Below, piece after piece: positions 1 to 41,033 of a stretch of DNA of 41,033 nucleotides. The position numbers were made by a program, and so were the translations under genes. This stretch comes from a virus, in the IMG/VR virus record IMGVR_UViG_3300028392_000121, positions 1 through 41,033 of that record; one strand, given 5' to 3'. The notes under the pieces are model-generated. The model did not search any database and was not told where the DNA came from. It saw nothing but the letters and a program-made list of their open reading frames with translations. Within the stretch, counting starts at the first letter, position 1; every line of letters begins with the position of its first letter.

Positions 1-40
1 AAACAGCATAAATGGTTCCTACAATTTCACTTCGTAAATT

Positions 41-469
41 TTGGGAAAAAGAGAGCAATCCAGCCACCCCATGAACCAACAACTGAAAGAACTGATCGAG
101 ACGAAAGCGCGGGAGATATCTGGATACGAGGGCAAATATTTTATTGATAGTGCAGGCGTGGCCTATAGTTCAGCGCATAGAGAATTGAGGAAATTAAAGC
201 CATATTGCACAAGCAAAGGGTATATGCAAATAGACCTTTGGTGCAATAATAAACGCAATACTGCGACAATTCATAGGCTTGTAGCATCGGCATTTATACC
301 TAATCCCCATGACTACCCTCAGGTTAATCACAAAGACGGAAATAAGCAAAATAATAACGTATATAACTTGGAGTGGTGTAATCAATCGCAAAACCAAATA
401 CACGCTTGCGAAATCGGTCTTGTTACCCATTTAAAGAATAAAAGAACACACAAAAGGATCGGCAAATAG
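41..469 (+). CDS. NUMOD4/HNH homing-type endonuclease
   Basis: Probable free-standing HNH endonuclease that nicks or cuts DNA. Residues about 25-45 (ISGYEGKYFIDSAGVAYS) match the NUMOD4 DNA-binding motif. An HNH_3-type core follows, with IHRLVA (77-82), NHKDGN (96-101) and NLEWC (109-113), which supply the metal-binding and catalytic His/Asn residues. An in-frame stop at 35-37 limits the N-terminus. The first start is TTG at 41, but ATG at 71 is the better start because it lies just before the conserved part (132 aa). HNH genes often sit beside terminase genes in phages and can be intron-like parasites or assist packaging; which applies here is not visible. Family call firm, biological role inferred. 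Confidence 0.85.
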   Translation: MGKREQSSHPMNQQLKELIETKAREISGYEGKYFIDSAGVAYSSAHRELRKLKPYCTSKGYMQIDLWCNNKRNTATIHRLVASAFIPNPHDYPQVNHKDGNKQNNNVYNLEWCNQSQNQIHACEIGLVTHLKNKRTHKRIGK

Positions 470-757
470 GCTTAGAATATGCATTAAATCTACATTGTCT
501 CATAAACATATATCTATCATTTGTTTAAAGATGTTGAGATGCCAATAAAATAAACACTTTCCGATATGTTTGGAAATGTCAAATAAAAAACCCCTAACTT
601 TATAAATCAAAAGGACGTGTACAACACTCCTTACTGCCAGTCGGCTCTTCCATAGCGAAGCGGAGGAATAGAAAAAATCCCATTTCAAATTTATTCCTCT
701 GGTAGATCATAAGTTCTGGGGTTCAGCCTACCCGAAATTATCACACACCAAATAATA
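470..757. other. Non-coding gap upstream of terminase genes
   Basis: No convincing gene. It contains an imperfect 10-bp inverted repeat (661-670 with 692-701, about 21-nt loop, one G-U pair), which could be part of an untranslated RNA. No complete tRNA cloverleaf could be drawn. The only sizeable open frame is on the minus strand (500-688) and has unconvincing composition. The late promoter lies immediately to the right. Confidence 0.5.
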
Positions 758-790
758 TTTGTTAATCTCGCCTAATTATTGCTAACTTTG
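758..790 (+). promoter_or_regulatory. Bacteroidota-type promoter for the terminase genes
   Basis: TTTG at 758-761, 21 nt, then TAACTTTG at 783-790. This matches the Bacteroides/Flavobacterium primary sigma consensus (TTTG or TTG, 17-23 nt, TAnnTTTG). Transcription would start near 795-798, about 12 nt before the terS start codon. Confidence 0.75.
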
Positions 791-808
791 GTATAACCAA
801 ATGGACAA

Positions 809-1282
809 ATGTCCGCCCTATCAAAATTGTCGCTTAATTCAAAATATTCTGAAAAATTAGTAGATGATATTTGCGAACTTCTTTCCGGTTCTGCAAAATC
901 AATAAGAAGTTGCTGCGATCATTTCGGTATAAGTTACAATGCGTTTAAGATGTGGGTAAATGAGTCTAGCGCTACGCATAAACCCTACGCACTTACCCAA
1001 TACACGCGCGCGAAACAGGAGCAAATTAGCTACTTAGCAGAAGAGATATTACGCCTTACATATGAGATGCAGGATTTGATCAAAGGCGGCACCACCTACA
1101 ACGAAACAAATGTAAATGCGGCTGTTGCAGCTCTCCGGGTGCAAATTGACTCTTTGAAGTGGGTATTATCCAAACTAGCCCCTAAAATCTACGGCGACAA
1201 AGTAGACGTAACCAGCAACGGGAAAGCCTTACCTACCTCTATCAACATAATACTCGATAATGGCGGAAACTGCCAGCCTTAG
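809..1282 (+). CDS. terS: Terminase small subunit
   Basis: 157 aa. Probable DNA-recognition subunit of the packaging motor. The N-terminal third (about 20-55) reads as a helix-turn-helix (CDHFGISYNAFKMW) and the middle is helical. The C-terminal stretch KWVLSKLAPKIYGDKVDV closely resembles the conserved end of many phage small terminases. It overlaps the large subunit gene by 23 bp in another frame, as expected for a co-translated terminase pair. The ATG at 809 is preferred over the ATG at 801, which opens only a short frame. The promoter at 758-790 lies directly upstream. Confidence 0.82.
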   Translation: MSALSKLSLNSKYSEKLVDDICELLSGSAKSIRSCCDHFGISYNAFKMWVNESSATHKPYALTQYTRAKQEQISYLAEEILRLTYEMQDLIKGGTTYNETNVNAAVAALRVQIDSLKWVLSKLAPKIYGDKVDVTSNGKALPTSINIILDNGGNCQP

Positions 1283-2585
1283 ACTATTCAGCAAGCAAAT
1301 ACAGGCTTATCAATTCCTAGAGGATGATATTACTAATGAGCTATGCTACGGCGGTGCAGCCCGTGGTGGTAAATCATGGCTTGGTTGTGGATGGCAGATA
1401 ATCAGGCGCATAAAGTTTGCCGGTAGTGCAGGACTAATTGCCCGTGAAGAACTGGTGAAACTTAAAGACACCACGCTTTTAACGTTCTTTAAAGTTCTAA
1501 ATGAAATGAGGCTGCGTGATGTTGTGGAATACAACGCCCAGAGCATGACGGCTACATTTCCCAATGGGAGCGTTATTTTCTTTCGTGAGATAAAATATAT
1601 TCCTTCAGATCCAGAGTTTGACCGGCTCGGCTCATACGATTTAACAGACTGTTTTTTGGATGAAGCGCAGCAGATAAGCGCAAAAGCTATCAGTGTATTA
1701 AAAGGCCGTTTTTCATTGCTCTACGGCCCCGGATGGGCTACCATACCAAAAGCGTTATATACCTGCAATCCGACAAAGGGATGGATATACACAGACTTTG
1801 TACAACCTGATAAAATCGGGGATATTCGCAGCGACCGGCAATTTATTAAGGCATTACCGAAGGACAACCCACACGTCCCGCAATCATACCTCGATAACCT
1901 ATTAAAAGCCGATAAGGTAACTATTGAACGTCTATACTATGGCAATTTCGAGTATGACGATGACCCGACTGTATTGTGTGAATACGATGCAATACTAGAC
2001 CTGTTCACCAATGACCATATCAAGCCAACAGGCACAAAAGCAATATCCGCCGACTTAGCAATGCAAGGGCGTGATAAGTTCGTAGCGGGCGTGTGGGATG
2101 GAATGGTATGCAATGTGGCAATAGACCAACCTAAAAGCACAGGAAAGAGCATAGAAAACGATTTGCGGGTGTTAATGGAATCTAACCATGTGCCACGCAG
2201 CAGGACTATTGCGGATAGCGATGGTATGGGTAATTACCTGGTATCATACCTAGAAGGAATAAAAGAGTTTCACGGTGGTGGGCAAGCGATAAATAAAAAC
2301 GAGTTTGCTAATATAAAGGCTGAATGTGCTTATAAACTTGCCGATATGGTGAATGAGCGCAAGATAAAAATTATCTGTACTGATGTGCAAAAGAAAGCCA
2401 TTATTGAGGAAATAGGTATGCTCAAGGCTGACAGCGTGGACAAAGACGAAAGTAAAAAGCGCATCATTAAGAAAGAATTAATGAAGGAATCTCTGAGGCG
2501 CAGCCCCGACTATTTAGATATGCTTATAATGGGGATGTGGTTTCATGTGGCACATAAAACTGCCAAAATTCACATCATACGGTAA
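1260..2585 (+). CDS. terL: Terminase large subunit (ATPase and nuclease)
   Basis: 441 aa, a normal length for the family. This motor pumps DNA into the procapsid and cuts concatemers. Visible motifs: Walker A GGAARGGKS (31-39), Walker B CFLDEAQ (131-137), a CNPT coupling motif (169-172), and RNase H-fold nuclease acidic residues in ISADLAMQGRDK (about 262-273, D265) and IADSDGMG (about 317-324), plus a C-terminal SPDYLDM. It overlaps terS by 23 bp and is followed by a 41-bp gap carrying a promoter-like motif. Both ATPase and nuclease centres look intact. Confidence 0.93.
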   Translation: MAETASLRLFSKQIQAYQFLEDDITNELCYGGAARGGKSWLGCGWQIIRRIKFAGSAGLIAREELVKLKDTTLLTFFKVLNEMRLRDVVEYNAQSMTATFPNGSVIFFREIKYIPSDPEFDRLGSYDLTDCFLDEAQQISAKAISVLKGRFSLLYGPGWATIPKALYTCNPTKGWIYTDFVQPDKIGDIRSDRQFIKALPKDNPHVPQSYLDNLLKADKVTIERLYYGNFEYDDDPTVLCEYDAILDLFTNDHIKPTGTKAISADLAMQGRDKFVAGVWDGMVCNVAIDQPKSTGKSIENDLRVLMESNHVPRSRTIADSDGMGNYLVSYLEGIKEFHGGGQAINKNEFANIKAECAYKLADMVNERKIKIICTDVQKKAIIEEIGMLKADSVDKDESKKRIIKKELMKESLRRSPDYLDMLIMGMWFHVAHKTAKIHIIR

Positions 2586-2591
2586 AATAAA

Positions 2592-2622
2592 TTTCGTATA
2601 TCTGAATATTATACTAATTTTG
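2592..2622 (+). promoter_or_regulatory. Possible promoter ending just before a start codon
   Basis: TTTC at 2592-2595, 19 nt, then TAATTTTG at 2615-2622, a fair match to the Bacteroidota promoter pattern. The ATG at 2627 is only 4 nt past the box, so the message would be leaderless or translation would begin further in, for example at ATG 2657. The sequence TTTGGGATATG recurs at 6838-6848. Confidence 0.35.
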
Positions 2623-2626
2623 GGAT

Positions 2627-3094
2627 ATGGATAAGCAAAAAGGCAGAAAGATACCAATGCAAGCCCCAAAACCACAATTACCGCAGCGAGAGCAGTTTGT
2701 ACACCATCCTGAATTTAAGGAGCGAATAGCGAAAGCAATGGATGGGGTAGAGTTCCCAATTAAGAAAATACCCGTGAATTTCAGCAAGTGGTTAACCAAT
2801 GCGCTGAATCATATTCCTTTCACGGTACTAGGGATGCCCCTACCTTTTTACTACGACCTTTGCTTTATTCATCCCGATAAAATGACGTTCGGACTTTTGC
2901 AAAAGGCGTGTGATATTGTCTATAACAGCAGCCCTGAATGTCAAAAAATGGGATTGAGCGAGTATTACGAAATGATACGCGAAATTGCCACCATGAAGGA
3001 CGCATTATCAGACATTACAGACCCTATAAGGGATAAAGTAATAGATGATTTGATGGCAGCGGAGAAGATCAAAAATAGTGGTTTGGTGACTTAG
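2627..3094 (+). CDS. Hypothetical protein between terminase and portal genes
   Basis: 155 aa, not recognised. The protein begins with a basic, Pro/Gln-rich segment (about 1-30). It contains PVNFSKWLTNALNHIPFTVLGMPLPFYYDLCFIHPDKMTF-like hydrophobic/aromatic material (about 50-90), then an acidic helical C-terminus. There is no clear membrane segment or signal peptide. Its position between terL and the portal gene suggests a head-assembly or packaging accessory. The start could be ATG 2627, only 4 nt after a promoter-like box, or ATG 2657, which has a purine-rich stretch upstream. Confidence 0.6.
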   Translation: MDKQKGRKIPMQAPKPQLPQREQFVHHPEFKERIAKAMDGVEFPIKKIPVNFSKWLTNALNHIPFTVLGMPLPFYYDLCFIHPDKMTFGLLQKACDIVYNSSPECQKMGLSEYYEMIREIATMKDALSDITDPIRDKVIDDLMAAEKIKNSGLVT

Positions 3095-3162
3095 TTTAAC
3101 GGTTGCCGACTTTTATATAATTGTATGAAGACGTACAACACCCAATTGAAAAAACAGAACAG

Positions 3163-3195
3163 GCCTGCTACGATTAAAAACGTAGTGGGCTTTTT
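3163..3195 (+). terminator. Hairpin with T-tract abutting the portal start codon
   Basis: A 10-bp stem (3163-3172 with 3181-3190, two G-U pairs), an 8-nt A-rich loop and TTTTT at 3191-3195 look like an intrinsic terminator. The portal ATG begins 4 nt later at 3199, so the hairpin is in the untranslated leader. It could end part of the upstream transcription or act as an attenuator or mRNA-stabilising structure. Confidence 0.6.
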
Positions 3196-3198
3196 AGC

Positions 3199-5112
3199 AT
3201 GACCTTATCAACCGAAGACATACAGAAGATACTCCGCAAGAACCCGCAGCAGGCGTTCATGGACGAAGCAATGGCAAAGTACGAGGTGCTAAAAATGCAC
3301 TGTACAGGTGAAAACATTGATGAGTATGTCGAAGATATAAAAGAGTTCATGCGCCCCGGAATGAGGGAAACGCTAGTGCGGCTCATGCGCGGTAACCGTG
3401 ATTTGATTTACCGCGTAATGGCTCCGCGCGATAAGATTTACACAGCAAAGGGCGGGATTGAGCAGTACAACCTACCTGAGAACATAGAACCGCATTTCAG
3501 GGAGTATCTTAGTTCAATTGCCGACGGTTTGCCTGTTAAGGCGTGGATCCGCCAGCGGTTGCAGAAATACAGCGACTACGACCCGAACGGGGTGTTATAC
3601 ACAGAAATAGGTGCAGATGATTTACCGTATCCAACAATAAAAAGTATCTGCGAAATATATACCTACTTACCTAATGGCAGGGCGTTGGAATATCTTTTTT
3701 TAAATGTCGATGAGGCACAGAAAGAAGCGTATCACGAGGCCGGGATGTTGCCCATATTGAACAAAGGCGATAAGGTATTCCGCATAATTGACGATGCCTT
3801 TGACCGGCTTGTGATTACGAAAGGCAAAAACAATGCACTTGATTTCACCATTGAATCAGAAATACCAAATGAGTTCGGCTATGTGCCTGGAATGGTAATA
3901 AGCGACATTTATGGGTATGGTGAAACGATGGACAGCGCATTAAGCCCGTCCGTTGAATTATTGAACAGCTATATGTTCAGCGTGGGTACTTACAACCTAG
4001 CCTATGCGCGGCAGGCGTTCCCTAAAGAATGGATGCAGTTAAGCCCATGCCCTACATGCAGCGGTGAAAAGGAAATAAAAGGTAATCCATGCCCCGAATG
4101 TAAAGGGAGTGGACATTTGCCATTCTTACGGCAGGCAGACGTAGTAGCAGTTGATTACAGGGCAGAAGATGGTAAGAATGTACCAAACCCACCAATGGGT
4201 ATTGTAGCCCCAGCGGTTGAGGCGTTACAATTCATGCACGATAACGGAATGACATTGGAGAACTACTTTGAATACACCACATGGGGAGTAAGCCGTGTGC
4301 AAAGTAATTCGGTTAATGCAAAACCGGCAGGCAAAGGTGGGAACGTGAGCAACACGGCATATGAGGCTCAAATGAATGAACAGCCAAAACACGATGCGCT
4401 AAAGAAATTCAGCGAGTGGATGTGCAGCTGCATGAAGTTCATTGCCGATACTTGTGGGTGGTACATTTATCGTGAGGCATACAAAGGCTGTGCTATACTT
4501 GGCGGTGATCGGTACATGATTGAAAGCCCCGATGCAACTTGGGATAGGTACACGAAAGCGGTGGCTTCATTCGCCCCAATGTCGATACTTGATAGCCTGC
4601 TACAAGAGTACATAGAGAACAAATACAATAATAATCCATTACTTTCGCGTAAGTTTAACCTGTTAATTCAAGTTGAGCCGTTTGTACATGAGCAGGTAGG
4701 TGTTATTTGGATAGACCAAACGCTGCCAATGGTTAGCCGCCTTGAAAAGAAATACTTTGATGAGTGGACAAGTACCCTGGACGATTACGATATTGCAAGT
4801 GTCCCTGATGAAGGTGGGGCGGATATACTTCGGGCAAAGTTGCGTGATTATGTAACAGGAAAGTATGTAGCGGATGCAATGCAGAGTAACCAACTCATTA
4901 CCAATACAGGGGACATTTTGAATGTTGATGATAGCGTGGAGATTGTAAAGGGCCGTGAAAAGAAGCCGGAACACGCAGGGCAAACATTCACAGTTACAGA
5001 CATTAACGGCGAAGATATTACATTGAAAGGCGGCGGTTCTGATGGAGTGTTTGGATATACCCGTGCCGATGTAATGAAAGCCGAAAGTACCAAAATGATA
5101 CAGGCAGCATGA
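3199..5112 (+). CDS. Portal-like protein with DnaJ-type zinc ribbon
   Basis: 637 aa; probable portal forming the DNA entry/exit ring at one capsid vertex. The call rests on position right after terL, length, and the mixed alpha/beta core (for example the region 340-500 with repeated helical segments). Residues 284-301 carry two CxxC pairs (CPTC and CPEC) followed by KGSG, the pattern of a DnaJ central zinc ribbon and unusual for a portal. The C-terminus (about 575-625) resembles a small KOW/SH3-like beta barrel. The gene stop overlaps the next start (ATGA at 5109-5112), implying translational coupling. Alternative: a portal-adaptor composite peculiar to Bacteroidota phages. Confidence 0.7.
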   Translation: MTLSTEDIQKILRKNPQQAFMDEAMAKYEVLKMHCTGENIDEYVEDIKEFMRPGMRETLVRLMRGNRDLIYRVMAPRDKIYTAKGGIEQYNLPENIEPHFREYLSSIADGLPVKAWIRQRLQKYSDYDPNGVLYTEIGADDLPYPTIKSICEIYTYLPNGRALEYLFLNVDEAQKEAYHEAGMLPILNKGDKVFRIIDDAFDRLVITKGKNNALDFTIESEIPNEFGYVPGMVISDIYGYGETMDSALSPSVELLNSYMFSVGTYNLAYARQAFPKEWMQLSPCPTCSGEKEIKGNPCPECKGSGHLPFLRQADVVAVDYRAEDGKNVPNPPMGIVAPAVEALQFMHDNGMTLENYFEYTTWGVSRVQSNSVNAKPAGKGGNVSNTAYEAQMNEQPKHDALKKFSEWMCSCMKFIADTCGWYIYREAYKGCAILGGDRYMIESPDATWDRYTKAVASFAPMSILDSLLQEYIENKYNNNPLLSRKFNLLIQVEPFVHEQVGVIWIDQTLPMVSRLEKKYFDEWTSTLDDYDIASVPDEGGADILRAKLRDYVTGKYVADAMQSNQLITNTGDILNVDDSVEIVKGREKKPEHAGQTFTVTDINGEDITLKGGGSDGVFGYTRADVMKAESTKMIQAA

Positions 5113-5363
5113 ATCGATTAAACTTTTCTTTATTTGAAATCGGTACTTACCTTGAATTTGGTAACGGCTTTTCATTTATCGGTATTAGAACAAACAAATG
5201 TTTGCAGCGGTCATTATTAGCCATATATTTTGATGATGGTAAACCCGTAATGAGTTGTTTTCTATTTTGCCTTATTGAATATGCGGAAGTCAACGGCAAA
5301 TGGATAGTGAACATCCCAATACTTAATAAGATAAAACGCTTTTTTGTAAGCCAGCCCTTATAA
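5109..5363 (+). CDS. Hypothetical small protein coupled to the portal gene
   Basis: 84 aa, not recognised. Its ATG overlaps the portal stop codon (ATGA), the strongest sign that it is translated. Sequence is hydrophobic and aromatic with an internal segment around 38-58 (LLAIYF...MSCFLFCLIEYA) that might be a beta-rich core or a weak membrane segment. It lies between portal and scaffold genes. Its composition differs from the neighbouring genes, so reality is likely but not certain. Confidence 0.5.
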   Translation: MNRLNFSLFEIGTYLEFGNGFSFIGIRTNKCLQRSLLAIYFDDGKPVMSCFLFCLIEYAEVNGKWIVNIPILNKIKRFFVSQPL

Positions 5364-5384
5364 ATTCTATCAATCTGAATACCA

Positions 5385-5471
5385 ATGAGCAAAATTAAAA
5401 TCAATCCCCGCCAACGGCGCAAGGCTAAACGTAAAGTTTATCAGAAGTTAGGTAAACAAATGAAAAAATAG
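5385..5471 (+). CDS. 28-aa highly basic mini-protein
   Basis: A 28-codon frame starting ATG AGC AAA and ending TAG. The product has 13 Lys/Arg, no acidic residue, and a central NPRQRRKAKRKVYQKLGK segment. It sits between two clearly coding genes in the same direction with short spacers. Such a peptide could bind nucleic acid or the acidic inside of the capsid, but no family was recognised. Coding status is inferred from the clean start/stop context and the extreme composition. Confidence 0.5.
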   Translation: MSKIKINPRQRRKAKRKVYQKLGKQMKK

Positions 5472-5493
5472 TTTCTTAACCAAAACCAATTAT

Positions 5494-5895
5494 ATGGCAC
5501 GTCCAAAGAATACAGAAAGAAAGGAGCAACCATTAAAGCCACCGATGGATGAAACCGAAATAGCCGAGGAAAGGCAGATGAAAGACTTTGACTTGTACAT
5601 GGTCCGGGTAAAGCGTTACATGAACGATGGCAATGGCCTGCCGGACACCGAAAGCGTAGAAGTAGGTAAATTCATCCGCAAAGTGAACACAAGCACATTG
5701 AGTGCAAACGCCCTAAACGCGACACAAGACTGGCGCAATGACGGACAGGAGGGGCAACCCGTTATACAATGGTTCTTCCCTGCTGAACATGAAGTTAAAG
5801 CAGGCCTGACATTCAAAGCGCACGATACTTTCAAAAAGAGTATGGGTAAGAGTGTAGCAACAAGACTTGTTATTGATTCATCTAAAGCCATTTAA
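5494..5895 (+). CDS. Hypothetical head-region protein
   Basis: 133 aa, not recognised. The first about 30 residues are charged and Pro-rich (disordered). The remainder alternates beta-like segments (VRVKRYMNDG, VEVGKFIRKV, VIQWFFPAE, ATRLVIDSS) and looks like a compact beta domain. It lies between portal and scaffold genes with an A-rich start context. Its location suggests a capsid accessory or decoration role, which is inference only. Confidence 0.65.
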   Translation: MARPKNTERKEQPLKPPMDETEIAEERQMKDFDLYMVRVKRYMNDGNGLPDTESVEVGKFIRKVNTSTLSANALNATQDWRNDGQEGQPVIQWFFPAEHEVKAGLTFKAHDTFKKSMGKSVATRLVIDSSKAI

Positions 5896-5927
5896 GGGCA
5901 TATTTATTAATCCATTAAATTTATTTT

Positions 5928-6773
5928 ATGCTCAATAAAGCAGCACAGGAAAAACTATTAAAATTGGTGAATTGTCCCGCTGACAAAATCACAGAACTAC
6001 TTGCCGATGGCGAGATAGATATTGACGTAGCCAAAGACCTGCCGAAAGTGCATGTGTTTGACGATGCCGGATTGGACGAACTGAAAAGCAATGTCCGTAA
6101 AACCAATACCGCCGCAGAAGTGGAAACCTGGGGAAAGAAAATGAACGCGGATCACAAACTTGGTTTGAGCGCAGCCGATGCCAAAGACCGGGATAAGGTT
6201 ATCGCTGCCCTCAATGCAAAGGCCGTTAAAGATGCGGGTGTAGTGCCGGACGATGCCGCGATAAAGGCAAAGGACGATAAGATACTTGCTTTGCAAGCCA
6301 CAATTGACACAAAGGATGCGGAGGTTATCTCATTTAAAAACCAACTGAAAGACCGGGAAATAAATGACGAGTACCGCTCTTATCTGCACCCTGACCGAAA
6401 TCCGGCCCTCGATGATTCCGAATGGATAGAGCGTATCAAACGCAACTTTGAGATAGTGGAAGAAGGTGGCATTAAGGCGTTGAAAGACAAAGCCACAGGT
6501 AAGGTGTTCAACGATGCCAAAGAGAACCCGCTTCCGGCAAAGGATGTACTTGCAAAAACATTCGCAGAAAAAGAAGGATGGCTGAAACCAAAAGCCGCTG
6601 AACCCATAACACCAGCGGGGCCGAAACCTACCCACAACCCCGCCAAAGCCGTTGGCAACAAGAAGTTCAAGACCACAGACGATGTAATGAAGGAAGTGGA
6701 AAGGAAACTGCCAACAGGCACAGCGAAGGAGAAAAAGGAAATGTTTAAGGTGCTTTCCGCAGAAATTGCATAA
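5928..6773 (+). CDS. Probable capsid scaffolding protein
   Basis: 281 aa, highly charged, rich in Ala, Lys, Asp and Glu, and largely helical. There is a probable coiled coil around 95-145 (AKDDKILALQATIDTKDAEVI region) and a Pro-rich linker near 222-242, followed by a short basic helical C-terminus. This composition, together with placement immediately before the major capsid gene, is typical of siphovirus scaffolds whose C-terminus binds the capsid protein. No protease motif is visible. A strong terminator follows at 6803-6830, so capsid expression is separated from this gene. Confidence 0.65.
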   Translation: MLNKAAQEKLLKLVNCPADKITELLADGEIDIDVAKDLPKVHVFDDAGLDELKSNVRKTNTAAEVETWGKKMNADHKLGLSAADAKDRDKVIAALNAKAVKDAGVVPDDAAIKAKDDKILALQATIDTKDAEVISFKNQLKDREINDEYRSYLHPDRNPALDDSEWIERIKRNFEIVEEGGIKALKDKATGKVFNDAKENPLPAKDVLAKTFAEKEGWLKPKAAEPITPAGPKPTHNPAKAVGNKKFKTTDDVMKEVERKLPTGTAKEKKEMFKVLSAEIA

Positions 6774-6802
6774 GTTTGTCTTCACAGGTTTATTTTCATA
6801 GG

Positions 6803-6830
6803 GCTTCACTATTCTTAGTGAGGCTTTTTT
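6803..6830 (+). terminator. Intrinsic terminator after the scaffold gene
   Basis: 8-bp stem (6803-6810 with 6817-6824, one G-U pair), 6-nt loop, then six T residues. It separates the terminase-to-scaffold unit from the capsid unit. A promoter-like TAACTTTG box (6834-6841) begins 3 nt after the T-tract. Confidence 0.8.
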
Positions 6831-6902
6831 GTTTAACTTTGGGATATGTCACCCAATTACATGCGAAGAATTGGACAGCGAATAACCTTTGCAAAAAAAA
6901 TA

Positions 6903-6935
6903 TTTGGATGTTTAATAAATAGTTTTATACCTTTG
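6903..6935 (+). promoter_or_regulatory. Bacteroidota-type promoter for the major capsid gene
   Basis: TTTG at 6903-6906, 21 nt, TACCTTTG at 6928-6935; the same spacing as the terS promoter. It follows the terminator at 6803-6830 and drives a leader of about 145 nt before the capsid start. A second box, TAACTTTG at 6834-6841, has no visible -33 element. Confidence 0.8.
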
Positions 6936-7087
6936 ACTTCGTTAAAGGCAACACAAGCATCCTTCCTTTAATAAACAGAACATCCTCGAAGCCGCGCTTC
7001 ACTTTCTGTTTCGGGTTGCACCCAATGCGCCGCAGTTGCACTGCAAATCACACTTTTTTAGGCGTATCAATTTAACTATAACCTATC
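6936..7087 (+). promoter_or_regulatory. Long structured leader of the capsid mRNA
   Basis: About 150 nt without a gene. It contains paired segments: TTAAAGG 6942-6948 with CCTTTAA 6965-6971, and AACAGAA 6974-6980 with TTCTGTT 7004-7010, followed by two GTTGCAC copies. The structure could protect the abundant capsid mRNA or regulate its translation. A 41-aa frame (6846-6971) overlaps its 5' part but is weakly supported. Confidence 0.5.
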
Positions 7088-8167
7088 ATGTCGGAAACAA
7101 ATTATTATGACTCAACCCTCTTTGGTTATCAGGGCCGTGTAAATCCTGACTACAACAAAGCAGAACTTCGCGAACTGGAAACGGAGGTACTTACCGTTGG
7201 TTTGGAAAACCAAAAATACCTGATGGGTGTTTCTGAAATCCAGCGCATCAAAGAAAGCACACTACGCCCCGTATATGGGTATCAGTTTGTCCGTAAGCCA
7301 TCAACAAACGGCACGGCGATGGTAGCGTTCAATACAGGTATTCAGGGCGCATCAGCACAGGTGCCGCTTACGTGGATAGCCTTTACCGAGGAATTTTTCA
7401 CTTATACCACAACGGGCTTCGATAATGTGATGGACCACCAGATGATATGGGACAATGAAATGTCACAGGCACAGCGTAACCTTCGCGAACGCTTGCGCAT
7501 ATCGCTGACCAACAACCTGTTTACGAACCGAACTACCTACAATCCTGGCGGCATTTCAAATGCCACATGGAACGGTAGTACGAACGCATGGCAGCTTACC
7601 GACAGTTCTCAGATATGGAGCGACATTTCAAGCGTAATGCGCCAGAATAAATATGGATATTCAAAGTATGATGTGTTTGCTTCACCGCAGATGTACACCA
7701 ACTTCCAGTATTCCGTAGCGCAGGGGTCAATGAACGCAACCAACTTGGCTTACCAGTTTGATAAAACTGCTGTACAGCCGGGAGCCGGTGGGCGCATGGA
7801 TAACATTTGGGAGGACATTATCCTGGGAAATGAAGTACCAGTACAGGCCGCATATACCAACGGTGTAGCACTTGTACTCCCACAAAATGCTTTCGCCTAT
7901 ATTCCGTGGATGCCAAAGATTTATTCCGATGGCAGCGGTAATTTCGATGACTATGCAGGTGGTTACGGTATCGTTGACGATGATATGATTCCCGGCCTTG
8001 AATACATGGTACACGGATGGCGCACACAGATAGATGCCTCTGCAAATCACGGCTTTACACAGGATAGTGTAATTCAATGGCAGATAGGTGTTTATGTATG
8101 CTTCCAGACAGCGGTAATATCACAGGCCGGTGAAACGCCTATTTATCAGTTCGCATTAACCGCATAA
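7088..8167 (+). CDS. Major capsid protein candidate
   Basis: 359 aa. Expected to form the icosahedral shell. The evidence is position after the scaffold candidate, its own strong promoter and structured leader, size, and absence of enzymatic motifs. The sequence has an N-terminal helical segment (about 20-60) and mixed alpha/beta core with many aromatic residues, and ends in a beta segment rich in hydrophobics (IGVYVCFQTAVIS). This fits an HK97-type fold without a large cleaved delta domain, though that cannot be proven by eye. No signal peptide or membrane segment. Confidence 0.7.
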   Translation: MSETNYYDSTLFGYQGRVNPDYNKAELRELETEVLTVGLENQKYLMGVSEIQRIKESTLRPVYGYQFVRKPSTNGTAMVAFNTGIQGASAQVPLTWIAFTEEFFTYTTTGFDNVMDHQMIWDNEMSQAQRNLRERLRISLTNNLFTNRTTYNPGGISNATWNGSTNAWQLTDSSQIWSDISSVMRQNKYGYSKYDVFASPQMYTNFQYSVAQGSMNATNLAYQFDKTAVQPGAGGRMDNIWEDIILGNEVPVQAAYTNGVALVLPQNAFAYIPWMPKIYSDGSGNFDDYAGGYGIVDDDMIPGLEYMVHGWRTQIDASANHGFTQDSVIQWQIGVYVCFQTAVISQAGETPIYQFALTA

Positions 8168-8199
8168 TTCCTAACCAGCTAAAAAACAAAACAGAAAAC

Positions 8200-8700
8200 A
8201 TGAAAAAGATAATTTCATTAATAGCTTTTATAGCGATAGGATTTTGCGCAAGCGCACAGACAGGCCGGGGAATATACGGCACGATACAGCCGTTTACCTT
8301 TCATGGCGTATCTACATACAGCGTAGTAGCTGGCGTGTACAAGCCAATCACGGTTGTCGATACCTTCGGGGTAGATACTACTGCAGGTCAATGGACATTC
8401 AATAACAACTACGATGTTGTTGTGGATATGGCGATTACCAAAATAAGTGGTACGGTAGCAGGTACAGCGACTTTGCAGGGTAGTATGGATAATGCCACAT
8501 GGTACGCGATAACAGGCAATACTACTTATTGTGCGGCATGTATCGGTGCATCCGCTACAATGACAAATACAGCGGGTACGAAGCATTACCAATGGTATGT
8601 ACCGCATAGTGCCACGGGATATTTATACTATCAACTATTAGCGGTCCCGACAGGTACCATGAGTGCAACGTTCAACCCGACTGTTTCTTACCGATACTAA
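8200..8700 (+). CDS. Secreted small beta-rich protein next to capsid gene
   Basis: 166 aa. Residues 1-20 form a textbook Sec signal peptide: MKK, a hydrophobic core (IISLIAFIAIGF), and a CASAQ cleavage site. The mature part is Gly/Thr/Ser-rich and beta-like, with no recognised family; fragments such as GTATLQGSMDNATWYAI resemble phage head-decoration or fibre beta domains. It lies 32 bp after the capsid gene in the same operon. If exported, it cannot assemble in the cytoplasm with the head, so its role is puzzling: decoration, surface modification or superinfection functions are possible. Confidence 0.65.
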   Translation: MKKIISLIAFIAIGFCASAQTGRGIYGTIQPFTFHGVSTYSVVAGVYKPITVVDTFGVDTTAGQWTFNNNYDVVVDMAITKISGTVAGTATLQGSMDNATWYAITGNTTYCAACIGASATMTNTAGTKHYQWYVPHSATGYLYYQLLAVPTGTMSATFNPTVSYRY

Positions 8701-8715
8701 TACCAATTCTTTGAA

Positions 8716-9996
8716 ATGCCAATTCTTGTAACCGGCCCCTCAACCCTCACCGTTGGAAGTGTAAGTGCCTATAACACTTCTGCTTCTTCCGGTGGGCTTT
8801 GGGCAAGTTCAAACACGGCAGTTATAACAATAGATGCAGTAACGGGAATAGCAACGGGAATAGGTGTCGGTATAACAAATATCACATACACTTTAGGAGG
8901 GCAAAACGGCAATTTACAAGTAGCAGGTCAGGCAGTAGGTTCTTTGACAAATGGAATGAACTTTAACACGGTTTATTCGGCTCTGAAAGACAGGGTACTA
9001 TGGCAGTCGCAAGGGCTAGTTTCTGGCAGTAATCGTTTCTTTGAGGACTTCCACCCACTGAATGATACGACACTGTTAGATGCAATGAGGGCGAAGGATG
9101 GAAGCACATTAACGCAATACCTGGACAATTTGCAAAGGTCAGTCATTATGGATATGCTCAATGCTGTCTATTGCGCGCCTCAAATGCTAGATAAGGCAAA
9201 ACTGGTATTCTACCGGGAAAATCAACCTTTACCGTATCAATTAGTGACGGCATATACCCCGGAACAGTTTGTAGGACTGCAGATATACTGCGGCAAAGGT
9301 GACAAAACCGTGAAACTGAATAGCCTGCAACTTTTCTTTACAGAAGCGGTAGATTTCAACTTGTATCTGTATAATGATTTCTTCCTTGATCCGGTAATGA
9401 CTATCCCGGTTCATGCTGAAAAATGGAATCAGACGATTATAGACCTCGGAGAAAAGATAATCCTTACAAACCTTGTTCCAAGCGCATATAAAGGTGGTCG
9501 GTGGTATCTCGGATATTGGCAGGGAGATTTGGGAGCGGCAGAGGCGATATACTACCCCGTGAATTATAGTTTGTTCCATAATGTAAATGTGATTGCCTTT
9601 AGTGCGCCGCAATGGATTGACCCTAACGGTAACAAAAACTTTCAGCGTAACAATATCGGTGCAAATAACCTGATGTACGGAATGAATTTGGAACTTTCAA
9701 CATTCGTGGATGGCACAAACAATATCGTTCAGGCAAACCATTTATACGATGAATTGATAGGGTTACTGATGACGGTTAGGAATATCAAAAACTACATCTT
9801 CAACTACCGCAGTAACGGTCCACAAAGGAATATTACAGGCATACCGGAACTTGGTAAACTATATGCAGAATTGAACGGCTTTAAGGCAGATGAAGAAATA
9901 CCATATGTGCTGGGCCTGAAAGACATGGTAAATCGGGAGATCAAAAGAGTAAAACAATCTTTCCAAAAGAAAGACGATATAAAAATAGGTTGGTAA
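8716..9996 (+). CDS. Head/neck protein with N-terminal Big_2 Ig-like domain
   Basis: 426 aa. Residues about 5-70 match a Big_2 immunoglobulin-like domain (LTVGSVSAY, WASSNTAVITID, TGIATGIGVG, ITYTLGG). The remaining about 350 residues are not recognised. They contain beta-rich and helical segments and end in a basic tail. Big_2 domains on phage virions usually sit on surface-exposed capsid or tail proteins and bind carbohydrates weakly. Between the capsid gene and small connector-like genes, this is plausibly a surface, neck or connector protein. Domain call good, structural role inferred. Confidence 0.7.
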   Translation: MPILVTGPSTLTVGSVSAYNTSASSGGLWASSNTAVITIDAVTGIATGIGVGITNITYTLGGQNGNLQVAGQAVGSLTNGMNFNTVYSALKDRVLWQSQGLVSGSNRFFEDFHPLNDTTLLDAMRAKDGSTLTQYLDNLQRSVIMDMLNAVYCAPQMLDKAKLVFYRENQPLPYQLVTAYTPEQFVGLQIYCGKGDKTVKLNSLQLFFTEAVDFNLYLYNDFFLDPVMTIPVHAEKWNQTIIDLGEKIILTNLVPSAYKGGRWYLGYWQGDLGAAEAIYYPVNYSLFHNVNVIAFSAPQWIDPNGNKNFQRNNIGANNLMYGMNLELSTFVDGTNNIVQANHLYDELIGLLMTVRNIKNYIFNYRSNGPQRNITGIPELGKLYAELNGFKADEEIPYVLGLKDMVNREIKRVKQSFQKKDDIKIGW

Positions 9997-10026
9997 ATAT
10001 TTCAATCACTTTTAAAAACAAAAACA

Positions 10027-10311
10027 ATGTCAAAAATACTCAGTCATCCGATGTGGGAAAAATGGGAAGTTAACCCATCTATCGAACCAAAAGTAAATGC
10101 TAATCTCGATCATAACAAGGCGGGGAGCCATGCGGAGAAAAATTACAAGTTTGAGAAGGTGAAAAAACTTGCTGAGGCAACGGAGATGCACGATAAAAAT
10201 GCAGACTTCCATAATGCCAATTCGCACCAATCAAAAGTCCGTTACTACAAAGTAGCTGATGCGGTGGCCAAAGAAGAAACAACTGAAGAAAGCGAAAACA
10301 AAAAAGCATAA
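10027..10311 (+). CDS. Small charged hypothetical protein
   Basis: 94 aa, rich in Lys, Glu, Ala and His, mostly helical and probably partly disordered. Not recognised. Its stop codon overlaps the next start by one base (TAATG at 10309-10313), so the two are probably co-translated. Location suggests a connector or assembly accessory in the head-to-tail region. Confidence 0.6.
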   Translation: MSKILSHPMWEKWEVNPSIEPKVNANLDHNKAGSHAEKNYKFEKVKKLAEATEMHDKNADFHNANSHQSKVRYYKVADAVAKEETTEESENKKA

Positions 10312-10961
10312 TGCCAAACTTTACACTTCCATATCCAGTAGGCATAGACTTTGAAATACAGCAGCTTATTCAAAAGCCAATGTACAACAAACTACTAGCA
10401 TTATGGAGTTTGGAAGATGCACAATATAACTGCTTCGGAAGGGCATATAGGAACAAAACAGATGACGGCTATATACCGGAATTTTATAACCCTAATGTGA
10501 ATAATACGAGTAGCGATTACGTAGGCAGCAACGGGGTAAATGCAGGCGGTTTGTTCTTTGAGGATAGTATAGCGGCAGTTTCTTTTTTCGGTCTGTTAGA
10601 CCCAATAAAAAGCAGTCATTCACAACCAGGAGCAACCGACACGGCAAAAGTAGAATTGCTATTTTTCGTGAACTTGAGCAAGATAACAGCCGGCGGCATA
10701 CCACTGAACAAACAGTTAGGCCAGCGACTTGATGAAATTTGCCTGAATGATGTTTGGAACTGGTTACGCAGGCGCGGCGGGTCAACGGTAGAGTGCATAG
10801 AGCGTTACCGGGACGTAGATAAGGTGCTGGAAAGATACAGCGGGAGTATGAAAAAAGATACGCTGATGAAAGACATGCAACCTTATTTCTGCTTTAAAAT
10901 AATATTTGAATTGAAGTACAATCCTTTACTAAATACAATGCCAATACCATTACCTTCTTAA
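10311..10961 (+). CDS. Hypothetical head-tail joining protein
   Basis: 216 aa, not recognised by family. No signal peptide or membrane segment. The order capsid, Big_2 protein, small protein, this gene, then a tube candidate is where siphoviruses encode head-completion, tail-terminator and connector proteins. The C-terminus holds a helical segment followed by a beta strand (FCFKIIFELKYN), similar in layout to tail-terminator folds. The connector call is inference from position. Confidence 0.55.
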   Translation: MPNFTLPYPVGIDFEIQQLIQKPMYNKLLALWSLEDAQYNCFGRAYRNKTDDGYIPEFYNPNVNNTSSDYVGSNGVNAGGLFFEDSIAAVSFFGLLDPIKSSHSQPGATDTAKVELLFFVNLSKITAGGIPLNKQLGQRLDEICLNDVWNWLRRRGGSTVECIERYRDVDKVLERYSGSMKKDTLMKDMQPYFCFKIIFELKYNPLLNTMPIPLPS

Positions 10962-10979
10962 CCTTTAAATGCTATCAAA

Positions 10980-11987
10980 ATGAGTACCGCAATTAGTAAT
11001 GTAAACCGGAATAACGTATCCAACACAGGAAACACCGGCAAAATAACAACAGGAGCAGGTGGGTATTTGGAACCGGCCCTCATTCGTGCGATTGTATTGG
11101 TTCCTTCTGGAACGAAAATACCACCTTCTGCAATGGTGAGCCAAACGGCATTTGCAACCTACGTAGATGCTTTGTTTGTGGCAAATACACGGGCTACGCG
11201 GTGGTTTATGTTCACCGACCTTGATGCTTTCAAGGATGAAACCCAAAAGGCATCCAGCGAAAATACCGGCGTGCTGCAGACAATGGTGTACAAGTATGCA
11301 CCAAAGTATTCATTCCGCTACATGGTAGGAATGGGTAACTTTCAGGAAATGTTGCAGTTCCAAAATTGGGGCGGTGATTATTATTTCATCGACCAAAATG
11401 GCTCATGGGATGGATGGTACGACCCTAACGGCGATGGTAGCCTGATAGCCTATACCAACTATCAGTTGTTCGTAGAGGACATGGGCCGTACCACCGACAA
11501 GACTGCGAATCAGTATATGTTCAGCGTTCAGGCCAAGAACCGTGAGCAATACAATGAAAACTTTGCATACTACGCAGCCAATACGGACTTTGACGCTATA
11601 CCAATGCTCCGTAATGTGTATTTGACGGATTTAAGTACCGTACTGCATACGCCATTGAGTACCACCCTTGGCACCGATATAGTAATTGGTGCGACAATAA
11701 ATGAACGTGCCACGGACTTCATAGAGTTATACGAAGCTGTATTGACTGCGCCATGTTTTACGGTGTTCAACAAGACCACCGGCCTGACATTGACAATAGC
11801 CACGGCGGTATTCGGGGAAATAGCCGTAGCCGGACAGACATACTTCTACGCATGGTTGACGCTTTCAGCAGCCCCAACAGCCACGAATATCGTGAGGGTA
11901 TCGCTTGCTACTCCAAGTGTAACTGCACCGATCATCCTGGCGAATGTAATTACCGAACTGCCAAACACAGCGAATCACACATTCTAA
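10980..11987 (+). CDS. Major tail tube protein candidate
   Basis: 335 aa. Placed where the major tail protein of a siphovirus is expected: after connector genes and before the tape measure. The body is mixed alpha/beta (for example MVGMGNFQEMLQF and FIDQNGSWDGWYD). The last about 90 residues are an all-beta, Thr/Ala/Val-rich module (LTIATAVFGEIAVAGQTYFYAWLTLSA) resembling the added C-terminal beta domain found on many tail tube proteins. No sheath gene is seen, consistent with a non-contractile tail. Moderately sure. Confidence 0.55.
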   Translation: MSTAISNVNRNNVSNTGNTGKITTGAGGYLEPALIRAIVLVPSGTKIPPSAMVSQTAFATYVDALFVANTRATRWFMFTDLDAFKDETQKASSENTGVLQTMVYKYAPKYSFRYMVGMGNFQEMLQFQNWGGDYYFIDQNGSWDGWYDPNGDGSLIAYTNYQLFVEDMGRTTDKTANQYMFSVQAKNREQYNENFAYYAANTDFDAIPMLRNVYLTDLSTVLHTPLSTTLGTDIVIGATINERATDFIELYEAVLTAPCFTVFNKTTGLTLTIATAVFGEIAVAGQTYFYAWLTLSAAPTATNIVRVSLATPSVTAPIILANVITELPNTANHTF

Positions 11988-12042
11988 ACCCTATCATTAA
12001 TCGGGTTAGGCGTAAAAACCTCACCCATAATTATTTTCAATT

Positions 12043-12261
12043 ATGGCACAACGTACATGGAATACCGAATTTGTAAAGACATTCAAAACACTTGCTGAGT
12101 TCCAAGCATGGAACAATTCACGCAAAAGTCACGATGCAGATGGCAAAGAAATATCCGGCGCATTACCAGATGCAGAAATTACAAAGGCATGGAATGACGT
12201 AAATCCAGCCGCTGCCATAGTTGAAAAACCTGCCAAAGCGGTTCCACCGTCACAAAACTAA
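12043..12261 (+). CDS. Small hypothetical tail-region protein
   Basis: 72 aa, not recognised. Begins MAQRTWNTEF with a good A/T-rich start context and ends with a Pro/Ala/Lys-rich tail (EKPAKAVPPSQN). Lies 55 bp after the tube candidate and 4 bp before the next gene. By position it might be a tail assembly helper, but no frameshift signal linking it to a neighbour was found. Confidence 0.6.
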   Translation: MAQRTWNTEFVKTFKTLAEFQAWNNSRKSHDADGKEISGALPDAEITKAWNDVNPAAAIVEKPAKAVPPSQN

Positions 12262-12265
12262 TAGT

Positions 12266-12712
12266 ATGTCCCCTCAACAGATGCGGGAGCGGTTGCAAAG
12301 CCTACAAAGTAAAGTGATTGAGATTACCGGCGAAAGTATGTTGGAGCATAAGACCGAGATAGTCGGGCTACTCATCAACCAGCAGCAGGAGGAACACGTT
12401 AGCGGCGATAACAACCCACTAAAGCCATACAGCCGCAATTACAGGCTATATAAGCAAGAAGTATTAGGGCAGAGTGGAGATGTGAACTATGATGATACGG
12501 GGGAGATGCAGGGCGGTATGGATTTAACTATTTCAGGCGATACCTACGAGTTCAATAGCCCGGCTCAAACGGCAGGCGGGGAATTAAAAACAGACCGGTT
12601 GAAATTGCGGGACGGCGAAAAGGCGTTTGAACTTACCGAAGAAAACAAAGCCCTTGTTTACCCGATTATCAAAGATACTTTTTTGGAGAAAGTGAATGAG
12701 ATTTTAGACTAA
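12266..12712 (+). CDS. Probable tail completion/morphogenesis protein
   Basis: 148 aa from ATG 12266. A longer frame reaches back to 12221, but the 12266 start is preferred because it follows the previous stop by only 4 bp. The sequence has an N-terminal helix (about 1-45), then a polar segment with PLKPYSRNYRLYK, and a Gly/Asp-rich beta region (DDTGEMQGGMDLTISGDTYEF). This resembles phage virion-morphogenesis or tail-completion proteins, but the match is from general appearance only. Its 3' end overlaps the convergent minus-strand gene by 44 bp. Confidence 0.55.
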   Translation: MSPQQMRERLQSLQSKVIEITGESMLEHKTEIVGLLINQQQEEHVSGDNNPLKPYSRNYRLYKQEVLGQSGDVNYDDTGEMQGGMDLTISGDTYEFNSPAQTAGGELKTDRLKLRDGEKAFELTEENKALVYPIIKDTFLEKVNEILD

Positions 12713-13112
12713 AAATACTACATGAATCTAAAAAGTTATGGTATTTTTCTTCACAATATTTTATTAGATCGTAGCGTAGATGACGCGACCTCGTTTTTAC
12801 TATAAATTCTTTGCTCATAGAATATAACCACTCGTGATAAACCATTTTTTGAACATAAACAATTGGCTCAAATGTTTGGCTGTTTAATTGGTGGGGAAAA
12901 GGTTCAATGAAAAATGTTTTTAGATTATAAATATAATCTTCTCTTTTATGGGAAACCTTTTTAAGATAATCGCAATAAAGTTTATTTAAAACATCAATTG
13001 GGGAGCCGCAAATAACAGCATAATGATATTTTTTTACCATTTCTTTTATTTCATTTTCTTCTGTCAAACATAAAGCGTTACCTAAATTGTGAATACTGTG
13101 AGTGTGAATCAT
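12669..13112 (-). CDS. Moron-like hypothetical protein inserted in the tail operon
   Basis: 147 aa on the opposite strand to all genes around it, AT-rich compared with neighbours. Composition is that of a soluble globular protein (aromatic-rich; YHYAVICGSPIDVLNKLY near 30-48, a basic patch TRSRHLRYDLIKYCEEKYHN near 109-128). No family recognised. It is bracketed by a convergent tail gene on one side and a bidirectional terminator (13131-13163) on the other, the usual layout of a moron expressed independently. No clear promoter was found in the 18 bp between terminator and start. A defence, exclusion or lysogenic-conversion function is possible but unproven. Confidence 0.6.
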   Translation of the reverse strand: MIHTHSIHNLGNALCLTEENEIKEMVKKYHYAVICGSPIDVLNKLYCDYLKKVSHKREDYIYNLKTFFIEPFPHQLNSQTFEPIVYVQKMVYHEWLYSMSKEFIVKTRSRHLRYDLIKYCEEKYHNFLDSCSIFSLKSHSLSPKKYL

Positions 13113-13130
13113 AAACTATCTTTTTAGACT

Positions 13131-13163
13131 AAAAACCCCTCGTTTGAGCCGAAGGGTCTTTTT
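13131..13163. terminator. Bidirectional terminator flanking the moron-like gene
   Basis: AAAAA, stem 13135-13142 paired with 13150-13157 (7 of 8 bp), 7-nt loop, then T-rich 13159-13163. It can act on both strands. On the plus strand it would stop antisense transcription after the moron; on the minus strand it isolates the moron from transcription arriving from the right. Confidence 0.65.
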
Positions 13164-13217
13164 AATTACTGCGCATGACGGCTCTAGGATAAGCCATTGT
13201 AAAAATACAATTCTTTT

Positions 13218-14090
13218 ATGATGCGCAAAACTATTTCTGTAAAAGTTCAAGGTTGGATATTTGTGATATTGGCTTTTAAATGGCTATTATCCATTACACT
13301 TTTGTTGAGTTTCGGGCATTGGGTGTGGGGAATAGTGGTAATTTGTGTTCCTTTCGCAATAGAATACGCAGCACGGTGCTATAAAGCAAAAAAGGTACTT
13401 ATACCACACCCGATAGAAAAACCTGTAAAACAGGCAGAAAAGACACCGGAATTACCTGCCAATCTCATTACCTCAATTTCTATTCTCACATTCGCTCAAT
13501 TCGTTAGGTGTTATGCTTATGACGAACTGAATATTTTGGACTTGTTACACGTGAAACCGGAAGGATTCAGACAGGGTAGCCACGGGGAAATAAAACAGGC
13601 TTGGGATAATTTGTACAGCCAATACCTGGCAGCGATAAAAGACCCGAACATTTCCCACCGTTTCAAAGTTCAAGGCAAGATAAAAGCATACGAAACCCGG
13701 GCCGCAGCGATTGAAACAAACTGCAATATCCTACTCCAACGGTACTCCCCCGCTGCGATAAAATTGCTTCAATACTTCTATCCTAAACTACAATTCTTAC
13801 CGGAAACAATTGAAAAAGACGTGAAGCATGTGCGGACCGGCGAGATCAAGTATAAAATGGATAACAGCATTGTAGAAAAGGAATTTGCACAAATGAACAA
13901 AGGGAATAACAAAGTGTTATCGCCAGAGGAAAAAGAAGAAGACCTTATCAATATGCTGCTAGAAATAAACAAGCATGAGGGCATAGCCTACAATCAAAAA
14001 GAAATTACCGTACTAATGTTTGCAAAGGCTCAAAACAGGCTAATGAAGCATATAGAAAATTTAAAGCAGCAACAACATGGCGGCAGATAG
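13218..14090 (+). CDS. Two-helix membrane protein upstream of the tape measure gene
   Basis: 290 aa. Two predicted membrane helices in the first 52 residues (VQGWIFVILAFKWLLSITLLL and WVWGIVVICVPFAIEYAA), then a long soluble helical region with charged segments. Overlaps the tape measure gene by 14 bp. This position is normally held by tail assembly chaperones; a membrane-anchored protein here is unusual. It could be a chaperone with a hydrophobic N-terminus, a virion protein used in DNA entry, or a membrane protein carried in the operon. No slippery sequence for a programmed frameshift was evident. Confidence 0.6.
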   Translation: MMRKTISVKVQGWIFVILAFKWLLSITLLLSFGHWVWGIVVICVPFAIEYAARCYKAKKVLIPHPIEKPVKQAEKTPELPANLITSISILTFAQFVRCYAYDELNILDLLHVKPEGFRQGSHGEIKQAWDNLYSQYLAAIKDPNISHRFKVQGKIKAYETRAAAIETNCNILLQRYSPAAIKLLQYFYPKLQFLPETIEKDVKHVRTGEIKYKMDNSIVEKEFAQMNKGNNKVLSPEEKEEDLINMLLEINKHEGIAYNQKEITVLMFAKAQNRLMKHIENLKQQQHGGR

Positions 14091-17000
14091 CATTAATAAT
14101 ATAATTGACGTATCGGGGTTTGATGCAGACCTCGGAAAAGTCATTACAGGTATATCCACTTTAGAGGCAAAGATGCAAGAGGCTAACAGTAATGCCATAC
14201 AGATAATTATTGACAGCAAAAGTCTTGATACGCTAAACCGCCTTACATCTGCAACCGAAGCCCAAACAAAGGCGCAGCAGGATTTGAGTGGAATACAGCA
14301 AGAGCAAATAAGCATTACGCAAACTCTTGATAAAATGCAGCAGCAATATGCTAGTTCTGCAAATGGAACGGTGAAAGCTCTTGTCGAACAAAAACAAGAG
14401 TTATCTTATGTGACAGAGCAAATGAAGGCTACGTCAGATGCAATGAAGGATGGGTCAGGGAACATGGTTGTAATGGAGGATAGATTAGTTAAATTGACTA
14501 AAAGGCAACTAGAATTAAAGGTTGAAATCGGTGAAACAACGTCTGCAATAAAGACCGAGATAAAAGAAATCAATGCAGCGGCTGGGAGCATGGATCAACT
14601 AAGCCAAACATTATACCAACTAAAAGAACAGTATAGGGCATTATCTGCCGAAGAAAGAAATAACGCAAATATTGGCGGCGTTTTGCAGCAAAAAATATCT
14701 CAATTAGATTTAGAGATTAAACAATTAGATGCAACAATAGGGAATAGTCAGCGCAATGTAGGTAATTATGCCAGCGGATTTAAATCAGTATCTGCGGAGT
14801 TAAGCGCAACTAAGGCTCAGATGCAACAAATGGTAGTTGCGGGAGAAAAGGGAAGTGCTGAATATGCGGTATTATCAGCAAGGGCGAAAGAATTGGCGGC
14901 AAGCCAAAGAGAGGTATCTAGAGAGACAGGGCGAGCTGTTTTCAGCATAGAGAATGTTGGTAAGAGATTGGAAACTATGGTTTTCCGAATGGGGATGCAC
15001 ATGATTGTATTTACTTTGGTTATAGGTGCTATAACTAAATTGATAGAAAAATTCACAGAGTTGTCAGATGCTGAACAGGCCGCAGCTGATAGAGCAAAGG
15101 ATTTGCAAGACAGCTTAAAGTCGGCAGCAGATTCGGCAATTAATTTAAATACCAACATAGCTATTGGTATTGATGCCGAAAATAACAAAATGCAACGATT
15201 AGTTGATACTTATAATTCACACTTAACAACCCTTTCTGGGAGAATAAACGCATATACAGAGTTGCAGTCTATGTACCCAAATATATTATCGTCATTGACT
15301 GATGAGGAAAAAAAGACAATGAAATTAACGGATGCTCATGACAAGGAAATGGCAAAGATGAATGAGTATTCCAAACTTAAAATAAGCATATCCGAAATTG
15401 ATAAAACGATAAATGAGGAAGATATAGCAAAGCAAAAAGCATTATCTGAAATGAGGGAAATGTCAGGTAATATGACACCTCAAACTAAAAGGGCTATACA
15501 ACGTGGCATTGCAGCTACTGTGGATGGGAAACCACATCCAACTATATCGGATGTTGCGGAAGGGGTTGATGAAGGTGCCGCAAATAAATATCTAGACCTA
15601 AGAGATAAGACGTTATTAATAGAGAAAAGCATATCACTATTTAAGTCTTCGCAATTAGACTCACAGATTAAAATGAATAATCTTGAGAATGCACCAATCG
15701 TAAAGGATAAAACTAAGAAAGTATCCGCCAAAAATCATTTTGAATCTGAATTAAAAGACGAAGAATTTGAATACAAAAAACATCTTGCCAAAATTCAGGA
15801 GTTGTATGATTTGAGTAATCACCAGATGGGTGTAGATGATGTAAACAGGGATGAAGCGGAACGGGCAACAAAAGAAAGTCACTTTAAAATAGTTGAGGAA
15901 ATCTATAAAAAATGGGATGGTAAATTAATCGAGGATGCTGGACTTATGGATGCACGGCGCAAACAATCGGCAGCGGATGAACTTGCAATAAATAATGCCA
16001 TAAATGAAGATGAGCGAAAAAGTGCATTAGAGATTCAAAAGCGGCATTTTGAAGAAAATAAACTTATAGATGAGAAAATACAAAAACTTAGAGATTACAG
16101 GGCAGCGGTAGAAAAAAACGCCCGGAAATTGCAGGATATTAAAGACCAAAGCAAAGAACATACCGACTATGCTAATTCAGGTAACCCATTTTTAGAGGCA
16201 CTTGGTTTTAATCCTGACTTTCAAGAGGAACAAAACGATTTTAAACGTAAAATAGCCGCCGCAAAAGAAGACTTAGCAGATTTACAGGATAAACGTGGGG
16301 ATGCGTATGCTAGTGGGGATGGTGTTAAGGTTGGAGAGGCGGATGTAGCGGTATCAGCAAAAGTGGATGATATTGCACAATTGCAGGCAGACCAGCAGAA
16401 AGCAATTGACGATAAATTAATTGCTGCTAAAAAAGCAATTGCTGAACAAACGGTTAGGCTTGCACAGGAAACATTTGCTGCAATAAAAACAATCCGTGAT
16501 AATGAATTTGCAGCGGAGCAGCAGCAACTACAAATAAAAATGCAGTCTATCAACCTGCAATACGATCAGCAGGTACAAGCGATAAACGCTACAACTGGTT
16601 ATCAAATCACGAAAGATAATGAGTTGGCAAAGTTGGCGGCTCAACACGCAGCGGAGCAAAATGCAATACAGCAGCAAGAAAATAACTTAGCACTTCGTAA
16701 GGCTAAAGCCGATAAGCAGGCAGCAGAGGCGGAGATACTCGCAAATACCGCCGTAGGTATCGTAAAGGCACTTGCAGAGTATGGGTATGCGGGTATTCCA
16801 CTTGCTGCACTTATCGCGGCAACAGGAGCAGTACAATACGCAGCAGCAGCATCCACACCACTACCTCAATACGCAGTAGGTACGGAAGGAACTACAAGCA
16901 CTCATTTTATAGCCGGTGAACAAGGGCCGGAACTTATGACAATGCCCGGGGGTAAAACAATGTTAGCAGATAAGCCAGGTATCTATTCCGCTCCATTGGG

Positions 17001-17235
17001 TACTAAAATCAATACAGCGGATGAAACGGCGGCATTTATGCGATATGCACAGCATAGTATGTCATTATCCATAAACGGGCGGGGCGAACTAAAAGAAAGT
17101 GTGCCAAGCATGACAGACAAGGGCATAATTGAGGCTATCCACGATTCAAACAATGAAGTTGTAAACGCTATATACAGGAACAGAACAAACGTAAACATTC
17201 GCGTAGCATCTGATTACAGGGTATGGAAGCGATAA
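14077..17235 (+). CDS. Tail tape measure protein
   Basis: 1052 aa, the longest gene in the window, as expected for a protein that sets tail length. N-terminal 300 residues are continuous coiled coil rich in Gln, Lys and Glu. There is one hydrophobic segment at about 305-322 (MHMIVFTLVIGAITKLI) and a second near 895-930 (Ala/Gly-rich). The region 540-900 is again charged coiled coil. The C-terminal part (about 935-990) has the Gly-rich FIAGEQGPELMTMPGG pattern seen near the end of many tape measure proteins. Starts inside the preceding gene (14-bp overlap). Length would predict a tail of very roughly 150 nm using the usual 0.15 nm per residue rule. Confidence 0.88.
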   Translation: MAADSINNIIDVSGFDADLGKVITGISTLEAKMQEANSNAIQIIIDSKSLDTLNRLTSATEAQTKAQQDLSGIQQEQISITQTLDKMQQQYASSANGTVKALVEQKQELSYVTEQMKATSDAMKDGSGNMVVMEDRLVKLTKRQLELKVEIGETTSAIKTEIKEINAAAGSMDQLSQTLYQLKEQYRALSAEERNNANIGGVLQQKISQLDLEIKQLDATIGNSQRNVGNYASGFKSVSAELSATKAQMQQMVVAGEKGSAEYAVLSARAKELAASQREVSRETGRAVFSIENVGKRLETMVFRMGMHMIVFTLVIGAITKLIEKFTELSDAEQAAADRAKDLQDSLKSAADSAINLNTNIAIGIDAENNKMQRLVDTYNSHLTTLSGRINAYTELQSMYPNILSSLTDEEKKTMKLTDAHDKEMAKMNEYSKLKISISEIDKTINEEDIAKQKALSEMREMSGNMTPQTKRAIQRGIAATVDGKPHPTISDVAEGVDEGAANKYLDLRDKTLLIEKSISLFKSSQLDSQIKMNNLENAPIVKDKTKKVSAKNHFESELKDEEFEYKKHLAKIQELYDLSNHQMGVDDVNRDEAERATKESHFKIVEEIYKKWDGKLIEDAGLMDARRKQSAADELAINNAINEDERKSALEIQKRHFEENKLIDEKIQKLRDYRAAVEKNARKLQDIKDQSKEHTDYANSGNPFLEALGFNPDFQEEQNDFKRKIAAAKEDLADLQDKRGDAYASGDGVKVGEADVAVSAKVDDIAQLQADQQKAIDDKLIAAKKAIAEQTVRLAQETFAAIKTIRDNEFAAEQQQLQIKMQSINLQYDQQVQAINATTGYQITKDNELAKLAAQHAAEQNAIQQQENNLALRKAKADKQAAEAEILANTAVGIVKALAEYGYAGIPLAALIAATGAVQYAAAASTPLPQYAVGTEGTTSTHFIAGEQGPELMTMPGGKTMLADKPGIYSAPLGTKINTADETAAFMRYAQHSMSLSINGRGELKESVPSMTDKGIIEAIHDSNNEVVNAIYRNRTNVNIRVASDYRVWKR

Positions 17236-17247
17236 AATATAAATACT

Positions 17248-19860
17248 ATGGCATTTGATTCTATTGCCCAAATATCCATACAGGACATAAATGGCAATTA
17301 TTATACGGCACAACCAAATCAGGACGGCAATAGCTGGACTGTAACAACCGTACCCGATAGAACGTTTTTAAAGACGTTGCCAAAAGGATGGGATGAGGCT
17401 AGTATAATATGGGATAGACACCCTGATTTTTTGGGTGTATTCCGCTCAAGTAGCGGGGAGCAAAACTTTCTTTTCTCCGAGGATGCAAGGGCAATAATTC
17501 AGTACATCTACAAAACGCAGGGGATTCAAGGCTACGGACTGATTACGATATGGCAGTTAAATCCAGCAGCCACGGGATATACTTACGATATTTTCTACCC
17601 GTCAAACCTAGATTTCAAAACCTACAACGATAAGATACAGAATTACGAATTAAGTATAGGCACACTTGATAGCGGATTAATTACTGATATACAGGCGTAC
17701 GAAAATACGAGATTCAATATACCCGCATGGAAAGCTGATACAAGCCCGTCAGGTTGGTATTTGGACGATGCTATTGCTGTGCAGCATAACGGTATTAAAT
17801 TGATTTATTCTGCGTCTTTTGAAAGCTCTGCATCAGCTGCTTTACCATTATTATATTTATCATCCCCTCTCGATAATAGACTTTATGGATGGAACAATGG
17901 GGCTAGGGGAGATGGCTACCATATAATACCGCCAATGGCACAATACAATCTTGTGCAGAACAATGGGGCAACAACCTTTATAGGCAATACTATTTTGCAG
18001 CCATTCATAATACAAGGTAATCAAACACCGGGTGCGGCTAATTTCGGTAGTGAAAGTTTATTCTCTGGCGTAAACCACACACAACCTTACACGAGGAACA
18101 ATTTCAGCATTAAGAATTTATTGCCGGGTACTGGGACTTTTCAGGCTAACCTGACCATGGAAGTTGATTTTTCAACACCTTTAGGCACCTTTCATAGCGT
18201 TATTTCTACAATACCCGGTACAAATCCATATATAGCTTTTGTGCTTTTTGAGATTGACGAAACAGATAGTACCCCAATATTTGATAGCAGATACACAATA
18301 GCTGCTACTTTATTAAAAAAACCATTAAACCCCTCAACAGGAGGTTTTGCATATACCGATTTGGGATATTACAGTACAGCCGATACACCCGTAGAAGTTG
18401 AAATAAACTACAATAAAGTTTATGTTCTTGGAATAATCGCAGACAATGATGAAGGTATTGGAGGCGATGGCAATGTAGGATTTCAACTACGTCAATTAAA
18501 CTATTCTTTAGTATCTGTTTATGATTACGGACTAAGCGGTGCGCCGATAGATGCGCCTTTATTCCCTACAAGTTATTATCCGGCATTTCGGCTGAGTACA
18601 TTACTTAATAAAGTAGTGCCATTCCTCGCCACAACAAACACAGATATTAATGGGTTTCCGGTACCGGTAATTACTCCCTACACAGGCGAGAGCGATTTAC
18701 TTTCGGACACATCATTAGTAATTGGTGATGTATGTCCGTACCAAATAGCGATAACCTCGGAATATTGCCTGCACGACTTGCAGGGGCAAAGTTTTGTTTC
18801 AATATCCCTTGCCGATATTTTCGACTTCTGCAAAAAGCAATTGGGGTGTGGTGCAGGGATTGAATATGATGCAAGAGGTAACCCGACTATTTTTAGGATT
18901 GAAGATTTGCGATACTTCTTTGACAATACCACAACGATATTGACGTTAGGAACCGATATTTACGACCTGCAAATATCGGCTCTAGCGGAAAATCTTGGGG
19001 CAAACTTGAAACTAGGATATACCAAAGTAGATGTGAATAGCAACTTTGGTGTAGATTCCTTTAATACTGAACTTTTTTTCAATACTCCTTTGTCGAATAT
19101 TCCATCAGTAATGGATTATGAGGAATCGGGCATACTCACAGATCAATACGGAATAGAACTAAAAAGGGCACAGCAGGTAAGCCAGCCGATAGGAACTACT
19201 TTTGACCCTGCAAACCCATCCGGTGAGAATCAAAGTATTGCGGTTTATGTCGGTACCGATGGAAGCATACTTTGCAAATTATATAACCCCGGCAACAATC
19301 AGCAAGACACCCTCGGATTTGCAGTTTTGCAATATAGCAATGCGCAAAGTAATGATTCATCTGCATCGTTAGCTCCCTATGTAAATGGTCTGTATTACCC
19401 CGATACGGCTATCAATTTGCCACTTTCACCATGCAGGGCATTATTGCGCGGAACAGGGGCATACCTACATTCTGTATTAGACAACATGGATACTGAACAT
19501 TTGACTTTCAGAAATACATCTGTAATGCAGTATAATAACGTTTTCCTCAATCTATCGGGCATCTCAAGCAATTTGCAGGTAGGTGCCGGGGCTACCCCGA
19601 TAACAGAGTACAGCGATAAGTTAATAGGAGATTTGCCACCGCAGTTATTTAAACCCATTATATTCAGGTTTAAAAGCAAGTACCCTGTAAATATGTTCGA
19701 AATCATAAAGACAAATCCGAGGGGCAAAATTAGCTTTACCGTAATGAATCAAGGTTTTGGGAGTAAGACATACACCGGATTTATAAAACGTGTGGAGCAA
19801 TTGGTAAACCAGAGTGCAACCCAATTTGAATTATATGCAACACCAGATACTGAACTTTAA
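17248..19860 (+). CDS. Baseplate/tail-tip protein
   Basis: 870 aa, directly after the tape measure gene, where distal-tail and tail-associated proteins are encoded. The N-terminal about 150 residues are beta-rich with aromatic residues, reminiscent of a distal-tail (Dit-like) ring domain. The rest contains long beta-rich regions (for example 290-450) and a C-terminal domain (about 620-870) that could be a hub module. No protease, lysozyme or glycosidase motif was visible. Inference: baseplate hub or Dit-Tal fusion on which the fibres assemble. Confidence 0.6.
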   Translation: MAFDSIAQISIQDINGNYYTAQPNQDGNSWTVTTVPDRTFLKTLPKGWDEASIIWDRHPDFLGVFRSSSGEQNFLFSEDARAIIQYIYKTQGIQGYGLITIWQLNPAATGYTYDIFYPSNLDFKTYNDKIQNYELSIGTLDSGLITDIQAYENTRFNIPAWKADTSPSGWYLDDAIAVQHNGIKLIYSASFESSASAALPLLYLSSPLDNRLYGWNNGARGDGYHIIPPMAQYNLVQNNGATTFIGNTILQPFIIQGNQTPGAANFGSESLFSGVNHTQPYTRNNFSIKNLLPGTGTFQANLTMEVDFSTPLGTFHSVISTIPGTNPYIAFVLFEIDETDSTPIFDSRYTIAATLLKKPLNPSTGGFAYTDLGYYSTADTPVEVEINYNKVYVLGIIADNDEGIGGDGNVGFQLRQLNYSLVSVYDYGLSGAPIDAPLFPTSYYPAFRLSTLLNKVVPFLATTNTDINGFPVPVITPYTGESDLLSDTSLVIGDVCPYQIAITSEYCLHDLQGQSFVSISLADIFDFCKKQLGCGAGIEYDARGNPTIFRIEDLRYFFDNTTTILTLGTDIYDLQISALAENLGANLKLGYTKVDVNSNFGVDSFNTELFFNTPLSNIPSVMDYEESGILTDQYGIELKRAQQVSQPIGTTFDPANPSGENQSIAVYVGTDGSILCKLYNPGNNQQDTLGFAVLQYSNAQSNDSSASLAPYVNGLYYPDTAINLPLSPCRALLRGTGAYLHSVLDNMDTEHLTFRNTSVMQYNNVFLNLSGISSNLQVGAGATPITEYSDKLIGDLPPQLFKPIIFRFKSKYPVNMFEIIKTNPRGKISFTVMNQGFGSKTYTGFIKRVEQLVNQSATQFELYATPDTEL

Positions 19861-19870
19861 AAACTAAAAA

Positions 19871-22729
19871 ATGAAAAAATTATTATTTCTATTGTTATTG
19901 TCGCCTGCCATTGCAAATGCTCAATTTGTAAATGACTTTACGGGGCAAAATGTTATACTCCCATCAGATACAAGTAAATTGAATCACAGTTATTATACTA
20001 AGCATGGGCAGATAATGTACATGGGTTCAACTTTATTTGTAAATAATGGAACTACATGGAGTGCAATCGGCGCAACCAATTACTATGCCGGTTTTGGACT
20101 AGGATTGCATATAGATACATTTTATGTTGACACATCCAAAATAGCATCCCATTTTGCATTATCAGATAGTTTAGGTTTATACGCTACCAAAGTGGCCCTT
20201 ACCGATACAGCGATAGCCAGGGCGGCAACGGCGCAGACAAATCTCATTGATACAGCCGCCGATTTGAGAACCATAATAAACACCAAAGGGAGTGGTACGG
20301 TCACAAGTGTAGGTGCAGTGGCAGGTACGGGTATTTCAATAGGTGGGACATCCCCAATTACAGGATCAGGAACATACACAGTGGTAAATACCGCACCCGA
20401 CCAAACAGTATCGCTGACGAGCGGCACCGGAATAAGCGCAACAGGTACATACCCCAACTTCACAATTACTAATACAAGTCCCTCCAGCGGAGGTACGGTA
20501 ACAAGCGTAGGCGTAACTGGCGGTACGGGCATAAGCGTATCTGGTTCGCCTATTACCAGTTCTGGTGTGGTTACTGTTACGGCTACCGGATCACTTACGG
20601 CAGGGTCGGGCATGTCGGTAGGCGGCTCTTTTCCAACCTACACAGTTACTAATACCGCCCCGTCTTCAGGCGGTACGGTAACAAGTATATCTACCACAGC
20701 ACCCATCACGGGAGGGCCAATAACTTCAACAGGTACAATAGGAATAAATACCATTTCGCCAACTTCGGTACTTGCCAATACTACAACAGTAAGCGCCACT
20801 CCGGCACAATCTATTAGTTATTCCAGCGTCAGCTCTGCATCAAGTTTAGTGTCGAGGGATGTAAATCAAAATGCATTTGCAAATAATTTCTCATCAAAGG
20901 GAACTAATGTCGTATCCGCTGCGGGCACAACTACACTTACTGCAGCATCTACCAGATTGCAAAATCTGACAGGCTCGACCATTCAAACATTTCAATTGCC
21001 TGATGCTACGACTCTGGCTGTAGGTGCGAGGTTTACTTTTAATAATAATAGTACAGGGAATTTGACTGTTACAAATAATGGAGGTTCAACTATACTGACC
21101 ACCATACCAGGGGCGGCATCTGAAGTATTTGAAATAGCCGCATCCACTCCAAATGGCGCATGGGATTATCACTATTGGCTACCGTCAAATTATCGAGCAG
21201 GTACAGCGACTTTTACCATCCCGTCAGTTACAGTAACAGCCGGTTCTTTCGTAACATCGGGAGGGTCTAGTGGTCAGGTAGTTCAAGGAGACGGTTCTTT
21301 AGGAGTAATTACAGTTAATAGTGGGAGTGGTATAAGTGTAACGGGGGCGTATCCCGCTTATACAGTAACAAATAGTAGCCCATCATCAGGTGGAACAGTG
21401 ACGGCATTTGCTGTTGCGGGTAGTACGCCTGTATTTTCTATGTCCGTCACTAATCCAACCACCACACCAACTTTAAACGTAACAACACTGACTCAAAATC
21501 CCAATACCGTCCTTGCGGGGGCAACTAGCGGCACGACTACACCAACATTCCGACTGTTGGTTTCTGGTGACATACCTGCTATAGATCTGACGACAAAAGT
21601 AACAGGCGTATTGCCGATTGCTAATGGCGGAACAAATGCCACAGTACAAACCAGCGTTAATGGTGCTACATTTAATTATGGCGCGAATAATACAATAGCT
21701 GGCACAGGTGTGAGTGGTGTTGTTGCTGGCAATAACATAAGCACAAACACAAGCGGCACAACGGTTACCGTTAACTCTACGCCATCAACGGGGCAGGGAT
21801 CATTTGGCTACAACAACGGCAATGCATGGGCTTCATCATCGTCTATACTTATTGGCACGGCGGATGGCAACGTATTACTAACCGCAGTCGTAGCTACGGT
21901 TACACCAACGTCGCCCACTACGGGATATTTAAAACCCTATGCAAATAGTAATTTAGGCATAGAAGAGTTGCACAGCGTCAATTCATTGGGAGTTGAAAAT
22001 ATATTCGAAACCGACATCGGCACACATACAATGGGCAGGTTTTTATACAATGGCGGCACTGTTGTTTGGGATGGTTTTTTTAGTGGGCTTATCAACAACG
22101 CGGGAACGGTATCTGCTCACGTGATAAGTCCTGATGCTATTAATAATGCGCCAAACTATATGTATGTAAAGCTGCCGGGGGCGGCATCTCCGCAGAGCCA
22201 GGCGGAATATTGGTTTTCAATAGCAAGCAGGGATGCCAAGGTAAATAATTCATTATTTGGCGGCGGTAGCGAGTTGGATATAATGTTTTGTTTACCTGAT
22301 TATGTTTCTACACAAAAGTTTTTCGCCGGGTACGCTGCTACAATTCTACAATTAAATACGGTGCATAACCCGTCAACATACACGAACATTATCGGACTTG
22401 CTAAAGATTCAACAGACGCTACCTTTCAGTTTATGTTCAATGATGGCAGCGGGACGGCAACTAAGGTGAATACCACTATTACACCTACCGTCAATGACGT
22501 TTATCTGCTACGCATATACCTGCCATCCAACACAACGCAGGAAGGTATTGAATTAATAAAGATGACCAAAACATCTGCCGTTAGAGCATCGTACGTAACA
22601 TTCACAGACATACCGACAACATCGCCGCCAACGCTGATGTACTGGCATATAATGTCAAATAGTGCCGCTGCTTCCACCGCAGCGTCATTCGGATTAATAT
22701 CGTTAGTGGAGAAACTATTTAACTATTAA
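19871..22729 (+). CDS. Tail fibre/receptor-binding protein with Sec signal peptide
   Basis: 952 aa. Residues 1-18 are a clear signal peptide (MKKLLFLLLLSPAIANAQ). Residues 140-292 carry repeats of the pattern GTVTSVG...GTGISVSGSPITSSGTVTVT, typical of phage fibre shafts, with a further copy near 480-520. A TKVTGVLPIANGGTNAT segment, another common fibre motif, lies near 575-590. The last about 300 residues differ and probably form the receptor-binding head. It begins 11 bp after the baseplate gene, with AAAAACTAAAAA before ATG. The export signal on a virion fibre is unexpected because tails assemble in the cytoplasm. Confidence 0.75.
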   Translation: MKKLLFLLLLSPAIANAQFVNDFTGQNVILPSDTSKLNHSYYTKHGQIMYMGSTLFVNNGTTWSAIGATNYYAGFGLGLHIDTFYVDTSKIASHFALSDSLGLYATKVALTDTAIARAATAQTNLIDTAADLRTIINTKGSGTVTSVGAVAGTGISIGGTSPITGSGTYTVVNTAPDQTVSLTSGTGISATGTYPNFTITNTSPSSGGTVTSVGVTGGTGISVSGSPITSSGVVTVTATGSLTAGSGMSVGGSFPTYTVTNTAPSSGGTVTSISTTAPITGGPITSTGTIGINTISPTSVLANTTTVSATPAQSISYSSVSSASSLVSRDVNQNAFANNFSSKGTNVVSAAGTTTLTAASTRLQNLTGSTIQTFQLPDATTLAVGARFTFNNNSTGNLTVTNNGGSTILTTIPGAASEVFEIAASTPNGAWDYHYWLPSNYRAGTATFTIPSVTVTAGSFVTSGGSSGQVVQGDGSLGVITVNSGSGISVTGAYPAYTVTNSSPSSGGTVTAFAVAGSTPVFSMSVTNPTTTPTLNVTTLTQNPNTVLAGATSGTTTPTFRLLVSGDIPAIDLTTKVTGVLPIANGGTNATVQTSVNGATFNYGANNTIAGTGVSGVVAGNNISTNTSGTTVTVNSTPSTGQGSFGYNNGNAWASSSSILIGTADGNVLLTAVVATVTPTSPTTGYLKPYANSNLGIEELHSVNSLGVENIFETDIGTHTMGRFLYNGGTVVWDGFFSGLINNAGTVSAHVISPDAINNAPNYMYVKLPGAASPQSQAEYWFSIASRDAKVNNSLFGGGSELDIMFCLPDYVSTQKFFAGYAATILQLNTVHNPSTYTNIIGLAKDSTDATFQFMFNDGSGTATKVNTTITPTVNDVYLLRIYLPSNTTQEGIELIKMTKTSAVRASYVTFTDIPTTSPPTLMYWHIMSNSAAASTAASFGLISLVEKLFNY
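20288..20747 (+). repeat. Fibre-shaft coding repeats
   Basis: Degenerate coding repeats within the fibre gene. Each copy encodes a variant of GTVTSVG...GTGIS...GSPITSSG, with linking segments ending in NTSPSSGG or NTAPSSGG. The DNA copies differ at many third positions, so these are old repeats rather than recent duplications. They could support recombination between fibre genes of related phages. Confidence 0.6.
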
Positions 22730-22739
22730 AAACGGGAAC

Positions 22740-23078
22740 ATGAAAAGCATATTAATAACCATACTTTTTACAGCAGTTATAAGCGGCAGAAAGGCCAGTA
22801 TTTCCCCTGTTTTGTGGACAAATGCGCAAATCCCTGTAACCAATATTTCAGTTGAGGTGGTCAATAAAACGGAGGGTTCGGTAGATTTTTATTGGCGGCT
22901 ATACAATGATACCGATAGCCTTATTGACTATGGAATTATACAACTTGGAGCAATCAATATCGACAGTACCGGAGCGAGAGTATTTGATAGAGATTTTATC
23001 AATTTCAATAACAGCCCAGATAGTTTCCCACTTCCTTATGTATGCGGAATAAAAGGACTTACAATTATAAAATATTAA
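22740..23078 (+). CDS. Small protein with hydrophobic N-terminus near fibre gene
   Basis: 112 aa. MKS followed by a hydrophobic stretch (ILITILFTAVI) suggests a signal peptide or anchor, though the segment after it (SGRKASIS) has no clear cleavage site. The remainder reads as a beta-sandwich (VEVVNKTEGSVDFYWRLYNDTDSL). Not recognised. Sits between the fibre and another tail gene and may be a fibre accessory or chaperone. Confidence 0.55.
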   Translation: MKSILITILFTAVISGRKASISPVLWTNAQIPVTNISVEVVNKTEGSVDFYWRLYNDTDSLIDYGIIQLGAINIDSTGARVFDRDFINFNNSPDSFPLPYVCGIKGLTIIKY

Positions 23079-23090
23079 CTTTACCAAACC

Positions 23091-24185
23091 ATGAGCAACC
23101 CTATCACTCTGCTCCCACCTATTAACTCGGTCTATATCAGCGACCCTACGGGGTTGCCTGTATTAGGACAATCCGCCTATGGCGTTTATGGAATCCAAAG
23201 TTGGATGTATGCAGCGAAGTATCAGAGCAAGATTTGTTTAGATGATCCGCTGAATATTACAGCGCACGTACAAGGCGATACGGTAGGTTTTCAAAACTCG
23301 GATGCCAAACTATACCTGTGCGACTATTACGACCCCATTTCGGGAGATTACAGGGTTTACGGTGCAAGTATTTACAACACAACAGCCGGCAGTTCCATTG
23401 ATTTAAACGTAGCCCCTTTTTTCAAAGGTAAACAGCAGATTGCCGGCAATAATTATATCAACCCACTTTCGGATGATGATGGAATACGATTAAAGACATT
23501 CATGTGGGCGTTTTCCTTTACTGATTTAGGTATTTCAAGTGCCGATACTTACTATTTGCTTTTGGTGAATAAATTGCACCTTGACCGGCTAAGTACAGAT
23601 ACTTTCACCCCATGCTTTAGCGAACCTATGAATGTTCGTGCCTCATGGCCTGACACATTACTATTTCAAAGCCAATTTGCAACTAATAAAAGCGGTAGAA
23701 AAAATGTTGTTGTAACGGGGTGGTTCAATGATTATCCGGCAAATACACAGACATTTACGCCTATTTTTTGCAACAGGTGCGAAGGGTATGTAATTGACGA
23801 TGACCCCAATGTTATCCTTGCGGGTTATCCGCAACAAATGTGGAATACTATACAGACATACAGCGAACAGGTAAGGGCGAAAACATTGGCAATCGGTGAA
23901 CTTTCAATAGGCATACCACCGCATATGTTAGAGGCGATTACAGCACAAGTTCTTGCCGATACTTTTTATATAAACACATACCCGTATATTCTGCCAATAA
24001 ACGCAACATCTACACAGAAATCGAAGTTGTGGAAATCACGCAGACCAAACGCGGCCTACCCATTATTCTATGCAGGTACAGCACTTGAAGAAGTAAATGC
24101 AGGGCAGATGGCAATTGTCACGCCGCCACCACCGATACCGACACGTTATTTTAGTCCGGCAGATTTTAGCGATGGATTTGCTTAG
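23091..24185 (+). CDS. Tail protein of unknown role
   Basis: 364 aa, not recognised. Beta-rich and aromatic through most of its length, with a helical segment about 260-290 and a Pro-rich C-terminal linker (TPPPPIPT) followed by a short acidic end. No signal peptide, in contrast to the fibres on both sides. The position between fibre genes suggests a baseplate or fibre-connecting protein. The -33 element of the next promoter lies inside its last codons. Confidence 0.55.
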   Translation: MSNPITLLPPINSVYISDPTGLPVLGQSAYGVYGIQSWMYAAKYQSKICLDDPLNITAHVQGDTVGFQNSDAKLYLCDYYDPISGDYRVYGASIYNTTAGSSIDLNVAPFFKGKQQIAGNNYINPLSDDDGIRLKTFMWAFSFTDLGISSADTYYLLLVNKLHLDRLSTDTFTPCFSEPMNVRASWPDTLLFQSQFATNKSGRKNVVVTGWFNDYPANTQTFTPIFCNRCEGYVIDDDPNVILAGYPQQMWNTIQTYSEQVRAKTLAIGELSIGIPPHMLEAITAQVLADTFYINTYPYILPINATSTQKSKLWKSRRPNAAYPLFYAGTALEEVNAGQMAIVTPPPPIPTRYFSPADFSDGFA

Positions 24186-24210
24186 TTATTAATAAATAAA
24201 AGTACATTTG
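24177..24210 (+). promoter_or_regulatory. Bacteroidota-type promoter for the second fibre and lysis genes
   Basis: TTTG at 24177-24180, 22 nt, TACATTTG at 24203-24210. Fits the TTG/17-23 nt/TAnnTTTG pattern. A transcript would start about 20 nt before the fibre start codon at 24237 and could read on through the lysis cluster to the terminator at 26980-27007. Confidence 0.65.
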
Positions 24211-24236
24211 TAATCTATTACCTTAACACCTATCAG

Positions 24237-25688
24237 ATGAAAAGACTATTATTTCTGTCCATATTGGGCATATCCATAAATGCAAGCGCACAAGTTTCCA
24301 TATCCACCCGTGCCGATAGTATCAAAGCAATTAATGACAGACAGATAACAACATCTGTGCCACCGAATTTGGTTTACCCTGTTCAGGTTGGGGCTAAGAC
24401 TGATAGCCTTTGTGCATTGATAAAATCTTTGGTAGATACAGTAAATGCTATTACTGGCACTACTCTTGGGCTACAGCAGGTAACCGACAATCTCGATACT
24501 ACAAGTCACAATATTATAGTTGGCAGCTCATCATATAGAACCACTTTGAGTAACGCGTCCATAACAACAAATATAAAACCAAGCCTTGTACTTCAAACAA
24601 AAATCGGGGTAATTGGTAGCACGCCGGGAGTATATATTAAAGATGCTTCCTCATCTGTTGGTTTCAATGTTTTTTCGGCAGGATTAACAGGATTGAGATA
24701 TGGGTATTTACCGAATGAGGGTACATTAAGCGGCGGCATTGCTTCAACATTTGTATTGCACCACACCGCAAATTACATTACCGTAGATGCAGTAGGAACG
24801 GGCGACAGCACACATATAGGGCAGGGATATGTCGATGTATATGCCCCGCCCGTTTCAACATATAATCTTTTTGGTAGCTTACGGCATGATGGGTTATTTA
24901 TAGGGGAACGAAATGCGGCACATACCCATCAGGACGGAATGAACGTTTATTACGGCACAGATGGCAGTAACTATAACGATACTATACAAAATAAAGATGG
25001 GACATTTGCGCTACTTAGTGATATGGTTTCCGCGCCGGCAGATGAAATAATATACGGGACCGGCTCCGGGACTACTTCGTATAATAAATTCAAATTCAAT
25101 TCAACCGATGGGCTTACTATTAATGATGCATTGCCCATAAACTTTGGTACTGGAGGTTCGCAAGTGCTGTCAGGAACCGGAGACCCGACAGGCATTACCG
25201 CTGCACCTGCTGGGTCAATATACCTTAATCAATCTGTGGGCGCAGAAACTGGAGCCTATATAAATATAGATGGGACTAATACAGGGTGGGGGGCAATTGC
25301 CACAAATGCGCCGAAAATATTATTTAATAACAGAACAGATGCAGCTACAACTGCACTTAGTGGTTTCACTGGAATTATAAGTGTTGGTGCATCTGATGCC
25401 ACATTAGTTATATCTGCTAATATAAATATTGTTTCAGGAACTGCTTTTTCATTCACAGTTTACTGTAGTTATAAAAACGAGAGTAATAATACCGTAATGG
25501 CTACAATGTCATTTACAAAAACCGCCGGTACTCCGGTGGTAACTATTACGAACGCTACCGGCTCAGGGTCTTATGAAGGTACGCCGATGCACATTAGATG
25601 CAAGGCAGGTACACCAGTCGCAATTTCTACAACAGGAACATTCACTGATGTAGTTTATAACGCAGATGGAATAGGCACTAAATACTAA
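24237..25688 (+). CDS. Second fibre-like protein with Sec signal peptide
   Basis: 483 aa. Residues 1-19 form a signal peptide with an ASAQ end (MKRLLFLSILGISINASAQ). The mature protein is Ser/Thr/Gly-rich and beta-like. It contains AGSIYLNQ...TGAYINIDGTNTGW (about 322-345), a pattern common in phage fibres, and a C-terminal beta domain from about 360. Own promoter at 24177-24210. Likely a side fibre or receptor-binding protein; the export signal is as unexpected here as on the first fibre. Confidence 0.65.
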   Translation: MKRLLFLSILGISINASAQVSISTRADSIKAINDRQITTSVPPNLVYPVQVGAKTDSLCALIKSLVDTVNAITGTTLGLQQVTDNLDTTSHNIIVGSSSYRTTLSNASITTNIKPSLVLQTKIGVIGSTPGVYIKDASSSVGFNVFSAGLTGLRYGYLPNEGTLSGGIASTFVLHHTANYITVDAVGTGDSTHIGQGYVDVYAPPVSTYNLFGSLRHDGLFIGERNAAHTHQDGMNVYYGTDGSNYNDTIQNKDGTFALLSDMVSAPADEIIYGTGSGTTSYNKFKFNSTDGLTINDALPINFGTGGSQVLSGTGDPTGITAAPAGSIYLNQSVGAETGAYINIDGTNTGWGAIATNAPKILFNNRTDAATTALSGFTGIISVGASDATLVISANINIVSGTAFSFTVYCSYKNESNNTVMATMSFTKTAGTPVVTITNATGSGSYEGTPMHIRCKAGTPVAISTTGTFTDVVYNADGIGTKY

Positions 25689-25707
25689 CCCCTCATAAAC
25701 GCAAATT

Positions 25708-25938
25708 ATGACAGACCTTGAAAGTAGGCAGATAAAAGGGATAACGTATAAGATGCTCTATACGTTTGTTATCGGTACAATAACAGTAGTTGGTTCGGTG
25801 GTGTGGGGTGCATTTTATGTAGGTAAAGGACTGCAGCACTATGAAGACAGAACGCAAAGCCTTGAAAAGAGACAAGATAAAATAGAGATCAGGCAAGATA
25901 AAGTAGAGGCCATTGCTTACCAAATGAAAAAACCATGA
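25708..25938 (+). CDS. Small membrane protein with C-terminal coiled coil
   Basis: 76 aa. One membrane helix at about 16-38 (MLYTFVIGTITVVGSVVWGAF) followed by a charged coiled coil with repeated KRQDKIE/RQDKVE units. The arrangement resembles haemolysin XhlA-like phage proteins in mirror order. First of five tiny genes before the endolysin; overlaps the next by ATGA. Probable lysis accessory (holin or antiholin partner), inferred from context. Confidence 0.6.
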   Translation: MTDLESRQIKGITYKMLYTFVIGTITVVGSVVWGAFYVGKGLQHYEDRTQSLEKRQDKIEIRQDKVEAIAYQMKKP

Positions 25939-26066
25939 TCCGCTACACCCTCACAGCCCTCGGCTACGCAATGGCTGCTATCGACATCGTAATGATGTTA
26001 GCCGCTCCGGTCTGGAATCTGTATGTGGTGAAATTACGAATGAAAGAAATACTTAAAAACAGGTAG
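25935..26066 (+). CDS. 43-aa membrane mini-protein
   Basis: Starts with an ATGA overlap on the preceding stop and ends one base before the next start, so it is tightly packed in the operon. The product has one hydrophobic helix (about 5-32, with ALGYAMAAIDIVMMLAAPVW) and a basic C-terminus (VVKLRMKEILKNR). No family recognised. Plausible member of the holin system. Confidence 0.6.
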   Translation: MIRYTLTALGYAMAAIDIVMMLAAPVWNLYVVKLRMKEILKNR

Positions 26067-26067
26067 T

Positions 26068-26394
26068 ATGAATCAACCTAACAAGCTCGAAATGGGAATA
26101 GCCAAATGGCTGCTTGCCCGTATCAAAAGTAAAAGCCCTGCCATATACGCTACAGTTAGTAAATTAGCAGTAGCTGTAATAGCCATTACGGGCGGTTTTG
26201 TGGCTGCTTATAACCTCGGCTTGCCGCATAGTCACTACGACCACTTACTAGGCGTAATTGATAACATCTGTGTCATAGCGGGCGCGGCTGCTACATCTCT
26301 GTTCGGGGTGTCCATAACGACCACTACCGACCCAACATTGCTGAATAGCCCGAAGGTAATAGATACTTCCGACAGAGGCAATGACACCAATTGA
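26068..26394 (+). CDS. Holin candidate (two membrane helices)
   Basis: 108 aa. A basic N-terminal helix (1-25), then two membrane helices (about 32-50, VSKLAVAVIAITGGFVAA, and about 62-80, NICVIAGAAATSLFG), and a polar C-terminus. Size, topology and position two genes before the endolysin fit a class II-type holin that would form the lesions needed for endolysin release. No family name assigned. Overlaps the next small gene by 14 bp. Confidence 0.6.
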   Translation: MNQPNKLEMGIAKWLLARIKSKSPAIYATVSKLAVAVIAITGGFVAAYNLGLPHSHYDHLLGVIDNICVIAGAAATSLFGVSITTTTDPTLLNSPKVIDTSDRGNDTN

Positions 26395-26500
26395 AACAAC
26401 ACCCCCGGTAGCACTGGCAGGACTGCTCCTAATAGCGGCGGTTCTGACGTTCTGCGTGGCGGGAGTAATACTATCAATAATCAACAATAAAAACAGATAA
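26381..26500 (+). CDS. 39-aa single-helix membrane protein
   Basis: ATG at 26381 inside the end of the holin candidate, TAA at 26498-26500, then the next ATG at 26502. Product: short acidic/Pro-rich N-terminus, one membrane helix (about 10-33, VALAGLLLIAAVLTFCVAGVIL), basic end (NNKNR). It may be an antiholin or a pinholin-like peptide. Support comes from tight packing and composition. Confidence 0.55.
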   Translation: MTPIETTPPVALAGLLLIAAVLTFCVAGVILSIINNKNR

Positions 26501-26501
26501 C

Positions 26502-26885
26502 ATGAAAATCGACATCACATTAATACCCCACGCGGTACAAGTCGGAGCGGGTAAACTTGCTAAAATATCAATGGCTATTGAGGCTGCACTAAAGAGCAAT
26601 GCAGCGATAGACATAGAGGCTATTATTAACCAATACTATCCCGGCGCGGGTGTTCTTGAAGCGGAACTAATACAACTGTGTGAAGCGGCTATAAAGACCT
26701 GCCAGAAGATACAGGCAGAGGACTGGAGTGGTGTTACCGCGCGGTTGCAGCGGCTTGTATCTGACAGCACAAACATACTGACCGGCAAAGAGCATGGTAT
26801 AAGTAAGTGTATTTCATGGTGCGAGATAATTATCCGTGATCTGCTGGATTCAAAGGCGGCGGGTATTGTTAAGCATACACCGTAA
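26502..26885 (+). CDS. Hypothetical helical protein in lysis cluster
   Basis: 127 aa, mostly helical, soluble and Ile/Ala-rich, with a few Cys residues (QLCEAAIKTCQKI and KCISWCEI). Not recognised. It is the last gene before the terminator at 26980-27007. It has no membrane helix, unlike its four upstream neighbours. Confidence 0.6.
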   Translation: MKIDITLIPHAVQVGAGKLAKISMAIEAALKSNAAIDIEAIINQYYPGAGVLEAELIQLCEAAIKTCQKIQAEDWSGVTARLQRLVSDSTNILTGKEHGISKCISWCEIIIRDLLDSKAAGIVKHTP

Positions 26886-26979
26886 ATCTCATTTTTGCCG
26901 GATAATTGTCAGATATGAGAATTTCGGGAAAGTTAAGTAAGAATCGCGGTAATTAAGTTTAGGGGCGGAAGGTTAAATA

Positions 26980-27007
26980 AAAAAGCATCCGACTTAGGAT
27001 GCTTTTT
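26980..27007. terminator. Strong bidirectional terminator before the endolysin
   Basis: AAAAAGCATCC, 6-nt loop, GGATGCTTTTT: 11 perfect pairs including the A/T flanks. Works on either strand. It ends the fibre-to-lysis operon. The gap 26886-27104 otherwise shows no gene. Confidence 0.85.
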
Positions 27008-27104
27008 ACAAGATTACTGCTGCGCTTTTGCGCTGATGGAAATTAAAGTGCCAGTTGATTCCGGCTAATAAATGACTTCAAAGATACGACAATAACAAAT
27101 ACAA

Positions 27105-27578
27105 ATGTCACTCCCATGCCCGCAATGTTTCAAAAATGATAATGATTGTGAGTGCGAATATTGGTTTGTAAAAGATAATAAAATGGCAGATTATTCAAAC
27201 GGGTTCGATGAACTCATAAATAACGATGAGGGTAAGACGCTTACCGACACTTCGGGCGACAAGGGCGGTCGCAGTTTTTGCGGTATTTCTCAAGTGAATT
27301 TCCCGCACATTTCGCTATGGCAATATCTTGAACAAATGCAAACTCAAGTAGGCGAAACTTGCCCAGAAGCTATGCCATTGGTGAAGCAGTTCTATAAAAC
27401 AAACTTTTGGGACAAGGTTGGGGGTGACTACATCAACGACCAGGCATACGCAAATAAGTTGTTTAGCGATGCGGTGAACTTCGGAGTAAGGCCAGCGATA
27501 GAATTGGCAGAACAGGCATTTAATTTGAAACCTACGGGCGTTATGGGAACAACGCTTATGAACTTAATAAACGCATGA
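27105..27578 (+). CDS. Endolysin, GH108-type muramidase
   Basis: 157 aa from ATG 27105, or 131 aa from ATG 27183. Probable peptidoglycan-cleaving N-acetylmuramidase. Residues about 32-65 contain the GH108 signature region, with Glu42 in NNDEGKTLTD as the likely catalytic acid and GDKGGRSFCGIS after it. The C-terminal half (about 105-157) fits the companion peptidoglycan-binding fold. The first 26 residues hold CPQC and CEC, a possible small metal-binding tag, and lack a signal peptide; the inner ATG has a better A-rich context. Release would depend on the holin upstream. Next gene overlaps by ATGA. Confidence 0.75.
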   Translation: MSLPCPQCFKNDNDCECEYWFVKDNKMADYSNGFDELINNDEGKTLTDTSGDKGGRSFCGISQVNFPHISLWQYLEQMQTQVGETCPEAMPLVKQFYKTNFWDKVGGDYINDQAYANKLFSDAVNFGVRPAIELAEQAFNLKPTGVMGTTLMNLINA

Positions 27579-27811
27579 GATTTGCAATATTAATACTATT
27601 TGCATGCATGCGCTCTGCATGCGCTCTGCATGCGCAGGATAGCTGCTCATACTACCGTGCTAAATCGGACAGCTTTCAACGGGCATATAAAAACCTTGTG
27701 AAGTTGGACAATCTTCGTAGGGTATCAGCTATGCGACATGCCATCATTGTTTCTAATAATCACGATCAAGCCAAATTCATTAAAGGGTGGATAAAAAGGG
27801 ACCTACGTTAA
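27575..27811 (+). CDS. Small secreted basic protein, possible spanin component
   Basis: 78 aa. Residues 1-22 are a signal peptide ending in HAQ; an alternative lipobox-like LFAC occurs at 8-11. The mature part is basic and helical with two Cys near its start removed or retained depending on cleavage. Its overlap with the endolysin (ATGA) and export signal fit an Rz/spanin-type role in disrupting the outer membrane, but no spanin family was recognised. The signal-peptide codons are built from an 11-bp tandem repeat. Confidence 0.5.
   Translation: MRFAILILFACMRSACALHAQDSCSYYRAKSDSFQRAYKNLVKLDNLRRVSAMRHAIIVSNNHDQAKFIKGWIKRDLR
27605..27637 (+). repeat. 11-bp tandem repeat inside the signal-peptide codons
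   Basis: Three consecutive copies of TGCATGCGCTC (27605-27615, 27616-27626, 27627-27637, the last with two changes). As 11 is not a multiple of three, loss or gain of a copy shifts the reading frame of the 78-aa gene. Confidence 0.85.
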
Positions 27812-27833
27812 ACCACCTTCTTTTTCGAGTAGG

Positions 27834-27962
27834 TTATTCGGGGATTAGTCCAAGCCTAGCCAGCTCCTTGCCTTCATCCATAAACTTATCTTGCCGCTCC
27901 GCCCTCATGCCTTCTTTCCCCATCGGCACCAACACCGGCGTTAACTGTATTTTCTTGTTCAT
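27834..27962 (-). CDS. 42-aa hypothetical protein, last gene of the leftward operon
   Basis: ATG at 27962 and TAA ending at 27834 on the minus strand, 11 bp after the preceding minus gene. The product starts MNKKIQLTPVLVPMGKEG and is charged and helical (AERQDKFMDEGKELARLG), with natural-looking composition. Not recognised. It fills the gap between the converging arms. Confidence 0.55.
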   Translation of the reverse strand: MNKKIQLTPVLVPMGKEGMRAERQDKFMDEGKELARLGLIPE

Positions 27963-27973
27963 GTTTGGTTGTT

Positions 27974-28357
27974 TTAAAGTTCAATTAATGTAATACCTAA
28001 TTCATGTTTCATCATTTTACATTTCAGTCTGTATGCGGGTAGTTTCTTTGTGGCTCGGCTCTTCACATCCTCAACAATAACCAATCCGCTTTTATCTTTA
28101 TACTGGAAGTCTGCGTAATATTTGCAAACACTTAACTGAAAGCATACCTGCATTTGCAAATCCGATATTTCGCCAATTGACTGCAAGAATTTCAATTCAC
28201 CATATCGACACGCTTCTTTTTTTGAATCAAATACAATCCCGTCCGAACTAGTCTTTTGGCTACGATACTTGCTCGCCTTTGGCTTATCGGCTTCCGGTTG
28301 ACCACTTACCTTGTACGCAAGTCCCGTTTGCTTAATCCGGTTTAAATCCCACTTCAT
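27974..28357 (-). CDS. DUF1064-like nuclease-fold protein
   Basis: 127 aa. The pattern KYRSQKT..GIVFDSKKEACRYGELKFLQSIGEISDLQMQ followed by YYADFQYKD and VEDVKS matches DUF1064, a phage-associated family with a PD-(D/E)XK-like layout (Asp in ADFQY, Glu and Lys in EDVKS). Likely a small endonuclease or resolvase acting on recombination or replication intermediates. Overlaps the DnaA-like gene by 4 bp. Family recognition is good; activity is inferred. Confidence 0.75.
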   Translation of the reverse strand: MKWDLNRIKQTGLAYKVSGQPEADKPKASKYRSQKTSSDGIVFDSKKEACRYGELKFLQSIGEISDLQMQVCFQLSVCKYYADFQYKDKSGLVIVEDVKSRATKKLPAYRLKCKMMKHELGITLIEL

Positions 28358-28776
28358 CTAATTTTATTTTCAATGCTTTGTACGGTCAGGCGGTAGTCGG
28401 GGTCGGAATCCATGAGGTTTTGAACGGTTATGCAGCTGTGCCGGATACTTGTATGGTCATATCCACCTAAATAATCCCCAACGTTTGTTTGCGACTGTTT
28501 TCTATACTTCATGGCTAGATATGAAAATATCTGCCTTGGTGTAAGCAAAACCCGTGCGCGACCTCTCTGTTTCATCTGTTCGGGCGTTATTTCGAAGTGA
28601 GCGCAAACTAAATCGCAGATAAAGTCATTTTCAGGCTGTTTTAGCTTGTTTGCCTCCGCGACAACCTTATACACCTCCGCTAACCTTTCCGCCCCGTTAC
28701 GCAGGCTCAGTGTGGTAAATCCGGCTGGTTTTGTCGTGGAGCGCGGGATTGCTTGGCTGATTAGTTCGTGTTTCAT
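28354..28776 (-). CDS. Stand-alone DnaA domain IV (origin-binding) protein
   Basis: 140 aa from ATG 28776. An upstream ATG exists at 28803, but 28776 has an unusually strong ribosome binding site (GAAAGGAGG) and an ATGA overlap with the preceding gene. Residues about 55-138 match the DNA-binding C-terminal domain of DnaA: LTPRQIFSYLAMKYRKQS and the signature GYDHTSIRHSCITV (compare GxDHTTVxHA). The DnaA ATPase domain is absent. It may bind DnaA boxes in host or phage DNA, guiding the phage replisome or competing with host DnaA. Confidence 0.85.
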   Translation of the reverse strand: MKHELISQAIPRSTTKPAGFTTLSLRNGAERLAEVYKVVAEANKLKQPENDFICDLVCAHFEITPEQMKQRGRARVLLTPRQIFSYLAMKYRKQSQTNVGDYLGGYDHTSIRHSCITVQNLMDSDPDYRLTVQSIENKIR

Positions 28777-29321
28777 ATCACCCGCCTCCTTTCTACATAA
28801 CATTTACGCTCCGGCACATACACCCGTTCATGCGTCACGGGATTAAACGGATTGCGCAGCGCAATAGTGCTGTTCTGATTAATCAGGGTCTTACCGGCCA
28901 GCATAGGGCCATGCTGCGTGGCTTGTGTCGCCATCGGCTTTTTCTTGAGTATCGGCATCTTTATATTTTTTGGTTTGATCGGTTTTACTTTTTTAACTTT
29001 TACGGGCTTTGGCTTTTTCACCCGGCCTACTTTTATCGGATCCATGTGTTTGCCTGCTGACTTGGTAAACCTGATACGCATCCCGGCGGGCAAGTCCTGA
29101 TTGATACGAAACACCCATGAGCGTAATGTAGCCCTCGGAATACCTATATGTGTGGCAATATCGAGCGATACCATTGTACGCATATTGGCAAGGATATATC
29201 CAGCCCATGAGTATTTCTCGCCAGTCCTGCAGGCATTGTTACAATAGTTCTTTTTGAACATACCTACACGGCACGGGCGTAGTTTTATCGGATTATCGCA
29301 GGTTGTACAGTTGGTTTTCAT
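28773..29321 (-). CDS. Zinc-finger/HTH DNA-binding protein with Lys/Pro linker
   Basis: 182 aa. N-terminal zinc finger from C5, C8, C27 and C31 (CTTCDNP...YCNNACR). Next comes a helix-turn-helix segment about 50-72 (LDIATHIGIPRATLRSWVFRI), then a long Lys/Pro/Val-rich low-complexity linker (about 92-130) and a basic C-terminus. Probably binds DNA, possibly as a regulator of early genes or a replication accessory. No named family. Its end is coupled to the DnaA domain IV gene. Confidence 0.65.
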   Translation of the reverse strand: MKTNCTTCDNPIKLRPCRVGMFKKNYCNNACRTGEKYSWAGYILANMRTMVSLDIATHIGIPRATLRSWVFRINQDLPAGMRIRFTKSAGKHMDPIKVGRVKKPKPVKVKKVKPIKPKNIKMPILKKKPMATQATQHGPMLAGKTLINQNSTIALRNPFNPVTHERVYVPERKCYVERRRVI

Positions 29322-29340
29322 ATTTTGCGAGTGGGGTTAG

Positions 29341-29631
29341 TTAAATCCACATCCAATTATGCGAATCTTGATGTACTTTTTTCAAATCTGCACCTGCCGG
29401 AATAAATTTCGATCCGTCCTTGAAAGTCATAATGAGTATTTGTGGGTGTTCGTCATTTTCCGGTATCTGGTCTAGTTTATTTTCCCATCCACAAAATGAT
29501 AAGTAGGCGGAAAGCGGGTCGGCTATTACCCATCCACTACCTTCTATTCCTCCCGTCATTTCATAAAACGGCTCGGAAAATTCTTTTGCTATTTTGGTTA
29601 TTTCTTCTCGATCTACGCTGTTATTTTTCAT
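29341..29631 (-). CDS. Hypothetical small early protein
   Basis: 96 aa, acidic with aromatic residues near the C-terminus (DSHNWMWI). Not recognised. Good gene spacing: 14 bp after the methyltransferase gene and 19 bp before the zinc-finger gene. A possible nuclease inhibitor or anti-defence role cannot be judged from sequence. Confidence 0.55.
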   Translation of the reverse strand: MKNNSVDREEITKIAKEFSEPFYEMTGGIEGSGWVIADPLSAYLSFCGWENKLDQIPENDEHPQILIMTFKDGSKFIPAGADLKKVHQDSHNWMWI

Positions 29632-29645
29632 ACTCTATTTTTTAG

Positions 29646-30509
29646 TTAAATTTGTGGGGTTAAAATGGTTGATTCGATTGCTTTGAATATTTCGTAGGCT
29701 ATATGTGGATCAATGGCATTTCCTAATGCGGCAATTCTGTCCACCCTATTGGGTATCCCATCATCATCTCCGCAAATTGTGGGTTCAACGGTCCAGGATA
29801 ACCAGTGAGCTTTCCTTGCCTCGATAATGCCTCTACGCATTTCCCTGATTGCTTCTCTTCGTTGTAACTCCAACTCCTGGGATCCGATTTGTTTAATGTG
29901 GGTAGTGTCGCTGATAAGTACCTTACTAGCGTCATTGAGTGCATCGAACCCTCTTTTGTTTGGCTGCTCTTCATAACCGCTGTCGCCCCGTTCGCATCCA
30001 TTTTTGTAAGCGTCGGCAAGCATGGCGATAAACCAAACTCGGTATCTAATTGAATTAGCTTCTTTGCCGCAAGCTGGAAGTATAACCGATTGGACTTCGT
30101 ACCCTTCACTTTCCAAGTCAGCGCATACCATTTCGAAGACCATTCCATCGTTCCAATTAACGATTCCATAAACATTTTCACCCAAGATGATTTTAGGTTT
30201 AACCTCTTTAATAACTCTATAGTTTTCCGGCCAGAGGTGTCGAGGGTCTGCGCTGCCCATTCTCTTTCCTGCTGTGCTAAAAGGTTGGCATGGGAATCCT
30301 CCGGTAATAATGTCGATTTTATCTCTGTAAATAAGTCCATCAAATTCTTTTATGTCTTTGTATTGTATGCAGTTTGGAAAATGTTTTTTGGTTACTTTAT
30401 TGCAGAAATCATCAATTTCAACGCTTGCCACATTCTCCCATCCCATCCAATGTGCGGCTAGTTGAAATCCGCCAATTCCGTTAAAAAGTGACAGGTGCTT
30501 AAGTTTCAT
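29646..30509 (-). CDS. dcm: C5 cytosine-specific DNA methyltransferase
   Basis: 287 aa, short for the family because the target-recognition region is small. All key motifs are present: I FNGIGGF (9-15), IV GGFPCQPFS with catalytic Cys74, VI ENV (111-113), a motif VIII variant SIRYRVWF (153-160), and X GNAIDP (263-268). It transfers a methyl group from S-adenosylmethionine to cytosine C5, probably to protect phage DNA from host restriction. No cognate restriction enzyme lies beside it, so it is an orphan. Most of the gene (29723-30340) also carries a second long open frame, described separately. Confidence 0.9.
   Translation of the reverse strand: MKLKHLSLFNGIGGFQLAAHWMGWENVASVEIDDFCNKVTKKHFPNCIQYKDIKEFDGLIYRDKIDIITGGFPCQPFSTAGKRMGSADPRHLWPENYRVIKEVKPKIILGENVYGIVNWNDGMVFEMVCADLESEGYEVQSVILPACGKEANSIRYRVWFIAMLADAYKNGCERGDSGYEEQPNKRGFDALNDASKVLISDTTHIKQIGSQELELQRREAIREMRRGIIEARKAHWLSWTVEPTICGDDDGIPNRVDRIAALGNAIDPHIAYEIFKAIESTILTPQI
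29723..30340 (-). CDS. Nested overlapping gene inside dcm (dual-coding candidate)
   Basis: 205 codons from ATG 30340 to TAG at 29723, wholly within dcm in a different frame of the same strand. The translation looks like a real soluble protein: MDLFTEI start, DTSGRK near 37, WYALTWKVKGTKSNRLYFQL near 71-90, MDANG...MKSSQTKEGSMHS near 114-134, and NPQFAEMMMGYPIGWTELPH at the end. From memory, these segments resemble a recurring phage-associated family (DTSGR..., TWK.KGTKxNRxxFQL, MMGYPxGWTEL). I could not verify this. The frame's stop overlaps the dcm GNAIDP motif. Confidence 0.5.
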   Translation of the reverse strand: MDLFTEIKSTLLPEDSHANLLAQQEREWAAQTLDTSGRKTIELLKRLNLKSSWVKMFMESLIGTMEWSSKWYALTWKVKGTKSNRLYFQLAAKKLIQLDTEFGLSPCLPTLTKMDANGATAVMKSSQTKEGSMHSMTLVRYLSATLPTLNKSDPRSWSYNEEKQSGKCVEALSRQGKLTGYPGPLNPQFAEMMMGYPIGWTELPH

Positions 30510-30527
30510 ACTCTTATCGGTTAGGGG

Positions 30528-32405
30528 TTAAAAGGGTAAATCGTCTTTTGTGTCTTGTGAACTGGTTATATTTCTTCGGCCTTTAATGCTTGCCTGTGGG
30601 TTATCCGGCGGATCCGGTTCTTTCGCAGCTTGGTATATCGGTTCATACTGCCGGGTATCCAAATTGTAGGTAAATGACGCAACCCCGATTTTACCTAACC
30701 AGCTATACCGTACCTTCTGAATAAATACGTCCACGGTATTATTGTCGTAGTTGCGGTTAACACATATACCGTTGTCTGTCTTGTTGAAAAAGTGTGCGCT
30801 GCCCGATATGTGGTAAAGTGTCGGCACCTCATACTTCCCGTTAACCTTCGGCATCTTGGACGGGTGTGCGATAAGAAATACATGTACATTATGTACCGCA
30901 GCGAAGGATTTTAAAACAGTCAGGCAGTCGCTGATATACTGCGTTTCCGTTTGCCCTTTACCCATCTTATGCTCTATGTAGTTCCACGGATCAATTAGCA
31001 AACCTTTGATGCCCCGGCGCAATACCAATTCCTTTGCTTTCTCTAAAATACCTTCCAGCGTAACGGTTATTTTGTTGATGTTGATAAAGTAAAAGTGAGC
31101 ATCTACAAAGTTTATTGAATCGTCCAATTTTAGTGGGCTTATCCGGTGGTTATCGTCAAACCTTTTAGCGAATGACTTGCCCGCGTATTTCTCCATTATT
31201 TTCGTAGCGTGTAGGCTAGATGGCTGATTTTCAAAGCTGCATACCGCAAATTTCCATCCGTGATTTTGTGCGGCACAGGTTGTTATAAGGTCGGTAAATT
31301 CACTTTTCCCGCTACCAGGCACTCCGGTTATTGTGGTTATCTGCCCCAACATAAATTGCAAATGCTCGTCAAACCCCGGTACGCCTACTTTTATCCCTAT
31401 TGGGTATCCTTTGTAGTAAAAGTTGCGCACATCTTCGACCATATCAGCCATTGACAAAACGCCCTCTATAGGGAATTCCTCTGCATCAGCAATAACTTTC
31501 GCAACTTTATCAGCACCAAACTTCACAAGTATATCGTTCGCATCCTTGCATCCTTCGGGATATGCCACTCTAAGGCATTTATCATACCCAAAGCGCCGGG
31601 CAAGCTCATCCTGCAACAACTTGCCCGGCTCGTCATTATCGACCATTAAAACGATATTCTTTACCCCTCTGAAAGCATCCCAGCAGTTTTGCAGATACTC
31701 CATTTTCATATTCCCTTTTGCTGCCCCATTAGGAACGGAAAGAATCGCAGCCTTAGTGATACCGGACTGATACACAGAAAGCGCGTCAATTTCACCCTCA
31801 ACCACTATCGCAGTATCTTTCCCCACCAAGCTATCAAGGTTGTAAAAAATTAATTCCGCATCTTTCGCCAGCATAAAATCTTTGTTTGCCGCCCGGTACT
31901 TCACATTCACCAATTCGCTATCCCGGTAGTAGTTGAAACAGATTGTATCGGTGTTTCCTTGCGCCTTTGGCATCCACTGGTTAGTCATGGTCACACGGAA
32001 ATGCTGTAATGTTGCGCCAGTTATCCCACGTTCTGCGAAGTATTTCAACCATGCTGCGGAAATCTGCCCTTCTTTCAGTATCGGCTTTGCGTAGGTTTTG
32101 ATCGGCTGGTTATTCTCTTGCTCAACAGGTATTTTGTAAAATCCGGCTATGTACTCAATCGCGGCTGGGTAAAGAACTTTCTGATACTTCATCACAAATT
32201 CGATTGCGTCACCTGTTGCCCCACACCCGAAACACTTGAAAATATTTTTAGTCTTGGAAACTTTGAATGATGGGTTTTTTTCGTTGTGAAACGGACAGCA
32301 AGCATCCCAATTAACACCGTCTTTTTTCAAAGGCAGCAGCGAATTAACCACGTCGAATATTTCTGCGCGGTCTTTTACGGCTTGTATGGTGGTTTGGGAA
32401 ATCAT
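30528..32405 (-). CDS. Primase-helicase (CHC2, TOPRIM, DnaB-type ATPase)
   Basis: 625 aa, T7 gp4/Twinkle-like layout. It combines RNA primer synthesis and replicative helicase activity in one protein. CHC2 zinc finger: CPFH (37-40) and CFGC (58-61). TOPRIM: EGEIDALS (203-210) and DNDEPG (256-261). RecA/DnaB ATPase: Walker A GVPGSGKS (361-368) and Walker B LLIDPWN (about 469-475), then LIAHPSK (511-517). The C-terminus is an acidic tail ending DLPF, like tails that bind partner proteins. Overlaps the upstream DUF4373 gene by 4 bp. All catalytic motifs intact. Confidence 0.92.
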   Translation of the reverse strand: MISQTTIQAVKDRAEIFDVVNSLLPLKKDGVNWDACCPFHNEKNPSFKVSKTKNIFKCFGCGATGDAIEFVMKYQKVLYPAAIEYIAGFYKIPVEQENNQPIKTYAKPILKEGQISAAWLKYFAERGITGATLQHFRVTMTNQWMPKAQGNTDTICFNYYRDSELVNVKYRAANKDFMLAKDAELIFYNLDSLVGKDTAIVVEGEIDALSVYQSGITKAAILSVPNGAAKGNMKMEYLQNCWDAFRGVKNIVLMVDNDEPGKLLQDELARRFGYDKCLRVAYPEGCKDANDILVKFGADKVAKVIADAEEFPIEGVLSMADMVEDVRNFYYKGYPIGIKVGVPGFDEHLQFMLGQITTITGVPGSGKSEFTDLITTCAAQNHGWKFAVCSFENQPSSLHATKIMEKYAGKSFAKRFDDNHRISPLKLDDSINFVDAHFYFININKITVTLEGILEKAKELVLRRGIKGLLIDPWNYIEHKMGKGQTETQYISDCLTVLKSFAAVHNVHVFLIAHPSKMPKVNGKYEVPTLYHISGSAHFFNKTDNGICVNRNYDNNTVDVFIQKVRYSWLGKIGVASFTYNLDTRQYEPIYQAAKEPDPPDNPQASIKGRRNITSSQDTKDDLPF

Positions 32406-33127
32406 AGAACCATTGCGGGTTTAGTCCAAGTTGAAGGGTTGTGAGGTGTTTCGTAATTCTCTGGATGAAACTTTTTATCGTTTTCTAAAAAGGTATTTAG
32501 GCGTTTTTTTATTTCAAAAGTCTTTTGCATTTCCCATCTCATTTTCGTTTGGCTTTTATTCGCCTCGCTCCAATACTCAAAAAATGACCTTACTAACTTT
32601 TGCCCGTATTCATCCACGAAGGGGACAAGAGATTTGTAAAAATTTTCAGACCGAGCATTTATATCTTTTGGTTCTTTTTCTAAAAGAACATTTTCCTTTC
32701 CTTTACTTTTATTTCCTTTATTAGCATCACTTTGCATTGCGGTTGCATCCTTTTGCAATGCAACTGCATCCCATCTAGCCTTGGCATTAGCTTTAGCCGT
32801 ATTAGTTTTTTCTTTTCTATGGTTAATGTTGCGAAAAACGCGCTCACAAAAAATCATATCCTGCTCCTGCTTAAATAGCTCAAAAACATTAACGCAGTCA
32901 TTTATGAACTGTAAAATGAAGTCTGGAGCACTATGCATTTGCTTTGCAACTGCATTAATCAGATATTGTTTTGTGGGTAATTTATGTTCCGCATCCTCAT
33001 GCAGCATTTCAACGATACGCCAGTAAATGCCATAACCTGCACCTCCATATTCACCTAATAATGCCATCATTTTAGGGTCAGAAGTAGGGTTGTAATCGTG
33101 TGGGAAGTATAGGGTTTCTTTAGCCAT
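32402..33127 (-). CDS. DUF4373/Lin1244-type replication protein
   Basis: 241 aa. The N-terminal about 90 residues (YFPHDYNPTSDPKMMALLGEYG.AGYGIYWRIVEML) match the Lin1244/Lin1753-like N-terminal domain (DUF4373), found in phage replication and helicase-loading proteins. The middle is a charged linker (about 108-160) and the C-terminal 75 residues are helical, similar to DnaD-like tails. Placed directly before the primase-helicase with a 4-bp overlap, it probably helps load that helicase. Domain recognition good, loader role inferred. Confidence 0.8.
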   Translation of the reverse strand: MAKETLYFPHDYNPTSDPKMMALLGEYGGAGYGIYWRIVEMLHEDAEHKLPTKQYLINAVAKQMHSAPDFILQFINDCVNVFELFKQEQDMIFCERVFRNINHRKEKTNTAKANAKARWDAVALQKDATAMQSDANKGNKSKGKENVLLEKEPKDINARSENFYKSLVPFVDEYGQKLVRSFFEYWSEANKSQTKMRWEMQKTFEIKKRLNTFLENDKKFHPENYETPHNPSTWTKPAMVL

Positions 33128-33458
33128 GATTGAAGGTTTTTTGATTTAGGGTATTGGTAAATGTGGCACCTTCTTTTTCTATAACTATACCGTATTTTTC
33201 AAAGAAAAAAACAATATCGGCATTACACTTCAATGCAATTTTTTTTCGGAAGTTTTCAATAGTTAGGTCGGATTTCGACCTATTGCATGAGACACATGCG
33301 GCAACAAGATTTTTTGTTGTGCCATTTCGTGATTTTGAAAAAGGGTCAACGTGATCTATCTCCCATTTATTAATGGTTAAATCTTCGCCGCAATAAAAGC
33401 ATCGGCAATTAGATTTAATGAGAATTTTTCTTTTAGAAACAGGACTATCCTTAGCCAT
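33120..33458 (-). CDS. HNH endonuclease
   Basis: 112 aa, classic short HNH protein. Cys pair CFYC (20-23), catalytic DH in IDHVDPFSKS (34-43), KNLVAAC (49-55) and CNRSK (58-62), where the two Cys pairs bind a structural zinc. A helix follows. Overlaps the DUF4373 gene by 8 bp. In a phage early operon it may act in recombination or as a homing nuclease. A packaging role, usual for HNH genes beside terL, is less likely here. Confidence 0.85.
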   Translation of the reverse strand: MAKDSPVSKRKILIKSNCRCFYCGEDLTINKWEIDHVDPFSKSRNGTTKNLVAACVSCNRSKSDLTIENFRKKIALKCNADIVFFFEKYGIVIEKEGATFTNTLNQKTFNHG

Positions 33459-33459
33459 A

Positions 33460-33648
33460 TCAGTTCACAAATTTTAAAAGTGAACGATCCGCATGGTACG
33501 GCTTAGGTGTTTTCGGCTTTCTAGCGTCTATAGTTGCCCTAATTTCGGCGCAAAGGCGTTGGGTGAGCTTCCGGTTGGCGATGGCGCTTTGTAGTGCTAA
33601 TTCGGCTTGTTCTTCGAGAAGGTCGAAGAGGTGTTTTGTGGTAGGCAT
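33460..33648 (-). CDS. First gene of the leftward early operon, 62-aa protein
   Basis: 62 aa from ATG 33648: helical N-terminus (TKHLFDLLEEQAELALQSAIANRKLTQRLCAEIRATI), then a basic Pro/Lys tail. Not recognised. An in-frame upstream extension exists (ATG near 33757, and up to 33927), but that stretch consists of the inverted-repeat leader, so the short form is preferred. Being first behind the strong minus promoter it is expected to be expressed earliest. The start codon touches one copy of the ACTTGCGACA repeat. Confidence 0.6.
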   Translation of the reverse strand: MPTTKHLFDLLEEQAELALQSAIANRKLTQRLCAEIRATIDARKPKTPKPYHADRSLLKFVN

Positions 33649-33649
33649 A

Positions 33650-33823
33650 TGTCGCAAGTTTTGGTAACTGAGGAAAGGAGTAAAAACAAGACTGCCCGGC
33701 GCGATTGAGGTCGGGAAACTTGCGACAGTAACCAAACAGACAACGGCAGAACCGGGCATTAACTTGTAATGAGTTGACTTTAATCCGCATGAAATTGTAC
33801 TGTTTGTTTTTACTGTCGCAAGT
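33650..33823 (-). promoter_or_regulatory. Three-copy inverted/direct repeat leader (candidate RNA switch or operator)
   Basis: Read on the minus strand: A = ACTTGCGACAGTAA (33823-33810) at the predicted transcript start; B = its perfect 14-nt complement (33731-33718); C = ACTTGCGACA (33659-33650), one nt before the start codon of the 62-aa gene. B can pair with A (14 bp, plus 6 inner pairs AAACAG/CTGTTT) or with C (10 bp). This is the layout of two mutually exclusive hairpins, one exposing and one hiding the start codon. Alternatively the copies are operator sites for a repressor. Confidence 0.6.
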
Positions 33824-33827
33824 GCAA

Positions 33828-33858
33828 CAAAGGTAAGAACAATACAATTCTTAACAAA
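33828..33858 (-). promoter_or_regulatory. Bacteroidota-type promoter for the leftward early operon
   Basis: On the minus strand TTTG (33858-33855), 19 nt, TACCTTTG (33835-33828). This is an exact consensus match with the same -7 box as the capsid promoter. Predicted start near 33823, coinciding with repeat copy A. It would serve the genes from 33648 down to 27834. Confidence 0.8.
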
Positions 33859-33887
33859 ATATTTTCTTATCATAGTACCAATTGTTA

Positions 33888-34003
33888 GAACTTTGTTAGG
33901 TCTAGTTAACTCCGTTACAACTGGCATGATTCATGCAAATGTTGTTGTAACGTTTCAATCAATTAGCTGTGTTTCATCTTGGCGGATCGACACAGCTTTT
34001 TTT
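33888..34003 (+). ncRNA. Candidate plus-strand small RNA
   Basis: A weak promoter-like pair (TTTC 33863-33866, 21 nt, GAACTTTG 33888-33895) precedes a hairpin and then a strong plus-strand terminator, with no open frame of note between. The hairpin is 9 bp (CGTTACAAC 33913-33921 with 33944-33952) and encloses a 5-bp hairpin (33924-33928 with 33932-33936). An RNA of about 100 nt would run divergently from the early minus promoter. The RNA is inferred from structure only. Confidence 0.4.
33965..34003 (+). terminator. Plus-strand terminator in the early regulatory gap
   Basis: 8-bp perfect stem AGCTGTGT (33965-33972) with ACACAGCT (33990-33997), 17-nt loop, and seven T residues (33997-34003). 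The T-tract exists only in the plus direction, although all neighbouring genes are on the minus strand. Confidence 0.75.
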
Positions 34004-34029
34004 ATTCCCGCAGCTTATGCGAGATGGTG

Positions 34030-34305
34030 TTAGTCTTTATAGCTAATCCTGTCATTCCAGTAATCGGTAATGTTTTTATAAAACCCATGCTTCCAATGAC
34101 TACCATTTTCATCTATGTATAATTCCGGCTCATTTTCTATAGTTAAATCCTTTAGCCAGCCCTCATCAAATAAGGAAAAGCAATGGATGAAATTAAGATG
34201 CCATAATACCATAGAAATATTTACTAAAATCCAAATTGCTGGAACAATAAAAGCAATCGCTAAGCCCCAAAATATTATTCTGACAATCTTAAAAACGTAT
34301 CTCAT
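34030..34305 (-). CDS. Small membrane protein at operon end
   Basis: 91 aa from ATG 34305, which has a purine-rich AGAGAGAAAA just upstream (ATG 34329 is in the same frame). A long hydrophobic stretch (about 4-38) could form one or two membrane helices (IVRIIFWGLAIAFIVPAIWILVNI); the remainder is acidic and aromatic. Not recognised. Last gene of the right-hand early operon. A superinfection-exclusion role is possible but unsupported. Confidence 0.55.
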   Translation of the reverse strand: MRYVFKIVRIIFWGLAIAFIVPAIWILVNISMVLWHLNFIHCFSLFDEGWLKDLTIENEPELYIDENGSHWKHGFYKNITDYWNDRISYKD

Positions 34306-34353
34306 TTTTCTCTCTCTTTTTATCCTCACTCGGAGGGTTAGTGATTATTTATT

Positions 34354-34992
34354 TTATCCCCATTGTTCAGCCATTGCGTCTGCAATTCCAGGAAATGTTT
34401 TACTTCTTATTTTTTCCCTTTCAGGTCCCGGGGCGCAATAATGAACCAATGCCCGTTCCTTATATGGTAGTTTCATCATTTCGGCATACACGTTATTCGT
34501 TTCCTGTAGATATGGCAAACGGTAATTCCAAAGGCACGTCCTTTTAGTTTGCATGTGCCCATGTTGGTAAGGTTGTATTGTCTGGCTCCATTTGCCAACT
34601 CCTTGCACAAATCTACCATGCCTATTTACAAATCCATCCCTAGCATATTTGTGCTGCACCGGATTTTCTATGCTTTTCATCCATATAGTTGAGTTTGCGA
34701 AAACATTAAAAAAATCAATCGCTAATTCTAATTCATCCCATCTATCATTGTTAATTCTCTTTTCTTCTTTTACAAGCCACCTAACACCGCTATTAGCCAT
34801 TATCTTACAAACGGGATGCGCCACCATTAAGTGAAAGCTGTTATTCATTACTTTGCGCACATCATCTTGTATGTGCCATTCAGGATGTCCTCCGCTACAC
34901 GGTTGCAGATCACAACTAAATGCCTCATGGCCTTTTGCTCTAAAGGATTTGCATATTTCCTGGCTTTCTTCACATGCAACAAGAACTCTCAT
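34354..34992 (-). CDS. Dcm-like phage methyltransferase-fold protein
   Basis: 212 aa. It begins MRVLVACEESQEICKSFRAKGHEAFSCDL, the S-adenosylmethionine-site pattern of a phage family usually labelled DNA cytosine methyltransferase. It continues with AHPVC (58-62), where classical enzymes have PPC, then SIENP (107-111) in place of ENV, and ends FPGIADAMAEQWG, a family-typical tail. Cys62 may be the catalytic nucleophile. No separate target-recognition domain is visible. It may modify phage DNA or act on nucleotides; which is uncertain. Confidence 0.7.
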   Translation of the reverse strand: MRVLVACEESQEICKSFRAKGHEAFSCDLQPCSGGHPEWHIQDDVRKVMNNSFHLMVAHPVCKIMANSGVRWLVKEEKRINNDRWDELELAIDFFNVFANSTIWMKSIENPVQHKYARDGFVNRHGRFVQGVGKWSQTIQPYQHGHMQTKRTCLWNYRLPYLQETNNVYAEMMKLPYKERALVHYCAPGPEREKIRSKTFPGIADAMAEQWG

Positions 34993-35019
34993 ACCTCTAT
35001 TTTTAAGTGTTACTAAATA

Positions 35020-35253
35020 TTATTTCCCCAATGTTCTCTTATAAAAAATGTCCCGACCTTCACCATCCAGCAATGCCGCGTACTGCTTCATATCTTCCAT
35101 TCTAGCGGCGTTTTCTCTGTCCTTGTAGATATTCCACCATGCGGATAGATACCACGGATTTTGAACATTAGCCAGCGTGTATTGAAACTCCCGGCTATCT
35201 GGTACATACTGCCTTTTTACGGCGCAATTTTGTGGTGAGGCGAAAAGTGTCAT
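35020..35253 (-). CDS. Hypothetical small protein coupled to the helicase-methylase
   Basis: 77 aa, basic and aromatic (WYLSAWWNIYKDREN). Not recognised. Its ATG overlaps the stop of the helicase-methylase gene (35250-35253), so the two are probably co-translated and may work together. Confidence 0.6.
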   Translation of the reverse strand: MTLFASPQNCAVKRQYVPDSREFQYTLANVQNPWYLSAWWNIYKDRENAARMEDMKQYAALLDGEGRDIFYKRTLGK

Positions 35254-37451
35254 GCTGCGAATAATTGAGCTTGTTCTTTTGATTTTTCGGCGTTCTTGAT
35301 ATTCCTTTCAGCAATGTTGAAATAGCTTGTTTTCAGCTCAAATCCTATACCCTTACGTCCCATCTGGATAGCTTTAAATACTTCGCTGCCAATACCCATA
35401 AATGGCGTTAAAACGGTATCGCCTTCATTGCTCCATAGGTGTATAGCCCTTTCTATTGTTTGAAGCTGCAAAGGGCAGATATGCTTTTCGTCTTTCTCTG
35501 CTCTGGCTTCGGTGCGGTTCAGTGTTTCCCCATAATCAATATCCATCCATACGGGGCTGGCGTATTTCTGCCATAGGTCAACCGGAATATCATTTTTGCT
35601 TACCGGGTGCTTATGCTCTCCCGGTTTGCGGAATACTAACAAGTAATCAGGTATGCCAACCCGAGACATTGCGGCATCTTTCTTTACTTGCTTATGAAGT
35701 AATCCCAATGCCTTTGTACGCTGCATTTCTGTAACAGGGTCTTTCCATATTGTTACCCGGCTGTGATAGATAAACCCTGCATCCTGAAACACTTGCAGTA
35801 TCATACCGGAAAAATCACGCAGCCCTATGTATCCTTCTTTGCCTTTCTGTATTGGCAAGTCCATACAGTGAACAGCCACATTGCGGCCTGACCATAAAAC
35901 CCGAAACAGATCCGCCACAAGGAATTTAAAGGCGGTAAAAAATTCGTTGTAATCCTTGCTGTTACCCATATCCTCCAATTCGTCAGAATAGGTGTATAGT
36001 TCCGCAAATGGTGGGCTGAAAATGCTAAACCCTATACTTTCATCAGGAATAGATTTTATTCCTTTAACACAGTCACCCAGGCGAATATCTGCCATTTCTG
36101 ATTTGTAGCTACGTTCCATCCTTTTAGTTTTTTGTTTGTGCTTAAATGAACTGTTCATGCTTACCTGCATAGCCCTTTGCATGTCTTCAAATTGGGCCTG
36201 TTTGCGCTTTATAGACTGGATAATATTTTGCATGGTGTCGGTAGTAATCAACCACACATTAACAGCGTTCTTTTGACCAAAACGCCATTCCCTACGAATA
36301 GACTGGTAAAGGCTCTCAAAGCTGAAATCCGGGCTGGCAAATATCATGTTGTGGCAGTTCTGAAAGTTCATCCCAAACCCGCCAATCTTTGCTTTTGTGA
36401 TAAGAACGCGAAACTGATTGTTTGCGAAGCCTAACAATTTATCACGCTTCCATGTTGGGCTGTCAGAGCCTTGCACCTCTATGGCTTCCGGTATCAACTT
36501 GCGCAGCGTTTCCCCTTCCTCATTTTGCTTTACCCAGATAATAAAACTTTCATCCGGTCGGGTGTTTACGATCGCTGCAACTTCATCAAGACGAACAATT
36601 TTTGTAAGGCGCAATTCTGCATTGTGGGTTGTGGCGGATATGGCAGTATCATTAAACAAAGTGCCATTATCTTTCTTTTCGGTAACAATCATTTTTTCGA
36701 TGTACTCAAGCGGTGGCAGATTATACCCTTCATCAGAAAAACCAATGTCAGACGGTTTTGAAAGCATAATAGCCCAACTGCTCACGAAGTCCCAAAATAG
36801 CTTTTCACAGTGGCCCTTCAATCTCCATTTAGCAGTTTCGCCGCCGTCATGCACGAAATACATTGCAAGCATTTCATTGTAGTTCATGGCGTTTAAAAAC
36901 TCCGCATGGTTGCCAAGCTCCATAGGGTCGTTAGGGCTTGGGGTAGCGGTACAGCATAGTTTGTAAGGGGTGTTGCCGAAATTATCAATAAGCAAATTGC
37001 GATATGCGCCCTCAAAGTTTTTTATAATGCTGGATTCATCCAACACAATGCCGACAAAATCAGACGCAGATATATTCTCCAACTGCTCATAGTTGGTAAT
37101 GTAAACTGCTGCGGGCAATTCATCCATTGAGTAAAACCCATCATGGTACTCTATTGGCTCAATACCAATTTTTATACCCTCTTGAATTGTCTGCGATACA
37201 ACCGCCAACGGAGCAAGTATGATAACTGCCTTATTTGTGAAGTTCACGACCTCATGCGCCCATGTTAGTTGCTGTCGGCTCTTTCCCAACCCGCAATCCT
37301 CAAACATCGCAAATCTGCCTTTCTTTATGGCTAATTTGACGCAGTACTCTTGGAATGGGTATAGGTGCGCCCATCTGCCGGGGTGGTCAAATCCGCTATC
37401 TATGTGCGTCTTTATTTTGCTCTCAAGGAATTGATCGTATGTGGTTTCCAT
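35250..37451 (-). CDS. SNF2-type helicase fused to DNA methylase
   Basis: 733 aa from ATG 37451 (A-rich context); ATG 37475 adds 8 residues. N-terminal half is an SF2/SNF2-type ATPase: Walker A FEDCGLGKS (about 50-58), DESS box (about 138), TATPSPND (about 168-175), and a C-terminal helicase lobe with GGFGMNFQ and QSIRREWRFGQ (about 370-400). C-terminal half is an N4/N6 amino-methylase: SPPFAELYTYSDELEDMG as motif IV (about 490) and TPFMGIGSEVFKAIQMGRKGIGFEL as motif I (about 682-706), a circularly permuted (beta-class) order. No nuclease domain is present, so it is not a complete restriction system. It probably modifies adenine or cytosine while tracking on DNA. Confidence 0.85.
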   Translation of the reverse strand: METTYDQFLESKIKTHIDSGFDHPGRWAHLYPFQEYCVKLAIKKGRFAMFEDCGLGKSRQQLTWAHEVVNFTNKAVIILAPLAVVSQTIQEGIKIGIEPIEYHDGFYSMDELPAAVYITNYEQLENISASDFVGIVLDESSIIKNFEGAYRNLLIDNFGNTPYKLCCTATPSPNDPMELGNHAEFLNAMNYNEMLAMYFVHDGGETAKWRLKGHCEKLFWDFVSSWAIMLSKPSDIGFSDEGYNLPPLEYIEKMIVTEKKDNGTLFNDTAISATTHNAELRLTKIVRLDEVAAIVNTRPDESFIIWVKQNEEGETLRKLIPEAIEVQGSDSPTWKRDKLLGFANNQFRVLITKAKIGGFGMNFQNCHNMIFASPDFSFESLYQSIRREWRFGQKNAVNVWLITTDTMQNIIQSIKRKQAQFEDMQRAMQVSMNSSFKHKQKTKRMERSYKSEMADIRLGDCVKGIKSIPDESIGFSIFSPPFAELYTYSDELEDMGNSKDYNEFFTAFKFLVADLFRVLWSGRNVAVHCMDLPIQKGKEGYIGLRDFSGMILQVFQDAGFIYHSRVTIWKDPVTEMQRTKALGLLHKQVKKDAAMSRVGIPDYLLVFRKPGEHKHPVSKNDIPVDLWQKYASPVWMDIDYGETLNRTEARAEKDEKHICPLQLQTIERAIHLWSNEGDTVLTPFMGIGSEVFKAIQMGRKGIGFELKTSYFNIAERNIKNAEKSKEQAQLFAA

Positions 37452-37590
37452 CTTTCTAATTTTTACGTCTCTCATGCACCAAATCCCACGCCTTGTGAGC
37501 TAACGGGTTATTTGGATGCGGGTGGGGTGGGGTTACTTGTGGATTATTACAAAGTCGTCCACGTTTTTAAGTTCAGTTTCAAATATGCCA

Positions 37591-37872
37591 TCAATGGCGC
37601 TGCTGCGTCACGATTTCATCAAGCAATTGTTCGTTTTCCATTGCCTTTGGCTTGATGATTTCTTTGTACTCGGCTTTCTTTTCATTGAATTTATCCGCCT
37701 CCTCTTTCAGGTAAATAGAGTTATTGGTAAATTGCTCTCGACGCTGGTCGAGTTCATCAGGCGTAAGATGCACCCTGTAATCGGTCACCTCTGCCTTGAT
37801 TGCTACTTCGGCCATGTATTGCAGCCTGTCTTGATCGTCTGCCAGTTCTGGCATAAACTTTGGTTTGCTCAT
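37591..37872 (-). CDS. Hypothetical coiled-coil early protein
   Basis: 93 aa, highly charged and helical throughout (LKEEADKFNEKKAEYKEII), a likely coiled coil. Not recognised. Sits between the exonuclease and the helicase-methylase genes, suggesting a recombination accessory. The 115 bp to its left hold only short fragments in two frames (see rejected items). Confidence 0.6.
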   Translation of the reverse strand: MSKPKFMPELADDQDRLQYMAEVAIKAEVTDYRVHLTPDELDQRREQFTNNSIYLKEEADKFNEKKAEYKEIIKPKAMENEQLLDEIVTQQRH

Positions 37873-37900
37873 CTTCTTCTTTTTTAGTTAAAATGATTGA

Positions 37901-38677
37901 TTATGCAGCTTGTTTAGAGTAATACAATTCAGATGGTTCGCTAAACTGCTTCAATGTTTCAGATACGATTTTGTGCGCTTCAGTTATGCGCAGGTCAATA
38001 TCTGCCTGTAATGATTCATCCGGTGTTAGTTCAAATATGCTCATGCGCAACCAATGGTCATTTGTGCGTGGGTCGTAGGTGACGAAGTAGCATTTTTCCA
38101 AAGTTTTTTTACCTTCTGCTTCACCAAGGCACATCATTTCAAACTGGCATTGAGCGTAATAGTCCTTTTCGTTCTTTTTAAGCCACTCCTGCCGCTTCTT
38201 TTGATCCCCAATAACACGCAGGTATGTAACATGGTTCGATGACAAATAAGGGCATTTTACCTGCACACATGCGCTTTCTTCGATAACCTTTGCATCAGGT
38301 GAGCAACCCCCGCTATTTTTGTACGGGAAAAATCTGTATTCAAATACCCCGAAGTGCTGCACTTTCTTCTTAGTGATTAATTCAAACCATTTAATGGCAT
38401 CTTCTTCTTGTTCTTTCCCCCATCGGGTAGCTACAGTGTCAAATGTTGGTGGCGTTTCCCCTGTAATGCAGATTCCTATTTTTTCATTCATGTAGGTAAC
38501 TGCGCCATCTCCAAAAAGCGTGTCAACTGTTTTTCTTTTGCCGCCTTTTGCTTTTTCTTCTGCCAGTTCTGTTTCCGTCATTGGTCTGCTTCCGCTAACA
38601 AGCAATCTGCTTATTTCGCTTGCCGTAAATAACCCCATGCGGCTATCTTCAAATGTTTGTTTAGGCTGCTGCTCCAT
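37901..38677 (-). CDS. YqaJ-type recombination exonuclease
   Basis: 258 aa. YqaJ/lambda-exonuclease family: 5'-3' degradation of dsDNA to give 3' tails for the annealing protein encoded just upstream (17-bp overlap). Family landmarks: FTASEI (17-22), TRWGKEQEEDAI (84-95), SGGCSPDAK with Asp128, VQVKCP (138-143), and YYAQCQFEMMCLG. In the core, the usual Glu of the ExK motif is replaced by Gln139 (CAG codon at 38263-38261), while Lys141 is kept. Activity may be reduced or use another acid. Confidence 0.82.
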   Translation of the reverse strand: MEQQPKQTFEDSRMGLFTASEISRLLVSGSRPMTETELAEEKAKGGKRKTVDTLFGDGAVTYMNEKIGICITGETPPTFDTVATRWGKEQEEDAIKWFELITKKKVQHFGVFEYRFFPYKNSGGCSPDAKVIEESACVQVKCPYLSSNHVTYLRVIGDQKKRQEWLKKNEKDYYAQCQFEMMCLGEAEGKKTLEKCYFVTYDPRTNDHWLRMSIFELTPDESLQADIDLRITEAHKIVSETLKQFSEPSELYYSKQAA

Positions 38678-39317
38678 ACTGTATTTTCATTTTGAACTGG
38701 TTAAACAATTTTTTGAACTTTGGATTTTCTTGCAGGTCGGGGTATTCCGTCCAGAGTGCGCCCAATTCCTCAACCCTTTTGCATGAGGTCAGGCGGTTGG
38801 TTACATCATCAAGAACAGCATTGAAATTTATTTCGTCCGTGTAAACGGTTTCGTACCCATCTTCAAATTTTCTGTTCAGATCGCGCCCAAACTTTTTACC
38901 CAATGTTTTCGCAGCGGCCTTTAGGCACATGGTCGATAGCTTTGGGAAGTCCATCACCAAGCCGTTTTTAATTTTCTCGCCAATGTCGGTGAGTGCGGCT
39001 CCTGATTTTTGCCGTATCATAACAGCGGCGCAACCAGTACGCACTATCCATGTTTTTACGGTGGGGTCATATACATGAAGGTCGATACTCCCTACAATCT
39101 CATTTGCAATTACCTGATGGCGGAAATTTTCTGTTTTCCACAGCCCCAAGTATGTTTGGTCCAGTTCATTTTCGAGGGCTGAAATAGGCATTGTATCATA
39201 CCCTTGCGCCTTGTCAACCTTTGATGGCGGAACATCGAACGACTTCAAAAATGCTTCACGGTTTTGGATATTAATATCCGGCGTGAATTGGTTGGCTATT
39301 GATATACCCGTTTCCAT
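38661..39317 (-). CDS. Rad52-like single-strand annealing protein
   Basis: 218 aa. The layout matches phage Rad52/Sak-type annealing proteins: beta strands with GSIDLHVYDPTVKTWIVRTG (about 77-96), a GAALTDIGEK segment, then helices KAAAKTLGKKFGRDLNR (about 135-152), which is the characteristic end of the Rad52 core. It coats 3' single strands and anneals them to complementary DNA. It overlaps the YqaJ exonuclease gene, forming a two-component recombination module like Red or RecET. Confidence 0.75.
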   Translation of the reverse strand: METGISIANQFTPDINIQNREAFLKSFDVPPSKVDKAQGYDTMPISALENELDQTYLGLWKTENFRHQVIANEIVGSIDLHVYDPTVKTWIVRTGCAAVMIRQKSGAALTDIGEKIKNGLVMDFPKLSTMCLKAAAKTLGKKFGRDLNRKFEDGYETVYTDEINFNAVLDDVTNRLTSCKRVEELGALWTEYPDLQENPKFKKLFNQFKMKIQYGAAA

Positions 39318-39338
39318 AATTTTATTTTTAGGTGGTTA

Positions 39339-39773
39339 TTAAGCGGCTTTGTCCTCTGTATATTGCCCTAATTCAGGAACGTACAAAACTTGGTAAGGGC
39401 GGTCGTTCTGTACTTTATCGGTATGGTCTTGTTCCGGCACCATAGCGCAATCAAGCGCGTATGCTTCGCTGAAAATGTATTCTAAATGCCCAAGTGTCGC
39501 AGAGTCGATAATGTCGCTTATTTCGCCTCCCAAACGCTTAGATATACGGTATGCCTGTGTTTCGGTGGTCGTCTTTCCATCAACAAGGAAATATACCGTA
39601 TTAATGTCGAAGCTGAAAATATCCTCCGGCTCACATTCACCGGATGCCCAATCTTTAGCATAGTTCGGGTCTGAATATCCTACACCCTCAATACGGGCAT
39701 ACCCAAGTATTTTGTTGTTGGCGTACTTGTCAACTATCGGGGTATCGAATACAAAACTTTGTGTCTTTTTCAT
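39339..39773 (-). CDS. Hypothetical early protein upstream of the recombination genes
   Basis: 144 aa from ATG 39773, which has AAAATAAAAACG before it. A 21-residue upstream extension in frame is less likely. Acidic, mixed alpha/beta, with FSFDINTVYFLVDGKTTTETQAYRISKRLGGE near 53-82. Not recognised. Probably an accessory of the annealing/exonuclease pair because it is immediately upstream in the same operon. Confidence 0.6.
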   Translation of the reverse strand: MKKTQSFVFDTPIVDKYANNKILGYARIEGVGYSDPNYAKDWASGECEPEDIFSFDINTVYFLVDGKTTTETQAYRISKRLGGEISDIIDSATLGHLEYIFSEAYALDCAMVPEQDHTDKVQNDRPYQVLYVPELGQYTEDKAA

Positions 39774-39804
39774 CGTTTTTATTTTAAGGTCAGCTAATAA
39801 AATG

Positions 39805-39906
39805 TTACTCGGCATCAGGGAAATCGAGCGGGTCAATCTCTTGGGAGCAATTCTCGCAGACTGTTCCGGCTGGTATTAGTTTCTGGCATTTTGTGCATGG
39901 TTGCAT
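39805..39906 (-). CDS. 33-aa zinc-ribbon mini-protein
   Basis: ATG at 39906, TAA ending at 39805. Two CxxC pairs, C4/C7 (CTKC) and C17/C20 (CENC), separated by a short turn (QKLIPAGTV), then an acidic tail (EIDPLDFPDAE). This is a complete rubredoxin-knuckle zinc ribbon. Too short for routine gene finders. Could be a protein-binding zinc knuckle for replication or transcription. Confidence 0.65.
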   Translation of the reverse strand: MQPCTKCQKLIPAGTVCENCSQEIDPLDFPDAE

Positions 39907-39933
39907 GTGTTATCGTTTTAAGTGGTTTAAAAA

Positions 39934-40014
39934 TTATCGTTCACATTTACTATCGAGCCACATCTTGTACATGACGGCTAGCACGGTTAGTATCCCTACC
40001 ACTAACATTCTCAT
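39934..40014 (-). CDS. 26-aa membrane mini-protein
   Basis: Starts in an ATGA overlap with the stop of the gene to its right and ends at TAA 39934. One membrane helix (about 3-19, MLVVGILTVLAVMYKMW) followed by a short charged end (LDSKCER). No family. The coupled start is the main support. Confidence 0.5.
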   Translation of the reverse strand: MRMLVVGILTVLAVMYKMWLDSKCER

Positions 40015-40208
40015 AGCTCAACGTTTACGGCTGCCAAATGGCTAATCTCAATCCGGCGCAATTGCAGTGCGTTTCTAAGCCTCGTAATTGCTACCGTCTC
40101 GTGAGCATACAACTTTGTAAATGAGGTCAGGTAAACGTCTGCTGTCATTAGGTGCGCCTTAGTCCGGCAACTGTTTATAACGCGGATAACTTTTTGGAAT
40201 GGCTTCAT
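40011..40208 (-). CDS. Hypothetical basic early protein
   Basis: 65 aa from ATG 40208 (ATG 40247 is in the same frame, but lies at the foot of a terminator hairpin). Basic, helical, with VINSCRTKAHLMTADVYLTSFTKLY. Not recognised. The stop overlaps the 26-aa membrane peptide start. Confidence 0.5.
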   Translation of the reverse strand: MKPFQKVIRVINSCRTKAHLMTADVYLTSFTKLYAHETVAITRLRNALQLRRIEISHLAAVNVEL

Positions 40209-40245
40209 TATAAAATGTATTTGAAGTGATGAATTCTTGCACCCC

Positions 40246-40270
40246 AAAACCTCGCTGTGTTATAGCGAGG
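40246..40270 (-). terminator. Weak minus-strand terminator
   Basis: 7-bp perfect stem (40264-40270 with 40250-40256), 7-nt loop, and only four T residues on the minus strand. It lies between the gene at 40296 and the one at 40208. Confidence 0.45.
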
Positions 40271-40295
40271 CGGTTGGGTACTCAAACACACATCT

Positions 40296-40610
40296 TTACG
40301 GCTGTGTTTCCGGGGCCGCCTCGGACGTTGTGACTGGCGCAGGCAAGGTTGCCAACGCATCCAGGTTGTTCACCGCTGCGTTCAAATCAGCAAGGCTTGC
40401 ATCCGAAATGGTATTTTCGGGATTGCTGATAACATTGTTCAGCATTGTCTTGATGTTGGTTGCATCTGTGTTGATGCGGGTAACAAGCCCTTCGATAATT
40501 GTACTCTGATCTGCCATCTTTTTTAGTTTTAGGCGGGTTAAACAATAAAAAATCGTGTTACTTATAATGCCGAGCGCAACAAGTGCGGTTAGTGTCGTCA
40601 TGGTTTTCAT
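40296..40610 (-). CDS. Small helical protein, optional N-terminal membrane helix
   Basis: 104 aa from ATG 40610, or 73 aa from ATG 40517, which has CTAAAACTAAAAAAG before it, the start context typical of this genome. The long form adds a membrane helix (about 5-25, TLTALVALGIISNTIFYCL) and basic KLKK. The remainder is an amphipathic helical protein with a Pro/Ala tail (PAPVTTSEAAPETQP). Both forms could be made. Not recognised. Confidence 0.55.
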   Translation of the reverse strand: MKTMTTLTALVALGIISNTIFYCLTRLKLKKMADQSTIIEGLVTRINTDATNIKTMLNNVISNPENTISDASLADLNAAVNNLDALATLPAPVTTSEAAPETQP

Positions 40611-40622
40611 TTGGGTTTAGGA

Positions 40623-41033
40623 TTAGGCTAGAGTTGGCTTACCGTCAACTAATTTGTAAAAAGTGTTTTCCTTTATTTTCTTACCGTCAACTTTGAACGG
40701 TTTTACATCAATGCAGAACCATTTACCATTGACTTCCTTCCATTCATTTAAAACGATCCAGCACCCTTTTATTCCACTTGCTTTGGATTCTATACCCCAT
40801 GCAAGGGCGATTGAATTTTCTCCTGTAACTTTTGCGGTGGAATAGTCCCCGCTGGCAGCCCCGGTGGAAGAGTTCCCGCTGGCAGCCCCGGTGGAAGAGT
40901 TCCCGCTGGCAGCCCCGGTGGAATAGTTCCCGCTGGCAGCCCCGGTGGAACAGTACCCGCTGGCAGCCCCGGTGGAATAGTCCCCGCTGGCAGCCCCGGT
41001 GGAATAGCACCCGCTGGCAGCCCCGGTGGAATA
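40623..41033 (-). CDS. Repeat protein, 5' end cut by window edge
   Basis: At least 136 aa; open through the right edge, so the start is outside. Seven tandem 9-residue units of the form xSTGAASGx, then a C-terminal domain (STAKVTGENSIALAWGIESKASGIKGCWIVL, then NGKWFCIDVKPFKVDGKKIKENTFYKLVDGKPTLA). From memory this matches a phage family (DUF7666-like) with STAASSGDY-type repeats that probably coil into a left-handed beta-roll like the YadA head. The role is unknown. The frame is chosen because it continues past the repeats into a sensible domain. Confidence 0.75.
   Translation of the reverse strand, partial: YSTGAASGCYSTGAASGDYSTGAASGYCSTGAASGNYSTGAASGNSSTGAASGNSSTGAASGDYSTAKVTGENSIALAWGIESKASGIKGCWIVLNEWKEVNGKWFCIDVKPFKVDGKKIKENTFYKLVDGKPTLA
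40845..41033 (-). repeat. 27-bp coding tandem repeat, seven copies in the window
   Basis: Seven contiguous 27-bp units. The 21 bp encoding STGAASG are the same in every copy; changes fall only in the two codons between (TGC/GAC/TAC/AAC, then TAT/TGT/TCT). The array runs off the right edge, so total length is unknown. Confidence 0.9.

Follow-up and report, generated by a model that had tools for sequence, protein, structure and literature searches.

The window analysed here, a 41,033-nucleotide stretch of viral DNA (IMG/VR record IMGVR_UViG_3300028392_000121), has terminase, portal and tape-measure genes on its plus strand, and its minus strand encodes a replication module. Also on the minus strand lies dcm, a C5-cytosine DNA methyltransferase (C5-MTase) gene whose product we call alpha and, inside it, a second open frame that we call beta (Table 1). 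The initial annotation had noticed this frame as a possible second gene, with its own ATG and 205 codons, lying on the same strand as dcm and covering it from motif IV onwards; the frame indeed runs in +1 from 30340 to 29723, from motif IV to just before motif X. Elsewhere in the window, the replication module includes a small HNH endonuclease (PF01844; 33120–33458, minus), and a 149-aa minus-strand protein with a DnaA C-terminal DNA-binding domain (28354–28803; PF08299, E = 4.7e-17), too short to fit the DnaA ATPase part, adjoins a Holliday junction resolvase gene. Two other minus-strand genes, to judge from their matches, are possibly further methylation-related genes of the same phage: a 741-aa protein (35250–37475) that matches helicases and, in its C-terminal part, methyltransferase PHROGs, and a 212-aa protein matching phrog_757, a DNA methyltransferase (34354–34992).

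Table 1. Features of the dcm locus, in window coordinates
Feature	Position	Strand	Basis or remark
alpha (dcm): C5-cytosine DNA methyltransferase, putative large (catalytic) subunit, 287 aa, motifs I–VIII and X	29646–30509	-	Pfam, TIGR00675, AlphaFold2
beta: nested +1-frame gene, 205 aa, putative specificity subunit, two recognition-type cassettes and motif IX	29723–30340	-	phrog_1008, constraint, openness, fusions
beta start codon ATG	30338–30340	-	TTG one codon upstream at 30341–30343
beta stop codon TAG	29723–29725	-	205 codons from ATG
beta residues 72–90, conserved predicted beta-hairpin YALTWKVKGTKSNRLYFQL	30071–30127	-	AlphaFold2 strands 72–80, 86–95; consensus
beta cassette 1, LPTLTKMDANGATAVMKSSQTKEGSMHSMTLVRYLSAT	29906–30019	-	most frequent cassette type
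beta cassette 2, LPTLNKSDPRSWSYNEEKQSGKCVEALSRQGKLTGYPGP	29789–29905	-	a related cassette stands alone in the beta of a distant phage (L474)
motif IX in beta frame, LNPQFAEMMMGYPIGWTEL	29732–29788	-	helix 187–194; nearly invariant; in frame before X in L388 clade
alpha motif IV, catalytic PCQ	30276–30302	-	alignment invariants
alpha motif VI, GENV	30171–30182	-	alignment invariants
alpha motif VIII, SIRYRVWFIA (relatives: RRDRVWF)	30024–30053	-	alignment invariants
alpha linker, read through DNA of beta cassettes and motif IX	29733–30014	-	poorly conserved, largely low AlphaFold2 confidence
alpha motif X, AALGNAIDPHIAYEIFKAI	29676–29732	-	AlphaFold2 helix 268–282; invariant G263 N264 A265

Pfam matches alpha to PF00145 (E = 2.8e-41) over residues 4–184 only, and TIGR00675 is matched as well; beta matches phrog_1008, 'DNA methyltransferase' (E = 1.5e-16), and has no family model in Pfam or NCBIfam. 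The open +1 run within dcm, 208 codons, exceeds the longest in all 20,000 codon permutations (mean 63) and all 20,000 synonymous resamplings (mean 53) of the gene, and the +2 frame is unremarkable. Consensus across relatives marks LTWKxKGTKYNRYYCQL, MKSSQVKEGSMHSMTL and LNPRFVAEMMGFPPNWTELPF as conserved in beta, and the motif-like segments that had first drawn attention to the frame are segments of this conserved kind.

By tblastn, the nested protein is found in 30 phage records at 27–34% identity, with coverage of at least 80% in each, and an IMG/VR scan with it returned 80 loci at 32–51% identity, nearly all nested in +1 in a dcm homologue. Because sampling by the nested protein favours intact nested frames, a second sample was chosen by dcm (alpha) alone, and the nested frame was present in 80 of 80 such loci. 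Among 136 non-redundant dcm relatives (<75% identical), the +1 frame has no stop over the tested codons in 131, where permutation of synonymous codons predicts 0.9; stops in this frame number 0.04 per gene, versus 5.2 under the alpha-preserving permutation, and the +2 frame is at the null level. Upstream of the nested ATG, over codons 0–45, the +1 frame of these genes holds 2.6 stops each. A broader, more distant set, built with cyanophage, mycobacteriophage, archaeal and other query sequences, is open in +1 in 61 of 73 cases (2.0 expected), and ordinary C5-MTases in the same host genomes have 22–36 stops in that frame. Frameshifted copies (L057–059, L083, L145 and mycobacteriophage Llama) were left out as broken or rearranged. 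L057, L058, L059 and L234, from several metagenomes, share a frame shift that joins the nested frame to motif X and leaves motif IX in the third frame; from their sequences they are probably inactivated or rearranged copies. In Llama (L279, gp74–gp75) the dcm frame is split over two coding sequences, both annotated as DNA methylase, the second half carrying on in the +1 frame.

Selection on the overlap can be read in both directions. With the dcm protein and codon usage held fixed, conservation in the beta frame is above the null level in most columns between roughly dcm codons 40–52 and codon 257; outside the nested ORF (codons 15–38 and 266–285) such excess occurs in just 0–8% of columns. 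Over codons 177–257, which span the region of the target-recognizing domain (TRD) and motif IX, beta is conserved more than alpha, for example 0.73 versus 0.59 at motif IX. In the reverse test, with beta fixed, the alpha frame over the TRD–IX region is free of stops in all 136 genes, where 4.7 would be expected in each, and both frames are under selection to stay open; the alpha linker is poorly conserved, yet it has to remain open for motif X to be reached. The initial annotation had named stops in the nested frame of relatives and a want of excess constraint as signs against a gene. The frame is instead open in nearly all relatives, including every locus picked by alpha, and the excess constraint is strong and confined to the nested ORF.

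The start of beta is conserved as well. In most relatives the nested ATG lies at dcm nucleotide 142, where it is formed by a Tyr codon and the following G, and the Tyr codon at this site is TAT in 62 genes versus TAC in 4, against a background of 616:664 (P = 1e-15). These betas begin at alpha Tyr-Glu-Asp, nine codons before that of the window, where alpha reads Tyr-Lys at the usual site and the ATG lies instead 27 nt downstream, at dcm nucleotide 169; genes without an ATG at nucleotide 142 usually have another nearby. In Paenibacillus phage Tadhana (L003) the nested ATG follows a clear, strong Shine-Dalgarno sequence (GGGAGGTG), of which phage Lily has a weaker form; none is obvious before the window's own nested ATG. 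Because the ATG is conserved, with marked codon choice, and is preceded by Shine-Dalgarno sequences in Tadhana and Lily, beta is likely made by internal initiation. A frame that is open for longer than chance allows, extra constraint that stays within the ORF and a conserved start are the marks of a nested gene, and comparative analysis shows that beta is a conserved protein-coding gene, one that is kept, hidden, in more than 100 diverse phage and prophage genes, mostly without annotation.

What such a gene might contribute is suggested by what alpha has and what it lacks. In the description of C5-MTase motifs given in PMC5944983, motifs I–III and X serve SAM, motifs IV–VIII serve catalysis and the TRD lies between VIII and IX. 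Motifs I, IV (PCQ), VI (ENV), VIII and X are all present in alpha, and the PCQ, ENV and GNA columns are invariant in the alignment. In a C5-MTase of one chain, VIII and X are expected to flank the TRD and motif IX, and in alpha they do not: its region between VIII and X is mostly of low confidence and unconserved, and motif IX sits in the +1 frame. The AlphaFold2 model of alpha agrees, with pLDDT mostly >90 over residues 1–70, confidence over most of the catalytic fold and motif X as a helix (268–282; mean pLDDT 92 for residues 271–280). Its pLDDT falls below 50 at 169–181, 185–209, 238–249 and 252–263, where the TRD and motif IX would be expected; alpha is thus modelled without a small domain.

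Direct comparison of beta with known structures and enzymes gave less. In an HH comparison, its end LNPQFAEMMMGYPIGWTEL aligned correctly, though not significantly (P = 0.18), with motif IX of ordinary C5-MTases (ITPREAARLQGFPDWF), and nothing aligned beyond motif IX. Modelled alone by AlphaFold2, beta reaches a mean pLDDT of 56, its hairpin strands (72–80 and 86–95) being among the most confident parts; Foldseek of this model against the PDB gave no match at E ≤ 0.001, and a profile search of beta in the PDB found nothing relevant. Because beta probably needs alpha to fold, we counted the poor model of beta alone neither way. As the direct motif IX match is not significant, the link between alpha and beta rests on fusions and rearranged relatives.

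These relatives carry the same parts in other orders. At least 15 records from Vibrio and Alteromonas megaplasmids encode a single ORF with motifs I–VIII and X followed in frame by a beta-like TRD–IX end, and the beta profile matches the fused C-terminus (P = 7.8e-10) and does not match the fused N-terminus. In L095, alpha stops after motif VIII and its frame is then full of stops, while the nested frame is open as TRD–IX–X. In a conserved clade comprising L388 and L394–L420, the alpha frame encodes motif IX immediately ahead of X, which is the canonical order, and the nested frame remains open across the TRD and stops short of IX; we considered L388 as an ordinary unsplit enzyme and rejected this, as its nested frame holds the TRD. 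The homologues outside dcm shadow frames that the initial annotation had asked after thus exist, in the single-chain C-terminal ends and in L095. The same modules are thus shared out between the frames in at least four arrangements, and these sequences show that beta holds the TRD position and motif IX and belongs with alpha. The three rearrangements (megaplasmid fusions, L095 and the L388 clade) are the evidence for this pairing and support the reading of the pair as a split methyltransferase. The TRD–IX part is then probably dcm's own specificity domain moved to another frame and not a foreign overprinted gene. The first description of beta as overprinted holds for two stretches, which look to be the only ones of that kind: the beta N-terminal part over IV–VIII and the alpha linker over TRD–IX. 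Single-chain enzymes with the order I–VIII, X, TRD, IX include L097, L101 and L309–L313, all from Vibrio and Alteromonas megaplasmids; this order is absent from the natural permuted types described in passages of PMC5944983.

Other accounts of the nested frame fit these observations less well. It might be a non-coding shadow of dcm, open through composition and dcm conservation; motifs IV–VIII of dcm do fix part of the beta sequence, and neither Pfam nor NCBIfam has a family for the nested protein. Permutations that preserve alpha nevertheless put 5.2 stops per gene into a frame that is nearly free of them, the excess conservation ends where the nested ORF ends and homologues exist without an overlapping alpha frame, in L095 and the megaplasmid fusions. 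On these grounds we reject a chance shadow and give it almost no credence, and the worry voiced at the outset, that the family might consist of mis-annotated dcm shadow frames, is answered by the same openness, constraint and fused homologues. We consider it very improbable that beta is a separate protein, such as a regulator, inhibitor or anti-restriction factor, that merely shares the DNA of dcm: nested phage genes can have unrelated functions, but here the TRD–IX part is fused in frame to alpha-type proteins and sits with motif X in L095, motif IX lies within alpha in the L388 clade and alpha is modelled lacking its small domain. Of the two roles guessed for beta initially, regulating or completing the enzyme, it is completion that the TRD–IX fusions and rearranged relatives favour. 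Production of beta by ribosomal frameshifting, as a fused alpha-N/beta-C product, would suit a frame that is +1 throughout and a window with no obvious Shine-Dalgarno sequence; we find it highly unlikely in view of the conserved ATG with its strong codon choice, the Shine-Dalgarno sequences of the Paenibacillus phages and the +1 stops that precede the ATG.

The variable part of beta extends from the hairpin to motif IX and is made up of consecutive units, mostly of 25–50 and typically of some 35–45 residues, each beginning LPTPxxxD. We counted 297 such cassettes in 125 betas, 1 to 5 in each, belonging to 42 recurrent types; the window beta has two, and its cassette 1 is of the commonest type, which a second, almost identical count found in 33 different arrays. 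For the eight largest types, identity in the beta frame is 0.34–0.81 versus 0.23–0.47 in the alpha frame over the same DNA, and beta is higher in eight of eight. Gene pairs that share 94–99% identity in the 155 catalytic residues differ in their cassettes, which are exchangeable and shuffled among phages. No type is repeated within an array, whereas 2,000 shuffled trials averaged 8.4 repeats and always had some; alternatively, the missing repeats could come from recombination that deletes tandem repeats. Each cassette is probably an independent TRD and, because the window beta has two, the window enzyme probably methylates two sites. That beta is instead a specificity subunit for a single target, its cassettes being structural repeats and not separate TRDs, is a live possibility that we lean against: 16 of the 125 betas have one cassette, but the size, position, swapping and non-repetition of the cassettes match tandem TRDs.

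Overall, alpha and beta are best read, from their motifs and relatives, as a split C5-MTase of the M.EcoHK31I kind. Alpha would be the large domain, responsible for SAM binding and catalysis (motifs I–VIII plus X), and beta, translated from its own ATG inside alpha and read in +1, would be the small domain, providing target recognition and motif IX. The two would form an active heterodimeric enzyme acting on phage DNA, the simplest purpose of the methylation being protection from host restriction, and the variable region of beta would be a row of exchangeable cassettes with one target each. We hold this reading as a whole, from catalytic and specificity subunits to cassette array and protective methylation, with high confidence. 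Opinion is evenly balanced on a further step, that there is a broad class of phage and prophage C5-MTases whose specificity lies in a hidden, overlapping cassette gene and whose methylated sites change by cassette swaps that leave the catalytic subunit untouched. If so, swapped cassette DNA has to read in two frames, and one short recombination could reset the target set of a multispecific enzyme. Many phage, prophage and plasmid genes annotated as 'DNA cytosine methyltransferase' appear to encode just half of an enzyme, while the half that sets the target lies concealed in another frame, in most cases unannotated; cloning alpha by itself should then yield an inactive enzyme, and specificity could not be predicted from the annotated protein. 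These loci also make up an unusually large collection of conserved nested genes that lends itself to testing, and their two products probably combine into a single enzyme.

The closest published plan is that of M.EcoHK31I (YGGCCR), a two-polypeptide C5-MTase with motifs I–VIII and X in the large subunit and IX in the small one (PMC3404938). Alpha and beta divide the motifs in the same way. Lee, Kam and Shaw are said to have described in 1995 an EcoHK31I small-subunit gene inside the large one in another frame, a likeness to the window, where the smaller polypeptide is also encoded inside the larger gene. The published prediction for M.EcoHK31I puts the TRD in the large subunit, whereas here the conserved TRD block and the cassettes are in the beta frame. 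Because the nested TRD, the cassette array and the spread through phages of many hosts differ, we regard alpha/beta as a variant of the EcoHK31I plan, likened to it by motif layout and not as a confirmed homologue; the arrangement also occurs on some plasmids, including an archaeal one. In M.AquI (CYCGRG) the split falls after motif VIII, ahead of the C-terminal motifs (PMC3404938). Its small subunit holds IX and X, unlike the window, where X is in alpha; L095, with IX and X together in the nested frame, resembles it.

The multispecific enzymes of Bacillus phages carry tandem TRDs between motifs VIII and IX. The beta array, a row of swapped and never-repeated units that are putative TRDs, resembles theirs, but the Bacillus enzymes, those of SPR, phi3T, rho11 and H2 (Wilke 1988 and Trautner 1996, as cited in passages of PMC8936443 and PMC12707154), are single-chain, and the window array lies in a separate, overlapping reading frame. 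Entries of the same family or position exist, namely phrog_1008 and the internal genes of Paenibacillus larvae phages (Lily gp63, 'g62 internal gene', and Tadhana gp55); they are named by similarity or position, with no split enzyme or cassette array stated there, and a search of mostly freely available literature found no text naming a nested partner of phage dcm. What appears to be new here is beta as an array of one to five exchangeable, never-repeated cassettes, written in a frame that overlaps the gene for its catalytic partner.
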